Source: Candidatus Aerophobetes bacterium Ae_b3b
GTDB taxonomy: Bacteria > Aerophobota > Aerophobia > Aerophobales > AE-B3A
Assembly (NCBI GenBank): GCA_005223085.1
Contig: NJBP01000001.1
Span: 1-64,000 of the forward strand
Direction of reading: 5' to 3'
Length of the DNA: 64,000 nt
A model generated the notes under the pieces. It searched no databases. It saw nothing but the letters and a program-made list of their open reading frames with translations, and had not been told where the DNA came from. Both the position numbers and the translations under genes were made by a program. This document shows positions 1-64,000 of the stretch, one piece after another (position 1 is the first letter of the stretch; every line of letters starts with the position of its first letter).

Positions 1-87
1 CCTCATTTAGTAGAGATGGCTCATAGATTAGACATAGGCTATAGGGTATTTGATATAAATGGGAGAGAGTATTCCAAGCCTAGTTAG
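1..87 (+). CDS. C-terminal end of an unidentified protein (truncated by window edge)
   Basis: An open frame runs from the first base to a TAG at 85-87 and encodes about 28 residues (PHLVEMAHRLDIGYRVFDIN, then GREYSKPS). The composition looks like real protein and the stop lies 12 bases before the start of the next gene, so this is probably the 3' end of a co-directional gene. The family is not recognisable from so short a tail. Confidence 0.5.
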   Translation, partial: PHLVEMAHRLDIGYRVFDINGREYSKPS

Positions 88-99
88 TAGGATGTTAAG

Positions 100-1359
100 T
101 TGAATTTAAGAGAGCGTTTTTTAGAAATAATGCGTAATTTCAACACTAACATAAGAAGCATTAAATGGGAATTTGGGTATTGGGGAAAGACAATAAACAA
201 TTGGTATAATCAAGGATTAGCCAAAAAGAACCCCGCGACAATTCCATCTGAATTTACCAGTCCTACCGCATCCCTGTATACAAAAGCGTGGACCTGCGAA
301 AATAAATTTATATATAAAAATGGCATTAAAGGCTTTCCTGGAGGAATAGCAATAATGGCTGGAGGCCTTTATTGGCCCACGCAAGGGTTTCCACTTGATA
401 GTGATGTGAAAGATTATTTCAATATGGATCAGACTCAACGGTTAGCAGATGTAAATTTACTTTTTTATCCTATGTTTGAACCAAAAACATTAGAAGAAGA
501 TGAAAAGTATTTAAAATACATAGATGTTGATGGTGTTACAAGACTTTTCTTAAAAGAAACAGCGACAATGCCATCTGGTTGGGATTATCCTATAAAAGAT
601 GAGAAAAGTTGGGAAAAAATGAAAGAAGAGAGACTAAATTTTAATAATATTAGGGAAAGATTACCTAAAAACTGGGATGAATTAGTTAAAGAGTATAAAA
701 GTAGAGATTATCCATTAGTTTTGGGTGGATATCCACATGGTTTTTTCGGTACTCTGGCCCATTTACTCGGGTATGATGGCCTATTTTATGCTTATTTTGA
801 TAAACCGAAATTAATTCGTGATATGCTTAAAACTTTTACAGAGTTGTGGATAGCTGTTTATTCTGAGGTTTTAGCTGATGTTGAGATAGATGCAGTCCAT
901 ATTTGGGAAGATATCTCCTTTGGTAGAGGACCAATGGTATCACCCAACGTTATTAAAGAGTTTATGCTCCCTTATTATAAAAGGTTTACTAGTTTTTTGA
1001 AAAGCAAAGGAATTAACATCATACTCGTTGATACAGATGGTGATTGTATGGACATAATACCTTTATTCATAGAAGGTGGAATTACAGGTATGTATCCATT
1101 TGAGGTTAGCTGTGGGATGGATATTGTGGAGGTGAGGAAAAAATTTCCAAAATTACAGATGTTGGGAGGAATTCCTAAATCAGATATATCTCTTAATGAA
1201 AAAAGAATAGATAGAATCTTAGAACCGGTAGAAGAGGTTTTGAAAACCGGCGGCTACATTCCCTTTGGGGATCATCTCATACCTCCAGAAGTTCAATGGA
1301 ACCATTTTAAATACTATAGAAATGAATTAAATAGTATCATTGATAAATTTGGCAAATAA
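100..1359 (+). CDS. Uroporphyrinogen decarboxylase (URO-D)-like family protein
   Basis: The 419-residue product resembles the large bacterial URO-D-like family (MtaA/CmuA-type methyltransferases and many uncharacterised homologues), not HemE itself. Typical stretches are HIWEDISFGRGPMVSP near residue 268, ILVDTDGD followed by the glycine-rich IEGGITGMYPFEV near 308-335, MLGGIPK near 360 and GGYIPFGDH near 385, in the order expected for this TIM barrel. It lacks the haem-pathway N-terminal Arg motif seen in true HemE. In related catabolic loci such proteins are thought to act on methylated or corrinoid-linked substrates, but no corrinoid protein is visible here. TTG at 100 is the longest start; ATG at 130 is an alternative. 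The next gene, a cupin isomerase, lies 88 bases downstream. The substrate is unknown. Confidence 0.75.
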   Translation: MNLRERFLEIMRNFNTNIRSIKWEFGYWGKTINNWYNQGLAKKNPATIPSEFTSPTASLYTKAWTCENKFIYKNGIKGFPGGIAIMAGGLYWPTQGFPLDSDVKDYFNMDQTQRLADVNLLFYPMFEPKTLEEDEKYLKYIDVDGVTRLFLKETATMPSGWDYPIKDEKSWEKMKEERLNFNNIRERLPKNWDELVKEYKSRDYPLVLGGYPHGFFGTLAHLLGYDGLFYAYFDKPKLIRDMLKTFTELWIAVYSEVLADVEIDAVHIWEDISFGRGPMVSPNVIKEFMLPYYKRFTSFLKSKGINIILVDTDGDCMDIIPLFIEGGITGMYPFEVSCGMDIVEVRKKFPKLQMLGGIPKSDISLNEKRIDRILEPVEEVLKTGGYIPFGDHLIPPEVQWNHFKYYRNELNSIIDKFGK

Positions 1360-1447
1360 TGTTTATTGTGAACTGTTAAGAGCTGGAAGTTAAGACTAAC
1401 AGGAGTTATTAGCAGGTGCCAAGCGATGTTGTAAAGGAGAAAGGAAA

Positions 1448-2674
1448 ATGAAAGATGCACAGCTAAGAAAGTCGGTCCTACAGGGCTATGAAGAAGGTGA
1501 GGGAATTTTTAGATTAGCTCCAACCTGGGTTCCCAGATCCTTTCTTGTGCCTGGGGGAAGAATTAAGTTAGCCCCAGAGGATCTTTATATTCTTGGTGCT
1601 GATCGGGGAGGAATTGATGAAAGATGGCTTGCTTCTGTAACACGCGCTGATAATCCAGGAGCTCCTGAGGATGAGGGCTTAAGTTATATTGTGTTAAATA
1701 ACAAAAAAATAATACTCTTAAAAGACGCAATTGAAGTGAAAGGAAACCTTATCTTAGGGAAAGAAACTATGGAAAGATACGGAGGGTGGAAAATATTAAC
1801 CAAATTTTTTGATAATTTGGGTCCAATTCCTCATCATCTTCACCAGGACAATGAGGAGGCCTCCCTGGTAGGTCGAGAAGGAAAACCCGAAGCATACTAT
1901 TTCCCACCCCAACTTAACTTTATTGAAAATCGATTCCCTTACACCTATTTTGGTTTAGAGCCCGGTACAACAAAAAAGGATATCAAAAGGTGTCTAGAGC
2001 GTTGGAATGAGGGTGACAACGGCATACTAAACTATACAAGAGCCTACAAGATTCAACCAGGAACAGGTTGGTTTGTTCCCCCGGGTATTTTGCATGCTCC
2101 GGGTTCCTTAGTTACTTATGAAGTCCAGTGGGCATCGGATGTGTTTGCTATGTTTCAATCTCTGCTCGAGGGTAGACCAGTGCCATGGGATCTTCTGGTA
2201 AAAGATGTTCCACCTGAGAGACATCAAGACCTTGATTTTATTATTGATACAATTGATTGGCCGGCAAATGTTGATGAGCGCTTTAAAGAAAACCATTATC
2301 TGGAGCCGGTACCTGTAGCTAACAGGAAGAGCGAAGGATATCAAGAAAGATGGATTGTTTATGGGACAAAAGATTTATTTAGTGCAAAAGAACTGATTGT
2401 ATCCGCAGGCAACAATGTAACCATAAAAGATAACGGTGCTTATGGATTAGTTGTAGTACAGGGTCACGGAACCGTTGGCAAACTAGCTGTAGAGTCTCCC
2501 ACGATGATCAGATACAGGGATTTGACCCATGATGAGTTGTTTGTTTCGCTTGAAGCAGCAAGAAACGGGGTAACCATTACAAACAATGGCCATGAGAACT
2601 TAGTAGTTTTAAAGCATTTTGGCCCCGGGACAAATCCGGATGCCCCGCTAATCGGGGACGACGTCCTCAATTAG
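1448..2674 (+). CDS. Cupin-fold sugar isomerase-like protein (mannose-6-phosphate isomerase related)
   Basis: The 408-residue protein looks like a type I phosphomannose-isomerase relative. The likely metal-binding set is visible: PHHLHQ (His129, His130, His132), KPEAYYFPP (Glu148), and PPGILHAPGS (His216). These match the His/Glu cupin pattern of the family. The C-terminal part (about 300-400) looks like a second beta-rich cupin. It is probably a cytosolic, metal-dependent sugar or sugar-phosphate isomerase, but the usual PMI sequence context is weak, so the substrate is open. The ATG at 1448 follows AAGGAGAAAGGAAA, a strong ribosome-binding site. It may share a transcript with the URO-D-like gene. 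Its 3' end overlaps convergent alr by 27 bases. Confidence 0.65.
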   Translation: MKDAQLRKSVLQGYEEGEGIFRLAPTWVPRSFLVPGGRIKLAPEDLYILGADRGGIDERWLASVTRADNPGAPEDEGLSYIVLNNKKIILLKDAIEVKGNLILGKETMERYGGWKILTKFFDNLGPIPHHLHQDNEEASLVGREGKPEAYYFPPQLNFIENRFPYTYFGLEPGTTKKDIKRCLERWNEGDNGILNYTRAYKIQPGTGWFVPPGILHAPGSLVTYEVQWASDVFAMFQSLLEGRPVPWDLLVKDVPPERHQDLDFIIDTIDWPANVDERFKENHYLEPVPVANRKSEGYQERWIVYGTKDLFSAKELIVSAGNNVTIKDNGAYGLVVVQGHGTVGKLAVESPTMIRYRDLTHDELFVSLEAARNGVTITNNGHENLVVLKHFGPGTNPDAPLIGDDVLN

Positions 2675-3823
2675 GGATTTTACCTTAAATGGTTTCCCAT
2701 TTTTTATAAAGACCTTGGATACTCGAGGTTTGTCAACCATACAGATGATTTCATAATTAATGGTTCCGGTTTTTTCGGCGATCTCTTCCATAGATATGTT
2801 TTTTCCCTCCTGCCTACCCCAGAGAACAACTTCCTCGCCTACTTGTACTCCAGGGATGTTCGTCACATCTATCATGCATAGATCCATGCAAATTCTTCCA
2901 ATTATAGGAGCTCTTCTTCCTCTAACCAGGACTTCTCCTGTGTCAGAAAGAAGCCTGGGATAGCCATCTGCATATCCCACCGGTAAAGTGGCCACTGTGG
3001 TCTCTTTGATTGTAGTGTATGCCCTTCCATAGCCTATGCTTTCACCGGTACCCACCTTCTTTATGAAAATGATCTTTGTCTTAAATTTCGCCACTGGCTT
3101 CAATTTGATGGTCCTTTTGGCGAGAGGTAAAGGAAACAGTCCGTAGATAGTTATGCCTGGTCTTACTATGTCCAGATAGGTATAAGGTAGGTCAAGAATA
3201 GCCGCACTATTTGCCATATGCTTGAGAGGAACGTGTATGTCTTCTTTTTCCAGTTCGTTTACTACTCTTTTATACTGAGCAAACTGCAGCTTGGTATAGC
3301 TCTTATCTTCCTCATCAGCGGCAGCAAAATGGGTATAGAGACCTTCGATCTCAATATTATTCATTTTTTTTACTCTTTTAATAAAGTCTAAAGCCTCCTC
3401 TGATTTAATTCCTAATCGTCTCATACCTGTATCAATCTTTATGTGAATTCTGGCATTTTTTTTATATTTTACGGCAGCCTGAGATAATGCCTTGACGGTC
3501 TGAAGATCACAGATAGTAGGAACAAGATCATAAAAAAGAAGGAGATCTATCTGGTCTTCCGGAGTAAGTCCCAGGACCAGAATGAGAGCTTCAATACCTG
3601 CCTTGCGTAATATTATCCCTTCCTCTAATGCCCCAACTCCCAACCAGGTGGCACCACTTTCTAAAGCTACCCGTGATATTTCGATGGCATCATGTCCATA
3701 AGCATTCGCCTTGACTACAGCCATGATTTCAGAGTTCTTTCCCGCTATTCTTCTTATAGTTTTGATATTGTGAGTAACAGCATCGAGATCGATCTCCAAC
3801 CATACTCGTCCTAAATTATCCAC
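2648..3823 (-). CDS. alr: Alanine racemase
   Basis: Interconverts L- and D-alanine with PLP, supplying D-Ala for peptidoglycan. The 391-residue length is normal. The PLP lysine is Lys38 in AVVKANAYGHD, and the catalytic tyrosine of the other face is Tyr265 in SIGYGRAY; the fold-III barrel and the C-terminal beta domain (VRGRRAPIIGRICMD, near 308) are both present. It lies 21 bases after ddl on the same strand, so the two D-alanine enzymes are probably cotranscribed. The protein may act with the upstream amine-metabolism cassette, but a cell-wall role is the plain reading. Confidence 0.95.
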   Translation of the reverse strand: MDNLGRVWLEIDLDAVTHNIKTIRRIAGKNSEIMAVVKANAYGHDAIEISRVALESGATWLGVGALEEGIILRKAGIEALILVLGLTPEDQIDLLLFYDLVPTICDLQTVKALSQAAVKYKKNARIHIKIDTGMRRLGIKSEEALDFIKRVKKMNNIEIEGLYTHFAAADEEDKSYTKLQFAQYKRVVNELEKEDIHVPLKHMANSAAILDLPYTYLDIVRPGITIYGLFPLPLAKRTIKLKPVAKFKTKIIFIKKVGTGESIGYGRAYTTIKETTVATLPVGYADGYPRLLSDTGEVLVRGRRAPIIGRICMDLCMIDVTNIPGVQVGEEVVLWGRQEGKNISMEEIAEKTGTINYEIICMVDKPRVSKVFIKNGKPFKVKSLIEDVVPD

Positions 3824-3844
3824 CCACAGACCCTTTCTTTTTCT

Positions 3845-4807
3845 TTATTGTGCCGCCCTTTTCATAGCTAGTTCTATCATTCTCCTAAGTAGCTTTGGGA
3901 ATTCGTAACCAGCCGCAAGTGCGGCTTTTGGGAGAAGACTTGTCGCCGTCATTCCTGGATTGGTATTAGCCTCTAAAACATAAAGATTTCTATCTTCTTC
4001 AATTAACATATCAATCCTGGCCACAATATCTAGATTTAAAGCCTTGAAAGCCTGAAGTGCCAGTAGTTGAGCTTTCTCATATAGCTTTTTCGGAAGCCTG
4101 GCCGGGACAATATATTGTGTCTGTCCCTCGGTATATTTTGATTTAAAATCATAAACTCCCCTTTTGGGTACTATTTCTACAACTGGTAGGGGTTCTAAGT
4201 CAGATCCCAGTCCCAAAATTCCCACTGTTACCTCTGTTCCTCTCAAATATTTTTCCACAAGCAAACATTTCCCGTATTTCATAGATTCTTTGATTGAGGA
4301 TTTTAGGCTCATTTTTTCGTTGATTACCTTTAAGCCCACACTCGAACCTTGCAGAGCTGGCTTCAAAACCATCGGGAGACCAAGTTCTTCCCCTAGTTTT
4401 TTAATGAAATTATCTAAGTATCCTTCTCTGGTAATTTCGTCTTGAGAAATCACCTTCCAGGGCGGGGTTGGAATGCTCTCACTTTTAAATATTTTTTTAG
4501 CCATTACTTTATTTAAAGCTAAAGCACTACCTAGGACGTCCGGCCCGGTAAACGGTATTCTCATCAGTTTGCACACGGCCTGAATTGTTCCATCTTCCCC
4601 CCATCCTCCATGTAAGGCAAGGACAGCCACATCAATTTTTTCCCTTTCAATTTTTTTTAGCATCTTGCGATCGACATCCATCTTTACCACATCTAACCCT
4701 TCATCTTTTAAGGTTTTGTATATCGCCTGCCCACTTTTCAAAGAAACTTCACGCTCTTCCGATTCTCCTCCGCACAAGATGCCTATTTTTTTGCCGGCCA
4801 ATGACAT
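3845..4807 (-). CDS. ddl: D-alanine--D-alanine ligase
   Basis: ATP-grasp enzyme joining two D-Ala for the peptidoglycan stem. The 320-residue protein starts with the family motif GKKIGILCGGESEEREVSLKS, has the substrate-loop HGGWGEDGTIQ near residue 66, the ATP-binding PMVLKPALQGSSVGL near 145, and the metal-binding YVLEANTNPGMT near 285. The usual loop is HGxxGEDG; here Gly-Trp-Gly replaces the common 'GxxG' spacing but the acidic residues are kept. ATG at 4807 is preceded by AAAGGAGACCACAG. It is cotranscribed with alr downstream; about 90 bases separate it from the XRE-cupin regulator upstream. Confidence 0.94.
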   Translation of the reverse strand: MSLAGKKIGILCGGESEEREVSLKSGQAIYKTLKDEGLDVVKMDVDRKMLKKIEREKIDVAVLALHGGWGEDGTIQAVCKLMRIPFTGPDVLGSALALNKVMAKKIFKSESIPTPPWKVISQDEITREGYLDNFIKKLGEELGLPMVLKPALQGSSVGLKVINEKMSLKSSIKESMKYGKCLLVEKYLRGTEVTVGILGLGSDLEPLPVVEIVPKRGVYDFKSKYTEGQTQYIVPARLPKKLYEKAQLLALQAFKALNLDIVARIDMLIEEDRNLYVLEANTNPGMTATSLLPKAALAAGYEFPKLLRRMIELAMKRAAQ

Positions 4808-4899
4808 CTGTGGTCTCCTTTTGTGTTTGCCTCTCCAGCTCTCTATATTGTAGCAGTATTTTGAAGATTTATACGCTTATCGAGGGACTTTCCCCAAGA

Positions 4900-5508
4900 T
4901 TATTTTTGTTTATTCTTCGAACTCAATTCTCTTCTTCTAAGGAAGTTTAAACCTCCCCAGAAGGATGGTGGGGTCATGGCCCAAATTGAGATTACTTTTC
5001 CTCTTCCAGTATTCTTAAACCTATGGGGAATACGGCTCTGAAAATAGATACTGTCACCCTCTTTTAGACAATATCTTTCCTTTCCTAATCTCACCTCTAA
5101 CTCACCCTTGATGACATATCCACATTCCTCCCCACTGTGCGTTATCAGTTCATTTTCCTCATTTTTTTCCTCTTCTGGCTCAATCTCCACCAACAAGAAT
5201 TCAATTTTCTTGTTTGGGTCTGGTGAAAGTAGTTGATAAATGACGTGAGAACTTGAAAATATAGTGGTCTTCTTTCTTTGCTTTTTTTTCATCACCGGCC
5301 AGGGCTTAAGAGTGGCTTCTGTAAAAAAAGATGCAATGGGTACTTTTAAAGCACCTGAAATTTTCATTAGGCTGTTAAGAGAGGGACTAATGAGATTTCT
5401 TTCTACCTGACTGATAAGGCTACTGGTTAGGTTGGTCTTTTTAGATAATTCCTTGATACTCATATTCCTTGCCAGCCGGAACTCTCTTATAGTCTTTCCG
5501 ATTTTCAT
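4900..5508 (-). CDS. XRE-family transcriptional regulator with C-terminal cupin sensor
   Basis: A 202-residue regulator. Residues 1-65 are a Cro/C1-type helix-turn-helix (IREFRLARNMSIKELSKKTN, then LISQVERNLISPSLNSLMKI); residues 105-180 are a small cupin (THSGEECGYVIKGELEVRLG, then EGDSIYFQSRIPHRFKNTG). This arrangement is that of PuuR/SinR-cupin regulators, which often control amine, amino-acid or alkylphosphonate uptake and catabolism. It lies between the aminotransferase and ddl-alr on the same strand, so it may control the transporter-aminotransferase cassette; that link is inferred from position only. Confidence 0.85.
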   Translation of the reverse strand: MKIGKTIREFRLARNMSIKELSKKTNLTSSLISQVERNLISPSLNSLMKISGALKVPIASFFTEATLKPWPVMKKKQRKKTTIFSSSHVIYQLLSPDPNKKIEFLLVEIEPEEEKNEENELITHSGEECGYVIKGELEVRLGKERYCLKEGDSIYFQSRIPHRFKNTGRGKVISIWAMTPPSFWGGLNFLRRRELSSKNKQK

Positions 5509-5628
5509 CTTATTTAGTCACCTCTGAGCATTTTATTGAAAAATTAAGTTTAGATTAATAATTTAATATATAATAAAATAACCTGGGAAAATGTCAAGTC
5601 CGTTTGTCCAATTTCAGGAAAAAGGTGG

Positions 5629-5692
5629 GTAGCCGCAGGCTTTAGCCTGCGGAAAACTGCCCAAAATAGCAGAACCTAAACGTTGCGACTAC
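5629..5692. repeat. GTAG...CTAC palindromic element, copy A (core only)
   Basis: Starts GTAGCCGCA and ends TGCGACTAC, with an internal perfect 9-bp hairpin (CCGCAGGCT at 5633-5641 and AGCCTGCGG at 5644-5652). The same bounded core occurs near 18.5 kb and 34.1 kb. It sits in the 325-base gap 5509-5833, whose remainder holds no recognisable gene; AT-rich DNA near 5550-5580 may contain the XRE-cupin promoter. Confidence 0.75.
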
Positions 5693-5833
5693 CGTACTTT
5701 GCCACGCAAGCGCAGGTGCTTGCAAAGACAAATTAGGCAAAGACGGGCAGGAATTTAATCTGGTAGGAGAAATTAGGCGTGAGACAAGATAAAAATTTTT
5801 CAAGCCTGAAAGATAGACATTTCGTTTCTTAAC

Positions 5834-7210
5834 TTATCTTTCTACCAAAGCTTCCTCTATAGCCTCTCTGAAGGCACTAGCTCCATCTTTAATAGCTTCT
5901 TCGGTAGTGATAAGAGGAGGACATGTTTTGATAGTAGCTCCTCCAAAACCAACGGGTGCGAAAAGCATTAGTCCTTTTTCCACAGCGTTTTCGACTATCT
6001 TGGAAGCCAGTTCTCCATCGGGCTCTTTGCTTCCATTTCTTACAATATGAACTCCATATACCAATCCCTTACCGTAGACTGCTCCAATAATATGGGAAAA
6101 ATCTTTTCTGATCTCCTCAAGCACATGAAAAAGAAATTCTCCTACTTTCTCGGCTCTTTGTGCAAGATTTTCTCTCTCGATGATTTCTAAATTGGCAAGA
6201 GCTGCAGCTACACACACAGGATTACCAGTGTGGGTACTAGTCATACTCCCAGGAGGGTATAAATCCATTACTTCCTTCCTGCCTATGACAGCTGATAGAG
6301 GTAAAGAAGAGGTAATCCCTTTTCCGCAGCAAATTAAGTCAGGAATCACCTCATAATGTTCAAAACCAAACATCTTTCCTGTTCTTCCAAACCCTGCCTG
6401 TATTTCATCAAATATTAGAAGTACTCGATTTTCTTTACACCACTGAGCTAATTTTTTTACATATTCTTTGGGCATGAAACAGGCTCCACCACCCTGGTAA
6501 GTCTCACTGATTACTCCAGCAATCTGATCTGGAGTTACACTTTTTTTCTTGAGAGTCGTTTCAAACACTTTAAAACTTCTATCTTCACATCGAAAATCTC
6601 CCGGGAATGGAACCTGGTGAAAATTGGGATCTAAATTTACAATCCAACTTTTTAAAGAGGGAATTCCCCCTATCATTTGAGCTCCTAAAGTTCGTCCATG
6701 AAAAGCACCTTCAAAAGAAATAATTCCTATTTTTTTATTTCCTTCTATTTCTTGTCCCCAAGTCTGAGCTAATTTTATAGCACATTCCGCTGCTTCCGAA
6801 CCAGTAGTCAACAGAAAGACCTTATCTAGGCCTTCTGGGGCAAGTTTTGACAATTTCTCTACCAAACGGGCTCGAAGTTCGCTGGGAAAACAATAATTAT
6901 GTAACAGTCCGTGGTTTACCTGATTTACAATAGCTTCTTTTATCTCTTCTCTTCCATGACCAGCCGAGGCAACCAAAACTCCAGAGCTCCAATCCAGCCA
7001 CATATTGCCATACTTATCGTACACCTGAATCCCTTCAGCCCTATTCCAGACTACCGAAGGTTGTCCCCCCATAGAATTGGGCTCATATTTTCTTAGATCT
7101 TTTAGAATCTTCATTGAATCTGACACAGGTATTTTAGTGACTATCCGCCTATAAGCAGTATCTACTTTCTTAACTAATTTCGGCTTCAAATCATAAGTTT
7201 TTCCTACCAT
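5834..7210 (-). CDS. Class III PLP-dependent aminotransferase (omega-amino acid / GABA aminotransferase-like)
   Basis: The 458-residue protein has all marks of the class III fold: VASAGHG near 83, TTGSEAAECAIKLAQ near 136, FEGAFHGRTLGA near 165, the cofactor aspartate region LLIFDEIQAGFGRTG near 264, and the PLP lysine in ICCGKGITSSLPLSAVIG near 295. It would transfer an amino group from an amine or omega-amino acid to an oxoacid in the cytosol. The N-terminal extension of about 40 residues recalls agmatine/4-aminobutyrate-type enzymes. It follows the ABC permease genes on the same strand after a 151-base gap and precedes a PuuR-like regulator, pointing to catabolism of an imported amine; the substrate cannot be read from sequence. 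Confidence 0.88.
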   Translation of the reverse strand: MVGKTYDLKPKLVKKVDTAYRRIVTKIPVSDSMKILKDLRKYEPNSMGGQPSVVWNRAEGIQVYDKYGNMWLDWSSGVLVASAGHGREEIKEAIVNQVNHGLLHNYCFPSELRARLVEKLSKLAPEGLDKVFLLTTGSEAAECAIKLAQTWGQEIEGNKKIGIISFEGAFHGRTLGAQMIGGIPSLKSWIVNLDPNFHQVPFPGDFRCEDRSFKVFETTLKKKSVTPDQIAGVISETYQGGGACFMPKEYVKKLAQWCKENRVLLIFDEIQAGFGRTGKMFGFEHYEVIPDLICCGKGITSSLPLSAVIGRKEVMDLYPPGSMTSTHTGNPVCVAAALANLEIIERENLAQRAEKVGEFLFHVLEEIRKDFSHIIGAVYGKGLVYGVHIVRNGSKEPDGELASKIVENAVEKGLMLFAPVGFGGATIKTCPPLITTEEAIKDGASAFREAIEEALVER

Positions 7211-7361
7211 TTTTGCTCTCCCATTTTCTGTAAATTATCACAAAATGCTGACAGAACTTCTCCTTCTCACTTATCGCAAGGTTGACAAAGTGTTTTCTTT
7301 CACTTGGCTGGTCAAGGGATTAAATCATTCTCTCTATCCACAAAAAAGAAAGGCAAGATCC

Positions 7362-8204
7362 TTACTTTATTGCTCCCAGGGTTAAACCTCTTACCAGATA
7401 TCTCCGTAGCAACAGGGCAAACAACATTACAGGAAGATAAATGACCACGGAAGTGGCGCACAATTTTCCCCAGAGAACCATTCTATCAGTAATAAACCCG
7501 GCCGCCGCAACTGGTAAAGTCTTTGCCTCAATATTGGTGAGGATCAAGGCAAACAAAAACTCATTCCATGAAAAAATAAAGCAGAGGACTGCAGAAGCTG
7601 CTATTCCCGGCGCCGTCAAAGGTAGAACAATTTTGCAAAAAGCACCGAAGCGGGAACAACCCTCTATCATTGCAGATTCATCTAGGTCTTTAGGAATCTC
7701 ATTAAAAAATCCTCTCATCATCCAAATTACAAAGGAAAAGTTAAAAGTCATATACGCAATTATCAAAGCTACCCTCGTGTCAATCAGGTGAAGAGTCTTG
7801 AAAATTAAAAACAGTGGCAAAATAACGGAGATAGGAGGAGCCATTCTGGATGTTAAAAAGTAGAAAGCCAGATTCTCGCCTCCCGGGATTCTGAATCTTG
7901 AAAAGGCATAAGCTGCTGGTACGCCAACGGCTAACGAACAAATTGTACTGACACTGGCAATAATAAAACTGTTCCAGAGTGCTTTTCCAAGATGTTTTTC
8001 TAGAAAAATAGAGACGTAATGTTCCCCGGTGGGTCTGAACCACCAGCTTGGGGGCATCTTTGGTATAAGAATGTCAGGTTTAACGGATGTAAGTACAGTC
8101 CATACTACGGGAACTGAGAAAAAAACCACAATTATTGCCACAAGAAAATACCGGACTACTCCCCAGATATGTTGAGCGCTCATTTTTTCCTTAGAGATTG
8201 TCAT
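7362..8204 (-). CDS. ABC transporter permease, carbohydrate type (MalG family)
   Basis: A 280-residue inner-membrane permease with about six membrane segments. The coupling (EAA) loop is DLDESAMIEGCSRFGAFCKI, then VLPLTAPGI, near residue 185, and the C-terminus RYLVRGLTLGAIK is characteristic of CUT1 permeases. It pairs with the preceding MalF-type gene, with a four-base ATGA overlap at 8201-8204. The two would form the channel fed by the binding protein at 9456-10790. No ATPase gene lies nearby, so a shared MsmK/MalK-type ATPase encoded elsewhere is likely. Confidence 0.93.
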   Translation of the reverse strand: MTISKEKMSAQHIWGVVRYFLVAIIVVFFSVPVVWTVLTSVKPDILIPKMPPSWWFRPTGEHYVSIFLEKHLGKALWNSFIIASVSTICSLAVGVPAAYAFSRFRIPGGENLAFYFLTSRMAPPISVILPLFLIFKTLHLIDTRVALIIAYMTFNFSFVIWMMRGFFNEIPKDLDESAMIEGCSRFGAFCKIVLPLTAPGIAASAVLCFIFSWNEFLFALILTNIEAKTLPVAAAGFITDRMVLWGKLCATSVVIYLPVMLFALLLRRYLVRGLTLGAIK

Positions 8205-9067
8205 CGAGCTCCTCGGAACAGTCTAATGAAAACATTAGCTAAAAATATAATTATTGCCAACAAGATTATAGACAATGCAGCCGTCCGCCCCATTTGAAAG
8301 AACTTGAAACCTCTAATGTAGGCAAAGAAACCGAAGACAGATGTAGCAGAACCCGGCCCCCCATACGTCATAACAAATATTTTGTCCACAAATCTCAGTC
8401 CATCTATGGTTCTTAGCAAAAGCCCTATCAACAATACAGGCTTTAAGGTGGGCAAAGAAATATATCTTTGGATTTGCCACCAAGAGGCACCGTCAACTTC
8501 ACTTGCTTCTGTTAGCTCCTCAGGAATCGCCTGCAGACCTGCAAGGACTATTAATACGATGAATGGCGTCCATTGCCAAATATCTGCCAGTATTACAGAG
8601 AAGAGAGCGAGCCTCGGTTTTACTAACCAGGGCTTACCGGATAGTCCTATCAAATTAACCATATAATTAGCAAGCCCCCACTCGGCATTAAAGATCCATC
8701 TCCAGATTAGGCCAGCTATCACCGGACACATGATCATAGGGAACAAAAGAAGTCCCCTCACTACTGCTTTACCTCTGAATTCACTGTGTATTAAAAAAGC
8801 AATGGCTAATCCTAAAATGAATTCAAATCCAACACAGGTAACCAAATAAATTCCAGTAACTCTCAAGGAATTCCAAACGTCCGGATTTCTAAAAATTCCG
8901 AGATAGTTTTGGCCGCCCACAAAATGTTTGCCCCTGAAAGTAGTTAGATTCCACTCGTGGAAGCTAAGGAGGACATTATAAATAAATGGATATACTGTGA
9001 TAGTGGCCATCACTATAAAGGCGGGCAAAAGGTAAAAAAAAGGTTCAATCTTCTTTCTATTTACCAT
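8201..9067 (-). CDS. ABC transporter permease, carbohydrate type (MalF family)
   Basis: A 288-residue permease. It begins with a membrane segment (FFYLLPAFIVMATITVYPFI) and carries the EAA loop ELTEASEVDGASWWQIQRYI, then SLPTLKP, near 185-210. The usual P-loop-like YGGPGSATSV near 238 is present. It is the first of the two permease genes in this cassette and ends inside the MalG-type gene. The 388-base gap between it and the upstream binding-protein gene contains two RNA hairpins, a layout that usually lets the binding protein be made in excess. Confidence 0.92.
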   Translation of the reverse strand: MVNRKKIEPFFYLLPAFIVMATITVYPFIYNVLLSFHEWNLTTFRGKHFVGGQNYLGIFRNPDVWNSLRVTGIYLVTCVGFEFILGLAIAFLIHSEFRGKAVVRGLLLFPMIMCPVIAGLIWRWIFNAEWGLANYMVNLIGLSGKPWLVKPRLALFSVILADIWQWTPFIVLIVLAGLQAIPEELTEASEVDGASWWQIQRYISLPTLKPVLLIGLLLRTIDGLRFVDKIFVMTYGGPGSATSVFGFFAYIRGFKFFQMGRTAALSIILLAIIIFLANVFIRLFRGAR

Positions 9068-9278
9068 GACACTATTTATACCCTACTCTTTCCTCACAGC
9101 TTTTGTAAAATCTACACTTCCGCTTGCTCGTCAACATGCCACGCCTCTCCTCGAGGAGAGTTAGCTATCCTGCAGTATTGCTTAAAACTTCACAAAAATC
9201 TTTTCCTCATTAATGTAAAGCTGTAATTTAAATTATTGAAAATCCTATACGGCAAAAGCAATCATGAGAGGGTCTACC

Positions 9279-9309
9279 AAAAATAGTTTGGGTAGGTGAA
9301 ACTATTTTT
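9279..9309 (-). promoter_or_regulatory. AT-rich intercistronic hairpin
   Basis: A perfect 11-bp inverted repeat, AAAAATAGTTT (9279-9289) and AAACTATTTTT (9299-9309), with a 9-base loop, lies between the binding-protein gene and the permease genes. It could weaken read-through or stall exonucleases. It also resembles an operator, and sequence alone does not decide between these. Confidence 0.5.
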
Positions 9310-9405
9310 AATTAATTTACCAGTAATTTTCTATTCTTCTCTCATACGAAATGATGAAATTATCATTACAAATTTTAAGAACCAAATCAAGAATTTATAT
9401 GGAGT

Positions 9406-9435
9406 GAGAGAAGGAGCAAAATTACTCCTTCTCTC
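9406..9435 (-). terminator. Stem-loop just after the binding-protein gene (mRNA stabiliser or weak terminator)
   Basis: A perfect 11-bp stem, GAGAGAAGGAG (9406-9416) and CTCCTTCTCTC (9425-9435), begins about 20 bases after the stop of the binding-protein gene on the minus strand. No U-run follows, so full Rho-independent termination is doubtful. A 3' RNA shield or partial terminator fits the malE-type arrangement. The rest of 9068-9455 holds no recognisable gene. Confidence 0.55.
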
Positions 9436-9455
9436 TTTTCTCCTTTAATCAATCT

Positions 9456-10790
9456 CTACTTATAATACCCTGCTTCTCTCATAAACTGCTCGACTTTCCT
9501 TGCCGCGTCGTCTAAGGCTTTCTTAGGTCCTTTTTGTCCAGCAAAGGCCGCTGAAAGCTCCTCGGCAATTATCTGATCAACAGTGGCCCATTCAGGTATA
9601 AGAGGGACTGTTCTTCCCGTTAGCTGGCAGCCGTCTTCTATGTCTCCCTCTCCAGAAGGATACATCTCTTCCACTTCTGGATCATCCCATGTACTCATCC
9701 TTTGGACAGTAGCACCTTTCAAAGTCACTTCTTTTGCTCGTTGGGAAGACAAAGCCCAAGTAAGAAACTTAAATGCAGCTTCTGGATTTTTTGCCTGCTT
9801 AGGTATACTTGCCACAATTCCCCCTACTAAAGGATGTCTCTCACCAGCGTATACCGGAGGCGGTGCACAGTCGAATTTTCCTATGATCTCCGACTGTTTC
9901 CTAGCAACTGAAGCTAGATCTTGCCATGTCCAAGCTAAGGCTGCCCTTCCCTGCATGAAGGATGTCCAACATTCCGTGATGTGATAAGCTGCTACTCCTG
10001 GAGGAGCCACTTTACCTAATGCTAAGTACATTTCAAGCGCTTTTACTCCAGCCGGGCTATTAAAGGTTGGTTTGAAGTCTCTGTCGAAGAACTCGCCTCC
10101 GTAAGTCCACAAATATCCAGACCAGTCATAGCAAATTCGAGGACGCTTTGCTGGCATGGTAAACCCATAAACTTTCTTGTCTGGATTATTTAATTTTTGA
10201 GCGTATTCGAGTAATTCATCTAACGTATCAGGTGGTTTTGCATTTCCAAATGGATCAACGAGTCCCGCTTCTTTCACCAGATCTGTTCGATAGTAGAGAG
10301 GTCGGAATCCTGCTATCCATGGAATTCCCCACGTCCCGGCGGGTAATCCCCAGCGGTTACCAGCAGGATATCTACCGGAATAGTAGGTTCCAAAGAAATC
10401 ACCAGGATAGTTAAAGTCCATCGGTGTCAAATCAGGATCTTTGAGAAACAAATCGAGATTGACTAACCAGTCTCTTTTGGCAAATTCTGGCGTCCACATT
10501 GAATCATACCAGAGCATGTCGTACTTAGCTACTTCACCTATAAAGGTGGTCTTTAGCTTTTCATACATTACACCAAACGAGATGTCGTCAAACTCAATCT
10601 TTATCCCTGTTTCTTCAGTGAACCTGGGTACCAGCGTTTTGAAAGCGTCTGCCCATTGACTTGCCTGATTTGCTACTTTAATTGTTACACCGGCAAATTT
10701 CTTTTGAGCAGTGTATCCTACAACAGAAAATGTTACTAGCACCAAAATAACCGCCAGCGTAACAGCCGTTAAAACCTTACTACTCTTCAT
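9456..10790 (-). CDS. Extracellular solute-binding protein, family 1 (sugar ABC transporter)
   Basis: A 444-residue secreted binding protein. Residues 1-29 form a signal peptide with a cleavage site near VVGYTAQ; no lipobox cysteine is seen, suggesting a free or otherwise anchored protein. The mature part shows the usual two-lobe pattern, including ETGIKIEFDDISF near 57, AFKFLTWALSSQRAKEV near 340 and AFAGQKGPKKALDDAA near 420. Several Trp and aromatic residues (WDYxGxYLWTYGG region, here CYDWSGYLWTYGGEF near 220) suggest a carbohydrate ligand. It is the first transporter gene of the cassette, downstream of the GntR-amidohydrolase pair. Confidence 0.92.
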   Translation of the reverse strand: MKSSKVLTAVTLAVILVLVTFSVVGYTAQKKFAGVTIKVANQASQWADAFKTLVPRFTEETGIKIEFDDISFGVMYEKLKTTFIGEVAKYDMLWYDSMWTPEFAKRDWLVNLDLFLKDPDLTPMDFNYPGDFFGTYYSGRYPAGNRWGLPAGTWGIPWIAGFRPLYYRTDLVKEAGLVDPFGNAKPPDTLDELLEYAQKLNNPDKKVYGFTMPAKRPRICYDWSGYLWTYGGEFFDRDFKPTFNSPAGVKALEMYLALGKVAPPGVAAYHITECWTSFMQGRAALAWTWQDLASVARKQSEIIGKFDCAPPPVYAGERHPLVGGIVASIPKQAKNPEAAFKFLTWALSSQRAKEVTLKGATVQRMSTWDDPEVEEMYPSGEGDIEDGCQLTGRTVPLIPEWATVDQIIAEELSAAFAGQKGPKKALDDAARKVEQFMREAGYYK

Positions 10791-10922
10791 GACTTTTCTC
10801 CTCTTGTCAGTGATTCATCCCTTTCTTACCAGATTTAAAACCCGCTTTTTCACCCCCTTTCTTGAGCTTAATCGCAGATCGTCCCACTAGAGCTTCCGTC
10901 CAGGGATTGAAGACGAAAGGCA

Positions 10923-11843
10923 TTATCTCTTAAATCCATACACATTGACAGCGTTTTCTCCAAGGATCAGTTCTTTATCCCCTTGACTGAGAAAATCACA
11001 ATTCTTCTTTATGAGATTTAAGGTTTGCCTATAGTCGCATACCTGCAAAACAGTTGGAAAATCCGATCCCCAAATCATCCTTTCCGAGCCTATCTCCCCA
11101 TAAGTTACTTCAATGATCTTCTGTGCGCGTGGATAGGGATATTCCTCCTCCTCGCATAAAAGGGGCAAGCATGATATCTCAAACCAGACATTCGGATATT
11201 CTGCTAGCTCCAATGTCTGTTGCAATAGTGGAAAAGGATACTCTTGATTACTATCCCAAAGTCTACTCACACCGAGATGAAGGACAATAACTCTCAAGTC
11301 AGGGAAATTTCCAACCAATTTTCTCAGTTGTTTTATTTGGAAACAATAAGGATTCTCTGTCTTATCCCAACCCAGATCGAGAGCTAGGAGAAGATTCTCT
11401 TGTAACATTTTTTCCCAGATAGGAAAATATTCTTCGCCATCTAACCAAAAAGGTACGTCCGGTACTTCAAACTTTACTCCGCAAAATTTAAGAGCGTCAG
11501 TGAGATACCTAATCTTATCCAGGGCTTTCTTATCCCGAGGATCGATCAATCCAAAACCCTTGAACTTGTCCGGATATTTTTCTAGCACTTCTGCTACATA
11601 TTCGTTATGTACTCCATAGACAGGTGCCTGCATGAGCACAGCTTTGTCGACTCCGATCCAGTTCATGTACTCCAGTACCAATTCAGGAGAAGTGCTCATA
11701 TTGACAAACGACGGAGGCATCACTCTTTCTATACCTTTTCCCTCAATCCTTATCTTTCCGTATCCTTCGCCTTTTACCGGTGTTACTCCGTGCCGGGCAC
11801 CACACCAGACAGGAATTACATGCATGTGGGAATCTATTATCAT
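10923..11843 (-). CDS. Amidohydrolase_2 family metal-dependent hydrolase (lactonase/decarboxylase-like)
   Basis: The 306-residue TIM-barrel protein begins with the metal motif IIDSHMHV (His6, His8), has a barrel histidine in RVIVLHLGVSR near 190, and ends with the catalytic aspartate motif MIWGSDFPTV near 265. Members hydrolyse sugar lactones or decarboxylate aromatic acids. Next to a sugar-type ABC system, a lactonase or related hydrolase acting on the imported compound is plausible but not shown. It overlaps the GntR gene by four bases (ATGA), so the two are translationally coupled. A second member of the family lies in the other ABC cassette (43479-44312). Confidence 0.82.
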   Translation of the reverse strand: MIIDSHMHVIPVWCGARHGVTPVKGEGYGKIRIEGKGIERVMPPSFVNMSTSPELVLEYMNWIGVDKAVLMQAPVYGVHNEYVAEVLEKYPDKFKGFGLIDPRDKKALDKIRYLTDALKFCGVKFEVPDVPFWLDGEEYFPIWEKMLQENLLLALDLGWDKTENPYCFQIKQLRKLVGNFPDLRVIVLHLGVSRLWDSNQEYPFPLLQQTLELAEYPNVWFEISCLPLLCEEEEYPYPRAQKIIEVTYGEIGSERMIWGSDFPTVLQVCDYRQTLNLIKKNCDFLSQGDKELILGENAVNVYGFKR

Positions 11844-12505
11844 GATATGACCTTCCCAGATAAACTCTCGTCTAACACTTCTAGGGTAGCTTCTCGAGCG
11901 TTTTCAAGATGTTGTACTAAAAGTCTCCTGGCTTCTTCCTTCTTTTTGTCCAATAAAGCTTTTATTACTGCGGTATGCTCGTCTATATCCTGATCTATCC
12001 TTTTATGCATTTTCTGGGATATTCGAGCAAAGTCATAGATTCGATAAAATAACTCTTGGGCCCTTTTATTATCACAATTCCTTACGATCTCTAGATGAAA
12101 TCCTTCATCAATTTTGAGAGATTCCTTTTCTCTCCTTTTACTATTGTTAGTTCCCCTTAATCGTTCAAAATCTCTATAGATTTTTTTTAATTTTGTGGGA
12201 TCCATCTTCTCTATTGCTGTATCAATAGCATAAGATTCAAGTAATATACGTAGATCATAAATTTCCTTAAGATCTTTTTTAGTTAACTTAATTACGAAAT
12301 AACCTCTTCTGGGTAGGAGTTTGACGAGCCCCTCATGGGTTAACTTAGCCAGAGCAACTCTCACCGGCGTTTCACTTACGTCAAATTCCTCGACTAATTG
12401 CTGAATATCGATCTTTGTACCTGGTTCCATAGAGACCTCAATAATCCTATCTCTCAAAACAGAGTATATTTGATCCACAAGACTTCTGCTTACTACTTTT
12501 TGCAT
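11840..12505 (-). CDS. GntR/FadR-family transcriptional regulator (FCD domain)
   Basis: A 221-residue repressor. Residues 1-75 are the winged helix (LVDQIYSVLRDRIIEVSMEP, then SETPVRVALAKLTHEGLVKL); residues 85-205 form the all-helical FCD ligand domain, with the metal-binding acidic/histidine residues in YDLRILLESYA, HLEIVRNCDN and DIDEHTAVIKALL. As first gene of the cassette it probably controls its own operon, including the amidohydrolase and ABC genes. A consensus promoter lies 33-60 bases upstream. The ligand is unknown. Confidence 0.9.
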   Translation of the reverse strand: MQKVVSRSLVDQIYSVLRDRIIEVSMEPGTKIDIQQLVEEFDVSETPVRVALAKLTHEGLVKLLPRRGYFVIKLTKKDLKEIYDLRILLESYAIDTAIEKMDPTKLKKIYRDFERLRGTNNSKRREKESLKIDEGFHLEIVRNCDNKRAQELFYRIYDFARISQKMHKRIDQDIDEHTAVIKALLDKKKEEARRLLVQHLENAREATLEVLDESLSGKVIS

Positions 12506-12537
12506 TCGTTCTTCTCAGAATTTTTGGTTTGTTATGT

Positions 12538-12565
12538 ATTATATCTAATCGCGATTTTCTGTCAA
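12538..12565 (-). promoter_or_regulatory. Sigma-70-type promoter of the GntR-ABC cassette
   Basis: On the minus strand, TTGACA (12565-12560) and TATAAT (12543-12538) are separated by 16 bases, both perfect consensus. Transcription would start about 25 bases before the GntR ATG. AT-rich imperfect inverted repeats just upstream (12570-12595) could bind the regulator. The remainder of the gap to 12787 shows no gene. Confidence 0.75.
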
Positions 12566-12787
12566 CAATATTCTATAAAAAATAGTCTATCAGTCAAGTC
12601 CAATTTTTGGGCTAGAAAAATTGAAAGTAAACTTAGGCCTTAAGATAAACCAGGCAGTATTTCAAAAAAGATCAAGAGCTTTTTGATTTGGAAATGGAAA
12701 GGATGTAAAGGAGATTTGTCCTATACGGGATATCGGAGATAGAGATTGCCAAAAGAGGGGTAGTTTAGAGAGCAGAGAAGATAGGCT

Positions 12788-13741
12788 TTAAGGAGGCCTC
12801 AAGGGGGCTCTCATTCCCATCATTCCCATCTTAAAGCGGGCCATCACCACCAGTTGGGCGGGAGCATCCTTCATATTGGAAACTATCTGGTACTGAGTGA
12901 CGGCCTCGGCAAAGCTACCTTCTGCTTCGTAGATGTTGCCTAAAAGAAAATGGGAAAGGGGACTTTTTGGGTCTATTTTCAATGCCTCTTTCACATCGGT
13001 AGCTGCTTTATCGAATTTTCCTCCTTGAAAGTAGACCATTCCCCGAGCATTATAAAAATCTATTTTATGGGGATACGAACTCTCACCTTTCTTGAAGTAA
13101 TGGGCAGCTTTTTCTACGGTTTTTTTGTCTTGGTAGAGAATCCCTAGCATGAGGTAAGTATAACCATCTTCAGGATTAAGTTTCAAGGCTTTCTCATAGG
13201 CCTGGATAGCATCATCTATTCTTCCTTCCCCATAGAGCTTACTACCTTCTTCTTGATAAATTGTAGCCGGCTGGGGTTTTGGAAAGACCTTCACCATGAC
13301 GATATAAGCAGCTACCAGGATACCGACAGCAATTCCTCCTCTCACAGCCAACCTTCTAATGCGTAAAGATCTTCTCTTTCTTATTAGCTCATCCAGATAC
13401 CACCACCAGTGAGAACGGGGAATTTTTCTTTCTTCTCGGTAGGGTAGGGGAGCAATAGAGCTGGTTAGACTTCTGAATATAGGCTTTGGTTTATCTTTTA
13501 TGATCTGATCAAGGCTATCAAGTCTTGATTTTTCTACCGAAAGATCGGTTCCCCTTCTCTTTAACCTACCGGAAAGCATTTCGATCTCGTCCCTTAAAAT
13601 TAGAATTTTCAGGATGTCTTTGGAAAACTCATCAATATTAAGCAGATACTTTTTGTACTGCTCAACCATCTCTCTTAGATCAGTCAAGGTCATCTTTTTG
13701 TCGGTTATTCGGTTTTCTTTAGTTATTTGACCTTCACTCAT
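12788..13741 (-). CDS. Membrane-anchored tetratricopeptide repeat protein
   Basis: A 317-residue protein. Residues 1-90 are helical and charged, probably a coiled coil (ILRDEIEMLSGRLKRRGTDL); one membrane segment follows near 135-153 (GGIAVGILVAAYIVMVKVF); residues 160-300 contain about four TPR units (YQEEGSKLYGEGRIDDAIQA, then YEKALKLNPEDG; ALKIDPKSPLSHFLLGNIYE). A scaffold role is likely. It overlaps the flavodoxin-like gene by four bases and is the last gene of the activase operon, so it may anchor or organise that electron-transfer system; this is inference from context. Confidence 0.8.
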   Translation of the reverse strand: MSEGQITKENRITDKKMTLTDLREMVEQYKKYLLNIDEFSKDILKILILRDEIEMLSGRLKRRGTDLSVEKSRLDSLDQIIKDKPKPIFRSLTSSIAPLPYREERKIPRSHWWWYLDELIRKRRSLRIRRLAVRGGIAVGILVAAYIVMVKVFPKPQPATIYQEEGSKLYGEGRIDDAIQAYEKALKLNPEDGYTYLMLGILYQDKKTVEKAAHYFKKGESSYPHKIDFYNARGMVYFQGGKFDKAATDVKEALKIDPKSPLSHFLLGNIYEAEGSFAEAVTQYQIVSNMKDAPAQLVVMARFKMGMMGMRAPLRPP

Positions 13742-14151
13742 TGTGGTTTAGACAGCCTTTTTCCAAAATCCCTGGCTTCTGATAGCTTCTTGATACTCTG
13801 AAAAGCAATGACAATCGAGCCCTTTTCCTCCAATAATTTCATAATTCTCTTCAGGGCTTTACTCACGCCAAATAGTTTGGGAATAACGAAGACAGCTATT
13901 TTTTTACCCTCCAGGCCGGAACATTTCTTAAGATAAGAGGCAAGTGGTTCAGAAAATTTGCCTCCCCAAGAGCCAAGAACAGGGCTGCCCACATAGACGA
14001 GATCGTAGATAAATAGACTCTCTGCCCGGGCCGATTTTTCTGCCTTCACTTGGTGTACTTCATGTCCCATAGCTTGGATACTTGAGGAGAGAGCCTGGAC
14101 GACGGCTTCCATACCTTTTGATTCACCTGAATATATTATGATCGTTCGCAA
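13738..14151 (-). CDS. Flavodoxin-like protein
   Basis: A 137-residue protein with the flavodoxin fold pattern: first strand and phosphate loop (IIIYSGESKG, residues 4-13), a second FMN-loop region VYVGSPVLGSWGG near 53-65, and KIAVFVIPKLFG near 84. The phosphate loop is atypical (GESKG instead of T-x-T-G-N-T), so FMN binding is likely but not certain. It begins 2 bases after the giant activase ends and would be a natural electron donor for that Fe-S protein. Cytosolic. Confidence 0.72.
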   Translation of the reverse strand: MRTIIIYSGESKGMEAVVQALSSSIQAMGHEVHQVKAEKSARAESLFIYDLVYVGSPVLGSWGGKFSEPLASYLKKCSGLEGKKIAVFVIPKLFGVSKALKRIMKLLEEKGSIVIAFQSIKKLSEARDFGKRLSKPQ

Positions 14152-14153
14152 GA

Positions 14154-17100
14154 TTACCTCCCTATTTTTGCAAGATGATTCCCTGGCTTCTTAAATTTAT
14201 GATGAGCTTCCACCTGGGAAACAAAAGTCCTAATTTTGTTCAAATAATTAGCCTGGTGAGAGCCGTCGTAGGAGAGATTAAGAATAGGAAAGTTAGCATA
14301 GTCTTTTTCTATTTGGGTACTCAGAGCCCAGGTTATATTTCCTGGCATACAAGTAAAGGGCATTACGTTAACTACTCCATCTCTTTCTCTTTTTATGGAA
14401 TGTAGGGTTTTCCCTACCGTTAGAATAGCTTCTCCTCTCAAAGACCTATTCAGGTATTTTTCCCCTAACTGGAGGATTTCCTCGATATGTGGCTCCTCAA
14501 ATCCTTTTATTATATCTTTGAAAGGCTCTTCCAGCCTTTTTTCTATTATTTCCTGAAATAGGTTTTTTATTCTATTGATAATAAATCCTATTAGATTTTT
14601 TTCTTTCCAAATGAGCTCTTTATGCATCTGGTTTGTATACATAAACCATTCTCTCATCGAAGCAAGCTCTACTTTTACTCCCAATCTTTCTAACTCATTT
14701 ATGATAAATATATTGCTATAAGGATTATGTCTTACATATATCTCTCCTACGATAGTTACCACTGGTTTATCTCTATTCTCCGTTTTTACCTTTCCCAAAG
14801 CATTCGCTGCTTCCTGCATTAGATTCTTGAGACCTCTTCCCTGGCTGATTAGCTTGCAGATTCTATTTCTATATTTTAGATATAATCTATCCGTCTCTCC
14901 TTTGTTTACTTCATCTGCTCTTATCAATCTTTGAGCTTTGCGCAGTATATCTATAGCAGCAATTCCTTCCCAGGCAAGTTTGGTAAATTTTACTCCGTAA
15001 CCACCATAGCTATTCTCTGAGTCAAGGGAAATAATAGGGATATCACTATAACCTAATCTTTTTAAGACTTGTTCTTGAAAGGTGCGGTACTGACCAAATC
15101 GACAGGGTCCCTGGGCTGTACCCATAAAGAAAGCTATTTTTTTTGCCTTGGCACCATTTTCATTTATTACCTTAAGCATATCTCCCGTGGTGAGGATACA
15201 AGGATAGCATTCTCTACCCGTGGTATATTTTTGCCCCTCCCGCAGGGATTCCAGATCACTTATAGGCATAACTTCCGCCATTTTTCCCAGAGCCTCCAGG
15301 GCAGCTTTAAGGGCATAGGAGTGATCATCCATATAAGGAATATAGATAGTTCTTTCTTCATCTTTTAGGATGGAAAGCGTAGATTTTCTAGAAATCTTTC
15401 TTTGATCAATCTTCCTATTTTGAATACTATCGAGAAAAGCTTCCAGTCGGGTTATAATACCAGCTTCAGCACTGTGTTCGTCAACCTGGAGTTCCAGAAA
15501 AGGTCTATCCATCTCCTCAGTGAAATCTTTGGAGATAAAAGAATCTGGCCCACAACCAAAATTGGTAATATAGATAGGATAGAGATTGTCCGTTTCCTTT
15601 ATTCGCCTGGCAGCGGCAAGAATTCTTTGGCCATATCCCCAGTACATATTAGGATAATCTTCGGAGATTAGAGAAGGGTCTAAATCCAGAAAGTCTATAG
15701 GGATGGCTAACATTTCCAGTTCTCTCATTTTTTCCACTATATCTAGATTAAGTCCGGGATCGCAGCCGTTATAGGGTCGGGAAATGACTACAAAGCCTTT
15801 TTGTCCTCCTAGATTATTTAATACCTCTCTACCTTTCTTTTTTAAATCCTCACTAAACTGATATTGCTTTTTTTGAGCTACTTGAATAGCTTTTTTAATT
15901 CTAGAAGTATCCTCACTTAGAAGACTACCCACTTTTCTTAATGCTTTATCTATACCTTCTCCGAAAGATATCTTTGGTTCCAGAAATTTGACAGAGTAAT
16001 TTTCTCTTTTGATAGTTGCATTAATAAAGTAGGGAAGACTTTGAGACCAGGGACAGTTGTAGGTTCTTTTTAATCGAGAGTCTCTTTCTTCAAAATCAAT
16101 TATGCTGGGCAAGAATATATAATCTAATTTTTTTTCTAAGAGGTTCAAGACATGCCCATGAGCTACTTTCAGGGGAAAGCAGGTTTCGGTAACTACTATT
16201 TCTATTCCTTTATGAATGGTGGTGTCGTTAGTTCTATCTGATAAGATTACCTTATAACCGAGCTCAGTGAAAAAGCTTTCCCACAAGGGGAAAAATTCGT
16301 AAGTGTGAAGGGCACGCGGTATTCCAATCTTCTTTCCCTTTACTTTTCTTTTTTCTCTACCAAAAAGAAGTTTATCCCTTTCTTTAAATAAATTGGGAAT
16401 TCCCTTGGTCTTTTTTCTTCCTTCCTTGCCGCTATATTTGTCACATCTATCTCCATAAGTTAAGGGTTTTTCTTTTCCCTCAATCCAGACCTGATTTACC
16501 TTGCAATGATTAGGACAATCTTGACATTCAAAGGAATCCATTCGGTAAGTGGCCTCGCTCAAGGCAAATCCTTTGAACTTGCTTTTACCTTTTGTCTCTT
16601 CCATAGCTACAATAGCTGCTCCAATGGCACCTAGAACCTCATTATGGGGTGGAACAGTTATTTCTTTTTCTAGTATCTTTTTAAAAGCAGCTACCACAGA
16701 TTTATTGCAGGCTGTTCCTCCTTGAAAAAAGATATTATTTCCTATTTTTCTATTCTCTACCACTTTATTTAAATAGTTATAGGCTACCGAGTAAGCTAAT
16801 CCGCCTACCAAATCGGGAACAGGGAATCCTCTTTGGAGGTGCTCAAATAGAGCTGACTCCATAAATACAGTGCATCTATCTCCCAAGTCAGCCGGGCTAT
16901 CACTGGAGAAGGCTATCTGTTCAAACTCTTTTTTGATATTTATTTCCAATTTCTCAGCCTGTTCTTCCAAAAAAGAACCTGTTCCTGCTGCACAGGCTTT
17001 ATTCATGGTAAAGTCTACAATTACTCCCTTTTCCAGGCTGATGAACTTGGAGTCCTGACCCCCGACCTCGAAAACTGTATCTACATCCGGGTCTACATTC

Positions 17101-18311
17101 AAAGCTCCCCTGGCCTGGGCAGTGATTTCGTTCTTAATTACATCTGCTCCTACAAAGGCGCCAATCATATATCTACCTGAGCCGGTGACCCCAACTCCCC
17201 TGATGCGAACCTTTCCCTCTACTTTGTTTTTAACTTCTCTTAGACCGTCTTGCACTACTTTAATGGGTTTTCCCGCTGTGGGCAGGTAGCTCTTAGCTAA
17301 AAGATGCCTTTTTTCGTCTATTACCACCACATTTGTACTTACCGAGCCGATGTCGATTGCTAGATAAGCATCTATTAATTGACCATCTTTTAGTAGTTCA
17401 CGATTTTCTTTTAGCGAAGATACCTCTTTTTCCCTATGGTCCAAGGAAAGTTTAGGCAAAGCTTCCTTTTCCTGGATGAGGGAGATTTCTTTTTCTAAAT
17501 TACTCTTATCAAATGGTTTCAGCTCCGTTTTTTCCCTTAAAGCTAAAGCTGCTCCCAGGGCTCCTATGGAATAGTAGTGTTTAGGAACAGTTATATCTTT
17601 CCTTTTTAAAACTTTCTTAAACGCTAGTAACATAGCCTCATTGGCAGCTACACCCCCCTGAAAGGAAATAGGACCGCTAAGGTCTTTACCCCGGGCGATG
17701 TTACTTTTATAACTTCTTGCCAGAGCCTCACATAATCCCATAGTTATGTCTGGATTGGGAGTTGCTTTCTGCTGCAGATGAATCATATCTGTTTTAGCGA
17801 AGACAGCACATCTAGCAGCAAGGCGAGCAGGATTAGTTGATTTCAAAGCCTCCTCGGCAAATTCCCCCTCAATATTCAGCTCCAGTCTTTTGGCCTGTTG
17901 ATCTAGAAAGGATCCAGTGCCAGAAGCACAGCTTGAGTTCATACCAAAATTCTTGACTTCTCCTCTTTCGTTTATCTCGATAAACTTAGCATCACATCCT
18001 CCAATATCAATGACTGTTCTTATCTCAGGATGAAGGTGGTGGATCCCCTTAGCCTGAACTATTATCTCTTCCAGATAGGGTAGATTCCATTTTTTGCTTA
18101 GATACTCTCCGTTAGAACCGGTGATAGCTATATATTGAAAAGAATATTTTTTGACTATTTTCTTTACGATTTCCCTGGCTACCTCTAGAGGCTTACCATT
18201 ATGACGCTGGTAATCTTCCTGGTGAACAATTTCTCCCTTTTTATCTATGAGGATTGCATTTACGCTGATAGAGCCTAGATCGAGTCCCAGAAAATACTCA
18301 TCCTTGTTCAT
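14154..18311 (-). CDS. Acyl-CoA dehydratase activase-related fusion: two BadF/HgdC-type ATPase domains plus DUF2229 and HgdB-like module
   Basis: A 1385-residue cytosolic protein. Residues 5-260 and 315-575 are two ASKHA ATPase domains (GLDLGSISVN near 9; AIDIGSVSTN near 318; GGCDAKF near 104; GGQDSKF near 417). Each has the two cysteines that bind the bridging [4Fe-4S] cluster of HgdC-type activators: Cys128/Cys168 and Cys440/Cys480. Cys596, Cys599 and Cys603 (CQDCPNHC) follow, then DUF2229 (PRALHTYEFFPLW near 664) and a long dehydratase-subunit-like region with cysteines in ETCFPLKVAHGH, GRECYPC and GTAQGPCRFGQ. Known relatives perform ATP-driven low-potential electron transfer, and some contain a double-cubane cluster. 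The substrate is not known. It is the first gene of an operon with flavodoxin-like and TPR proteins. Confidence 0.88.
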   Translation of the reverse strand: MNKDEYFLGLDLGSISVNAILIDKKGEIVHQEDYQRHNGKPLEVAREIVKKIVKKYSFQYIAITGSNGEYLSKKWNLPYLEEIIVQAKGIHHLHPEIRTVIDIGGCDAKFIEINERGEVKNFGMNSSCASGTGSFLDQQAKRLELNIEGEFAEEALKSTNPARLAARCAVFAKTDMIHLQQKATPNPDITMGLCEALARSYKSNIARGKDLSGPISFQGGVAANEAMLLAFKKVLKRKDITVPKHYYSIGALGAALALREKTELKPFDKSNLEKEISLIQEKEALPKLSLDHREKEVSSLKENRELLKDGQLIDAYLAIDIGSVSTNVVVIDEKRHLLAKSYLPTAGKPIKVVQDGLREVKNKVEGKVRIRGVGVTGSGRYMIGAFVGADVIKNEITAQARGALNVDPDVDTVFEVGGQDSKFISLEKGVIVDFTMNKACAAGTGSFLEEQAEKLEINIKKEFEQIAFSSDSPADLGDRCTVFMESALFEHLQRGFPVPDLVGGLAYSVAYNYLNKVVENRKIGNNIFFQGGTACNKSVVAAFKKILEKEITVPPHNEVLGAIGAAIVAMEETKGKSKFKGFALSEATYRMDSFECQDCPNHCKVNQVWIEGKEKPLTYGDRCDKYSGKEGRKKTKGIPNLFKERDKLLFGREKRKVKGKKIGIPRALHTYEFFPLWESFFTELGYKVILSDRTNDTTIHKGIEIVVTETCFPLKVAHGHVLNLLEKKLDYIFLPSIIDFEERDSRLKRTYNCPWSQSLPYFINATIKRENYSVKFLEPKISFGEGIDKALRKVGSLLSEDTSRIKKAIQVAQKKQYQFSEDLKKKGREVLNNLGGQKGFVVISRPYNGCDPGLNLDIVEKMRELEMLAIPIDFLDLDPSLISEDYPNMYWGYGQRILAAARRIKETDNLYPIYITNFGCGPDSFISKDFTEEMDRPFLELQVDEHSAEAGIITRLEAFLDSIQNRKIDQRKISRKSTLSILKDEERTIYIPYMDDHSYALKAALEALGKMAEVMPISDLESLREGQKYTTGRECYPCILTTGDMLKVINENGAKAKKIAFFMGTAQGPCRFGQYRTFQEQVLKRLGYSDIPIISLDSENSYGGYGVKFTKLAWEGIAAIDILRKAQRLIRADEVNKGETDRLYLKYRNRICKLISQGRGLKNLMQEAANALGKVKTENRDKPVVTIVGEIYVRHNPYSNIFIINELERLGVKVELASMREWFMYTNQMHKELIWKEKNLIGFIINRIKNLFQEIIEKRLEEPFKDIIKGFEEPHIEEILQLGEKYLNRSLRGEAILTVGKTLHSIKRERDGVVNVMPFTCMPGNITWALSTQIEKDYANFPILNLSYDGSHQANYLNKIRTFVSQVEAHHKFKKPGNHLAKIGR

Positions 18312-18407
18312 GGATTTTTCTTTTCCCTGAAATTGTTGTCTTGAGATATATTTTTTTCCCTTATCGGACCTGCCTCATAGCTTAGAAGTCCTATTATTTA
18401 TCCTCGA

Positions 18408-18435
18408 AATTTAGCATAAGAAAGTAGTATGTCAA
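18408..18435 (-). promoter_or_regulatory. Promoter of the activase operon
   Basis: TTGACA (18435-18430) and TAAATT (18413-18408) on the minus strand, spaced by 16 bases, about 97 bases before the activase ATG at 18311. The box pair is good but the -10 is imperfect. Confidence 0.6.
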
Positions 18436-18454
18436 GCACCTTGCTAGTTTTCTA

Positions 18455-18591
18455 GTAAGTATTCAGTGAACCCCGTCATTTTTGGTAGTCGCCGGTAGCC
18501 GCAGGCTTCAGCCTGCGCAAAATCCTAGCCTGCACACCCTAAAGGGTGCGGCTACCCTGAAAATTCAATGTGACACGGCGTTTACTGAGCA
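18455..18591. repeat. MITE-like palindromic element, copy B (137 bp)
   Basis: Imperfect terminal inverted repeats, TTCAGTGAACCCCGTCA (18462-18478) and TGACACGGCGTTTACTGAG (18571-18589), enclose GC-rich hairpins. The core is bounded by GTAG and CTAC (GCAGGCTTCAGCCTGC and CACCCTAAAGGGTG hairpins). A shorter, inverted copy lies at 34038-34149, and the core alone at 5629-5692. The remaining gap 18312-18638 shows the activase promoter and no gene. Confidence 0.85.
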
Positions 18592-18638
18592 ACTACGTTT
18601 TCGGAGACGTGTATTTCATAGTCTTCAACTTGGATGGT

Positions 18639-19232
18639 TTACCTGAATGTGAAGATGGAGGTACGTTCGATAAGGTTTTTGTTTAATTCAATAGTTCTTC
18701 CGGGGGACCCAGTTGTTGAGTCTAGTGAAGAAATGATGAGTTCAACTGGGTATCTATTTTTCTTGATTTGGAATAAGTAACTTCCTGTTCTTTTTTCTTC
18801 CGGGTATACGCTGAAGAGGAAGGGTCTTGGAATCTCCGAAGCTCGGTGCTCAGGATATACATAGTTTTTCTCATCTTTTAGGAATACTTGGGGGTGGCAG
18901 CTCTTTACATCGGTGCCAACATTCTCAAACGTTAGGTTTATCAGAGTAAATGCATAACCTTTTCTTGGCTTTATTGATAAACTATCTTTAATCAATTCTT
19001 TTGATATCTTTATGAAATTGATCCTCAAGGCGAAGTCGCCAATTTTTATGAGTTGGGTTGAGTGATCAATTCCTCCATTAGTCGGAAGATTCTCCCTGGA
19101 GCCGGGAGAGGAAAAATAAAACAGAGTAAGCGGAAGGAGGCTAAAAATGACGAAAAAGATGATAGGGATAAGCAATATCTGAAGGACTGTTCTGCTGCGC
19201 CAGGAAAAGGATCTTTTTTTAAAAGAAGGCAT
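18639..19232 (-). CDS. Membrane-anchored DUF4352-like protein
   Basis: A 197-residue protein with a charged N-terminus and one membrane segment (residues 17-41, LQILLIPIIFFVIFSLLPLT), then a beta-rich extracytoplasmic domain of about 125 residues (GYAFTLINLTFENVGTDVKS, YPEEKRTGSYLFQI). The domain order and the 'K-G-x-x-F-x-x-x-N-x-x-x-x-N' pattern recall DUF4352/telomere-type immunoglobulin-like domains of unknown function. It starts 5 bases after the adenosine-specific kinase gene, so it is cotranscribed with it. No function can be given. Confidence 0.6.
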   Translation of the reverse strand: MPSFKKRSFSWRSRTVLQILLIPIIFFVIFSLLPLTLFYFSSPGSRENLPTNGGIDHSTQLIKIGDFALRINFIKISKELIKDSLSIKPRKGYAFTLINLTFENVGTDVKSCHPQVFLKDEKNYVYPEHRASEIPRPFLFSVYPEEKRTGSYLFQIKKNRYPVELIISSLDSTTGSPGRTIELNKNLIERTSIFTFR

Positions 19233-19237
19233 CTTGT

Positions 19238-19720
19238 TTAGAGTTTATATCCTGTATTTCTTAAAAACTTTTTGCGCGCCTTAACATCGGCTTCTCTTTC
19301 AACTCCTTTTGAGTGAAATCCATCGATAACTCCCATGACTCCTCGACCTTGTTTTGTCTCGGCTATCACTACTTCGACTGGATTTGCAGTGGCGCAGAAT
19401 ATGGAGCAGACCTCAGGGCAATCTTTAATTGAGTTAAGTACATTAATGGGAAATGCTTTTTTTAATAGCACCACGAAAGTGTGTCCAGCTCCCATAGCAC
19501 TGGCGTTCTTGACGGCTACAGATCTTAGCTCTTCATCATTTCCTTCTGCTCTTACCAAACAGGGACCCGAGGCTTCACAGAAGGCAAGACCAAACTTTAC
19601 TTCTGGAACCGAGCTTACCACGGCCTCATAAAGATCTTCTGTTGTCTTGATGAAGTGAGTTTGCCCGATAATGATGTTGGCATCGGCAGGAACTTCCATC
19701 TTAACTATCTTTAACTCCAT
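19238..19720 (-). CDS. Adenosine-specific kinase family protein
   Basis: A 160-residue protein of the small archaeal/bacterial adenosine-specific kinase family (DUF355). Characteristic stretches are NIIIGQTHFIKTTEDLYEAV near 15-35, LAFCEASGPCLVR near 50, the VKNASAMGAGHTFVVLLKKA block near 75, and ATANPVEVVIAETKQGRGV near 110. Members bind adenosine/AMP and were described as phosphorylating adenosine. The longer frame begins with TTG at 19735, but ATG at 19720 is preceded by GAGGAGGTTGAGT, so I take 19720. It lies 11 bases after the radical SAM gene, within one operon. Confidence 0.85.
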   Translation of the reverse strand: MELKIVKMEVPADANIIIGQTHFIKTTEDLYEAVVSSVPEVKFGLAFCEASGPCLVRAEGNDEELRSVAVKNASAMGAGHTFVVLLKKAFPINVLNSIKDCPEVCSIFCATANPVEVVIAETKQGRGVMGVIDGFHSKGVEREADVKARKKFLRNTGYKL

Positions 19721-19731
19721 ACTCAACCTCC

Positions 19732-21045
19732 TCAACCCATTTTCTTCAGAGGGGACGACCGATGTTTTCGTAATGACTGGTCTTTTCCGGCCATTTCCAC
19801 CTTGGCGGAAAGATTCAAAGCGAGGCTATAAAAAGGATTAGCATACCTGCAGGATTCAAGCCATCGCCTCGTAATGCAAGAAAGAGAGTAAACCTGGTTT
19901 ATGACCCATCTATGGCCTTCCTGCAGCTCGTCTTCCGTCATCAGTTTGGGACGAAACATTACATGAGTCCCATCTCCGTGAGACCAATTAGTATCAAGAA
20001 TTCTTTCCTCAAGGAGGAGTCTTTGATAGAGTCTGGTCTTGGGAATGGGGGTAAGAATAAAAAATATGGGTCGGTCGATTAGACTTTTCTCAATAAACTC
20101 TACCGTTCGGGGGAAAATAGAGACATCATCCTTATCAAATCCAAACATGAAGTATCCAATTATGGTGATTCCCTGACCATGTATCTTCTTGATGATTTCT
20201 TGGTATCTTTTCACCTTGTTGAAGCTCTTATTTACTCCGTTCAAACTTTTCTGGGACACGGACTCAAACCCCAACCCCATCCGTATACATCCACTTTGAG
20301 CAGCCAGTTTTAAGAGCTGGGTGTCATTTACTCTGGCTAAAGAGAAATTGCCAAACCACTTCTTCCGCAGAGGGATTAACTTCTTGAATAAATTTTTGGC
20401 ATAATCCGGGTTTCCTACCAGGTTGTCATCAGCAAAAGCGAGGTGATCTTTCTTCAGAGTTTTTATTTCTTTTATTACATCTTCAATCGGTCTTAAACGA
20501 TAACTCCTGCCGAAAAGAGTAGGCATGTAACAAAAATCGCAATTAAAAGGGCAGCCTCGACTGGTTTCGACCATCTCGATAGTGGTAAATCCCTTACATT
20601 TCACCAGATTCCTTCGAGGAAGAGGAAGGTCTTCCATCTTCACAGAAGTTTTTGATTGGTAGAATTTCTTTAGCGAGCCTTTTTGAAAATCTTGAAGTAA
20701 ATCCTTCCAAACCAGCTCTGCTTCTCCGATTACTACACTATCTGCGTGACGGATAGCTTCCTCGGGAAGAATGGAAGCATGGGGTCCTCCCATTACCACA
20801 AATTTACTTCTTTTCCTGAACTCATCAGCCATTCTATAGGCCCTGTGTGCATCAGCGGTTAGAAAGGTGAGACCGATAAGATCAGCGTCACTTTCATAAT
20901 CTATCGACTCTGTTCTCTCATCAGTTATTTTAACCTCAATGCTCGAAGGAGTCAGAGCAGCTAGAATTGGTAAAGTTAAGGTTCGCAGAAATAGTTGCCA
21001 GGCTCGGGTCCTCTTATGAGTAACTCTCACCAGCTCAATTCTCAT
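19732..21045 (-). CDS. B12-binding-type radical SAM protein
   Basis: A 437-residue protein. Residues 1-140 form a cobalamin-binding-type Rossmann domain (LTFLTADAHRAYRMAD; FVVMGGPHASILPEEA; VVIGEAE), though the cobalamin His of DxHxxG is not evident. Residues 165-380 form a radical SAM barrel with the cluster motif CPFNCDFC near 174-181 and the usual HLAFADDNLVGN and GLGFESVS strands. Such proteins methylate or rearrange metabolites, and the substrate is unknown. Its ATG overlaps the end of a short decayed frame (21035-21175). The adenosine-specific kinase follows directly. Confidence 0.88.
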   Translation of the reverse strand: MRIELVRVTHKRTRAWQLFLRTLTLPILAALTPSSIEVKITDERTESIDYESDADLIGLTFLTADAHRAYRMADEFRKRSKFVVMGGPHASILPEEAIRHADSVVIGEAELVWKDLLQDFQKGSLKKFYQSKTSVKMEDLPLPRRNLVKCKGFTTIEMVETSRGCPFNCDFCYMPTLFGRSYRLRPIEDVIKEIKTLKKDHLAFADDNLVGNPDYAKNLFKKLIPLRKKWFGNFSLARVNDTQLLKLAAQSGCIRMGLGFESVSQKSLNGVNKSFNKVKRYQEIIKKIHGQGITIIGYFMFGFDKDDVSIFPRTVEFIEKSLIDRPIFFILTPIPKTRLYQRLLLEERILDTNWSHGDGTHVMFRPKLMTEDELQEGHRWVINQVYSLSCITRRWLESCRYANPFYSLALNLSAKVEMAGKDQSLRKHRSSPLKKMG

Positions 21046-21175
21046 TTGATAAACTGCTCCTTTTCTTTCTATATTTTTCTTCGAGAAATTCCTTTCTCTC
21101 TTCTGCCGGCAGTTCTAGGCTGAGGAATTCGGCGTAATGATCTTCTTTTAAATATCTTCTTTTGGTTGAGTTTTC
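21035..21175 (-). pseudogene. Short coding-like tail of a decayed gene
   Basis: An open frame of 46 codons without a start codon runs from a stop at 21176-21178 to a TGA at 21035-21037, overlapping the next gene's ATG by about 10 bases. It encodes a charged, protein-like stretch (KEDHYAEFLSLELPAEERKE, then FLEEKYRKKR). I read it as the 3' end of a gene whose front has been lost. An overlap of this type is typical of translational coupling. The family is not recognised. Confidence 0.4.
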
Positions 21176-21254
21176 TTAAGGGGAATCTGCTTTTATAGAC
21201 CTTGTAGGCCACAGTCTTCCTCAATAAAATTTTCTATGGGTTAAGTGATCTATT

Positions 21255-21446
21255 TCAGGCTGCTTCAGTGGCAAGGATAGCTATAAACTTAGCCAGATCT
21301 AGAAGGTCACTAATCCTGACATTTATTCTGTCGTAGTTAAGACCAGGAGGTGTGGGAGTAGGAATCTGGACCAGACTTTGAAGTAATCTTATGATTTCGC
21401 CCTGCTTTTCATCCACTGCCCCATTGATTCTCTCCACTACTGACAT
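21255..21446 (-). pseudogene. N-terminal fragment of an M20-type peptidase (ArgE/DapE/succinyl-diaminopimelate family)
   Basis: A 63-residue frame. Residues 13-37 (KQGEIIRLLQSLVQIPTPTP, then PGLNY) match the invariant N-terminus of M20 metallopeptidases, which normally run to 380-450 residues. After residue 40 the sequence turns into an unrelated helix and stops, so none of the metal-binding residues are left. ATG at 21446 is preceded by GAGGGGATAATACC, 12 bases after the secreted protein gene. It is most likely a truncated remnant; a functional mini-protein is a less likely alternative. Confidence 0.6.
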
Positions 21447-21458
21447 GGTATTATCCCC

Positions 21459-23435
21459 TCAATCGATTTTCACTGTTTGTCTATCAATCCTTTTAAGTAT
21501 AAAATATCTTGAGCCCAATTTCTCCTCTACTGTTGAAATCATCACTCCGTCATGGCCAGCGTAGATCAATTTATCAAATCTATCTAGAAATTGGTTGGAA
21601 TTAGTGTCCTCATAGAAAACCAAGGTGTGACTGATGGCTTCACCCTCTTCACCGCTGAGGATGAGATCACCTACCTGGAGGTAATCTTCTGAACTACCAA
21701 TTCTAACCACGGCATCCTCTCCATTCTGGTCAATCAATTTTTCTTCTGAATCTCCTACAAAGGTTCCATCTAGCCTCCTGATTTCAATGCGAAAAGGACT
21801 GGAGGCTGCCAGATAATATCTATTCTGATCAACATCTAAGCCGAACGCAACATCGGGCAAGACTGCTCTATTTACCACTTTGCCACTGAGGTTATAAACC
21901 AGGACCTCTTTTTTATATACTGGCACGTAGATGAGATTTTCTTTAACGCAAAGGTTGCCTACTGGCACAAAAGAGTCGTAGAGTTTCTCCAGCCTGATTT
22001 TCTCTTGTAGATTTCCATCCAGGTCAAAAATATAGAGACTATCTGAGGCGAGTAGGTAGATAGACCTACCTTGATCATCAACTCCTATCCCCTGGGGTCT
22101 AAGCTCTCTTTGGGTGGTGTAGATTTGACCATCTAGGGTAAGAGTATGCTCAACCTTTGGTCTGATAATCTTTTCTACCTCACCCTCCAAATTGAGAATC
22201 TCTATTTCTCTTTCCAAATTCTTGGTTTCGTTTATGAGAAAAATTTTACCATTCTTCGAGATAGCAATGTCCAGATAATTAGCTGAAGGACTTTCAATAT
22301 CCCTTTCTGTTTTGAAATTTAGATCAAAAATCTTGATTTTTCCTTTACCACACAGATAGTAAAAACCATTGTGAAAAGAAATTCCTTTTGGGATCCACTC
22401 TTCGAAAATATCCAAAGTAGCCAATCTAAAAGTCCTCTCATCTATTGGTTTGGTATAGACTCCTCTGGCCATCTCCGGTGCGGAAGTGTAAGCAAGATTT
22501 TTATTTCCCATGGCTCTTAAAGCTGAGATGATCAAATCAGAACATTCGATGGAAATAGGATTGGCCAGGTCGGCCTGATGCTGATCAGGCTTGCCAGCTA
22601 TTTTGTAGGCGGTACCCCAGCACCAGGGAACTCCTCTGAGAGCCTCCGTATATCTAATCAGCTTGTTTTTATGGTCGGACAGTCGGCTGATTCGATGGAG
22701 GGTGGGCTTGATACCTTTATCATAGTCATTGGTTGCCATGCGATGGGGCTGTGAGGGATCCTCTTGGCCAGGAGAAGATATTATCCGACCATGGTAATTT
22801 ACCTCAACTCTGAATCTGACCGTTCCCACCTCTTTTTTTGGATTAATTATCCATCCTTTTTGAGCTAGAGGTTCTTGTTCATATTCAATGACTGCAAATG
22901 CCCGGAACTTACCCTCATGGGGACCCTCGGTGAAGACGTTGGAGTACCATTCGTAGTCTTCTAATTCTGGATGGGATGGTATCATTCTCGGCATAATCCT
23001 GTACCAGTTTATCTCCAGAGGACCCCAAAGCTCTTTCTTCCATCTTTTAAGTGATTCGTCAGTGATGGTGTACTTTTTATTACCTATTTTTAACCTCGGG
23101 GGTAGAAACCCATCGTCTCCTAAGTAGTGATTTCCTCTGGCATCTTTTACTACAGCAAAAAGATAGATATTCTCATCATAGCTGATGAGTTTACTAGCCT
23201 CATCAGGAATATTATAAGAACCGGAGACAATGATGATTTTGTCAAGGAAAGGTGGGTCTTTCTGCGGGAGCGATTTTTCGTGTAGCTTAACCGAGTAAGG
23301 TAGCGCTGACTCTGCAGATCCGGCGATGGTGTTCTCATGAACAGATGGTCTTGAGGCGTAAAGTCCCTCTCCTGCCAGAATAATCTGAAGAATCACTAAA
23401 CCAAAGACTAACAAAGTAGCTTTGTATTTCTCCAT
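21459..23435 (-). CDS. Secreted protein with NlpC/P60-like domain and C-terminal beta-propeller
   Basis: A 658-residue exported protein. Residues 1-28 are a signal peptide (LLVFGLVILQIILAGEGLYA). A cysteine-peptidase-like segment lies at about 260-330: ALRGVPWCWGTAYKIAG, then IECSDLIISALRAMG with the likely catalytic Cys298, in the pattern of NlpC/P60 proteins. Residues 340-580 form repeated NHL-like blades (YYLCGKGKIKIFDLNF; GIGVDDQGRSIYLLASDSLY), consistent with a beta-propeller. Near 615 DTNSNQFLDRFDK resembles an EF-hand/dockerin-like calcium loop. It could cut or bind cell-wall or extracellular polymers. The catalytic His is not placed, so enzymatic activity is uncertain. Confidence 0.68.
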   Translation of the reverse strand: MEKYKATLLVFGLVILQIILAGEGLYASRPSVHENTIAGSAESALPYSVKLHEKSLPQKDPPFLDKIIIVSGSYNIPDEASKLISYDENIYLFAVVKDARGNHYLGDDGFLPPRLKIGNKKYTITDESLKRWKKELWGPLEINWYRIMPRMIPSHPELEDYEWYSNVFTEGPHEGKFRAFAVIEYEQEPLAQKGWIINPKKEVGTVRFRVEVNYHGRIISSPGQEDPSQPHRMATNDYDKGIKPTLHRISRLSDHKNKLIRYTEALRGVPWCWGTAYKIAGKPDQHQADLANPISIECSDLIISALRAMGNKNLAYTSAPEMARGVYTKPIDERTFRLATLDIFEEWIPKGISFHNGFYYLCGKGKIKIFDLNFKTERDIESPSANYLDIAISKNGKIFLINETKNLEREIEILNLEGEVEKIIRPKVEHTLTLDGQIYTTQRELRPQGIGVDDQGRSIYLLASDSLYIFDLDGNLQEKIRLEKLYDSFVPVGNLCVKENLIYVPVYKKEVLVYNLSGKVVNRAVLPDVAFGLDVDQNRYYLAASSPFRIEIRRLDGTFVGDSEEKLIDQNGEDAVVRIGSSEDYLQVGDLILSGEEGEAISHTLVFYEDTNSNQFLDRFDKLIYAGHDGVMISTVEEKLGSRYFILKRIDRQTVKID

Positions 23436-23531
23436 CGTTTTTGTAAGACTGAAGACCTTGGATTTAATTAGTTTATCTTATTTATTGAAGGATATTCAGA
23501 TAATTATAAGCCGACATCATAATAGCAAAAT

Positions 23532-23588
23532 TTTAAGGGAAAATCAAATGGAAAGTATAGTTGATTTTTCCTTAAATTGCCGTATTAT
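23532..23588 (+). promoter_or_regulatory. Inverted repeat overlapping the promoter of the DinG-like gene
   Basis: TTTAAGGGAAAATCAA (23532-23547) and TTGATTTTTCCTTAAA (23561-23576) form a near-perfect 16-bp inverted repeat with one mismatch. Its right arm contains the -35 box TTGATT (23561-23566), followed after 16 bases by TATTAT (23583-23588). The helicase ATG is at 23636. The pattern suits a repressor operator. No LexA-type sequence is evident. Confidence 0.6.
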
Positions 23589-23635
23589 AAAAAAATAAAG
23601 AAAGATGGACGATAATTTTCTCGGGTGATGGTTGA

Positions 23636-25648
23636 ATGCAAAAGGTAAAGATTTTAAGTTATAAGCCCAAAAAAAGACTGGAAGAGGTACTCAAGGCCCA
23701 CGGACTCATCGCTAAAAAACTGAAAAATTTTGAAGAAAGGACCGAGCAAATTGAAATGGCCCGGGCAGTGGAGAAAGCCATTCGGAAGAGAAAGCACCTC
23801 ATTGTGGAAGCTGGTACTGGTATCGGAAAGAGTCTAGCTTATCTGGTTCCTTTTATTTATTGGGCAGTAGAGGAGGGAAAACTGGTGATTGTCTCTACCT
23901 ATACCAAGACTCTTCAACACCAACTCACTAAAAGAGATCTTCCCTTCCTGAGTGAGGCTTTGGGAGTTGACTTTCGCTTTACTCTTGTGGTTGGAGCTGA
24001 GAATTATCTCTGTTTAAGAAGACTGGCGAGAGCTCGGGTTTACGAACTGCTGGATACCGAAAAGGAAGTTAAGGAGCTGGAAAAGATCTTTCGGGCTAAG
24101 CCTTACCTGGAAAAAGGCTTAAAATCGGAGCTAGATTTTGAACCGTCACCAAAGGTTTGGGAAAGAGTTTGTCGAGAGGTTGATCTTTGTCTGGGTAAAG
24201 AATGCCCTCATCAAAGGAGTTGCTATTATACAGAGGCTAGAAAAGAAGCGTATAGATCACAGGTGTTGGTAGTGAATCATCATCTTTTCTTTGCTCACCT
24301 TACCTCAGGCGAAAAAATCCTGCCTCCTTTTGAGGCAGTTGTTTTTGATGAAGCTCACAATTTGGAAGAAGTAGCTGCAAACTCCTTGGGGATAGAGATT
24401 TCTCATTTAAGGATAAGGGTTCTTTTAAATTCTATATGCAATCCCCGTAGTCAAAAAGGTCTTGTGTTCAGATTAACTAATCTAAAGGGCAAGGAAAGAG
24501 ATTTTTTAGCCAAGATGGTTAACGAGGTAAAAATAGCTAACGATAACTTTTTTTCTGAATTGAAGACCAAGTTCAAGAATGAGAATATTAAACAACGAAT
24601 TAGAACTCCCCAATTTTTGGTTAATCTCCTGGATGTTCCTCTTTCTAATCTTATCTCCGAGTTAAGCTTACTTCAAGATAAAGAAGAGGATGAAGAAAAA
24701 AAGCTGGAGATCTCATCCTACCTTCTGCGCTGCCAGGAGACGAAGACTAATCTGAGTAAAATCATTCGGCAAGAAGAAAGAGATTACGTCTACTGGGTGG
24801 AGTTTTCCCCTACAAGGAAGGCTGTGAGAGGCGCTTTACGTGCAACTCCGGTAAGTGTCGCCGAGGAGTTAAAGTTGAGGGTTTTTCAGAGGGTAAAATT
24901 GGCTGTTCTCACCTCGGCCACCTTGTCCGCAAATAGAAGTTTTAATTATATACGAGAAAGGTTAGGATTGGAAGAAGGGGAAGAGCTTCTTCTTGATTCC
25001 TCCTTTGATTATAGCCGTCAGGTTCTTCTTTACATCCCTTCACATATGCCTGATCCCTGGCGGCAGGCGACGTTATTTTCTCTGAGAGCAACAGAGAAGA
25101 TCAAAAAGCTCTTGGCCATAATCAAGGGATACACTTTCGTCCTTTTTACCAGTTTCCAAATGCTTGATCAGGTTTATGAACTACTTAAAGAGGATGTAAC
25201 CACTCTTAAGATTTTACGACAGGGAGATATGCCACGTTACCTGCTTTTAGAGGAATTCAAAAAGAAGGAAGGTTCTGTGCTTCTTGGAACCAGTAGCTTC
25301 TGGCAGGGGGTTGATGTTCCGGGCAAAGCCCTGCAGTGTGTGATTATTACCAAGCTCCCTTTTTCTGTACCCAATGAGCCTGCAGTGGAGGCCAAAATGG
25401 AGTTTTTGCAGGCTCAGAATAAAAATCCTTTTCTTCATTATCAGCTTCCCCAGGCTATTATCCTGCTCAAACAGGGATTTGGCCGCCTTATTCGCAGCCA
25501 GGAAGACAAAGGAGTGGTGGTTATTCTTGATCCTCGCCTTAAGAGCCGGAGTTACGGAAAGATGTTTCTTAATTCCCTGCCTCAGTGTGAAATAACCTCC
25601 AGTTTATCCAAAGTTAAAGAATTTATGAAAGCGAATCCAATGCCGTGA
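23636..25648 (+). CDS. DinG/XPD-like ATP-dependent DNA helicase with Fe-S cluster
   Basis: A 670-residue superfamily 2 helicase. Walker A is EAGTGIGKSLAYLVP near 60, DEAH box is VVFDEAHNLEE near 237, and motifs V-VI are GTSSFWQGVDVPGK near 548 and GFGRLIRSQEDKG near 619. Four cysteines typical of the XPD/DinG [4Fe-4S] domain lie between Walker A and the DEAH box: ENYLCLRR (about 125), VCREVDLCLGKECP and RSCYY (about 180-203). It would unwind 5'-overhang DNA or R-loops, linked to repair and recombination. It lacks the N-terminal exonuclease of Gram-positive DinG. The following radical SAM gene starts with GTG overlapping its stop. Confidence 0.88.
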   Translation: MQKVKILSYKPKKRLEEVLKAHGLIAKKLKNFEERTEQIEMARAVEKAIRKRKHLIVEAGTGIGKSLAYLVPFIYWAVEEGKLVIVSTYTKTLQHQLTKRDLPFLSEALGVDFRFTLVVGAENYLCLRRLARARVYELLDTEKEVKELEKIFRAKPYLEKGLKSELDFEPSPKVWERVCREVDLCLGKECPHQRSCYYTEARKEAYRSQVLVVNHHLFFAHLTSGEKILPPFEAVVFDEAHNLEEVAANSLGIEISHLRIRVLLNSICNPRSQKGLVFRLTNLKGKERDFLAKMVNEVKIANDNFFSELKTKFKNENIKQRIRTPQFLVNLLDVPLSNLISELSLLQDKEEDEEKKLEISSYLLRCQETKTNLSKIIRQEERDYVYWVEFSPTRKAVRGALRATPVSVAEELKLRVFQRVKLAVLTSATLSANRSFNYIRERLGLEEGEELLLDSSFDYSRQVLLYIPSHMPDPWRQATLFSLRATEKIKKLLAIIKGYTFVLFTSFQMLDQVYELLKEDVTTLKILRQGDMPRYLLLEEFKKKEGSVLLGTSSFWQGVDVPGKALQCVIITKLPFSVPNEPAVEAKMEFLQAQNKNPFLHYQLPQAIILLKQGFGRLIRSQEDKGVVVILDPRLKSRSYGKMFLNSLPQCEITSSLSKVKEFMKANPMP

Positions 25649-26751
25649 TTAAGTGTCTACATTGTGGCAAAGAATCATGGTTGATTGCCGAGAGTTTGGG
25701 CATTTGTGGGGATTGCATCAGGAAAGATTTTGAAGAGGTTCTTCCCTATATTAAGAAAGCCCATTATGGCAGCCGGGATGAGTTTGGCCTTCCTAGAGAA
25801 CCACCACAGGATCCCACCGGAATAGCCTGTCGAAGGTGCGTGAATGACTGTGTAATTCCTCTGGGGAAAAGAGGATACTGCGGATTAAGACAAAATCAAG
25901 AGGGAAAACTTCTTGGGGGAAGTAAAAATGAAGGAAATCTTGATTGGTATTACGATAACCTTCCTACTAATTGCGTGGCTGACTGGGTCTGTCCCGCAGG
26001 AACAGAAACCGGGTATCCTACTTATTCTTATTCTAAAGGTCCTGAGTATGGCTATAAGAATCTGGCCGTCTTTTATCATGGTTGTAGTTTCAATTGTCTT
26101 TTTTGCCAGAACTGGCACTGGAGGGACGGATTAAATAGGAAAAAACACGTAACTGCCCTGCAATTAGCCCAAGCAGTAGACAGTCGAACTGCTTGTATCT
26201 GCTATTTTGGTGGTGATCCCACCCCGCAGCTTCCCCATGCCCTGGAGGCTTCTCGTCTAGCTCTAGAGAAAAATAAAGATCGCATCCTGCGTGTGTGTTG
26301 GGAGACTAATGGTGCGATGAGTTTTTCTTATTTAGAGAAAATGGCTAAGGTATCTTTAATATCAGGAGGATGTATTAAGCTCGATCTAAAAGCTTGGCAT
26401 GACGAGTTAAATATTGCTCTCTGTGGAGTAAGCAACAAAAGAACTCTGGAAAATTTCGCTCAATTATCCTCGTGGGTAGAGAAAAGGCCTGATCCTCCTT
26501 TTCTCATTGCCAGCACCTTACTTATCCCTGGCTACGTGGACGAGGAAGAAGTTTCAGCCATTGCTCATTTTATCTCTTCTTTGAATCCTAATATTCCTTA
26601 TTCTCTGTTAGCTTTTTATCCCCAGTTTTATATGCATAATCTACCCACAACCTCCAGATCTCATGCAGAACGATGCAAGATCTCGGCTGAAAAAGAAGGC
26701 CTTAAGAGGGTGAGGATTGGCAATCTGAACCTCTTGAGCAATGCCTATTGA
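25645..26751 (+). CDS. Radical SAM protein, AmrS/PflA-activase-like
   Basis: A 368-residue protein. The radical SAM cluster motif is CSFNCLFC (near 145) within AVFYHGCSFNCLFCQNWHW, exactly the form seen in PflA-like/AmmeMemoRadiSam S proteins. An N-terminal zinc-finger-like pair of CxxC motifs (MIKCLHCG; GICGDC) and a second set (ACRRCVNDCVIP) precede it. The ICYFGGDPTPQLP loop (near 191) and GCIKLDLKAWHDELN (near 246) are typical. Natural substrate unknown. The GTG start overlaps the helicase stop by four bases. A duplicated 3' scrap of a similar gene lies at 27554-27601. Confidence 0.85.
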   Translation: MIKCLHCGKESWLIAESLGICGDCIRKDFEEVLPYIKKAHYGSRDEFGLPREPPQDPTGIACRRCVNDCVIPLGKRGYCGLRQNQEGKLLGGSKNEGNLDWYYDNLPTNCVADWVCPAGTETGYPTYSYSKGPEYGYKNLAVFYHGCSFNCLFCQNWHWRDGLNRKKHVTALQLAQAVDSRTACICYFGGDPTPQLPHALEASRLALEKNKDRILRVCWETNGAMSFSYLEKMAKVSLISGGCIKLDLKAWHDELNIALCGVSNKRTLENFAQLSSWVEKRPDPPFLIASTLLIPGYVDEEEVSAIAHFISSLNPNIPYSLLAFYPQFYMHNLPTTSRSHAERCKISAEKEGLKRVRIGNLNLLSNAY

Positions 26752-26779
26752 GGCTAGCGCGCTGCTCTTCTTTGTTTTC

Positions 26780-27391
26780 TTATCCGCCAATTGTTTTCTT
26801 CATCACCTCAAAATCTATCTTCTCCATATACTGATGGAGCACGTTCTTGTCGGTGATTTTCCGTCCTTTCACGGTAATCAGAGTATTTGCCTCCAGGATG
26901 AGAGAAAGCTCGCCTTTTTTACCTTTGGCGGAGAACTTTTCAATAGCCTTTTCGCCTTTGACTCTTACTAGCTTGGTATCAGGCTGTCCCGCTAACATCG
27001 CAGGGTTAGCCAAAAGCATCATTACTGTCTGGAGCAAAGGTGACTGGGTTATGATTTGAATTTCTATTGATTCGCCCGTGTCTTCCTTTTTGTAGGTCCT
27101 GTTCGCGGTTATGCCTCCACCGAAAAGTGCCATGGGGGCAGCCGAGGCGCTGGGTTCTTGGGCAGTCCATCCCGACAATGGCTCAGGTAACAGCCCCTTT
27201 AATCGTTCTGCCTGGAGATTCTGAATTTGACTCACTGCGTATTGAAGCTCGCTTGACGCTTCAGAATATTTTCCCTCCTGGTATAGTTTCTTGCCTCTTT
27301 CGATGATGTCCGAAATTTCATCAGCCCGAGCTCCCGCCATTCCCATAAACCCCAAAATCACCACTAATAGAGCTATTACAGCTTTTTTCAT
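26780..27391 (-). CDS. Secreted protein of unknown function with an N-terminal TPR-like segment
   Basis: A 203-residue exported protein. Residues 1-24 form a signal peptide (AVIALLVVILGFMGMAGARA). A helical stretch follows (EISDIIERGKKLYQEGKYSE, then ASSELQYAVSQI), resembling one TPR unit, then LLPEPLSGWTAQEPSASAAP and a beta-rich remainder (ILEANTLITVKGRKITDK). The LPxPLxGW motif is found in uncharacterised exported proteins, but no function is known. ATG at 27391 follows GTGAGGAGGAAAAAA, a strong ribosome-binding site; a GTG five codons upstream lies inside that site. Its 3' end is convergent with the radical SAM gene. Confidence 0.65.
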   Translation of the reverse strand: MKKAVIALLVVILGFMGMAGARADEISDIIERGKKLYQEGKYSEASSELQYAVSQIQNLQAERLKGLLPEPLSGWTAQEPSASAAPMALFGGGITANRTYKKEDTGESIEIQIITQSPLLQTVMMLLANPAMLAGQPDTKLVRVKGEKAIEKFSAKGKKGELSLILEANTLITVKGRKITDKNVLHQYMEKIDFEVMKKTIGG

Positions 27392-27553
27392 TTTTTTCCT
27401 CCTCACAATTTAGCTTCCTCTGCGAAGCTAACTCTTTCCTTCTTTTATAACGCAGCGGTATTATAGCGGAACCCTGAAAGATTGGCAAGAAAGAAGTAAA
27501 ATCATTAATCTTGAAAAAATTATGTGACAAATTTTAAATAGATTTATGGAGGC

Positions 27554-27601
27554 GGGAAAACGAATGTTGGTTATACGAAGCTCTTGAGTAATACCTATTA
27601 A
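27554..27601 (+). pseudogene. Duplicated C-terminal scrap of the AmrS-like radical SAM gene
   Basis: An open 3' fragment ending in VGYTKLLSNTY and TAA (27599-27601) matches the end of the upstream radical SAM protein (IGNLNLLSNAY). Eleven codons line up, with sequence such as CTCTTGAGTAATACCTATTA against CTCTTGAGCAATGCCTATTG. The rest of a second copy is absent. Within 27407-27706 no other gene is seen; the -35-like TTGACA at 27635-27640 lacks a proper -10. Confidence 0.5.
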
Positions 27602-27706
27602 AAAAAAACGGTGTCGAGATATTCTTGACAAATCTCAGTATAAGACTACTGTTGTCAACAAAGACCCAAGTTTTCCGTCTCGAAAAAGACAGTCATCGGT
27701 AGATAT

Positions 27707-28912
27707 TTGGAGCAGCTACAAAAGATGACTTATGTAGCTAGGAAATTAGATACGTACAGCAAACTAAAGAAACTGGGAGAGGTGGCCAGATTTGATGTCT
27801 GTGGCTTTCCTTCAGTGTTTACGGGCAAGAACAGAAAGTTTCAGCGGTTTAAGTTTATTTATCCGGCGGTAGGAAAGAGAGGAAGCTGCGTCCGATTATT
27901 TAAGGTCTTGCAGAGTAATGCCTGTGAAGGAAATTGTTTTTATTGTGCTAATAGAAAGGATAGGAATTTTCAAAGGATTAACTTTAGACCTGATGAACTT
28001 GCTAAACTATTTCTTCAATATTATTCAAAAGGATTGGTTGACGGACTTTTTCTTTCCTCTGCCATTAATAGATCGGTTGATCTATCAGAGGAAAGAATGT
28101 TCGAGACTGTCCAGTTACTTCGCACGCGATATGGGTATCGCGGCTACATTCACTATAAAGTGCTACCTGGCACTGATGAGTCAATAATTGATGCAGCCGC
28201 TCGACTCGCCGATCGGCTTTCCCTGAACCTTGAGGCACCGAGTGCGAAACATTTAGCCGAGCTTTCACCCAGTAAGAACTATGCCTCAGATTTAGTGGGC
28301 GGATTAGAGAAAATCGCTAGAATCAACCGCCAAAAACCTTTGAAGGCTGGTATCACCACTCAACTGGTGGTGGGAGCTGCTAGGGAGACAGACAGGGAGA
28401 TATTGAATCTCTCGGGTAGGCTTTATGAGGATTATAAACTTTGGCGGGTGTATTACAGTGCTTTCATGCCTATTCTAGATACTCCCTTGGAGGAGCTGCC
28501 TCCCTGTTCGCCTCTTCGTGAATACAGACTCTACCAAGCTGATTTTCTTCTAAGGAGATACGGATTTACTCCTCAGGAGCTTCCCTTTGAAAAGAATGGC
28601 AACCTGCCGCAAGATTGCGATCCTAAACTTGTCTGGGCTCTAAGACATCAAGATAAATTTCCGATGGAGATAAATAAGGCTGATTTTCACGAGCTTTTAA
28701 GGGTGCCAGGGATAGGAATAATTTCGGCCAGGAGGATTGTGGAGACTCGGAAGCAAGAAAAGTTTACCCGACTTGATCAGTTAAGAAAAACTGGAGCCCT
28801 AACCACCCGCGCTGGTAACTTTCTTACTCTGCAAGGTAGATTTTACGGCGGTGGGGAAAGGAAAGCCACTGGCCAAATTAATGAGCAGCTTTTTCTCTGG
28901 GAAGAACTATGA
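27707..28912 (+). CDS. Putative DNA modification/repair radical SAM protein with C-terminal helix-hairpin-helix
   Basis: A 401-residue protein. The radical SAM cluster sits in CEGNCFYCANR (about residues 73-83), a CxxxCxxC motif in the family annotated as a putative DNA modification/repair radical SAM protein. The C-terminus carries a helix-hairpin-helix DNA-binding motif (LLRVPGIGIISARRIVETRK near 322-345). It probably acts on a nucleic acid in the cytosol, with the substrate not established. TTG at 27707 is used as the start; ATG at 27725 is possible. It overlaps the next gene, an EndoIII-like protein, by four bases, implying coupled function. Confidence 0.85.
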   Translation: MEQLQKMTYVARKLDTYSKLKKLGEVARFDVCGFPSVFTGKNRKFQRFKFIYPAVGKRGSCVRLFKVLQSNACEGNCFYCANRKDRNFQRINFRPDELAKLFLQYYSKGLVDGLFLSSAINRSVDLSEERMFETVQLLRTRYGYRGYIHYKVLPGTDESIIDAAARLADRLSLNLEAPSAKHLAELSPSKNYASDLVGGLEKIARINRQKPLKAGITTQLVVGAARETDREILNLSGRLYEDYKLWRVYYSAFMPILDTPLEELPPCSPLREYRLYQADFLLRRYGFTPQELPFEKNGNLPQDCDPKLVWALRHQDKFPMEINKADFHELLRVPGIGIISARRIVETRKQEKFTRLDQLRKTGALTTRAGNFLTLQGRFYGGGERKATGQINEQLFLWEEL

Positions 28913-29634
28913 ATAAAACCTCTGAAGTAATAAAGCCCCTGGTGAGGCAACTGGGGAAGAAATTTTCCGTGGGTTTAGGAATTGATCTTCCCTCTCTTGA
29001 AAGTTCGGAGATTTTTAAGTGGTTTTTAGTTTCCATTCTCTTTGGGGCGAGAATATCTGAGACGATTGCAGTGAAAACTTACCGGGAGTTTGAGAAAGAG
29101 AAAATCTTATCTTCTGAGACTATTTTAAGAACCGGATGGGATGGATTAGTGGAAATACTGGATAGGGGCGGATATGTGAGATATGATTTTAAGACAGCCA
29201 CCAAACTTCTAGAGGTCATGGGAAGTCTTAAGGATAAATACAGGGGAAATCTAAATGCCCTACATGAAGATTCTCTAGATTCAAGAGATCTGGAGAGAAG
29301 GATAAAAAATTTAGGCAAAGGAATAGGCGAGGTTACGGTGGGAATATTTTTAAGAGAACTTCGAGGACTGTGGAAGAAGGCAAATCCTCCCTTGTCTCCT
29401 TTAGTGCTTACCGCGATGAGGAACTTAGCGCTGTTAGATAGAGAAACCGTCAATCGGTCAGCCCTACCATCACTAAAGTTTTTGTGGGAGAGAAATTTCG
29501 TAAAAGGAAGGAATTTTGCTGATCTCGAGGTTGCCTTGCTTCGTCTGGGGAAGAACTGGTGCCGCCCAGGTAAATGTAAAGAATGCAGATTGAAGAAATA
29601 TTGTCCGTCAACCAAAGAGAAAACTCTGAGGTAA
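28909..29634 (+). CDS. Endonuclease III-like HhH protein with C-terminal cysteine cluster
   Basis: A 241-residue protein resembling DNA glycosylase/endonuclease III homologues: an N-terminal helical domain (FLVSILFGARISETIAVKTY), a helix-hairpin-helix-like element (RIKNLGKGIGEVTVGIFL near 124) and four C-terminal cysteines (Cys-x6-Cys-x2-Cys-x5-Cys, WCRPGKCKECRLKKYC near 216-231) as in the Fe-S loop. The usual glycosylase Lys and Asp (TxKTA...VDTHV) are not recognisable, so catalysis may have been lost or altered. Its ATG overlaps the stop of the radical SAM DNA-repair gene, and MnmA follows 5 bases downstream. Confidence 0.75.
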   Translation: MNKTSEVIKPLVRQLGKKFSVGLGIDLPSLESSEIFKWFLVSILFGARISETIAVKTYREFEKEKILSSETILRTGWDGLVEILDRGGYVRYDFKTATKLLEVMGSLKDKYRGNLNALHEDSLDSRDLERRIKNLGKGIGEVTVGIFLRELRGLWKKANPPLSPLVLTAMRNLALLDRETVNRSALPSLKFLWERNFVKGRNFADLEVALLRLGKNWCRPGKCKECRLKKYCPSTKEKTLR

Positions 29635-29639
29635 AAGCT

Positions 29640-30740
29640 ATGGTGAGAGAGAGAGTAGTTGTGGCTATGAGTGGAGGGGTAGATTCATCCACGGCCGCTA
29701 GTCTTCTTAAAAAAGAAAGCTACCAAGTGATTGGAATAACCATGCAGATTTGGTCTTCAGACAGGATAGCCAGTGAGGCAGATAAATTGGGCGGTTGTTG
29801 TTCTTTAGTGGCGGTAGAGGATGCTCGCCGAGTGGCACAAAAGTTGGACATCCCTTACTATGTAATGAATTTTCGGAAAGTTTTTGCGGAGAAGGTGATT
29901 ACCGATTTTTGTGAGGAATACAAAAGAGGCAGGACTCCTAATCCCTGCATTAGATGTAACCAATACATAAAGTTCACTGCCTTGCTGGAAAGAGCAAAAA
30001 AGCTAGGGGCTCGCTTTATCGCTACCGGTCATTATGCCAGGATTGAGTTCGACAAAACTCGTAGAAGGCATCTTCTTAAGAAAGGTATTGATTCGAAAAA
30101 AGATCAATCCTATGTCTTATATGCAATGACTCAGTTTCAGCTAAAGCATACTCTCATGCCTTTAGGAAATCTGACTAAGGAAAAGGTAAGGAGGATGGCA
30201 CGTGAATGGGCTTTGCCGGTGGCCGATAAGTCGGAAAGTCAAGAAATCTGTTTCATTCCTGATGATGATTACGGAGAGTTTCTTAAGGAGTACCTGCCGA
30301 GGACAACAAAGCCGGGGCCGATTCTGGATAGAGAAGGAAAAGTTCTCGGAGAGCATCAAGGAATCCTATTTTATACTGTTGGACAGCGAAAGGGGTTAGG
30401 TATGGCCATGGGTGAGCCTTTGTATGTTGTATCTATTGATAGAAAGAAAAACGCTATCGTGGTGGGTAAAGACAGCGATGTCTATGCCGATGAATTAGTC
30501 GCTACCCAGATAAATTACGTGGACAGGGAGAAATTAACTGAACCTATAAGGGTGAAGGCAAAGATAAGATACGGTGCGAGAGAAGCGGAGGCAATAGTTA
30601 CTCCTTTGGATAAAGATAAAGTTCAGGTAAAATTCAGAAAGCCCCAGAGGGCTATTACTCCTGGACAGGCAGTGGTATTTTATGATGGGGATGTATTGGT
30701 GGGTGGAGGAACCATAGCTAAAAGTGTGAGACGAAATTGA
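29640..30740 (+). CDS. mnmA: tRNA-uridine 2-sulfurtransferase MnmA
   Basis: Inserts sulfur at C2 of the wobble uridine of Glu, Gln and Lys tRNAs, using ATP and a persulfide donor. The 366-residue protein shows the PP-loop SGGVDSSTAA near 11, the first catalytic cysteine in NPCIRCNQYIKF near 100, RFIATGHYARI near 122, KKDQSYVLYAM near 145 and the second cysteine in QEICFIPD near 199. ATG at 29640 is preceded by CTGAGGTAAAAGC. A longer frame starts 57 bases earlier but overlaps the previous gene. The family is clear. A separate promoter follows for the next small gene. Confidence 0.95.
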   Translation: MVRERVVVAMSGGVDSSTAASLLKKESYQVIGITMQIWSSDRIASEADKLGGCCSLVAVEDARRVAQKLDIPYYVMNFRKVFAEKVITDFCEEYKRGRTPNPCIRCNQYIKFTALLERAKKLGARFIATGHYARIEFDKTRRRHLLKKGIDSKKDQSYVLYAMTQFQLKHTLMPLGNLTKEKVRRMAREWALPVADKSESQEICFIPDDDYGEFLKEYLPRTTKPGPILDREGKVLGEHQGILFYTVGQRKGLGMAMGEPLYVVSIDRKKNAIVVGKDSDVYADELVATQINYVDREKLTEPIRVKAKIRYGAREAEAIVTPLDKDKVQVKFRKPQRAITPGQAVVFYDGDVLVGGGTIAKSVRRN

Positions 30741-30765
30741 TTAAAAATTACCAATTTGCTATGAT
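30737..30765 (+). promoter_or_regulatory. Promoter ahead of the EF-Tu-domain mini-protein
   Basis: TTGATT (30737-30742) and TATGAT (30760-30765) with a 17-base spacer. It begins at the very end of mnmA and precedes the GTG start at 30822 by about 57 bases. Confidence 0.55.
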
Positions 30766-30821
30766 AAAGGAAAATCTACTCAAAATCTGTAGTGATGATT
30801 GAGGTGAGGAGGTGATGAGAA

Positions 30822-31076
30822 GTGAAGGAGATAAAAATTGGTAAAGTCTCCAAATATTTTGTTCATCCAGAGGCGGCGGCCATCGAGCTTGAGGGAGGAG
30901 TAAAAGTGGGAGATACTATTCACATCAAGGGGCACACCACTGATTTTGAGCAGGAAATAGAATCTATGCAGATAGAGAATGAGCCAGTAAAAGAGGCAAA
31001 GTCGGGAGATTCCATTGGGATCAAAGTTAAGGAAAGGGTTAGGCCCCATGATCTGGTTTATAAAGTGATTGAATAA
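30822..31076 (+). CDS. Small translation elongation factor-like protein (EF-Tu domain 2-like)
   Basis: An 84-residue cytosolic protein made almost only of a beta-barrel like domain 2 of EF-Tu/IF2: KEIKIGKVSKYFVHPEAAAI, VGDTIHIKGHTTDFEQEIES, then KSGDSIGIKVKERVRPHDLV. There is no G domain, so it is not a GTPase. Stand-alone domain-2 proteins like this are known as an uncharacterised family in several bacteria and archaea. GTG at 30822 is preceded by GGTGAGGAGGTGATGAGAA. Its own promoter and spacing of 20 bases to the helicase-nuclease gene suggest it can be transcribed with that gene. Confidence 0.8.
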   Translation: MKEIKIGKVSKYFVHPEAAAIELEGGVKVGDTIHIKGHTTDFEQEIESMQIENEPVKEAKSGDSIGIKVKERVRPHDLVYKVIE

Positions 31077-31096
31077 AAGTTCGCTGGGAGTCCGGT

Positions 31097-34021
31097 ATGT
31101 CTGTGGGTGACAAAATATTAGAAGGACTAAACCAGAAGCAGAGAGAAGCAGTCACTTATGGAGAGGGTCCCGTTTTGATTGTGGCCGGAGCAGGAACGGG
31201 AAAAACTCAGGTAATCACCAGACGTATTGCCTGGCTTATTGCTATGAAAAGGGCAAAGCCTGAGGAGATTCTGGCCCTTACCTTCACCGAAAAAGCTGCT
31301 GCTGAAATGGAGGAGAGAGTAGATATTTTGGTACCTTATGGATACACTGGAGTCTGGATTGGTACTTTCCATGCCTTTGGCGATAGTGTCTTGAGAGAGA
31401 ATGCTTTGTTGTTGGGTTTGGTGCCAGACTTACAGGTATTGACCAGACCGCAGCAAATTATTTTCTTTCGTGAGCATCTCTTCGAATTCCCTTTTTCCTA
31501 TTATCGACCACTGGGTAATCCCACCAGATATATTGAAGCTATGGTTACTCTCTTCAGTCGAGCAAAAGATGAAGATGTTATCCCCGAGGAGTATCTTGCT
31601 TATGCTGAGAGACTGAAAAAGGAAGCAGAAGAGGGACCTGACGATCCAGAGCTTGAAGAAATTGCTACCCAACAGATGGAGATAGCTCGAACTTACAAAA
31701 AATATCAGGATTTGCTTGCGCAACATGGAAAGATTGACTTTGGAGATCAGATAACTCTTCCTCTCAAGCTTTTTCGAACCCATCCGGCGGTGCTCCATCA
31801 ATATCAAGACCGCTTCCGCTACATCCTGGTAGATGAGTTTCAGGATACCAATTATACCCAATTCCAGTTGGTCAAGCTCCTGGCCTCCCGAGATCAGAAC
31901 ATCACGGTGGTAGCGGATGATGACCAATCAATCTATAAATTTAGAGGAGCAGCTATAAGCAATATTTTGGGCTTTATGGATACCTATCCCAAAGCAAAAC
32001 AAACGGTTTTAACTGAGAACTATCGCTCTACTCAGATGATTTTAGATGCTGCCTATCGTCTGATAGGCTATAATAATCCGGATCGCCTTGAATTCAAAAA
32101 TAGTATTGATAAGCATCTGAAAGCTCAGGTAAGGGAAGGACCGAGTATAAAACATCTTCACTACGATACACTCTTTAGTGAGGCAGAAGCAGCGGCCAAT
32201 TTAATTAAAAAAAAGGTAGAAAAAGAAGGTTGTGACTATCGGGATTTCGCTATTCTGGTCCGGGCAAATCGCGATGCGGATCCATTCTTGAGATCTTTAA
32301 ATATGGCCGATATACCCTGGACTTTTTCTGGAAATGAGGGACTTTACACACGGGAAGAGGTTCGTCTCCTCATTTCTTTCTTGAGAAGTGTTGCCAACTT
32401 CGATGACAGTGTTAGCCTTTATTATCTTGCCGCTTCCGAAATATATCAGCTTTTGGCTAGAGATCTTACCTTATGTATGAATTACGCCAGTCGCAGGAAT
32501 CGCTCACTTTATCATGTTTTTTCCCGGGTTTCAGAAATTTTGGAGTTGGATGAGGAGATCTCGCCCGAAAGTAAGGCCACTATCTCAAGGATAATGAAGG
32601 ATCTGGAGAAGTATGCTCAATTAGCCATCAAAGGGGGTACAGGAGAGGTTCTCTACAGTTTTATTATAGATACCGGTTATCTTAAGCGTCTGACCTCTCT
32701 TTCCTCGCTCACTAACGAAGAGAAGGTTAAGAATATAGCCAGGTTCTTCGACATTATTCGCAGTATTTCCAACGTAATTACTTATGACAGAATTCCCCAG
32801 TTTACCAGCTATCTTGATTTGCTCATGGAAGCTGGTGATAATCCTGCTGTGGCTGAAGCTGATACTGAGGCGGATGCGGTGAATGTTCTCACCATACATA
32901 AGGCAAAAGGACTGGAGTTTCCGGTAGTTATCATGGTCAGTCTTGTGTCTCAGCGATTTCCCTGTCATTATCGTCGGGAAAGTATATCTTTGCCCGATCC
33001 TCTGATTAAGGATATTCTTCCCAGTGGAGATTTTCATCTGCAGGAAGAGCGACGTCTTTTTTACGTGGGGATGACCCGAGCCAAAAGAGAGCTTTATTTT
33101 ACCAGCGCCAAAGATTACGGAGGAAAGCGACCAAGAAGAGTGAGCCAGTTTGTTCTGGAGGCTCTGGATCTATTCAAGACGGAGGTGAAAGCCCAAAAGT
33201 CTTCTGCTCTGGAAGTGATAGAGCGAAGTGCCCCTAAGCCAGGTATACAACACGAATTATCTGAGGCAATCCCGCCAACAGAGATACTAACCGTAAGTTA
33301 TTTCCATATAGACGATTATCTTACCTGCCCCTTAAAATATAAGTACGTTCATGTCCTTCGGGTACCTATTCTGCCTCACCATGCTGTGGTCTACGGTAAA
33401 GCTCTTCATGATGCAGTTCAAGAATATTATCGCCGTAGGCTCACAGGAGTTAAAATTACGGAGGAAGAGTTTCTGGCTGTTTTTGAGAATTCCTGGAGGA
33501 GCGAAGGATTCCTCACCCGGCAGCATGAAGAACAAAGGCTGGACGTGGGGCGAAGAACGCTGCAGTCCTTCTATCAAATGGCTCAAACAGAAAAACATTT
33601 GCCTGCCTATGTGGAAAAAGAATTTAGTTTTTTACTCAAGAACAATAGAGTTAGGGGGCGGTGGGATCGTGTGGATATCCAGGATGGAGAAGTTTGCATC
33701 ATCGATTTTAAATCTTCCAATATAAGGAAGAAAGAAAAGGCCGATAAAAGAACCAGAGAGAGTCTTCAGTTAGCTATCTACGCATTGGCTTATCAAAAAA
33801 TCTATGGGAAGATACCGGATCGGGTGGAACTTCATTTTCTGGAATCGGGTCTGATAGGGACAGCAGGTCTAAGCGAGGATGATCTTAATCGGACAGTGAA
33901 AAAGATTGATAAGGCGGCAGCGGGCATTCGTGTCAGACTATACGAGGCTAAACCAGCTTATCTGGCTTGCAGGTATTGTGCTTATGAGAAAGTGTGTCCG
34001 TATACTGCGGGCAAAAGATAA
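31097..34021 (+). CDS. UvrD-type DNA helicase fused to RecB/AddB-type nuclease
   Basis: A 974-residue protein. Superfamily 1A helicase motifs run from the start: VAGAGTGKTQVITRRIAW (Walker A, near 30), ILVDEFQDTNYTQFQ (near 243), ADDDQSIYKFRGA (near 273), VLTIHKAKGLEFPVVIM (near 598) and RRLFYVGMTRAKRELYFT (near 652). The last 250 residues are a PD-(D/E)XK nuclease: AVVYGKALHDAVQEYY, RWDRVDIQDGEVCIIDFKSS (Asp and Glu/Asp-x-Lys near 865) and a QLAIYALAY helix. One cysteine (DYLTCPLKY near 742) plus CRYCAYEKVC near 959 make the Fe-S cap of AddB/RecB/Cas4 nucleases. It probably resects or repairs double-strand breaks alone. Confidence 0.88.
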   Translation: MSVGDKILEGLNQKQREAVTYGEGPVLIVAGAGTGKTQVITRRIAWLIAMKRAKPEEILALTFTEKAAAEMEERVDILVPYGYTGVWIGTFHAFGDSVLRENALLLGLVPDLQVLTRPQQIIFFREHLFEFPFSYYRPLGNPTRYIEAMVTLFSRAKDEDVIPEEYLAYAERLKKEAEEGPDDPELEEIATQQMEIARTYKKYQDLLAQHGKIDFGDQITLPLKLFRTHPAVLHQYQDRFRYILVDEFQDTNYTQFQLVKLLASRDQNITVVADDDQSIYKFRGAAISNILGFMDTYPKAKQTVLTENYRSTQMILDAAYRLIGYNNPDRLEFKNSIDKHLKAQVREGPSIKHLHYDTLFSEAEAAANLIKKKVEKEGCDYRDFAILVRANRDADPFLRSLNMADIPWTFSGNEGLYTREEVRLLISFLRSVANFDDSVSLYYLAASEIYQLLARDLTLCMNYASRRNRSLYHVFSRVSEILELDEEISPESKATISRIMKDLEKYAQLAIKGGTGEVLYSFIIDTGYLKRLTSLSSLTNEEKVKNIARFFDIIRSISNVITYDRIPQFTSYLDLLMEAGDNPAVAEADTEADAVNVLTIHKAKGLEFPVVIMVSLVSQRFPCHYRRESISLPDPLIKDILPSGDFHLQEERRLFYVGMTRAKRELYFTSAKDYGGKRPRRVSQFVLEALDLFKTEVKAQKSSALEVIERSAPKPGIQHELSEAIPPTEILTVSYFHIDDYLTCPLKYKYVHVLRVPILPHHAVVYGKALHDAVQEYYRRRLTGVKITEEEFLAVFENSWRSEGFLTRQHEEQRLDVGRRTLQSFYQMAQTEKHLPAYVEKEFSFLLKNNRVRGRWDRVDIQDGEVCIIDFKSSNIRKKEKADKRTRESLQLAIYALAYQKIYGKIPDRVELHFLESGLIGTAGLSEDDLNRTVKKIDKAAAGIRVRLYEAKPAYLACRYCAYEKVCPYTAGKR

Positions 34022-34037
34022 GCAAAGAATTAGTAAA

Positions 34038-34149
34038 TGCTCAGTAAACGCCGTGTCACATTGAATTTTCAGGGTAGCCGCACCCTTTAGGGTGCGCAGG
34101 CTCTGAGCCTTGCGACTACCAAAAATGACGGGGTTCACTGAATACTTAC
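34038..34149. repeat. MITE-like palindromic element, copy C (112 bp), inverted relative to copy B
   Basis: The reverse complement of the 18.5-kb copy apart from an internal loss of about 25 bases. Ends TGCTCAGTAAACG and GAATACTTAC are shared with copy B's flanks, and the core keeps GTAGCCGCACCCTTTAGGG and TGCGACTAC. It follows the helicase gene by 17 bases; together with the next element it fills most of 34022-34381. Confidence 0.85.
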
Positions 34150-34305
34150 AAGAATTAGTTTCGCCGACAGCGACAGAGGGGAAAAGTCCCGAGATATTCT
34201 TGAAGTATAGAAATTTCTACTAATTTCTCTGAATTGTTATCAAGTAAACCTCGGCAGGCGAGATATCAGAAAAAAGAGGGGAGCAGGCTCGACTTGCTCG
34301 AGCCG

Positions 34306-34356
34306 TCGAGGGGGGTCATTCCGAAGGAATCGGCGAAGCCCTATTTCCCCCCTCGA
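34306..34356. repeat. Long perfect-stem hairpin with nested hairpins ahead of rmuC
   Basis: A 10-bp perfect stem, TCGAGGGGGG (34306-34315) and CCCCCCTCGA (34347-34356), encloses ATTCCGAAGGAAT and GGCGAAGCC hairpins. It has the form of dispersed 'GTCATTCCGAA' repeats of bacteria. It lies 25 bases before the rmuC ATG, so it could affect its mRNA. No other gene is seen here. Confidence 0.6.
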
Positions 34357-34381
34357 GTATCTTGAATAAAGGGAGAGAAGA

Positions 34382-35476
34382 ATGGAGTGGGCTATAACAT
34401 TCATTTTTGTTTTGCTGGCAGTTTTGGGGGTACTTACTCTATGGAACATTACAAATACCAGGAAAACCAGAAAGGATGATCAGACACTTCTCATGATAAA
34501 TCAGCAGTTAAACCAGGTCTCCAATCAGGTGACCAATCAGTTGAACACAGTTATGGCTCAGGTAAATGAGCGATTAAAGGAAAATGTGCAGATGCTCAGG
34601 GATGCGAATGAGAATATCGGGGAAAAGCTTGATAAAACTGTTAGTACGGTTAATGCGGTACAGAATAGTCTAGGAAGATTGAGTGAGGCAAATAAGCGGA
34701 TTTACGAGGTAGGCAAGGATATATCTGGCCTCCAGGAGCTTTTACGCGCGCCAACCTTTAGGGGAGAGATGGGAGAGTTTTTATTGGGTGATCTCTTGGG
34801 ACAAATTCTTCCTCGAGAACATTTCACTCTTCAGTATCAATTTAAAAGTGGGGAGGTGGTAGACGCAGTTATCCATCTTGGTTCTTATTTGGTTCCGGTG
34901 GACTCCAAGTTTCCCTTAGAGAATTTTAAAAAGATGGTTGAAAGCAGTGAGGAAAAAGAAAGAAGGGTAAATCGAAAAAAGTTTGTATCTGATGTTAAGA
35001 GGAGAATCGATGATATTGCAGAAAAATATATTGTTCCGGATGAGGGTACATTTGAATTTGCTCTGATGTACATTCCAGCTGAGAACGTTTATTACGAGAC
35101 CATAATCAAGGACGAATCTGGGAGTGAAAAGATGAGTGTTTGTACTTACGCCCTTTCTAAAAAAGTTATTCCTACCTCACCCAATAGTTTCTACGCTTAC
35201 TTAATGGCAATATTACTGGGTCTAAGGGGTTTAAAGATCGAAAAGAATGTGCGAGAGATAATTGCCAATCTAGGGCGACTCCATGGTGATTTGGGAAAAT
35301 TCCAGAATGATTTTGAGATCGTGGGTAAACACATCTACAGTACTAAAAATAAATATGAGGAGGCTGAGAGAAAGTTAGGAAGACTCAGCGACAAACTGTT
35401 AAGCGTTGGAGAAGTAAAATCTTCCGATGAACTAGAAGAAAGTAGTGACTCAAATACTCACCCGGTAAAGGAGTAA
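34382..35476 (+). CDS. rmuC: DNA recombination protein RmuC family
   Basis: A 364-residue protein. One N-terminal membrane segment (AITFIFVLLAVLGVLTLW), then a long coiled coil to about 120 (LNQVSNQVTNQLNTVMAQVN), then the conserved RmuC domain: RGEMGEFLLGDLLGQILP near 137, GEVVDAVIHLGSYLVPVDSK, then FPLENF, near 158-182, and FALMYIPAENVYYE near 225. The family limits DNA inversions and rearrangement by an unknown mechanism. ATG at 34382 follows AGGGAGAGAAG. It lies next to recombination-repair genes; the neighbouring repeat is unusually palindromic, fitting that theme only loosely. Confidence 0.88.
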   Translation: MEWAITFIFVLLAVLGVLTLWNITNTRKTRKDDQTLLMINQQLNQVSNQVTNQLNTVMAQVNERLKENVQMLRDANENIGEKLDKTVSTVNAVQNSLGRLSEANKRIYEVGKDISGLQELLRAPTFRGEMGEFLLGDLLGQILPREHFTLQYQFKSGEVVDAVIHLGSYLVPVDSKFPLENFKKMVESSEEKERRVNRKKFVSDVKRRIDDIAEKYIVPDEGTFEFALMYIPAENVYYETIIKDESGSEKMSVCTYALSKKVIPTSPNSFYAYLMAILLGLRGLKIEKNVREIIANLGRLHGDLGKFQNDFEIVGKHIYSTKNKYEEAERKLGRLSDKLLSVGEVKSSDELEESSDSNTHPVKE

Positions 35477-35499
35477 TTTACTTGTTTTAGAGAAAGGAT

Positions 35500-36207
35500 A
35501 TGAATATGTCGGCAAGGGATAGATTAATTGTGGCCCTGGATGTGGATACCCAAAAAGAGGCCGAGGTTTTAGTAGAAAAGTTAAGCGAGTTCGTGGGGGT
35601 GTTTAAAGTAGGGCCTCGCTTATTTACTCGCTGCGGCCCAAAAATTATAGATCTTGTTAAGGAAAAGAATAGCAGGGTTTTTTATGATGCTAAATTTTAT
35701 GATATTCCCTCTGTGGTAAAGAAAGCTGCTCAAGCTTCGGCCGAGATGGGAGTAGATTTGCTCACTCTCCATACCCTGGGAGGTTCCGAGATGATGGAGG
35801 CCGCAGTAGAAGGGATAAGAAGCGAAAACAGTCAAGTTGACGTACTGGGGGTTACTCTTCTTACTTCCTTAAGTTCCCGAATTTTGAAAGAGGAGCTGGG
35901 AATCGAGAGGAACTTAACCGAAGAGATTATTCACTTGGCTGGTCTTGCCAGGAAGGCTGGGTTAAACGGAGTGATTACCTCCGCCTGGGAACTTGAGGAA
36001 CTCAGGAGGAATTTTGGGTCAGATTTTATTCTGGTAGTTCCTGGGATAAGGCCACTGAGAAGCGGAAAGAATGAACAGAGAAGAGTTTCCACTCCTAAAG
36101 AAGCTATAGAAAAAGGAGCTGATTTTCTGGTGGTGGGACGTCCGATCTTGAACTCCCATGATCCAGTGGAGATAACCAAAAGGATTCTAAGAGAGATGAA
36201 CCACTAG
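35500..36207 (+). CDS. pyrF: Orotidine 5'-phosphate decarboxylase
   Basis: Converts OMP to UMP, the last step of pyrimidine synthesis. The 235-residue protein has the family's signature VFYDAKFYDIPSVVKKA near 61-77 with the catalytic Asp-Lys-Asp-type charges (here Asp-Ala-Lys, then Tyr-Asp), LIVALDVDTQKEAE near 8 and the phosphate-binding loop VPGIRPLRSG near 178 and VVGRPILNS near 211. Normal length. ATG at 35500 is preceded by GAGAAAGGAT; ATG at 35506 is also possible. No other pyrimidine genes lie beside it except pyrH at 56884. Confidence 0.93.
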   Translation: MNMSARDRLIVALDVDTQKEAEVLVEKLSEFVGVFKVGPRLFTRCGPKIIDLVKEKNSRVFYDAKFYDIPSVVKKAAQASAEMGVDLLTLHTLGGSEMMEAAVEGIRSENSQVDVLGVTLLTSLSSRILKEELGIERNLTEEIIHLAGLARKAGLNGVITSAWELEELRRNFGSDFILVVPGIRPLRSGKNEQRRVSTPKEAIEKGADFLVVGRPILNSHDPVEITKRILREMNH

Positions 36208-36251
36208 CCAATGAGATAGTTGTATGTCATGAAATAAATTAGGGGGTAGGA

Positions 36252-37859
36252 TTGGAGGTACTGACAATAATTTTTGGCATAGCAGGGGGATTAGCTTTAT
36301 TTCTTTATGGTATACATGTGCTTAGCGAAGGTTTACAAAGAGCCGCTGGTGGAAAGTTAAAGTTAATATTGGAAAAACTAACAAATAAACCAATAAAAGC
36401 AGTAGCAACAGGAGCACTCATAACAGCAGTCATCCAGAGTAGTAGTATCACGACTATTACACTAATTGGACTAATAAATGCTGGTTTAGTGAACTTAATG
36501 CAAGCTGCTGGAGTAATAATGGGAGCTAACATAGGAACAACGATTACCGCTCAGTTAGTTGCTTTTCATATTGGAAGATATGCTTTGCCCATAATTGCCA
36601 TTGGTACATTGATATTTTTTACAGCTAGAAAGAAAAAATATCATTGTTTAAGTCAGATATTACTTGGCTTTGGTATATTATTCTTAGGTATGAATTTAAT
36701 GGGAGAGGGAGCTGAGCCGTTAAGCAGTTCTGCTTTTTTCTTAGATATGATGGAGAAATTTAGTAAAGTACCTGTACTTGGCGTTGCTGCTGGAGCTATT
36801 TTTACTGGACTTATTCAGAGTAGCAGTGCAACAACTGGTTTAGTAATAGCTATGGGTATGAAAGGTTTACTTAGCTTAAAAGCAGCTATAGCCATTATAA
36901 TAGGTGCAAATATAGGTACTTGTGTCACAGCTTTAATAGCCTCTATTGGCACTTCTATTTCTGCTAAAAGGGCTGCCATAGTACATACTAGCTTTAACGT
37001 AAGTGGAGCTTTAATATTTATTCCAATTATATCTCTTTTCTCTTATCTTGTTTCTTTTACTGCTACAGACTTACCGAGGCAAATTGCAAATGCTCATACT
37101 TTGTTTAATATTATGACTACCTTAATTATGTTTCCGCTAATGTTCATTCTTGTTTTTATAGCTAAAAAGGTAGTTCCTGGAAAAGATTTTTTGATAGATA
37201 GAGGTGTAAAATTTTTAGATGAAAGAATTTTGAGAACGCCTTCTATTGCTTTATCTCAAGCTGATAAAGAAACATTAAGAATGGCTGATATGACTAATGA
37301 GATGCTGAATAAAAGTGTTGATGCTTTTATGAAAAATGATAAGGATTTAATAAGAGTTGTAATTAAACAAGAAGAGGCTGTTGATGAGTTATATGAAAAT
37401 ATTGATAGATATTTAGCTAAAATACCCGAAAGGAAACTAAGTAGAAAAGATTACGAAAGACTAGCGATCTTAAAACATAGCATAAATGATATTGAAAGAG
37501 TTGGAGATCATCTTAATAATGTTGTTGAATTGGCTGAGCGCAAAATGAAATCAAAATTGGTTTTCTCTGAAGCAGCCAATAGAGAAATGAGCATAATGTT
37601 TGATGAGGTTAAGAGAGTTTACAAAAATGCTATAAAAGCATTAAAGGAAAACGATGAAAGAAGTGCTAAGATAACTTTAAAGTTAGAGGATGATATAGAT
37701 GAGAAAGAGAAAGAATTTGAAGCTAATCATATAAGAAGATTAGAAAAAGGTATATGTCACCCAGCTTCTGGGATTATTTTTGTAGACACTTTACGTAACT
37801 TAGAGAGGATTAGTGATCATTCTAGAAATATTGCTAATTCTGTTGTAGTTGGTTTTTAA
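36252..37859 (+). CDS. Na+/phosphate cotransporter family protein with PhoU-like C-terminus
   Basis: A 535-residue membrane protein. Two inverted NptA repeats carry the signature QSSS motifs (AVIQSSSITTITLIG near 62 and GLIQSSSATTGLVIAMG near 187), with about eight membrane segments over residues 5-310. Residues 340-530 form a PhoU-type helical bundle (HSINDIERVGDHLNNVVELA near 416; RISDHSRNIANSVV near 520). It probably imports or extrudes phosphate with sodium. The gene is visibly richer in A/T at third positions (tta, ata, aaa) than its neighbours, suggesting transfer or a different selective history. TTG at 36252 follows GGGGGTAGGA. Confidence 0.9.
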   Translation: MEVLTIIFGIAGGLALFLYGIHVLSEGLQRAAGGKLKLILEKLTNKPIKAVATGALITAVIQSSSITTITLIGLINAGLVNLMQAAGVIMGANIGTTITAQLVAFHIGRYALPIIAIGTLIFFTARKKKYHCLSQILLGFGILFLGMNLMGEGAEPLSSSAFFLDMMEKFSKVPVLGVAAGAIFTGLIQSSSATTGLVIAMGMKGLLSLKAAIAIIIGANIGTCVTALIASIGTSISAKRAAIVHTSFNVSGALIFIPIISLFSYLVSFTATDLPRQIANAHTLFNIMTTLIMFPLMFILVFIAKKVVPGKDFLIDRGVKFLDERILRTPSIALSQADKETLRMADMTNEMLNKSVDAFMKNDKDLIRVVIKQEEAVDELYENIDRYLAKIPERKLSRKDYERLAILKHSINDIERVGDHLNNVVELAERKMKSKLVFSEAANREMSIMFDEVKRVYKNAIKALKENDERSAKITLKLEDDIDEKEKEFEANHIRRLEKGICHPASGIIFVDTLRNLERISDHSRNIANSVVVGF

Positions 37860-37908
37860 AAATTGGATTGCACCCCTGTGATTGAACAGATTATGATCTG
37901 AGAGACAC

Positions 37909-37936
37909 TTGACAAATAGAAAAAATATGTTATAAT
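37909..37936 (+). promoter_or_regulatory. Promoter of the ROK regulator
   Basis: TTGACA (37909-37914) and TATAAT (37931-37936), both perfect consensus with a 16-base spacer, lie before the TTG start at 38012. Sites downstream of the -10 contain TTAGT/ACTAA inverted repeats (TTAGT at 37936-37940, ACTAA and TTAGT near 37952-37962) of the sort used by ROK/XylR-type repressors. Confidence 0.7.
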
Positions 37937-37980
37937 TAGTAAACAGAAGACACTAAATTAGTAAGAAGAGTTAATTATGA
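37931..37980 (+). promoter_or_regulatory. Candidate operator, first copy
   Basis: Shares AATTAGTAAGAAGAGTTAAT with the second copy at 39351-39400 (one mismatch), plus a more degenerate left half. The second copy lies after the ROK gene and before the transporter genes. The two most likely bind the ROK regulator made from the gene between them. Confidence 0.5.
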
Positions 37981-38011
37981 CACCGGGACTGACGGTGAAA
38001 GGGTAAAAGCT

Positions 38012-39274
38012 TTGGACAAAAGAGCTACGAAAGGAACCAACATTGGAATCCTGAAGAAACAAAATCAGTCTTTGATTCTTTCCGTTATTAAAGAACAGGG
38101 ACCTATTTCCCGAGTAGCCATTGCCAAAAAAACTGAACTAACCAAGTCAGCAATTTCCAAAGTTGTGGGAAATCTAATCAAAGTAGGGCTGGTAGAAGAA
38201 GTGGGAACAGACAATACCTCTGTAGGACGAAAGCCTATAATGCTAAAGCTAACCACCGACAATTACTTTGTAATAGGTGTGGGGATAAGAAGAACAGAAG
38301 TTTCTGCAGGGATAGCTAACCTTCAAGGAAATATAATTACAAAAAAAAAGACGTCTTTAAGAAGAGAAGATAACCAGAAGATTATTCTAAAGAAAGTAAT
38401 TGACTTAATCTACAGGACAGTTAAAGATTCGGGCCTGGGGATGGAAAAAGTCATAGGTATAGGGATTGGAAGCCCTGGCCCTCTATATGCTCATTCCGGA
38501 GTTGTTCTCTCCCCGCCAAATTTTCCTGGATGGCATAATGTTCCTTTGAAAAAACTTATCGAAGAAGAATTTAAAATCCCCGCCTTCATCGATAATGACG
38601 CTAATGTGGCTGCTTTAGGAGAGAAGTGGTTTGGCAACGCACAGGGAATAGATAACTTTATCTATATCCTTCTCGATAAGGGTGTGGGAGCAGGGATAGT
38701 CATTAATGGGGAGGTATATAGAGGGATAGACGGGATAGCCGGAGAATTTGGTCATACTTCAATTTCATTAGACGGAAAAAGGTGTGAGTGTGGAAATTAT
38801 GGTTGTCTGGAAAACTTTATCAGTTATTCAGCCATAATTTCAAAAACAAGGAAGTTAATATTCTCTGGCAGGAGAACGATGCTAACCAAAATAGTTAGAG
38901 GAAAACTGGGGGATATAAAGATTGAGAGACTTATAGAAGCTGCTGAAAAGGAAGATGAGCTGGCTTTGGAACTATTAGGAGAAACGGCAAGATATTTGGG
39001 CATCGGTGTAACTAATCTAGTGAATTTGTTTAACACTAAAACCATCGTCGTCGGCGGGCAATTTGCTCAAGCGGGAGAGGTGCTCCTCGAAGGTATAAGG
39101 AAAATAGTTAAAAAAAGGGCCTATCCTGCCGCAGCAAGGAATTTAGAGATCATGACCAGTCGTTTGGGAGAGAAGGTCTATGTAGTTGGGGCGATTGCTC
39201 TAGCGCTTTCTTTCATCTTCAAAAATCTAGAATTGATTAAAGAGAGTGAGAAAAGTTTTATGATGCAATCCTGA
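38012..39274 (+). CDS. ROK family transcriptional regulator (sugar-responsive)
   Basis: A 420-residue repressor. Residues 20-80 are a MarR-like winged helix (GPISRVAIAKKTELTKSAIS, then KVVGNLIKVGLVEEVG); residues 90-400 are the ROK fold with IGIGSPGPLYAHSG near 150, DNDANVAALGE near 194 and the zinc motif CECGNYGCLE (Cys-x-Cys-x4-Cys near 258). The glucokinase-type ExGH motif appears as GEFGHTS near 247, so the fold can bind sugars. It likely represses the downstream ABC cassette and responds to its sugar or a metabolite. TTG at 38012 follows GAAAGGGTAAAAGC. Confidence 0.9.
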   Translation: MDKRATKGTNIGILKKQNQSLILSVIKEQGPISRVAIAKKTELTKSAISKVVGNLIKVGLVEEVGTDNTSVGRKPIMLKLTTDNYFVIGVGIRRTEVSAGIANLQGNIITKKKTSLRREDNQKIILKKVIDLIYRTVKDSGLGMEKVIGIGIGSPGPLYAHSGVVLSPPNFPGWHNVPLKKLIEEEFKIPAFIDNDANVAALGEKWFGNAQGIDNFIYILLDKGVGAGIVINGEVYRGIDGIAGEFGHTSISLDGKRCECGNYGCLENFISYSAIISKTRKLIFSGRRTMLTKIVRGKLGDIKIERLIEAAEKEDELALELLGETARYLGIGVTNLVNLFNTKTIVVGGQFAQAGEVLLEGIRKIVKKRAYPAAARNLEIMTSRLGEKVYVVGAIALALSFIFKNLELIKESEKSFMMQS

Positions 39275-39350
39275 TGTTCTTTTCGGTTGATGATTGATAT
39301 ATGACAATAACAAAAAAAATGGAAAACTCTGATAGTGGGGAGAGACAAAT

Positions 39351-39400
39351 TTTAATTATAAACAAGGAGGACGCTGAATTAGTAAAAAGAGTTAATGATA
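39351..39400 (+). promoter_or_regulatory. Candidate operator, second copy
   Basis: The partner of 37931-37980, with the shared block AATTAGTAAAAAGAGTTAAT at the right. It stands about 500 bases ahead of the solute-binding protein gene. Confidence 0.5.
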
Positions 39401-39427
39401 GATCTTGCTCAAGTTTGAGTAAGATCT
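39400..39427 (+). terminator. Hairpin between the ROK and ABC genes
   Basis: AGATCTTGCTCA (39400-39411) and TGAGTAAGATCT (39416-39427) form a 12-bp stem with one mismatch and a 4-base loop. No U-run follows. It may terminate or attenuate transcription from the ROK gene, or be an operator. The rest of 39275-39900 holds no recognised gene; scattered short frames there look random. Confidence 0.45.
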
Positions 39428-39900
39428 CCTGAGAGAGACGGTTTCCCGCACTTGTAAAAATGAAGCGAATTTTTTTATACCTTTCAAAAGTGATTTTAGA
39501 ACAACTGGAGTATCCCGAGAGGCAAAATATTGAAAAAAGTCGTTCTCGATATGAACTCATAGTTGGAGAATCTACTAGGAAGATTCTAAAAAGAGAATTT
39601 TCTCTTCCCCAGAAATGAAAACTCAGTATAACTACACGCTCCAGTGTCTACTTCTGGATTAAGACCTGAAAGTTCCTTTGCAGTGAAGAGTTTGTTAGGA
39701 CACTCAGGGCAAAATGAGAAGTTATGAAAGGAGAAAGTTGAGAAGCTCGAGCATAACATTTCAAGCAAAAACAGTGCGAGATGAGAGGACTATTACAGAG
39801 AGTACATATTAAAGATGGGAAGGAGGTGAGCTGAAAATACCGTGCAGTGGAGGCAAATTGTAATTTGTCTCTATATCACACAAAAAAAGGAGGTTTAGTA

Positions 39901-41169
39901 ATGAAGGGAAGAAAAAAAATAATCTTGTTACTAGGATGCATGTTTATTTTCACGGTAAGTGGGTTTTCGATTGCCGGAGCACAACTTCCAAAAATCAGAG
40001 TGATTATGATGAGTGGTAGCGAGTGCGATGGAATGCAGAAGGTAGCCGAAGCATATATCAAAGAGACCGGCAATCCAGTAGTAGTGGAGGGATTGGGAAG
40101 AGGTGAGTACCACGCTATTCTCCCTGTGCATCTCTTTTCCGCCAGTCCAGGATTTGATATCGCTTGGATTCAAAATACCTGGCTTGCGGAATATGCAGAA
40201 GCGGGAGTACTCGAGCCCTTAGATGAATTTGTTCAGGCCTCGGAGGGGTATAATATTGAGGATATATTCGGAGTAGGAAGATATAAAGGAAAAACATACG
40301 CGATTCCAACAGATGTTAGTACTTTTTTTCTCTTTTACCGAAAAGACCTTATCAAAGAGCCCCCTCAAACTTGGAAGGAATTGCTTGAAGTTGCAAAAAA
40401 ATTCAGCAAATCTCAAAATCCTCAATCACCCACAAAATATGGGATTACAGGAGATTATATTACAGGAGAAGTCCTACCTCAGACCTGGTGGAATATCATG
40501 TGGTCGATGCGGGGTGAGGTAATAGACAAAAGTGGTGAGGTTGTGGTTAACAAAAATGGGGCTTTAGAGGCCGGCAGATATTTTGAAAAATTGGCAAGAA
40601 TGGAGTTGGTGCCGCCGAATCTAACTCAAGTGGGTTGGGACGATCATATTAATCATTTTGTAAATGGGGATGCGGCGATGATAGTTCCTGGCTGGAATGC
40701 AGCTTATACCGCACTTCCCGTAGCTGGTGGCTTTGGCAAATACATGAAAGCAACTTTAATACCTGGAGTAAAGCAAGAGGACGGATCTATTTTTAGGACG
40801 CCCTATGCTCATAGCTGGAACTTTGTCATTCCTGCGGCTTCGCGACATAAGAAAGCAGCTTGGGAATTCTTCAAATTTGCAACGAGCAAACAGGGGATGA
40901 TAATTTATGCTAAGACTGGTCTAGGGAATCCTCCCCGGGAGTCGGTCCTCATGAGTCCAGAAATGGCCGAAATGCGCCCCGATTTTCTTCTCATGGGAAG
41001 GACGTTGCGGGACGCCGGATGGTTTCCTCCGGTGACATACTTTGGCAAGATATTCGACGCTCTGGATGTTGCGCTAGCTGAGATTGTTAATTTGATGAAG
41101 TCTCCTAAGGATGCCCTTGATAGAGCTGCGCGGCTAATATTGGAAGCTAAGAAAGCCGCAGAATACTAG
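39901..41169 (+). CDS. Extracellular solute-binding protein, family 1 (second sugar ABC cassette)
   Basis: A 422-residue secreted protein with a signal peptide (residues 1-27, IILLLGCMFIFTVSGFSIAG). The mature protein shows typical family-1 blocks: EAGVLEPLDEFVQ near 102, TYAIPTDVSTFFLFYRKDLI near 132, NGDAAMIVPGW near 260, AHSWNFVIPAASRHKKAAWE, then FFKFATS, near 305-330. The longer frame from 39847 encodes an implausible N-terminus; ATG at 39901 follows AAAAAAAGGAGGTTTAGTA, so 39901 is chosen. It precedes two permease genes and an amidohydrolase in the same direction. Confidence 0.92.
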   Translation: MKGRKKIILLLGCMFIFTVSGFSIAGAQLPKIRVIMMSGSECDGMQKVAEAYIKETGNPVVVEGLGRGEYHAILPVHLFSASPGFDIAWIQNTWLAEYAEAGVLEPLDEFVQASEGYNIEDIFGVGRYKGKTYAIPTDVSTFFLFYRKDLIKEPPQTWKELLEVAKKFSKSQNPQSPTKYGITGDYITGEVLPQTWWNIMWSMRGEVIDKSGEVVVNKNGALEAGRYFEKLARMELVPPNLTQVGWDDHINHFVNGDAAMIVPGWNAAYTALPVAGGFGKYMKATLIPGVKQEDGSIFRTPYAHSWNFVIPAASRHKKAAWEFFKFATSKQGMIIYAKTGLGNPPRESVLMSPEMAEMRPDFLLMGRTLRDAGWFPPVTYFGKIFDALDVALAEIVNLMKSPKDALDRAARLILEAKKAAEY

Positions 41170-41338
41170 TCTATTCTTTTGTAACAGTAAGAGACAACAC
41201 CACAGCCAAACACCTGAATGAGATTGACTAGAGGAAAGGAGCGGCATGATCTTTTCAAGGAGAAAAGAAACGTTGGGTGCAGGTAGCTGAAGATCGGCAA
41301 AATAAATCTGGCCGAGGCGGGGTTACGCCGGAAGCAAA

Positions 41339-41383
41339 ATCCCGAGTTGGGGGTATTAAAAACCGTCACCCTCAACTCGGGAT
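41339..41383 (+). terminator. Strong stem-loop after the binding-protein gene
   Basis: ATCCCGAGTTGGGGGT (41339-41354) and ACCCTCAACTCGGGAT (41368-41383) form a 16-bp stem with one mismatch and a 13-base loop, 170 bases after the binding-protein stop and 48 before the permease start. No U-run follows, so I read it as an attenuator or RNA stabiliser, as in cassette 1. The rest of 41170-41431 shows nothing. Confidence 0.6.
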
Positions 41384-41431
41384 AACCTTATTTGATAAAA
41401 AGTTAATATTTTAGCAGCTTGAGGTACATGA

Positions 41432-42550
41432 TTGATTGGTAAGCCAAGTTTTCGACTTAAAAAGAACCTATCCACTTATAATTTATTTCAGGTCATATTT
41501 TTGATATCAGCAGGACTTCCTGTTTTTCTGTTGATCAAAGGCTTAAGAAATGTGAATTTCTATTCCATACTAGTGTGGGGATTCTCCCTTTTTTTGTTAC
41601 TCTATTTATTTGTTCTCACTTTGTTCAAAGATAAATACCTAGCTTATACTTTGATTATCCCAGCCGTTTCGATACTCTTCCTTGTTTCGATTTATCCTTT
41701 TGTTTACTCTCTCAGGGCCAGTTTTTTTGCCGTGAGTGGCATAAATTTACGGAGGACTTGGCCATTTATAGGACTGAGAAATTATATCTCTTTATTTAGT
41801 GATTCTCTTTTCTGGACTGTATTAATCCGGACAACCGAGTACTTAGCGCTCGCAGTAACAATTGAGCTCTTTGCCGGGTTAGCCATGGCGATTTTATTCA
41901 GTAAAGTCAGAAGGATATTCCTGAGTGTTTTCATTATTCCTATGATGATTGCTCCCATTGTTACCGGTTTATTATGGAAATCCATGTTTAATCTCGAAAA
42001 TGGCTTTATAAATAAATTACTAGGATATGCGGGTTTTTCTGACGTGCCATGGTTAACCTATAAGGTGTTACCTATCTTCTCTTTCCTACCTCAACCTTAT
42101 AAACATTTAGCACAGAATTTGAATATGACCTATGGTTTTTTTTCGATTTTGATTCCGGATATTTGGCAGTGGACGCCGTTAGTAGCTTTATTTTTGCTAG
42201 CAGGGATTAAATCTTTGCCAGAAAAAGTATTCGAGTCTGCACAAATGGACGGAGCAGGAGCGTGGCAAACCTTCCGTTATATCACCATTCCTCTATTAAA
42301 ACCTATAATTACAGTGACAATTCTGATACGAATGATCGATGTCTTGAAAGTTTATGAGCCCATTTGGGCTATGTTCCGTACAGGCATTGGAGTCCGGACT
42401 CTAAATATGCAACTAACCACCTATCTATTTCGCACTCACGATTTTGGCAAAGGATCAGCGCTATCGATTGTAGTACTTTTATTAGTTTCAATTATCATTA
42501 CAGTTTTTCATAGAATTCTTTACAGGAGAAAGGAGACCTTCCATCGATAA
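41432..42550 (+). CDS. ABC transporter permease, carbohydrate type (MalF family, extended N-terminus)
   Basis: A 372-residue permease, about 80 residues longer than its counterpart at 8201. The extra N-terminus holds two more membrane segments (VIFLISAGLPVFLLIKGL near 21 and SLFLLLYLFVLTLF near 52), as in true MalF proteins. The EAA loop is SLPEKVFESAQMDGAGAWQT, then FRYITIPLLKP, near 260-290. The second permease gene overlaps its end. TTG at 41432 follows GAGGTACATGA; an internal start would remove the extra segments. Confidence 0.9.
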   Translation: MIGKPSFRLKKNLSTYNLFQVIFLISAGLPVFLLIKGLRNVNFYSILVWGFSLFLLLYLFVLTLFKDKYLAYTLIIPAVSILFLVSIYPFVYSLRASFFAVSGINLRRTWPFIGLRNYISLFSDSLFWTVLIRTTEYLALAVTIELFAGLAMAILFSKVRRIFLSVFIIPMMIAPIVTGLLWKSMFNLENGFINKLLGYAGFSDVPWLTYKVLPIFSFLPQPYKHLAQNLNMTYGFFSILIPDIWQWTPLVALFLLAGIKSLPEKVFESAQMDGAGAWQTFRYITIPLLKPIITVTILIRMIDVLKVYEPIWAMFRTGIGVRTLNMQLTTYLFRTHDFGKGSALSIVVLLLVSIIITVFHRILYRRKETFHR

Positions 42551-43364
42551 CAGAAGAAATAAAATATTAATTAACCTTGGTGCTTTCGTAATTGTAGGCT
42601 TCTGGGTTTTTCCTTTGCTGTGGATGATTCTTTCTTCCTTTAAACCCTCAGAACTATTTGGTACTAAACAAATCTATTTCATTTTTAAACCGACTCTGGA
42701 GAACTATAAGTTTATCTTCCATCAATATCCATTTCTAAGTTATCTTCGAAACAGTCTGGTAGTCACCTTTACTTCTACATTTTTGTCCATAGTCTTTGGC
42801 TCTTTAGCAGGCTACAGTCTTGCACGATTTAAAACGGGAGGAGAGCCTCTTGCATTCTGGGTTTTGTCAACTAGAATGTTGCCTCCTGCAGCGGTAATCA
42901 TCCCTTTCTTCATGATTTACATGAGGGCCGGACTCATTAATACCCTATTTGGATTAATAATTGCGTACATGGTGTTTAATCTGTCGTTCGTAGTTTGGAT
43001 GACGAGGAGTTTCTTTGGTGAAATACCCGTTGAATTGGAAGAAGCTGCCATGCTCGATGGTTGCTCTAGACTTGGAGCTTTCATAAGAGTCGTTCTGCCA
43101 CTGGCGAAAAATGGGATTGCTGCTACTGCTGTATTTTGTGTAGTTTTTGCTTGGAATGAATTTCTCTTTGCATTGGTTCTGACGACATCCGAAGCTGCGC
43201 AAACTTTACCTGCTTCTGTAAATAGATTTATTACAAAGTACGAGATCCATTGGGGCCCGTTATATGCTGAGTCTACTTTGATAATCTTTCCTATCTTAAT
43301 AGCAGCTTTGTTTATGCAACGATACTTGGTCCGAGGCTTAACTTTAGGAGCTCTAAAAGGATAA
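42543..43364 (+). CDS. ABC transporter permease, carbohydrate type (MalG family); probable non-AUG start
   Basis: The frame with a standard start codon begins at TTG 42615 (249 residues), but that cuts the first membrane segment in half. The open frame upstream encodes IDNRRNKILINLGAFVIVGF, then WVFPLLWM, the normal MalG N-terminus, and gives 273 residues, the usual length. No ATG, GTG or TTG occurs in that stretch; ATC at 42543 stands 7 bases after AAAGGAGA and overlaps the preceding stop. The EAA loop is ELEEAAMLDGCSRLGAFIRV near 180 and the C-terminus RYLVRGLTLGALKG is typical. The start assignment is an inference. Confidence 0.85.
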   Translation: MDNRRNKILINLGAFVIVGFWVFPLLWMILSSFKPSELFGTKQIYFIFKPTLENYKFIFHQYPFLSYLRNSLVVTFTSTFLSIVFGSLAGYSLARFKTGGEPLAFWVLSTRMLPPAAVIIPFFMIYMRAGLINTLFGLIIAYMVFNLSFVVWMTRSFFGEIPVELEEAAMLDGCSRLGAFIRVVLPLAKNGIAATAVFCVVFAWNEFLFALVLTTSEAAQTLPASVNRFITKYEIHWGPLYAESTLIIFPILIAALFMQRYLVRGLTLGALKG

Positions 43365-43478
43365 AGCAGGACATGTGGACGTGACTTTTCTCTAATTGTT
43401 TCTGGTCTATTTCACTTATTAGCCACAGTAATTTCTTGATCAGGAATAGTATCAATATGAAAAAAAGGAAGGCGAACG

Positions 43479-44312
43479 ATGGCTAGAAAAATATTTGATA
43501 CTCATTTTCACATAGGAAAATGGGGAAAAAGAAAGGTATTCACTTGTGAAGTTCAACCACTTTTAAAAGAGCATGAAAATTATAAGGACTGTGAAATTTA
43601 TCTCCAAGAAAATAACATTGATAAAGGGATTGTAGTTCCTACTTATTTAACGGAAGAGCCAAAAGCTGGCTTGGTGGATTATAATAGATTGGTTCTAGAA
43701 GCAGTTGATAAAGTAGACAACATTTATGGAGGATTATGGGTTTCACCAATGCCAGCGGATATGAGATACACTGAGAAAATTTTGGCGAGAGCTACTCATT
43801 CTAAAATTAAAGTTCTGAAAATGAGTGTAAATGCGTGGGGGCCTTACACCTATAGCCCAAAAAGCTGGGACAAGACATTTAGATATAATATCGAGTGCAT
43901 CCTGGAATTCAGCAAGCAACATAACTTAGTTACCCAGTTACATACCGGAGTCAGTGACAGCAGGGCATTCAGTGAATTTCTTTGTCAGTACAAGTGGATT
44001 GGTAGAGTTCAGTTTGTTCATATGGGAGAGACAGTTGAGGGAGTTCTTGAATTTGTGCCACGATTTGTTAGATGGATAAAAGATAACTTTGATTTCTACT
44101 GCGACATTGCTCTTGTCCCCGGATTCGCTCTCGGGTGGATTGTCTCAAGACTAGAGAAAATTGAAGGCGGTTTGAATAGAGTACTTTTCGGTACCGATGC
44201 TCCTTGGAGTAGCTTCCTAAGTCACTATTGGAAAGTTGAGAGTTTGGATATTGATGAAAGCTTGAAGTCCAAAATATTTTGGGATAATGCAGAAAAATTA
44301 TATGGAAAATGA
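43479..44312 (+). CDS. Amidohydrolase_2 family metal-dependent hydrolase
   Basis: A 277-residue TIM-barrel protein with metal motif IFDTHFHIGKWG (His9, His11), barrel histidines in QLHTGVSDSR near 151 and VQFVHMGET near 177, and the catalytic aspartate in VLFGTDAPWSS near 237. It is clearly related in family, not closely in sequence, to the enzyme at 10923. It is last in the ROK-ABC cassette and probably acts on the imported compound, for instance a lactone. ATG at 43479 follows AAAGGAAGGCGAACG, a good ribosome-binding site. Confidence 0.82.
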   Translation: MARKIFDTHFHIGKWGKRKVFTCEVQPLLKEHENYKDCEIYLQENNIDKGIVVPTYLTEEPKAGLVDYNRLVLEAVDKVDNIYGGLWVSPMPADMRYTEKILARATHSKIKVLKMSVNAWGPYTYSPKSWDKTFRYNIECILEFSKQHNLVTQLHTGVSDSRAFSEFLCQYKWIGRVQFVHMGETVEGVLEFVPRFVRWIKDNFDFYCDIALVPGFALGWIVSRLEKIEGGLNRVLFGTDAPWSSFLSHYWKVESLDIDESLKSKIFWDNAEKLYGK

Positions 44313-44631
44313 ATTACTTATTACACAACATAGAGGAGAGTACACAAGCAAGTGCGGACCAGATTTACATATACTTATAAAATTCTGGCAAAAATTACTC
44401 TGAAAATGAGTTCAAGTTCATATGGCTACAGGGCTGGAACGTTATGAGTAACCCCTTCCAACTTTGTAAAGAGAAGGGTCTCCTGGAAGGAAATTATGAG
44501 ACTTAACTCTCTCCATTCGCACTTTTTTCCCGAGGGGATTTTTAAATAACCCGATCTAACTCTAGTTTCTCCCAAATATGGCGGATAAGGAATGTATCAG
44601 ATAGCGAAGACTACTTTTACTCCTTAGTTCA

Positions 44632-44657
44632 TCTAAAATAAAGTACACTATTTTAGA
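44632..44657. promoter_or_regulatory. Perfect 9-bp inverted repeat in non-coding DNA
   Basis: TCTAAAATA (44632-44640) and TATTTTAGA (44649-44657) with an 8-base loop; a second palindrome, AAATAAAG and CTTTATTT, is at 44921-44939. Both lie in 44313-45218, where no intact gene is seen. Function unknown. Confidence 0.35.
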
Positions 44658-45001
44658 AGGCTTGATTAAGGATCGAACAAGAGAATCTATCTTTCCCTTT
44701 CTCCTTAAGACATTCAGGTTGCTCCGGTTGGCTAGGGGTTTTTTGTTTAACTCTACCCTGAGCCCAGTAGGATTCTATCAGACGAAGGTAAGGGTAAGAT
44801 CTATCCCTTATTTCTATCCTTACTATGCTGGGATACATTTCATAATAACTGTCCTACAGGAATTAAAGTTGGCAGGCCCAATCTTATTAAATTTCCGGCA
44901 CTACAAATTTTCAAAGATCAAAATAAAGATCCTTTATTTATAAGGGTTTTCAAAAATCAAGAGGCCGTTTTCGGTCAGGAGTTTTAAAGTTGCGTTTAAG
45001 G

Positions 45002-45190
45002 GACGAAATTACCTTCTGGGATCAGATAGGCAGCGCCTACCCCCTCAGGAAATTTGGACGATGTTAGAAAGGCCGTGAAAAGGAATCCCTTTGTGACAGC
45101 CACCGTGGAGTAGTTACTCAATGTGAGTTCGGCTCTGTAGCCAGACCTGAAAATGTAGAAGCTATGTTTGAGGAGTGGCAGAAAGTATAA
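45002..45190 (+). pseudogene. Decayed 3' end of an unidentified gene
   Basis: One frame, broken by a TAG at 45065-45067, reads DEITFWDQIGSAYPLRKFGR before the stop and CDSHRGVVTQCEFGSVARPE, then NVEAMFEEWQKV, after it to a TAA at 45188-45190. The second part especially looks like a real protein C-terminus. No start or upstream gene remains. It could be an old remnant of a lost gene; the family is not recognised. Confidence 0.35.
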
Positions 45191-45218
45191 AAAAGAGAAT
45201 ATTCACAGATAAAAAATT

Positions 45219-46298
45219 TTATCTTACGTGTCCCTCCAGGAGAAAGTCTCCTCCCATCTTTTTGACTGAGTTAATTTCTATGAAGGGAGTTTCTTTTAAG
45301 AAGTCAACTCCTTTTCCTTCAACCCATGTCAGGGCTCCTCTTCCTCCTATTATCCGGGGAGCAAGAAAAAGGAAGATCTTGTCCACGCTTCTTTTTTCAA
45401 AAAAGGACCCAATTACTTCTCCTCCTCCCTCTACTAAAAGATTCATTATTTCGAGTTCACCTAGCTTTTTCAGAACCTCCTCCAGACCCACCTTTCCGTC
45501 TTCCTCTCCCATTATGGCTACCTTAATTCCTTTCTTCTCTAATTGCAGGAGTTTATCTTTATCTGACCATAGGGTTGTGAAGACGAAGGTGTCAGCTTTG
45601 TCTTGATCCTGTAAGATGCGCGCCTTAAGAGGAATTCTTAGTGAGCTATCCAGGACAATACGAGCAGAGTTTTTCTTGAAAGGCGGAAGAAGTGAGGGGT
45701 CATCCCTAATTATCGTATTCACCCCAACCAGGATGGCATCTACACGATCTCGCAAGCGGTGAGCGAGTCGACGTGATTTTTCGTTGGTAATCCATTTGGA
45801 TTCACCCTTATAGGTGGCGATCTTTCCGTCTAGACTGGCCGCTGCTTTTACTATCACAAAGGGAATTCTCCTTTTCATAAATTTTAAAAAAGCCTCATTT
45901 ACCTTTTCTGCTTCTTCTTTCAAGATCCCAACCTCAGTCTCTATTCCCCCTTTTTGTAGCTCCTCGATTCCCTTGCCTGAGTTTACTGGATTGGGATCCA
46001 GGGTAGCTGCTATTACCTTTTTAATTCCAGCTTTGATTATTTTCTGGGTGCAGGGAGGGGTTTTTCCCCAGTGAGAACAGGGCTCCAGACTTACGTATAA
46101 AGTAGCCCCTTTTGCCTTGGCTTTGGCCTTCTCGATAGTCTCTACCTCAGCGTGAGGACCTCCGAAATAGCGATGATATCCCTGGGCAATTATGGTCTCA
46201 TTTTTTGCGAGTACAGCTCCTACCATAGGATTTGGAGATACTTTTCCTTCTCCCTTTTTCGCTAAAGACAAGGCCAACCTCATCCATTTTTCTTTCAT
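45219..46298 (-). CDS. ribD: Bifunctional riboflavin biosynthesis protein RibD (deaminase/reductase)
   Basis: Carries out two steps of riboflavin synthesis. The N-terminal deaminase has the zinc motif HAE (GGPHAEVETIE) and the two cysteines of LEPCSHWGKTPPCTQ; the C-terminal reductase has FVIVKAAASLDGKIATYKGE, DDPSLLPPF and LLVEGGGEVIGSF. Together 359 residues, normal length. ATG at 46298 is chosen; a GTG at 46310 is also in frame but its ribosome-binding spacing is poor. No other rib genes are present in the window, and it lies beyond a repeat from the asd end. Confidence 0.94.
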   Translation of the reverse strand: MKEKWMRLALSLAKKGEGKVSPNPMVGAVLAKNETIIAQGYHRYFGGPHAEVETIEKAKAKAKGATLYVSLEPCSHWGKTPPCTQKIIKAGIKKVIAATLDPNPVNSGKGIEELQKGGIETEVGILKEEAEKVNEAFLKFMKRRIPFVIVKAAASLDGKIATYKGESKWITNEKSRRLAHRLRDRVDAILVGVNTIIRDDPSLLPPFKKNSARIVLDSSLRIPLKARILQDQDKADTFVFTTLWSDKDKLLQLEKKGIKVAIMGEEDGKVGLEEVLKKLGELEIMNLLVEGGGEVIGSFFEKRSVDKIFLFLAPRIIGGRGALTWVEGKGVDFLKETPFIEINSVKKMGGDFLLEGHVR

Positions 46299-46310
46299 TT
46301 TTAAAATCAC

Positions 46311-46432
46311 ATTTCACCGCGGAGCACGCCGAGAATCAGGAAAATTATTAGCGACTCTCTGAATGCTTACATTTTATTAAGTTTTTCTTTTTGATTCATC
46401 TCTGCGCACTCTGCGATCTTTGCGGTGGAGAT
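46311..46432. repeat. Inverted-repeat element with CACCGC / GCGGTG arms
   Basis: Left arm ATTTCACCGCGGAGCACGCC (46311-46330), right arm TCTGCGATCTTTGCGGTGGA (46410-46429), imperfectly complementary. The pattern matches widespread 'CTCTGCG...GCGGTGGA' dispersed repeats. It fills the gap between asd and ribD and carries no gene. Confidence 0.5.
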
Positions 46433-47449
46433 TTAAAGGAGATTCTCTTTAATTAATAACTCAGCAATCTGAATGGCGTTCAAAGCTGCTCCCTTACGAA
46501 GGTTATCAGCTACAATCCAGAGGTTAATCCCATTTTTGATTGATTTGTCTTTTCTAATTCTGCCCACAAAGACCTCATCTTTTTCTGCTGCTTCTAAAGG
46601 TAAAGGATATAGATGATCATCTATATTATCCTGCAGGATGACTCCGGGAGCTCGGGACAAAATCCTCTTTACTTGGGGTACGGAGAGTTCTTTTCCCATT
46701 TCCACGGTTACCGCTTCGGAGTGGCCAATAAATACCGGCACCCGGACGCAGGTTGCCGTTACGGCCATACGATCATCTTCCATAATCTTTTTGGTCTCGT
46801 TGGCTAGCTTTAACTCCTCTTCAGTGTAGCCATTGGGTAAAAACTGTCCTATATGGGGAATAAGATTAAAGGCAATTTGATGAGGATAAACCTCCTTTTT
46901 AATTTCTTCTCCCTTTAGCCATTGTTGGATCTGATCTTTAAGTTCCTCCATTGCTTCTCTTCCCGTTCCAGAGACTGCCTGATAGGTGGAAATGATCAAC
47001 CGTTTAATACGTGTTATTTGATGAAGAGGATTTATAGCCACCACTAACTGAATGGTAGAGCAATTAGGATTTGCAATAATGCCTTGATGATTTTCGAGAG
47101 CGTCCGGATTCACCTCAGGCACCACCAGAGGTACTCCGGATTCCATCCTGAAGGCACTTGAGTTATCCACAACAACTGAACCCTTTTTCACAGCTTGAGG
47201 AGAGAATTCTTTGGAAATTTGGGCCCCCGCTGAAAAGAGAGCTATTTCCACACCTCTGAAAGAGGCGCTACTTAGCCTTTCTACCTTCAGATTTTCTCCG
47301 CAAAACCTTAAGACTCTGCCTTCCGATCTTTCTGAGGCAATTACTCGAAGATTTCCCACAGAAAAACTGCGTTCTTCCAGGATACGTAACATCTCTTCTC
47401 CTACAGCTCCAGTTGCTCCGACTACAGCTACATTATAACCCTTGCTCAA
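46433..47449 (-). CDS. asd: Aspartate-semialdehyde dehydrogenase
   Basis: Reduces aspartyl-4-phosphate to the semialdehyde for lysine, threonine and methionine. The 338-residue protein starts with NVAVVGATGAVGEEML (NADP loop), has the catalytic cysteine Cys130 in GIIANPNCSTIQLVVA, a conserved SAFRMESGVPLVVPEVN near 98-114 and VPVFIGHSEAV near 243. It overlaps the upstream aspartokinase C-terminal ORF by four bases, so kinase and dehydrogenase are translationally coupled. Confidence 0.95.
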   Translation of the reverse strand: MSKGYNVAVVGATGAVGEEMLRILEERSFSVGNLRVIASERSEGRVLRFCGENLKVERLSSASFRGVEIALFSAGAQISKEFSPQAVKKGSVVVDNSSAFRMESGVPLVVPEVNPDALENHQGIIANPNCSTIQLVVAINPLHQITRIKRLIISTYQAVSGTGREAMEELKDQIQQWLKGEEIKKEVYPHQIAFNLIPHIGQFLPNGYTEEELKLANETKKIMEDDRMAVTATCVRVPVFIGHSEAVTVEMGKELSVPQVKRILSRAPGVILQDNIDDHLYPLPLEAAEKDEVFVGRIRKDKSIKNGINLWIVADNLRKGAALNAIQIAELLIKENLL

Positions 47450-47952
47450 GTATCGGCCTCCTTATCCAGTTCAAATTCTCTGTGAATAACTCTTACTGCC
47501 CGCTTTCCTTCTCTTTTTTTAACCGCACAAGAAATCTTTATCTCTGAGGTGCTTATCATATCAATGTTTATTCCTTCTCTACCCAGAGCAGTAAACATAC
47601 GAGCAGCTACCCCCGGGTGAGACTGCATTCCTGCCCCTACTAAGGAAACTTTGGCCATATCTGAATCGTAAATTACTTCTTTAACTTCGGTCTTTTGCTT
47701 TATCTTTCCCATAACTTCCTTAACGTCGTTCAAATCTCCTTCTTCTACGGTGAAGGAGATATCATTGGTTCCTTCTTTCGCACTACTCTGTACGATCATA
47801 TCAACATTGATGTTTGCCTCAGCCAATCCTTTAAATATGAAACCAGCCATCCCAGGCTGATCTGGTACTTGTTTAATAGTTACCTTGGCCTCTTTTTCAT
47901 TAAGGACAATCCCTGAGACGATAAAACGTTCCATAGATCCTTCTTTAATCAA
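47446..47952 (-). CDS. lysC: Aspartokinase regulatory (ACT-domain) part, separate ORF
   Basis: A 168-residue ORF equal to the C-terminal half of LysC: two ACT domains ([17 protein letters not shown]-type, here [20 protein letters not shown], near 22; [20 protein letters not shown] near 105) that bind lysine/threonine and hold the enzyme together. It starts with TTG at 47952, 7 bases after an AAAAGGAGGGG site inside the preceding ORF; ATG at 47934 is the other choice. Its frame is shifted one base from the kinase ORF. In class I enzymes the matching fragment is made as a separate beta subunit from an internal start. Confidence 0.85.
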
Positions 47953-48670
47953 TTATTGTCCCCTCCTTTTGGTTAAAGCTGGAACGAGTATGTAATCGAA
48001 CTCCATATTTTTTGGCTATTTCTACCGCTCGTAGATGGATGACCTGTGCACCTCCACTGGCTAGTTCCAGCATCTCTTCATAGGAGATGCGGGGAAGCTT
48101 TCTAGCCTGAGGAACTATTTGAGGATCAGCCGTATATACACCTTCCACATCGCTGCAAATTTCGCAAAGATCAGCTTTCAAAGCAGCCGCCAGAGCTACG
48201 GCCGTAATATCCGAGCCTCCTCTCCCCAAGGTAGTGATATCATTTTTGAGGGTAGCTCCCTGGTAGCCAGCTACTACAACGATTTTCCCCTTTTTCAGTT
48301 CCTCGAGGATCCTTCTGGTTTCAATTTTTTGAATGCGAGCCCTGGTGTGAGCCTCATCGGTAATTATCCGCACCTGAGGTCCGCTAAAGGCGATGGCAGA
48401 CTCTCCCAACCCATGAAGAGCCATGGTTAATAAAGCACAGGAAACCATTTCTCCACTGGAAAGAAGTAGATCTAGTTCCCTTTTTGGGGGATACGGGTTA
48501 ACCTGGTGGGCAAGATTAAGTAATTTATCGGTAGTATCTCCCATAGCTGAGACAACCGCTACTACTTTTTTGCCTTTCTTTTTTACCCCTACTATCCTTT
48601 CAGCAATCGCTTTAATCCTCTCCGGACAACTCAGTGAACTCCCCCCATATTTTTGTACCACCAGAGACAA
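47945..48670 (-). CDS. lysC: Aspartokinase catalytic part, separate ORF
   Basis: A 241-residue kinase domain: [16 protein letters not shown] near 4 (Lys-Tyr-Gly-Gly motif), [19 protein letters not shown] near 35, [15 protein letters not shown] near 71, [20 protein letters not shown] near 162 and [13 protein letters not shown] near 191. It ends at QKEGTIID with TAA at 47945, just where normal LysC (about 408 residues) passes into its ACT domains. The stop overlaps the second ORF by 8 bases. Together the two ORFs make a normal-size LysC. Natural split, programmed shift and mutation are all considered in the findings. Confidence 0.88.
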
Positions 48671-48683
48671 TTTCTTCCTCTTC

Positions 48684-49862
48684 TTAACCTCTAGGCTCCT
48701 CCAGAAATGAAGGAATTTTTTCTAGTTGTTCAAGCACGTATTGTCTAATTTTTTGCGGAAAAGGAAGATTCTTGATGAGCTTACCTTCTTTGATTATAGG
48801 TTTCAAAAGAGGAACAAGTTCCCCTCCACAGCTACATTTTGCTACCGTCTCCTTGGAAGGAAGAATTAGACGAGTACCACAAGAGGAACATTGCCAGAGT
48901 TGTTTTTTTCCGGAACGCTTTCCCTTTTTAGAAAAAGGTTTTCCTTCAATCTCTACGATGTCTAATGAAAAATCTATCACTGGAGCATTGCTTATCCAGG
49001 TACCTACTCCAAAGCTATCAACCACCTCTCGTAGCTCACGAATTTTCTTCTCATTGATCCCCCCCGAGACCAGAAGTTTTACCTTATTAAATCCCCTTAA
49101 GTTTAGTTCCCATCTCACCTCCTCTAAGAGTTTCAAAAGATCGCCTCTCCTCGAAGGAGGCGTATCCAGTCTCACACCAAAAAGATCTTTACCTAGTCCC
49201 TCAGCAACTCTCAGGGCTTCGAATTTTTCATCTGCTAAGGTATCTATAAGTGCCACTCGTCTCACTCTGGGTTCGATGACCTCATGGAACATTCGGGTGG
49301 CTTCTAAGGTGTCTCCGGCCAGCAAAATCAGGGCGTGGGGAATAGTTCCTATGGGCTCTTCTCCTAAATCTTGGGCACTTTTACTTACAGATATGCCATC
49401 ACATCCGCCGATGAAAGAAGCCCTGTCTATCATGGGGGTTATTCCAGGATGCATTCGCCTTGCCCCAAAATGGATAATAGATTTGCCATCGGCGGCTTTT
49501 TTGCAGCGGGCAGCCCGGGTAGCTACTCCCGAGGCCTGACAAATGAGGCCCAAAAGCGGAGTCTCATAGCACGCGAAATCACTGTAATTTCCCTCTATAA
49601 ACAGAACAGGTTCAAAGGGATGAAACAGACTCCCCTCAGGCAAACCCCAGAGATTGATCTTTAATCCCTTAAGAAGATATGCTATCTCATCCAGACCTGC
49701 TAAAACTGCCCAGGGATAATCCAAGGGAAGAATCCGTGCCCTTACCTCTGCCGTAACCTTTTTATCTATATGTTTGGCTTTAAGAACCCTTACCGTTCTC
49801 TCAAAATAAACATCGGTGACCTTTCCCTTCTTAATATCATCAGGATTAGCAAGGTGGAACAT
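48684..49862 (-). CDS. pncB: Nicotinate phosphoribosyltransferase with C-terminal zinc ribbon
   Basis: Salvages nicotinate to NaMN, feeding NAD synthesis. The 392-residue protein has the family motifs [20 protein letters not shown] near 17-35, [20 protein letters not shown] near 154-173 (phosphoribosyl-binding) and [18 protein letters not shown] near 263-280. The C-terminus ([20 protein letters not shown], then [11 protein letters not shown]) has four cysteines in CxxC pairs, a zinc ribbon also present in archaeal-type short NAPRTases. It leads the lysC-asd operon with 13 bases before the kinase ORF, an unusual partnership. ATG follows GGGGAGGTAAATA. Confidence 0.9.
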
Positions 49863-49982
49863 TATTTACCTCCCCTGTGACTTACAATCTCTATTGCTAC
49901 GTCTACCAAATAAGGCCGATCCTCTTTACTTCTCTATACCAACCTTTTATGGAAAAGTTTGCCGGTCTCACAATTTCTGCCT

Positions 49983-50010
49983 ATCATAATAACTATGGCT
50001 GGAAAGTCAA
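49983..50010 (-). promoter_or_regulatory. Promoter of the pncB-lysC-asd operon
   Basis: On the minus strand TTGACT (50010-50005) and TATGAT (49988-49983) with a 16-base spacer. It is the mirror image of the plus-strand promoter at 50023-50050. The leader to pncB is about 115 bases with no clear riboswitch. Confidence 0.7.
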
Positions 50011-50022
50011 CCAATTGGATGG

Positions 50023-50050
50023 TTGACTTACTAGTCAAAATTATTATGAT
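50023..50050 (+). promoter_or_regulatory. Promoter of the small basic ORF
   Basis: TTGACT (50023-50028) and TATGAT (50045-50050) with a 16-base spacer, arranged back to back with the pncB promoter. The two -35 boxes belong to a perfect 9-bp palindrome (AAGTCAACC and GGTTGACTT). Confidence 0.7.
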
Positions 50051-50100
50051 TGTTGTTCCCATAAATTTTTTCCAGATAAAAATGAGATAATGAGGAGACA

Positions 50101-50214
50101 ATGACTCAGTATGGAAGGAAACACTTGTCTAACCGAAAGCGAGTAGGCTATCGTAACAGGTCAACTAGGATCATTAAAGCCAAGCGCAGAAAAAAGAGAA
50201 AGCAAATCTCTTAA
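50101..50214 (+). CDS. Small highly basic protein, possibly L34-like
   Basis: A 37-residue protein with about half Arg/Lys (GRKHLSNRKRVGYRNR, then KAKRRKKRKQIS). GAGGAG stands 3 bases before the ATG, and a consensus promoter is 50 bases upstream. Charge, length and a Gly-Tyr-Arg-Asn-Arg centre recall ribosomal protein L34, and it sits beside mnmE-yidC-yidD where rpmH normally belongs, but it points the other way, and lacks L34's Tyr-Gln-Pro start. It could be another small basic ribosomal or nucleic-acid-binding protein. mnmE ends 11 bases further on. Confidence 0.45.
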   Translation: MTQYGRKHLSNRKRVGYRNRSTRIIKAKRRKKRKQIS

Positions 50215-50225
50215 TAGACCAGCTA

Positions 50226-51611
50226 CTATTTCCCGATGCAAAAATGAGAGAAGATCTGGTCCAGGATCTCGTCGGTTACCACTTCTCCGGTAATCTCTCC
50301 CAGCCGGGAGATCCCTTCTTTTAAATCAAGGGCTATTAATTCCTCCGAAAATTTCTTCCTTAAGCCACCAAGTGCCCTATTTACATGTTGTTTTGTGAGT
50401 TCAAGAGCACATTGTTGCCTCAAGGTTATGATAAGGGGGTTAGAAGTAGGAAGAGTTGCTTCTTTTAAGGCAAAGTTAGCTATTTCTTCTTTGAGTTGGG
50501 CTAGATTAATCTCTTGAGTTGCCGAAATTTCCACCATTTGCTGGCAGGGAAAAAAATATCTAATTCTTTCCTGGTCAACTTTCTGGGGTAGATCCACCTT
50601 ATTTATAACCACCAATGTCTTTTTCTTTTCTATCTTTCTGAAAATAGACTCATCTTCTCGACCCAAAGGGCAACTCCCATCCACCACCAGCAGTATTATG
50701 TTAGCTTCCTCAATTTTGCTCCGAGTCCTTCTCACAGCTTCTTTCTCAACTTGGCTTTCGACTTCTCTAAGTCCTGCTGTGTCAATTATCCACAAAGGAA
50801 ATCCTTTGATGATGATCATCTCTTCTATTGTATCGCGGGTGGTGCCAGGAGATCGGCTCACGATGGCTCTTTCCTTCTGAAGAAGGGTGTTCAAGAGACT
50901 TGATTTACCAACGTTGGATTTTCCTATAATCACCGTCTTTAAACCCTGTCGATAGATTCTGCTGGTTTTACCGATTTCTAATAGAGAATCAATCATCCTT
51001 AGGATCTGCTTGAGCTGGCTTTCTTTCTCTTGGCTCGTTGGCAGCACAATATCCTCATAGCTAAAGTCTATCTCCGCCTCCAAATATGAGAGAAGATCCA
51101 CCATTTTTTTCTTAATTCCATCAATCTTCCCGGATAGATCCCCCTTCAACTGATGCACGGCTATCTCTAGATCTTTCTCTGTCTTCGCCTGAACTATATC
51201 TAACACACTTTCTGCCTGAGAAAGATCAATTCTTCCCTTTAAAAAGGCTCTTTTGGTAAATTCACCCGGTTCAGCTAGACGAGCTCCAAATTTTAGGGTG
51301 AGTTCAAGAGATTTTCTTAAAGGAATCGGGCCTCCATGACAGTTAATTTCTACAATGTCTTCTCGGGTATAAGTTTTGGGAGCTCGCATTAAGGTAAGCA
51401 GTACCTCGTCCACAGGCTTCTCGGCCTCAGGGTCAACTATCCATCCATAGTGGGTTCTAAAAGAGGAGGTCCAGTCAATCTTCTTTCCTTGGGGAGATCG
51501 AAATATTTTCTTAGCTATGGAAAAAGATCTTTCTCCACTCATTCGCACAATACCGATCCCGGATTCACCTACAGGGGTGGAAAAGGTGGAGATGGTATCT
51601 TCTAAACTCAT
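50226..51611 (-). CDS. mnmE: tRNA modification GTPase MnmE
   Basis: With MnmG, installs the 5-carboxymethylaminomethyl group on wobble uridine. The 461-residue protein has the N-terminal folate-binding domain (PVGESGIGIVRMSG; CHGGPIPLRKSLEL), the G1 P-loop IIGKSNVGKSSLLNTLL near 222, G2/G3 TRDTIEE and DTAGLREVE near 250-280, the NKVD motif (VINKVDLP near 338), and C-terminal FCIGK with the catalytic cysteine. Last gene of the yidD-yidC-mnmE operon; it overlaps yidC by four bases. With mnmA at 29640 this gives two steps of wobble-uridine modification. Confidence 0.96.
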   Translation of the reverse strand: MSLEDTISTFSTPVGESGIGIVRMSGERSFSIAKKIFRSPQGKKIDWTSSFRTHYGWIVDPEAEKPVDEVLLTLMRAPKTYTREDIVEINCHGGPIPLRKSLELTLKFGARLAEPGEFTKRAFLKGRIDLSQAESVLDIVQAKTEKDLEIAVHQLKGDLSGKIDGIKKKMVDLLSYLEAEIDFSYEDIVLPTSQEKESQLKQILRMIDSLLEIGKTSRIYRQGLKTVIIGKSNVGKSSLLNTLLQKERAIVSRSPGTTRDTIEEMIIIKGFPLWIIDTAGLREVESQVEKEAVRRTRSKIEEANIILLVVDGSCPLGREDESIFRKIEKKKTLVVINKVDLPQKVDQERIRYFFPCQQMVEISATQEINLAQLKEEIANFALKEATLPTSNPLIITLRQQCALELTKQHVNRALGGLRKKFSEELIALDLKEGISRLGEITGEVVTDEILDQIFSHFCIGK

Positions 51612-53107
51612 CTTCCCGTCTTAGCCGGGCTCGGCAGGACCCGTCGTCTGATAATAAAAAACTGCTGAACTATAGAGATAAGGGTAGAGGTAAACCAGTA
51701 GAGCATTACCCCGGAAGGAAGCGACCATAACATAACTATAATGAAAATGGGGAAAAACTGCATCATCTTAGCCAACCCTTCCTGTTGAGCAGCCGATTGG
51801 GCTTTTTGGGAAACTCTCTGCTGGAGAAACATGGTTCCTCCTAGCGCCAAAAGCAAAGGGATATTGGGCTTAGCCAAATCTTTTATCCACAAAAAGGAGG
51901 GATTTTCGGAAAAAGGAAAATCAAGAAGAACCCGGTAGAGGACAAAGATAATGGGTAGTTGAACTACCATAGGAAGACATCCGGCCATGGGATTAATTTT
52001 ATGCTGTTTATACACCTTCATCATCTCTATCTGCAGCCGCTTGGGATCACTCTTGAATTTCTTTTGAATAGCCTTTACTTCAGGCTGCACAGTCTGCATT
52101 CTCTGCATGGATTCAAACTGCTTGAAAGTTAGAGGAGACAAAGCTCCATAAATGAGGAGAGTCAAAAGAATGATGGCTATTCCATAGTTATGAGTGAAGC
52201 TATAAAAGAAGAGAAGAATCTTTCCTAGCCCTACGGAAAGATAGCCCCAGGTACTGACTTTGACTGCGGAAGACAGATGATAATCTTTCCCGGTTAACTC
52301 TTTTATTGTTTGGTTAGCTAATCTGACTTTGAAGACATTCCCCGTACCGGCATAGATTATCCATCTACTCTGGCGTCGCCCATCCCTAAGCCCCCAATAA
52401 TTATCTTCAAACATCCCTCCCAGAGGTTGGTTTAGAGAGGCAAGTATTATTAGATCCTTCTTTTGCCGCAGCCCCATCCATTTTATTCCCCGGCCATAAT
52501 CCTGTCTGGTTCCTTGCTTGAATTGTTCTTGAAGCTCTTCCTTGAAAAAAGCAAATTGTTCTATACGGTCGCCTTTTGTACCGATACCCTTTGGCCAGGT
52601 CAGGTGGTATTCGCTGCCTAAAGGAAGATCTTCAGTTTCAAGGCTGCACAGTCCATATTCTCCGTGCTGGGAAAGTCCAAAGGTCTTAACTACCTTAAAT
52701 CCTCTTTCGCTGTCCTGCCATTCAAAGACGGCTTTTTTCGTGGTTTTATCCAATGTCGATTGAAAATCCATTCCATTCAGATCTATTTCTATCCCCTCCG
52801 GTAAAAACAGATTTAAACCCAGACCAAACCTCCCAGGAGCTATTAACTCTTTCTTAGACCTCTTTAGATACCAGGACTTGATCTTGGCTCCTCTTGAGAC
52901 AAAGGTAACTGTCAAGTAGTCGTTTTCTAGAACCAGTTCCTCAGCTGATTCCGGAACAAATGGAATTTGGGAAGAAGGAATTCTTTCCTCTGGAGCCGGC
53001 GAAGGTTTTCTTTTTTGTTCTGGTGGGGCAGTCTGGCGAAAGATAAAAGTCCAGACCACCAGCACCACCACTGACAACACAATAGCTAGAATGACATTTT
53101 TCTCCAT
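51608..53107 (-). CDS. yidC: Membrane protein insertase YidC
   Basis: A 499-residue inner-membrane insertase. The N-terminal segment (VILAIVLSVVVLVVWTFIF) is followed by a long periplasmic beta-rich domain (about 30-280), a feature of diderm YidC, and then the conserved five-segment core (KILLFFYSFTHNYGIAIILL; EVKAIQKKFKSDPKRLQIEM; NPMAGCLPMVVQLPIIFVLY; FFPIFIIVMLWSLPSGVMLY). The periplasmic domain suggests a two-membraned cell. It lies between yidD and mnmE. No jag gene is present. Confidence 0.94.
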   Translation of the reverse strand: MEKNVILAIVLSVVVLVVWTFIFRQTAPPEQKRKPSPAPEERIPSSQIPFVPESAEELVLENDYLTVTFVSRGAKIKSWYLKRSKKELIAPGRFGLGLNLFLPEGIEIDLNGMDFQSTLDKTTKKAVFEWQDSERGFKVVKTFGLSQHGEYGLCSLETEDLPLGSEYHLTWPKGIGTKGDRIEQFAFFKEELQEQFKQGTRQDYGRGIKWMGLRQKKDLIILASLNQPLGGMFEDNYWGLRDGRRQSRWIIYAGTGNVFKVRLANQTIKELTGKDYHLSSAVKVSTWGYLSVGLGKILLFFYSFTHNYGIAIILLTLLIYGALSPLTFKQFESMQRMQTVQPEVKAIQKKFKSDPKRLQIEMMKVYKQHKINPMAGCLPMVVQLPIIFVLYRVLLDFPFSENPSFLWIKDLAKPNIPLLLALGGTMFLQQRVSQKAQSAAQQEGLAKMMQFFPIFIIVMLWSLPSGVMLYWFTSTLISIVQQFFIIRRRVLPSPAKTGR

Positions 53108-53119
53108 AAATTTTTCCTC

Positions 53120-53362
53120 TTACTTTACCGGATCATAGCCCCCCGGGTTGAAAGGATGGCACCTTATGAGTCTGTTTATACCCAGCCAGCTCCCTTTCAA
53201 TAAGCCATATTTTTCTAGAGCCTTTCGGCAATAATCTGAGCAGGTAGGATAAAACCTGCAGGAGGGAGGAAGAAATGGAGAGACGCATAGTTGATAAAAG
53301 ATTATTGCTCCTATCCCCATTTTTCTGACTCCCATCACACCCAGCCAATTATGAGCGTACAT
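53120..53362 (-). CDS. yidD: Membrane protein insertion efficiency factor YidD
   Basis: An 80-residue Yid[21 protein letters not shown], then [16 protein letters not shown] with the family's CxYxPTCS pattern and the C-terminal [16 protein letters not shown] at 53362 is preceded by AAGGGGAAGTGAA; an internal ATG at 53320 would give the shorter, more usual N-terminus. First gene of the operon and directly after its own promoter, without the customary rpmH-rnpA before it. Confidence 0.9.
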
Positions 53363-53382
53363 TTCACTTCCCCTTGATCTTA

Positions 53383-53412
53383 TTATACTTTACTTTATCT
53401 CTCTTTGTCAAG
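53383..53412 (-). promoter_or_regulatory. Promoter of yidD-yidC-mnmE
   Basis: TTGACA (53412-53407) and TATAAT (53388-53383), perfect boxes with an 18-base spacer, about 20 bases before the yidD ATG. Confidence 0.7.
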
Positions 53413-53437
53413 TGATGGAGGTTGATCGCATTAGCTT

Positions 53438-53465
53438 TGACCTTTGGCGAACTTTTTGTATAATA
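53438..53465 (+). promoter_or_regulatory. Promoter of the phasin-like gene and downstream genes
   Basis: TTGACC (53438-53443) and TATAAT (53460-53465) with a 16-base spacer, 60 bases before the ATG at 53526. It may also feed hom and the rpsB-tsf-pyrH-frr genes. Confidence 0.7.
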
Positions 53466-53525
53466 AACCAAGAAGGAGAAAACCCGAAGATTTTGAAAAT
53501 TCATAAAAAGAGGTAAGGAGGTGAG

Positions 53526-53825
53526 ATGATGGAAAGCCTGTTAGGTAAGTTTTTGTTATCAGGCCTGGGAATTCTGGTTCTTACTGAGGAGAAGATTGTG
53601 AAATTTATAGAAGAATTGACTAAAGAGGGAGAGATCACTCAGAAGGGAAAAAAGGAGCTTTTGACAGAGATAATTGAGAAAGGCGAGGAAAAGAAAAAAG
53701 AGATAGAAGGAAAAATAAGGGAGAAAGTGGAAAATATGCTTTCTCAAATGAATGTAGCTACCAAGAATGATATCCAGAAATTGGAAAAGAGGATAGCGAC
53801 TTTGGAGAAAAAGAGAAAAGGTTGA
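53526..53825 (+). CDS. Phasin-like coiled-coil protein
   Basis: A 99-residue helical protein. A short hydrophobic N-terminus (LLGKFLLSGLGILVLTEEKI) leads into a charged coiled coil (KKELLTEIIEKGEEKKKEIE) with the pattern IVKFIEELTKEGEITQKGKK, common in the PHA granule/phasin-like family (the hallmark 'GxLTxxxxxxLVxELVxKGxxT' form). No polyhydroxyalkanoate genes are present in this window, so storage is not implied. GGAGGTGAG precedes ATG 53526. Convergent and divergent neighbours make it the first gene of its operon. Confidence 0.7.
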   Translation: MMESLLGKFLLSGLGILVLTEEKIVKFIEELTKEGEITQKGKKELLTEIIEKGEEKKKEIEGKIREKVENMLSQMNVATKNDIQKLEKRIATLEKKRKG

Positions 53826-53877
53826 TTTGACAGGCAAAGACAGCTATGATACTATGTCGGGCAAAAGGGATTTAGTG

Positions 53878-55152
53878 ATGAAGGACAAGGTAGTTCACCT
53901 AGGTTTATTTGGACTAGGTACGGTGGGAGGAGGAGTAATTGAGCTTTTGTCAAGAAAAAAGGGGAAAGACCACCATAAGTTTGTCCTGGAAAAGATTGCG
54001 GTCAAGCACTTGGATAAAAAAAGACCTGTCCCGGTTCCTTTGTATCGATTGACTGCAGATCCTAGGGAAATCTTGGCTGATCCTAAGATTGATACGGTGG
54101 TGGAGGTGATGGGGGGGATAGATCCAGCTAAAGAAATAATTTTAGAAGCTCTAAAAAGGGGTAAGAATGTAATTACCGCTAACAAGGCTCTCCTGGCCCA
54201 AGCCGGGAGTGAGATTTTCAAGCAAGCGCTGGACAGCGGGTGTTATCTAGGAGTGAGAGCATCTAACATTGCTGCTTATCGTCTTATAGAAAGTTTAATT
54301 TCCTCACCTTTCCAGTTCGAGAAATTGATTGGTATCTTTAACGGGACTTGCAACTATATTTTGACAGAGATGGAAAAAAAAGGCGAAGATTTTTCTCCCA
54401 TTCTCAAGAAAGCTCAGGAAATTGGCTATGCTGAGCAGAATCCTTCAGATGATATTGATGGTTACGATACTGCTCATAAACTAATTGTTCTACTTGGTTT
54501 AGCCCTGGGTTATTTTCCTCCGTTAGATTCTCTTTTTATAGAAGGGATTAGAAGGATCTCCCACCAAGATATTATCTTTGCCAAAGAATTGGGATATAGA
54601 ATTAAACTTCTAGCTATTGCCAAAAGAGAAGCCAGTGAGCTGGAGGCTCGTGTCCATCCTGTTCTTCTGCCGTGGGGACGAGGTCTAGCTCGTCTGGATG
54701 GGATAGAGAATGGAGTCGAGCTACGGGACGAAGTAGGAGTAGAGATAGGAATGCAGGCACCGGGAGCCGGTAAATACCCTGCTGCCACAGCAATTCTAGA
54801 AGATTTAGTTAGCGTAGCCCGGGGAAGGAAGTTAATCTATCCTCAACCGAAGAGATATCTGGCCTTTAAAAAAATGGGGGAGATAAAAACCAAGTATTAT
54901 TTAAGATTTAATGCTCTGGATGAGGCGGGGGTTTTAGCAAAAATTTCTGGAATTTTAGGTGATCATAATATAAGCATTAAGTCGGTCCTGCAAAAAGGAG
55001 AAAATGAAAAACCACCAGGGGTGGTGCCGGTAATAATCCTTACCCATCGGGCAAGAGAAGACGATATTCAGGATGCCCTTGGTAAAATAGATAATTTAAC
55101 CATAGTAAGGGGAAAATCCTTGCTGATTCGAGTAGAACAAGGAATTTTCTAG
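53878..55152 (+). CDS. hom: Homoserine dehydrogenase
   Basis: Reduces aspartate semialdehyde to homoserine, leading to threonine and methionine. The 424-residue protein has the NAD(P) loop [17 protein letters not shown], the TANKALLA ([16 protein letters not shown] near 100), [15 protein letters not shown] near 165 and a C-terminal ACT domain ([20 protein letters not shown] near 340) for feedback by threonine. The reading frame extends to TTG 53827, but ATG 53878 has an AAAAGGGATTTAGTG site and gives the standard N-terminus, so I use it. asd and lysC are on the other strand at 46-48 kb. It is directly before rpsB. Confidence 0.93.
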
Positions 55153-55172
55153 CCATTAGGAGGAAGAAACAA

Positions 55173-56252
55173 ATGTCTACAGTTACTATGAAGGAGCTAT
55201 TGGAGGCTGGAGCTCATTTTGGTCATCGAAGGAGTGCTTGGAATCCTAAGATGAAACTCTACATTTATCAGGAAAGAAATCAGATACACATCCTTGATCT
55301 CAGCATAACAGTAAAAAAAATCGAGGAGGCTCGTAAGTTTGTCAGAGATCTAGCGGCGCAAGGAGGAGCTGTGTTATTCGTGGGAACTAAACAGCAAGCA
55401 AAGAAGTGTGTCCAGGAAGAGGCAAAAAGATGCGGAGCTTCTTACATTAACAATCGTTGGTTAGGAGGGTTTTTAACTAACTTTTCCACCGTAAAGAAAA
55501 GGATAGATAGACTTCTCGAGCTAGAAAAACAGGAAGTGGAGGGTGAATGGGAAGTTCTCTCCAAGAAAGAGGAGATGGGTTTTCGCCGGGAGTTAGAGAA
55601 ACTCAGACGAAACCTAGCCGGTGTCAAGAACATAACCACGCTTCCTCAAGCTCTTTTCGTGACCGACCTTAAGATAGAAGAGATAGCCGTGAGGGAAGCA
55701 AAGAGACTGGTCATTCCGATTGTAGCTATTGTGGACTCTAACGGTGATCCTAGTCTTATAGATTATCTCATTCCAGCTAATGATGATGCCATAAAAAGCA
55801 TTAGACTGATTACATCTAAAATAGCCGATGCTATTTTAGAAGGAAAAACCCTTTGGGAAAAGAAACAAGAAGTATTAGAGAAAGAGGCCGAAGAGGAAAA
55901 AATAAAGGAAGTGGAAGAAGAGATCACTAAGGAAGAATTAGAAGTAAGTGGATCTGACGAAATAAAGGCAGAAAAGGAAAAGGTTGCCGTAAAGGAAAAG
56001 GTTGCCGTAAAGGAAAAAGTTGCCGTAAAGGAAAAAGGAGAGAAAGAGGAGTTAGCTATAGAGCACTTACAACAAGAGGAGAAGCCAGAGATCGAAACCA
56101 GAGAGGAACCGGAGCAGAAAAAAGAAGATGCAGAGAAAAAGCCTAAAGCAAATGAGGGCCAGGATTTGAAAAAGACTGCTAAGGCGGAGAAAAGTAAAAA
56201 AGAAGAGACTACAGGAAGGATGAAAAAAGCAAAATCAGAAAAGGATACTTAA
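55173..56252 (+). CDS. rpsB: 30S ribosomal protein S2 with long lysine/glutamate-rich tail
   Basis: A 359-residue S2. The core matches the family: [20 protein letters not shown], then [18 protein letters not shown] near 6-43, [18 protein letters not shown] near 64, [15 protein letters not shown] near 92 and [20 protein letters not shown] near 184-203. The C-terminus extends about 120 residues past residue 235 with a low-complexity Lys/Glu coiled tail containing three tandem VAVKEK repeats. Usual S2 ends near 240-260, so the tail is odd. AGGAGGAAGAAACAA precedes ATG. It begins the rpsB-tsf-pyrH-frr operon. Confidence 0.95.
55983..56036 (+). repeat. Three 18-bp tandem repeats inside rpsB
   Basis: Three consecutive units beginning GTTGCCGTAAAGGAAAA (55983, 56001, 56019), the last base alternating G/A, encode VAVKEK x3 in the extended S2 tail. 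Near-perfect identity suggests a recent slippage-type expansion. Confidence 0.85.
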
Positions 56253-56275
56253 GAGAATCTTTAAAAAGGTGAGAA

Positions 56276-56884
56276 ATGATGGAAGTTTCACTTGATAAAG
56301 TGAGGAGGTTAAGAGAGGAAACCTTAGCCAGAATCTTGGATTGTAAGAAGGCTCTGGTAGAGACAAAGGGTGATCTTGAAGAGGCAAAGAGGATTTTAAG
56401 GAGAAAGGGAATCGAGATTGCTCGGAGAAAAAGTGGTGAAAGAACCGCTCAGGGCATCATTACCTCTTATATTCATCATAATGGAAGAGTGGGGACGCTG
56501 GTAGAGATTCATTGTCAATCTGACTTTGTAGCAAAAAATTCCGAATTTCAAGAATTCGCCAAGAATATTGCTATGCATATTGCCGCCTCTGACCCTCGAT
56601 GGATATCTGCGGAAGAAATCCCGGGAAAGGTTCTTGAGGAAGAAAAGACCATTCTCAAAGCCCAGGCTGAAAAGGAAGGTAAGCCTAACAAAATTATTGA
56701 GAAAATTGTAGCAGGAAGAATAAAGAAATTTTATTCAGAGGTCTGCCTTTTAGAACAACCCTTTTTTAAGGATGAGAAAAAAACAGTCCGGCAACATCTT
56801 GAGGAGTTTATCGCCAAAGTAGGTGAAAATGTAAAAATTCACCGTTTTGTGAGATACCAGCTAAGAGAAGGTCAAAATAATTAA
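56276..56884 (+). CDS. tsf: Elongation factor Ts
   Basis: Nucleotide exchange factor of EF-Tu. The 202-residue form is short (E. coli 283), comparable to the compact class found in several lineages. Recognisable stretches: [20 protein letters not shown] near 7-26 (helix-turn of the N-terminal module), [20 protein letters not shown] near 64-83 (Asp-Phe-Val-Ala-x-Asn core) and [20 protein letters not shown] near 176-195. ATG 56276 or 56279; AAAGGTGAGA precedes. Overlaps the start of pyrH by one base. Confidence 0.93.
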
Positions 56885-57606
56885 TGAGCCAATCAGAAAT
56901 TAGATGGAAAAGGGTTCTTCTGAAGATAGGAGGGGAAAGTTTTGCTGATGAAAAGGGCTATGGGATTTCATCTTCTCGGGTTAGCTTGATTTCTCGAGAG
57001 ATAAAAGAAGTAAAAAAATTGGGCGTACGAATGGGGATAATGGTAGGAGGAGGTAATATCTTCCGAGGTGAGGTAGCTAGCAGAGAAGGAGTTGACAGAG
57101 CTACTGCTGATTATATGGGAATGTTAGCTACTGTCCTTAATGCCTTAGTTCTTCAGGACACTCTGGAGGGGATGAAGGTGGTTACCAGAGTGCAGACCGC
57201 TATTGGGATGCAAGAGATTGCCGAACCTTATATTCGAAGAAGAGCTCTGCGTCATCTGGAAAAGGGAAGAGTTGTTATCTTCGCAGGAGGTACAGGAAAT
57301 CCTTACTTCACTACCGACACAGCAGCCGCCCTGCGTGCCTTAGAAATAGAAGCAGAGGTCATTTTAAAGGCTACTAAGGTGGACGGGATCTATTCTTCCG
57401 ATCCCCTTAAGAATAGAAAAGCAAAGAAATTTGATAAAATAGACTATATTGAGGTACTCAATCGCCGATTAGGAGTCATGGATGCAACGGCAATCTCGCT
57501 CTGTATGGATAATCAGCTTCCTATCATTGTCTTTAATCTTCACCAAAAGAGCAATATCAAAAGGATACTCCTGGGAGAAAAAGTAGGCACAATTGTCACT
57601 AGATAA
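56884..57606 (+). CDS. pyrH: Uridylate kinase
   Basis: Phosphorylates UMP to UDP. The 240-residue bacterial-type kinase has [20 protein letters not shown] near 9, [14 protein letters not shown] near 50-63, [20 protein letters not shown] near 138-157 and LMNGLCMDN-type end here [20 protein letters not shown] near 199. The ATG overlaps the tsf stop (TAATG). It belongs to the conserved rpsB-tsf-pyrH-frr order. Confidence 0.95.
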
Positions 57607-57629
57607 AATACCTTAAAGCAGAGGAAGCA

Positions 57630-58187
57630 ATGTTAAAGGAAATTTGTCAGGAAAGCAAGGAAAGAATGGAGGAGTCTATTGGCAGTCTCTCCGAAAGATA
57701 TGCCCGAATGCGAGGAGGAAGAGCTCGGGTGGATTTAGTCAGTGGGATAAAAGTCGATTGCTATGGCTCAAGGATGAGCCTGGAGCAAATCTCCAATATT
57801 TCTATTCCTGAGCCTCGTCTTATAGTTATCGAACCATGGGACAAATCCGTTTTGGGACCCGTAGAAAAGGCGATCTTAGCTTCTGATTTAGGTATAAATC
57901 CTACCAATGATGGAACCATAATTAGGTTAGCTGTTCCCCCTTTGACTGAGGAAAGACGGGAAAGGCTAGCCAAGATGATAAAGCAGTGGGCAGAAGAGAC
58001 GAGAGTAAGTGTTAGAAATGTACGCCGAGAGGCAAGAGGGAAAATAAGCGATCTGGAAAAGAACAAAGAAATTTCTGAAGATGAGAAAAAAAGAGCCGAA
58101 AAGGATATCCAGATACTCACCGATGATTTCATAAAAGAGATTGACGAGTTTCAGGAAAGGAAAGTAAAGGAGATCTCTCAGGTTTAG
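57630..58187 (+). CDS. frr: Ribosome recycling factor
   Basis: Frees ribosomes after termination with EF-G. The 185-residue protein has the two-domain RRF pattern: MRGGRARVDLVSGIKVDCYG near 28, the hinge and beta domain ISIPEPRLIVIEPWDKSVLG near 58-80, then the three-helix bundle (SDLGINPTNDGTIIRLAVPP, RRERLAKMIKQWAEETRVSV). Normal length. ATG at 57630 is preceded by GAGGAAGCA. The operon ends here; uppS-cdsA, usual next in many bacteria, is replaced by galT. Confidence 0.95.
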   Translation: MLKEICQESKERMEESIGSLSERYARMRGGRARVDLVSGIKVDCYGSRMSLEQISNISIPEPRLIVIEPWDKSVLGPVEKAILASDLGINPTNDGTIIRLAVPPLTEERRERLAKMIKQWAEETRVSVRNVRREARGKISDLEKNKEISEDEKKRAEKDIQILTDDFIKEIDEFQERKVKEISQV

Positions 58188-58373
58188 TACTGCCGGGCAG
58201 TTGTTTTCCTGCTGGGCGAGACTGTGAGAGGCGAGTATTTGTCTCCGGCGAGTCTTACCAATTCTCCCCCAAAGTTACTTCGATTAGAATAATCCAAAGA
58301 GCATCTCAGCGAGAGAGGAGCGGTACTGTGGTGGTACCCAAGGAAACGTAATGAAAATAGTGAAGGGAAAGAT
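58188..58373. other. Non-coding gap between frr and galT
   Basis: Contains short GC-rich inverted sequences such as GGTACTGTGGTGGTACC. I see no promoter, ORF or recognisable RNA element. A sequence like TGGTGGTACC recalls the T-box core, but the surrounding stems are not evident. Confidence 0.3.
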
Positions 58374-59402
58374 ATGTCAGAACTAAGGAAGGACCCCATT
58401 GTTGGACGATGGGTCATCATCTCCACCGAGAGAGGAAAGAGACCAGCTGATTTCATACATAGAGAAAGGTTAAAGCCTTCAAAGCTCGGACATCTTTGTC
58501 CTTTTTGTGAGGGAAACGAAGACAAAACCCCACCGGAGATCTATGCTTTGAGAAACCCAGATACTCGTCCCAATAGCCCTGGTTGGCAGGTAAGAGTAGT
58601 GGCCAATAAATTTCCCGCTCTTAGGTTAGGGGGGGATTTAGGAAGGCGGGAAGTGGGAATGTTCGATATGATGAATGGGATTGGAGCACATGAGGTGATT
58701 ATTGAGTCCCCCGATCATGGAAAGACCCTTACCGATTTTGACCTACCTCACTTGAAAAAGGTTCTTTCTGTTTATAAGGAAAGGAGTCTTGATTTAAAGA
58801 AAAATCAGCGACTTAAATATATTCTCCTCTTTAAAAATTATGGACAGGATGCCGGTGCCTCCTTAGAACATTCTCATTCTCAGCTGATAGCTACTTCTAT
58901 TATCCCCAAGCGAATCAAAGAGAAACTTCAAGGAGCTAAAAGGTATTTTGATTACAAACAAAGATGCATCTTCTGTGATATTATACACCAAGAAATAGAT
59001 TACGGGGTAAGAATAATCGGGGTGAGCCATGATTTTGTGGCCATTGCTCCTTTTGCTGCAAGATTCCCCTTTGAGGTCTGGATTCTACCACGCCGACATT
59101 CTCCCGATTTCGATCGCTCTTCCAACGAGGAACTCAGGGGTTTAGGGAAAATATTGAGATCCATTTTGAGAAGATTATCACGAGTCTTAAACAATCCTTC
59201 CTATAATTTTGTCCTTCATGTTGCCCCTAGTCGTAGCCCCCGGCGAGGTTACTGGCAAACTATAGATAAGGACTATCACTGGCATTTAGAGATCATGCCT
59301 CGCATCGTTAAAACAGGGGGATTTGAGTGGGGAACAGGTTTTTACATTAACCCTACTCCTCCTGAAGAAACAGCTACCTACTTGAGAGAACTGCAAGAAT
59401 GA
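58374..59402 (+). CDS. galT: Galactose-1-phosphate uridylyltransferase family protein
   Basis: Transfers UMP between glucose-1-P and galactose-1-P (or a related NDP-sugar reaction). The 342-residue HIT-superfamily protein has a CPFCEG zinc site near 42, WQVRVVANKFPAL near 69-81, the catalytic region GASLEHSHSQLIATSIIPK near 161-179 (His-Ser-His rather than the classic His-Pro-His), CIFCDI near 198, and WHLEIMPRI near 303. The altered active-site Pro suggests the GalT-like nucleotidylyltransferase subgroup. ATG at 58374 is preceded by GAAGGGAAAGAT. Confidence 0.8.
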   Translation: MSELRKDPIVGRWVIISTERGKRPADFIHRERLKPSKLGHLCPFCEGNEDKTPPEIYALRNPDTRPNSPGWQVRVVANKFPALRLGGDLGRREVGMFDMMNGIGAHEVIIESPDHGKTLTDFDLPHLKKVLSVYKERSLDLKKNQRLKYILLFKNYGQDAGASLEHSHSQLIATSIIPKRIKEKLQGAKRYFDYKQRCIFCDIIHQEIDYGVRIIGVSHDFVAIAPFAARFPFEVWILPRRHSPDFDRSSNEELRGLGKILRSILRRLSRVLNNPSYNFVLHVAPSRSPRRGYWQTIDKDYHWHLEIMPRIVKTGGFEWGTGFYINPTPPEETATYLRELQE

Positions 59403-59413
59403 CTAAGGTATCT

Positions 59414-60472
59414 TTAGATTTTGCTTAACTCTTTCTTTAAAAAATCGATCATTTTCACTGGTGTGGGGTCAACTTCCTCAGCTATAGCCAAATAAAAACT
59501 TACCCAGTCTCCCATATATATTGCCGATAGGACTCTGGTTAACTTATCTTTCCCTTCTGTCCAGATTTCAGCCCATTTTACTTTTCTTTTTTTTATTATG
59601 GATTGGGTAACTTCAATTCTTTTTTTAATTCTTTCTTCCTCCCTATGATCTCGAATAAAAATAGGGTAAAATCGCGTTAAATCTGTCCTTCCTTCCCCTC
59701 CCCACCCCACAATTTCATTATGGTTAAGTTCGGGGAAAACGTCCCAGAAGGCCAAGATTTTACTATTTTCATTAAACTGGGTCTTTAACCTGTGAGCAAC
59801 CACATCGGTATTTCCTTCTACCCCGTACACGAGAGGTATCCTCCCAATGAGTTCTTGTGCAAGGGATTTAGCCGAATTTTTGCTCAAGGGGACTTTTGGA
59901 TGACATCTCTTCCTGACGTCATGCAAAACTTGAAGTAACTCATCATAATTTTGAGGTTCTATCCATTTTAGTCTCTCTAAAACCTTAAGCATGGGAATAG
60001 ATAGATAACCAATGGTTGTGCGAGGAGGCATCCCGGAAGGAACAATTAGGCATGGCACTTCATCCTGTTTGCTTAAGTCTTTTAACTTACCCCCACTGCA
60101 AATTGAAATAAGAAAAGACCTCCTTTTCTTGCCCTCCTCATAAGCCGAAAGAGCTTCCTCAGTGTTTCCTGAATAACTCACAATGAAGACCAAGCTCTCT
60201 TCATCTACCAGTCGAGGCAAGCCATAGTTTCGGTTGATCAAAATTGGTATTTTCAATTCTTGAAAAAGGAGGGTCTTTAATATATCGCCTCCTATAGCTG
60301 ATCCACCCAGCCCACATACTACAGTCTTTTTAAATTTGCCCGGAGTTTGAGGAGAAAGGGGTAAAGTATCTGCCAGCCTAATTGCCTGCTGGCACTGAAG
60401 GGGGAAATCAAATAAGAGTTTCCACATTTTGCTTCTGTCAATCTTTTCTAACCTTTCCAGATCATCCCACAT
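59414..60472 (-). CDS. Bifunctional phosphoglucose/phosphomannose isomerase
   Basis: A 352-residue SIS-fold isomerase of the archaeal/bacterial type interconverting glucose-6-P, fructose-6-P and mannose-6-P. Key stretches are TVVCGLGGSAIGGDIL near 50, LVFIVSYSGNTEEALSAYEE near 93, PRTTIGYLSIP near 149 (substrate-binding), NENSKILAFWDVFPELNHNE near 234-253 and the C-terminal SIS half. It is the last gene of the minus-strand operon after ptsI (1 base apart). It could provide hexose phosphates for glycolysis and mannosyl sugars. Confidence 0.88.
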   Translation of the reverse strand: MWDDLERLEKIDRSKMWKLLFDFPLQCQQAIRLADTLPLSPQTPGKFKKTVVCGLGGSAIGGDILKTLLFQELKIPILINRNYGLPRLVDEESLVFIVSYSGNTEEALSAYEEGKKRRSFLISICSGGKLKDLSKQDEVPCLIVPSGMPPRTTIGYLSIPMLKVLERLKWIEPQNYDELLQVLHDVRKRCHPKVPLSKNSAKSLAQELIGRIPLVYGVEGNTDVVAHRLKTQFNENSKILAFWDVFPELNHNEIVGWGGEGRTDLTRFYPIFIRDHREEERIKKRIEVTQSIIKKRKVKWAEIWTEGKDKLTRVLSAIYMGDWVSFYLAIAEEVDPTPVKMIDFLKKELSKI

Positions 60473-60473
60473 C

Positions 60474-62216
60474 TTAGCTTCCTTTCAAGATTCTTTTGAT
60501 TTTCCTGGATAGCTTCCTCTGGGCGAATCTTCTGGCTTCGTATGAGGTGCTGAGTTTCAAAAGCTCTGAGGCCACTTTTTGCGTCTCTTCCCACGTCACC
60601 CCCCGAATAATTTTTTTTATCTCTAGAAGAGAAGTTGGGGCTACACTGAATTCATCTATCTCCAATCCCAGAAGAATCAAGACAAACAGCGGATCACTGG
60701 CCATCTCTCCACAGGCTCCCACCCAAATGCCTTCACGATGAGCGCATTTTACGATATTATCGATCAATCTCAAGATGGTTGGGTGCAGAGGCTGGTAAAG
60801 ATAGGCTACCTTCTCATTTACCCGGTCCACTGCCAGGCTGTATTGTATTAAATCATTCGTCCCCAGGCTAAAGAAATCAACCTCTTTGGCCAGAAGGTCA
60901 GCTATTATCGCGGCCGAAGGGACTTCAATCATTGCTCCTACCTCGACATCGTCCGAAAAAGATGTTCCCTCTCTTTTTAGTTCTCTTTTTACCTCAGATA
61001 GAATTGTCCTGGCCTTCTCGATCTCCTCCACTCCTGAGATCATGGGATACATAATTTTTACCTTGCCAAAACTACCAGCTCTCAAGATAGCCCTCAGCTG
61101 AACTTTAAAGATGTCTACTTTCTCTAAACACAGTCTTATGGCCCTCCAGCCCATAAAGGGGTTTATTTCGGAAGGAACAGGAAAATGAGAGAGAAATTTA
61201 TCTCCTCCCAAATCCAATGTTCTAATAATCACTGTATTAGGAGCTGCCTTCTCAGCCACTATTTTATAAGCTTGCATCTGTTCGGCCTCACTGGGTAGAG
61301 TTTCTCTATTCATATAGAGATACTCGGTTCTATATAACCCTACCCCTTCCGCTCCATCCCTTAGGGCAACATCTATCTCTTCCGGACCTGCGATATTAAC
61401 TGCTAATTCTACTTCTCGGCCATCGAGGGTCTGAGGAGGTAAAGATCTCAAAGTCTCCAGTTTTCTTTGGTAAGAGAGAAACTCTTTCTGACTTCTTTTA
61501 TACCGTTCTATTTGCTTGAAAGTGGGATTAACAAATATCTTTCCTTCATTTCCATCTAGGATAATTACTGAGCCTGGTTTAACTTTCTGGGTTATGTCTC
61601 TCAATCCAACTACGGCAGGAATCTTCAGTGAGCGAGCCATAATAGCAGTATGAGATGTTCTTCCCCCAATATTGGTGGCAAAACCCAATATTTTATCTTT
61701 CTGCATAGCCACAGTATCTGAGGGAGCAAGATCATAGGCCACCAATATTATTTCCTCCTCTAGATGAGAGAGACTCAAAGTTGGTCTCTTTAGAAGGTTA
61801 GCCAGGACTCGCTCGCCTATATCTTCTACATCTCTGAATCTTTCCTGAATAAACCCAGCCTGAGCAGAGGCAAACTTTGCTGGAAAAGCTTTGAGGGTAT
61901 TTCTAAGAGATGCCTCAGCGTTCAGTCTTTGCTTCCTTATTCTATCTATGGTAGCCCCGATAAGAAGTGGATCTTCCAATATTAATAGATGAGCCTGAAA
62001 AATGTATGCTTCCTTTTCTCCTATGGTCTTCTTTACTCTTTTTTTTATCTCCTCCAGTTCCCTTTTTGATTCTTCCACCGCTTCCCTAAATCTTTTTATT
62101 TCAGCCTCTATTACTTCTTCTTTGATTTCATATTCAAGTATACAAAAATTCTCCTTCTCCAGGATGTATACTTTTCCTATAGCAATTCCGGGAGAAGCAG
62201 CTATTCCTTTAGGCAT
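60474..62216 (-). CDS. ptsI: PTS enzyme I (phosphoenolpyruvate-protein phosphotransferase)
   Basis: A 580-residue enzyme I. The phosphorylated histidine is His189 (GGRTSHTAIMARSLKIPAVV), the PEP domain has VGLYRTEYLYMNRETLPSEA near 290-309, RTLDLGGDKF near 334, the metal-binding FFSLGTNDLIQYSLAVDR near 442-459 and VGACGEMASDPLF near 491-503 with the active cysteine. No HPr or enzyme II gene is in the window; uptake here is by ABC systems, so the role may be regulatory or the partners lie elsewhere. It overlaps folC by 16 bases. Confidence 0.94.
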   Translation of the reverse strand: MPKGIAASPGIAIGKVYILEKENFCILEYEIKEEVIEAEIKRFREAVEESKRELEEIKKRVKKTIGEKEAYIFQAHLLILEDPLLIGATIDRIRKQRLNAEASLRNTLKAFPAKFASAQAGFIQERFRDVEDIGERVLANLLKRPTLSLSHLEEEIILVAYDLAPSDTVAMQKDKILGFATNIGGRTSHTAIMARSLKIPAVVGLRDITQKVKPGSVIILDGNEGKIFVNPTFKQIERYKRSQKEFLSYQRKLETLRSLPPQTLDGREVELAVNIAGPEEIDVALRDGAEGVGLYRTEYLYMNRETLPSEAEQMQAYKIVAEKAAPNTVIIRTLDLGGDKFLSHFPVPSEINPFMGWRAIRLCLEKVDIFKVQLRAILRAGSFGKVKIMYPMISGVEEIEKARTILSEVKRELKREGTSFSDDVEVGAMIEVPSAAIIADLLAKEVDFFSLGTNDLIQYSLAVDRVNEKVAYLYQPLHPTILRLIDNIVKCAHREGIWVGACGEMASDPLFVLILLGLEIDEFSVAPTSLLEIKKIIRGVTWEETQKVASELLKLSTSYEARRFAQRKLSRKIKRILKGS

Positions 62217-63553
62217 AAACCTCCTCCATGGAGCTTTAAAATCTTTCTCGCCTCACCAACAAGGTATAGGGAGCCCGTTATACAAATTAAATCCTCATCG
62301 CGGCTTATCTTCACTGCGTATTTTAGAGCCTTAGTTAGGTCCTTTTCAATGACAACTCTTTGTTGGAATTCCTTCGTTCTTTTAGCAATATCTTCTGGCT
62401 CTGCGGCTCTTATGAATTTTATCTTAGTTAAGATTACCTCCTTAGCCAAAGGAAAAATTTCTCTGGCTACGCTGTTAACATTTTTGTCCTTGCAACAACT
62501 GAAGACAAGAATTAAATTTTGATAGTTAAAATATTCTTTTATTGTATTTTTTAATGCTTTGGCCGAGGTGGAATTATGAGCCCCATCTAAGGCTATTAAA
62601 GGGCCATTTTTTATAACTTCTATCCTTCCTGGCCAATGAACTTTCTTTAAGCCTTCCTTTATAGATTCCTTTTTTATCTCCCAACCCTGCTTGTTTAAAA
62701 GTTCACACGTTGCAACCGCCATGGCTGCGTTTGTTATTTGATGTCTTCCTATCAGAGGAAGGTAAAGCCTCTCATAACTGTCATAGAGACCTTTAAGGGA
62801 AAAAAATTGTCCATAGAGAGTACTTTCTAACTTTTTCCACCTCATTAGGTTCGATATCTTTAACAACTTTGCTTTTTTTTCCTGACAGGTCTTAGCAATA
62901 ATGTCTATGACTTCATCTTCTTGGGTAGGTGTGATCACTGTAGACCTTTCTTTGATTATACCTGTCTTTTCATAGGCAATCTTATCCAACGAATTACCCA
63001 GTAACTGAGTATGGTCAAGACCTATGGGAGAAATTAAACAGATGATCGGCTTAACAACATTAGTGGCATCTAACCTTCCTCCCAGTCCAACTTCCAATAT
63101 TGAAAAATCGACCTTTTTTTTTGAAAAATATAAAAAAGCGAGACTAGTAATTACTTCAAAAAATGTTAGTGCGGATTTGACTTTTTCCACAGCTAACCTG
63201 ATTTCGTCCACTAACTCAATTACTTCCTTTTGGCTAATTATTTTACCATTAACTTTTATCCTTTCTCTTAGAGAATAAAAATGCGGTGAAGTGTAAAGAC
63301 CTGTTTTGAATCCTGCTTGATTCAATATGGAAGAAGTCATGACACAAATAGATCCTTTCCCCTTCGTGCCCCCAACGTGTATAACTTTACCTATTTTATG
63401 GTGGGGATTACCGAGATAATACAGAAGGGTTTCAACCCGATTTAAGTTGAAATGATCTGGATCATAAAAAAAGTCTGTATAGTATTCATAGTTAACGAAG
63501 CTATTTAGATATTTCAATGCAGCCTTATAAGATGTAGTTGATCGAAAGCTCAT
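62201..63553 (-). CDS. folC: Bifunctional folylpolyglutamate / dihydrofolate synthase
   Basis: Adds glutamates to folates. The 450-residue protein shows GTKGKGSICVMTSSILNQAG (P-loop with the Mur-ligase signature) near 55, LEVGLGGRLDATNVVKPIIC near 157, ISPIGLDHTQLLGNSLDKIA near 178-197, KTGIIK and GRIEVIKNGPLIALDGAHNS near 308-327. Normal length. ATG at 63553. Overlaps ptsI, so the group glyA-folC-ptsI-isomerase reads one way; one-carbon genes glyA and folC are neighbours. Confidence 0.93.
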   Translation of the reverse strand: MSFRSTTSYKAALKYLNSFVNYEYYTDFFYDPDHFNLNRVETLLYYLGNPHHKIGKVIHVGGTKGKGSICVMTSSILNQAGFKTGLYTSPHFYSLRERIKVNGKIISQKEVIELVDEIRLAVEKVKSALTFFEVITSLAFLYFSKKKVDFSILEVGLGGRLDATNVVKPIICLISPIGLDHTQLLGNSLDKIAYEKTGIIKERSTVITPTQEDEVIDIIAKTCQEKKAKLLKISNLMRWKKLESTLYGQFFSLKGLYDSYERLYLPLIGRHQITNAAMAVATCELLNKQGWEIKKESIKEGLKKVHWPGRIEVIKNGPLIALDGAHNSTSAKALKNTIKEYFNYQNLILVFSCCKDKNVNSVAREIFPLAKEVILTKIKFIRAAEPEDIAKRTKEFQQRVVIEKDLTKALKYAVKISRDEDLICITGSLYLVGEARKILKLHGGGLCLKE

Positions 63554-63711
63554 TCTGGATCCATCGAACGTTGAAATATTTCAGCCCTTATAGTAACTAC
63601 AAAAATAATTGGTGGCGATTTTGACCTGACGTCTCCTGGAGGCTAAATATATCACGGCGAGGAGATTAGAATGAGTGTAAACAACAGGTTACTATTTAAG
63701 AGCATGAATTT

Positions 63712-64000
63712 TTATTTCAAATCCTCATAAATGGGAAATTGCTGACAGAGCTCTCTTACCCAGCTTCTCATTTTTTTTCTCAAGGTTCTGTCCTCTGGAC
63801 TCGATAGTATTTTATTTATCCACTTTCCAATCAGTTGCATCTCAGGTTCTCTCATTCCTCTGGTAGTAAGAGCAGGGGTCCCCGGTCTTATCCCCGAGGT
63901 TATAGAAGGCGGTTGGGGATCAAAAGGGATACTATTTTTGTTAACCACTATGCCTGCTTCTTCCAAAATAGTAGCTGCTTTATCACCTGTTAGTGATTTT
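63712..64000 (-). CDS. glyA: Serine hydroxymethyltransferase (C-terminal end, truncated by window edge)
   Basis: The frame is open to the last base; about 95 C-terminal residues are present: KSLTGDKAATILEEAGIVVN, KNSIPFDPQPPSITSGIRPG, TPALTTRGMREPEMQLIGKW. The Asn-Lys-Asn-x-Ile-Pro and SGIRxGTPAxTTRG stretches identify GlyA. It provides glycine and methylene-tetrahydrofolate. It is upstream of folC by about 158 bases, a gap with no recognised gene. Confidence 0.93.
   Translation of the reverse strand, partial: KSLTGDKAATILEEAGIVVNKNSIPFDPQPPSITSGIRPGTPALTTRGMREPEMQLIGKWINKILSSPEDRTLRKKMRSWVRELCQQFPIYEDLK

Follow-up and report, generated by a model that had tools for sequence, protein, structure and literature searches.

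A split aspartokinase locus in Candidatus Aerophobetes, probably encoding a kinase and a separate ACT regulatory protein

Our analysis of an aspartokinase locus in Candidatus Aerophobetes bacterium Ae_b3b reveals that the catalytic domain and the tandem ACT domains are encoded by two overlapping open reading frames (ORFs) in different frames. The locus is very probably a genuine two-gene aspartokinase, derived from a class I lysC that split once, at the linker, in the ancestor of the phylum, and its two parts most likely assemble non-covalently. Sequence comparison establishes the split and its conservation, the separate initiation signals, purifying selection, and the retention of catalytic and effector residues; separate translation of the two parts and ancient fixation of the split are well supported on the same grounds.

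Aspartokinase opens lysine and threonine synthesis, and the product of asd, aspartate-semialdehyde dehydrogenase, catalyses the pathway step that follows it. The window (the whole stretch analysed, 64,000 nt of contig NJBP01000001.1) contains the following features:

47945..48670, minus strand: aspartokinase catalytic (amino acid kinase) ORF, 241 aa, TTG start, without ACT domain
47947-47945, minus strand: stop codon of the kinase ORF, TAA
47446..47952, minus strand: tandem-ACT regulatory ORF (free beta-like subunit), 168 aa
47952-47950, minus strand: TTG start of the ACT ORF, in the +1 frame relative to the kinase
47960..47970, minus strand: Shine-Dalgarno (SD) sequence AAAAGGAGGGG for the ACT ORF, within the kinase ORF
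47945..47952, minus strand: 8-base overlap TTGATTAA, comprising the ACT ORF start and the kinase ORF stop
47932..47934, minus strand: alternative in-frame ATG (Met7 of the ACT ORF), aligned with the class I beta-subunit start
46433..47449, minus strand: asd, aspartate-semialdehyde dehydrogenase, TTG start overlapping the ACT ORF stop

The original prediction of two overlapping, out-of-frame ORFs of 241 and 168 residues is correct to the base, as is its placement of the SD inside the first ORF at 47970-47960, 7 nt (ACAATAA) before the TTG. In a profile search, the kinase ORF matches positions 2-284 of TIGR00657 (303.8 bits; cut-off 208.7) and the ACT ORF matches positions 288-441; because the two ORFs match complementary parts of one profile, the break lies exactly at the kinase/ACT border, again as predicted. 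The kinase ORF ends in the linker that precedes the ACT domains, and its catalytic-domain aspartokinase motifs are intact. In a PDB search, the kinase ORF aligns with residues 1-241 of Corynebacterium glutamicum LysC (3aaw), and the ACT ORF aligns along its length with the beta subunits 2dtj and 5yei_D, the first Met of each aligning with ACT ORF Met7. The comparison with class I LysC of Bacillus made at the outset is thus apt, since Met7 corresponds in the alignment to the known start of beta.

A profile search of the genome (88.6% complete) found no second aspartokinase, and the matches elsewhere, to amino acid kinase-type proteins, are weak; the split locus therefore appears to be the sole aspartokinase of the genome, with the proviso that metagenome-assembled genomes (MAGs) of the phylum are 69-93% complete and a further aspartokinase could be missed. 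No Rfam RNA, riboswitch included, was found within the window. A homoserine dehydrogenase is located at 53887-55140 of the window, 6 kb from the split aspartokinase and on the opposite strand. The asd gene directly follows the ACT ORF in most genomes of the phylum. Three genomes (G003, G005, and G006) have no asd between the ACT ORF and a ribD-like ORF and have a lower-scoring asd at another genome position; in G003 and G006, a short stretch resembling the start of asd is present between the ACT ORF and the ribD-like ORF.

The junction is readable in 13 of the 17 Candidatus Aerophobetes genomes in our set (in G002, G004, G008, and G011, which are outside this count, the locus was not found or the kinase is cut by a contig end). 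The split occurs at the same kinase/ACT border in all 13, which represent six families. The original prediction had proposed seeking the same split in other genomes and had set against it an uninterrupted lysC in relatives, with a fresh mutation here; every readable relative in the phylum proves to be split. The arrangements are as follows: nine genomes have the same overlap, with a TTG start, a +1 frame, and a strong SD; one (G006) has an insertion of ~190 bp between the halves; and three (family f6: G013, G015, and G016) have the two genes fully apart, the kinase stop being followed by an intergenic gap and an ATG with its own SD. In G006, an intact copy of the SD and TTG lies directly before the ACT ORF, and the upstream copy is degraded (-6.9 kcal/mol). 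In family f6, the old SD is weakened (-5.7 to -8.7 kcal/mol). The SD signal thus moves with the ACT start, which fits the expectation for independent initiation. The G006 insertion (L118:1766-1951, G006:C23) carries repeated CGCTATACGCTA units, and the ACT start site (SD and TTG) is apparently duplicated at its ends.

The signals for initiation of the ACT ORF are themselves conserved. Specifically, the SD is conserved in the nine overlapping genes, where anti-SD pairing at the junction is -11.8 to -12.8 kcal/mol, compared with a mean of -5.8 in intact genes. The +1-frame TTG is kept in 10 of the 13 genomes, while a start codon is found at the equivalent place in 8 of 89 intact lysC genes (Fisher p about 3e-9, a value that overstates independence because the junction sequences are related). 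The kinase codon that overlaps the conserved TTG varies, encoding Asp, Glu, Ala, Gly, or Val, all of the form GNN. Met7 was considered as the start of the ACT ORF and is disfavoured: G013, G014, and G016 have Ile or Leu in its place, making the TTG the better candidate, and in several genomes the sequence upstream of Met7 looks, by eye, like a poor SD. TTG is itself weak as a start codon, and initiation may also take place at Met7. Judging from the overlap TTGATTAA, translation of the ACT ORF is probably coupled to termination of the kinase ORF.

Outside the phylum, the fused arrangement is the rule. Both domains are in one ORF at 90 of 90 loci from other phyla, and the sole loci of the comparison that place the domains in different ORFs, L026 and L030, are those of Aerophobetes G015 and G013, respectively. 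Among the matches listed, fused lysC is present in nearly all of about 140 further genomes outside the phylum, and in a 386-genome survey almost all extra-phylum matches, again among those listed, are in open frames of at least 342 aa. Two candidate further splits in the survey, G204 and G241, were rejected as contig ends. Other arrangements were also observed: in Clostridia/Oscillospiraceae MAGs (L101:2956-4677, and L104 at the same position), an aspartokinase catalytic domain lacking ACT domains is fused directly to aspartate-semialdehyde dehydrogenase in a 574-aa frame, and in a Chlamydiae MAG (L099:689-1465), a 259-aa aspartokinase ORF is present and no ACT domain was found in the locus.

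Both ORFs of the split locus are under purifying selection. Comparison with a same-genus genome gives dN/dS of 0.050/0.303 for the kinase and 0.031/0.232 for the ACT ORF, below 0.2 in both cases, with no relaxed selection or decay; a pseudogene is rejected on this basis. Compared with fused enzymes of equal kinase divergence, the ACT part shows the same conservation or higher (0.63 vs 0.49 in the 0.60-0.65 bin). Neither split lineage (the second is described below) shows any variation at the residues equivalent to CgAK G277, A279, Q298, N374, I375, and S381, and mutations of CgAK at A279, Q298, I375, and S381 are listed as feedback-relieving (PMC10464499). The equivalent of CgAK T361 is Ala here, as in most intact enzymes.

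A second lineage with separate genes was found in another phylum. In three survey genomes of family f76, a kinase-only ORF (257-279 aa) and an ACT-only ORF (177-183 aa) occupy different loci, in G085 at 31.5 kb and 193.9 kb of one contig, and the two genes are unlinked in five of five genomes of this phylum. In trees, Aerophobetes is monophyletic (support 0.988 for the kinase, 0.998 for ACT, and 0.999 for the concatenation), indicating one ancient fission in the phylum. Family f76 forms a separate clade, sister to the fused L009 (0.958 for the kinase; 0.967 for the concatenation), so that two independent fissions are the preferred reading. It is likely, at somewhat lower confidence than for the Aerophobetes locus itself, that independent fissions have fixed a fully bipartite aspartokinase, with no chain carrying both domains, in two bacterial phyla, that an ancestral internal beta start made fission harmless, and that in the second phylum, the regulator gene being unlinked from the kinase gene, the regulator must act in trans.

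Class I aspartokinases comprise alpha (kinase and ACT) and beta (ACT) subunits produced from in-frame overlapping genes (PMC8690038). The alpha2beta2 enzymes of this class (LysC of Corynebacterium, Bacillus, Thermus, and Pseudomonas) have the same kinase domain, the same tandem ACT domains, and a beta start at nearly the same place. However, class I LysC has an in-frame internal beta start and an alpha chain with both domains, whereas in Aerophobetes no chain carries both, and the ACT start, though retained, lies in another frame or belongs to a separate gene. The isolated beta-subunit structures 2DTJ (C. glutamicum), 2DT9, and 5YEI chain D are homologous to nearly the whole ACT ORF; unlike the Aerophobetes protein, each is the product of a lysC gene from which a full-length chain is made too, and the full-length chain for 2DTJ and 5YEI is present in the same PDB search. 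TIGR02078 (AspKin_pair, Pyrococcus) is named a putative aspartate kinase subunit by NCBIfam, but the kinase ORF scores 120.8 bits against it, below the cut-off of 242.4, and the ACT ORF has no match. Acetohydroxyacid synthase IlvB/IlvN comprises a catalytic protein and a dissociable ACT regulator encoded in one operon; a separate ACT regulator would be common to both systems, but the catalytic domain is unrelated and the likeness is an analogy only.

The best reading is that the Aerophobetes enzyme is a derivative of the alpha2beta2 class I enzyme in which the kinase-ACT alpha chain has been lost and the free beta subunit kept. We infer a path in which the ancestor would have been a class I lysC encoding kinase and tandem ACT domains, with an internal start from which a free ACT beta subunit was made in addition. 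A change of frame within the linker would then have removed the ACT part of alpha and nothing else, because the free beta subunit already existed. The kinase would now be translated by itself, and the ACT tandem would be made as its own protein from the TTG with the strong SD. A kinase oligomer and ACT homodimers would bind non-covalently, and binding of Thr and/or Lys by the homodimers would inhibit the kinase.

Three other readings were weighed against this two-component enzyme. The strongest, though unlikely, is that the kinase acts alone and unregulated and that the ACT protein has another role (e.g. regulation of homoserine dehydrogenase or DapA) or is a relic. The unlinked genes of the second phylum would suit such a reading, as would the existence of ACT proteins that lack a catalytic domain (PMC6081435), but both genes are co-retained in every readable genome of two phyla, are tightly linked in Aerophobetes, and are equally conserved, and the low dN/dS excludes a relic. 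Far less probable is programmed +1 frameshifting that yields a full alpha chain from the two ORFs, the TTG serving as the start of free beta. The +1 frame of the ACT ORF and an SD-like element upstream, as in prfB, are features that such a mechanism would share, but no slip codon is conserved (the last kinase codon is GAT, GAG, GAA, GCT, GGC, or GTC), the kinase stop is TAA or TGA, and a +1-frame stop usually directly precedes the TTG. Moreover, no fused chain can result from a simple frameshift in G006, with about 190 bp inserted between the ORFs, or in G013, G015, and G016, with intergenic DNA containing a stop and a new ATG. Of the two options in the original prediction, a kinase with a separate regulator is accordingly favoured and a frameshift-made alpha chain is not. 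An assembly error or fresh frameshift mutation in a normal lysC has a negligible probability: a one-base change at the junction would merge both frames, but 13 separate MAGs carry the same split, with SD and start that match, and purifying selection acts on both ORFs.

The literature searched (open-licence papers, which exclude most subscription journals) yielded no account of an aspartokinase whose kinase and ACT parts are separate genes; the domains are already known, and within that literature their complete separation, fixed twice, is apparently new. Split genes of this kind may be labelled truncated or frameshifted by annotation pipelines. For class I aspartokinase, a model of allostery and a target for lysine-producing strains, the described mechanism involves an alpha chain bearing the catalytic and ACT domains together. 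Altered feedback control through the split is plausible, and natural enzymes without a covalent kinase-ACT link would allow a direct test of whether feedback needs that link, and also a test of how an internal start leads to gene fission.
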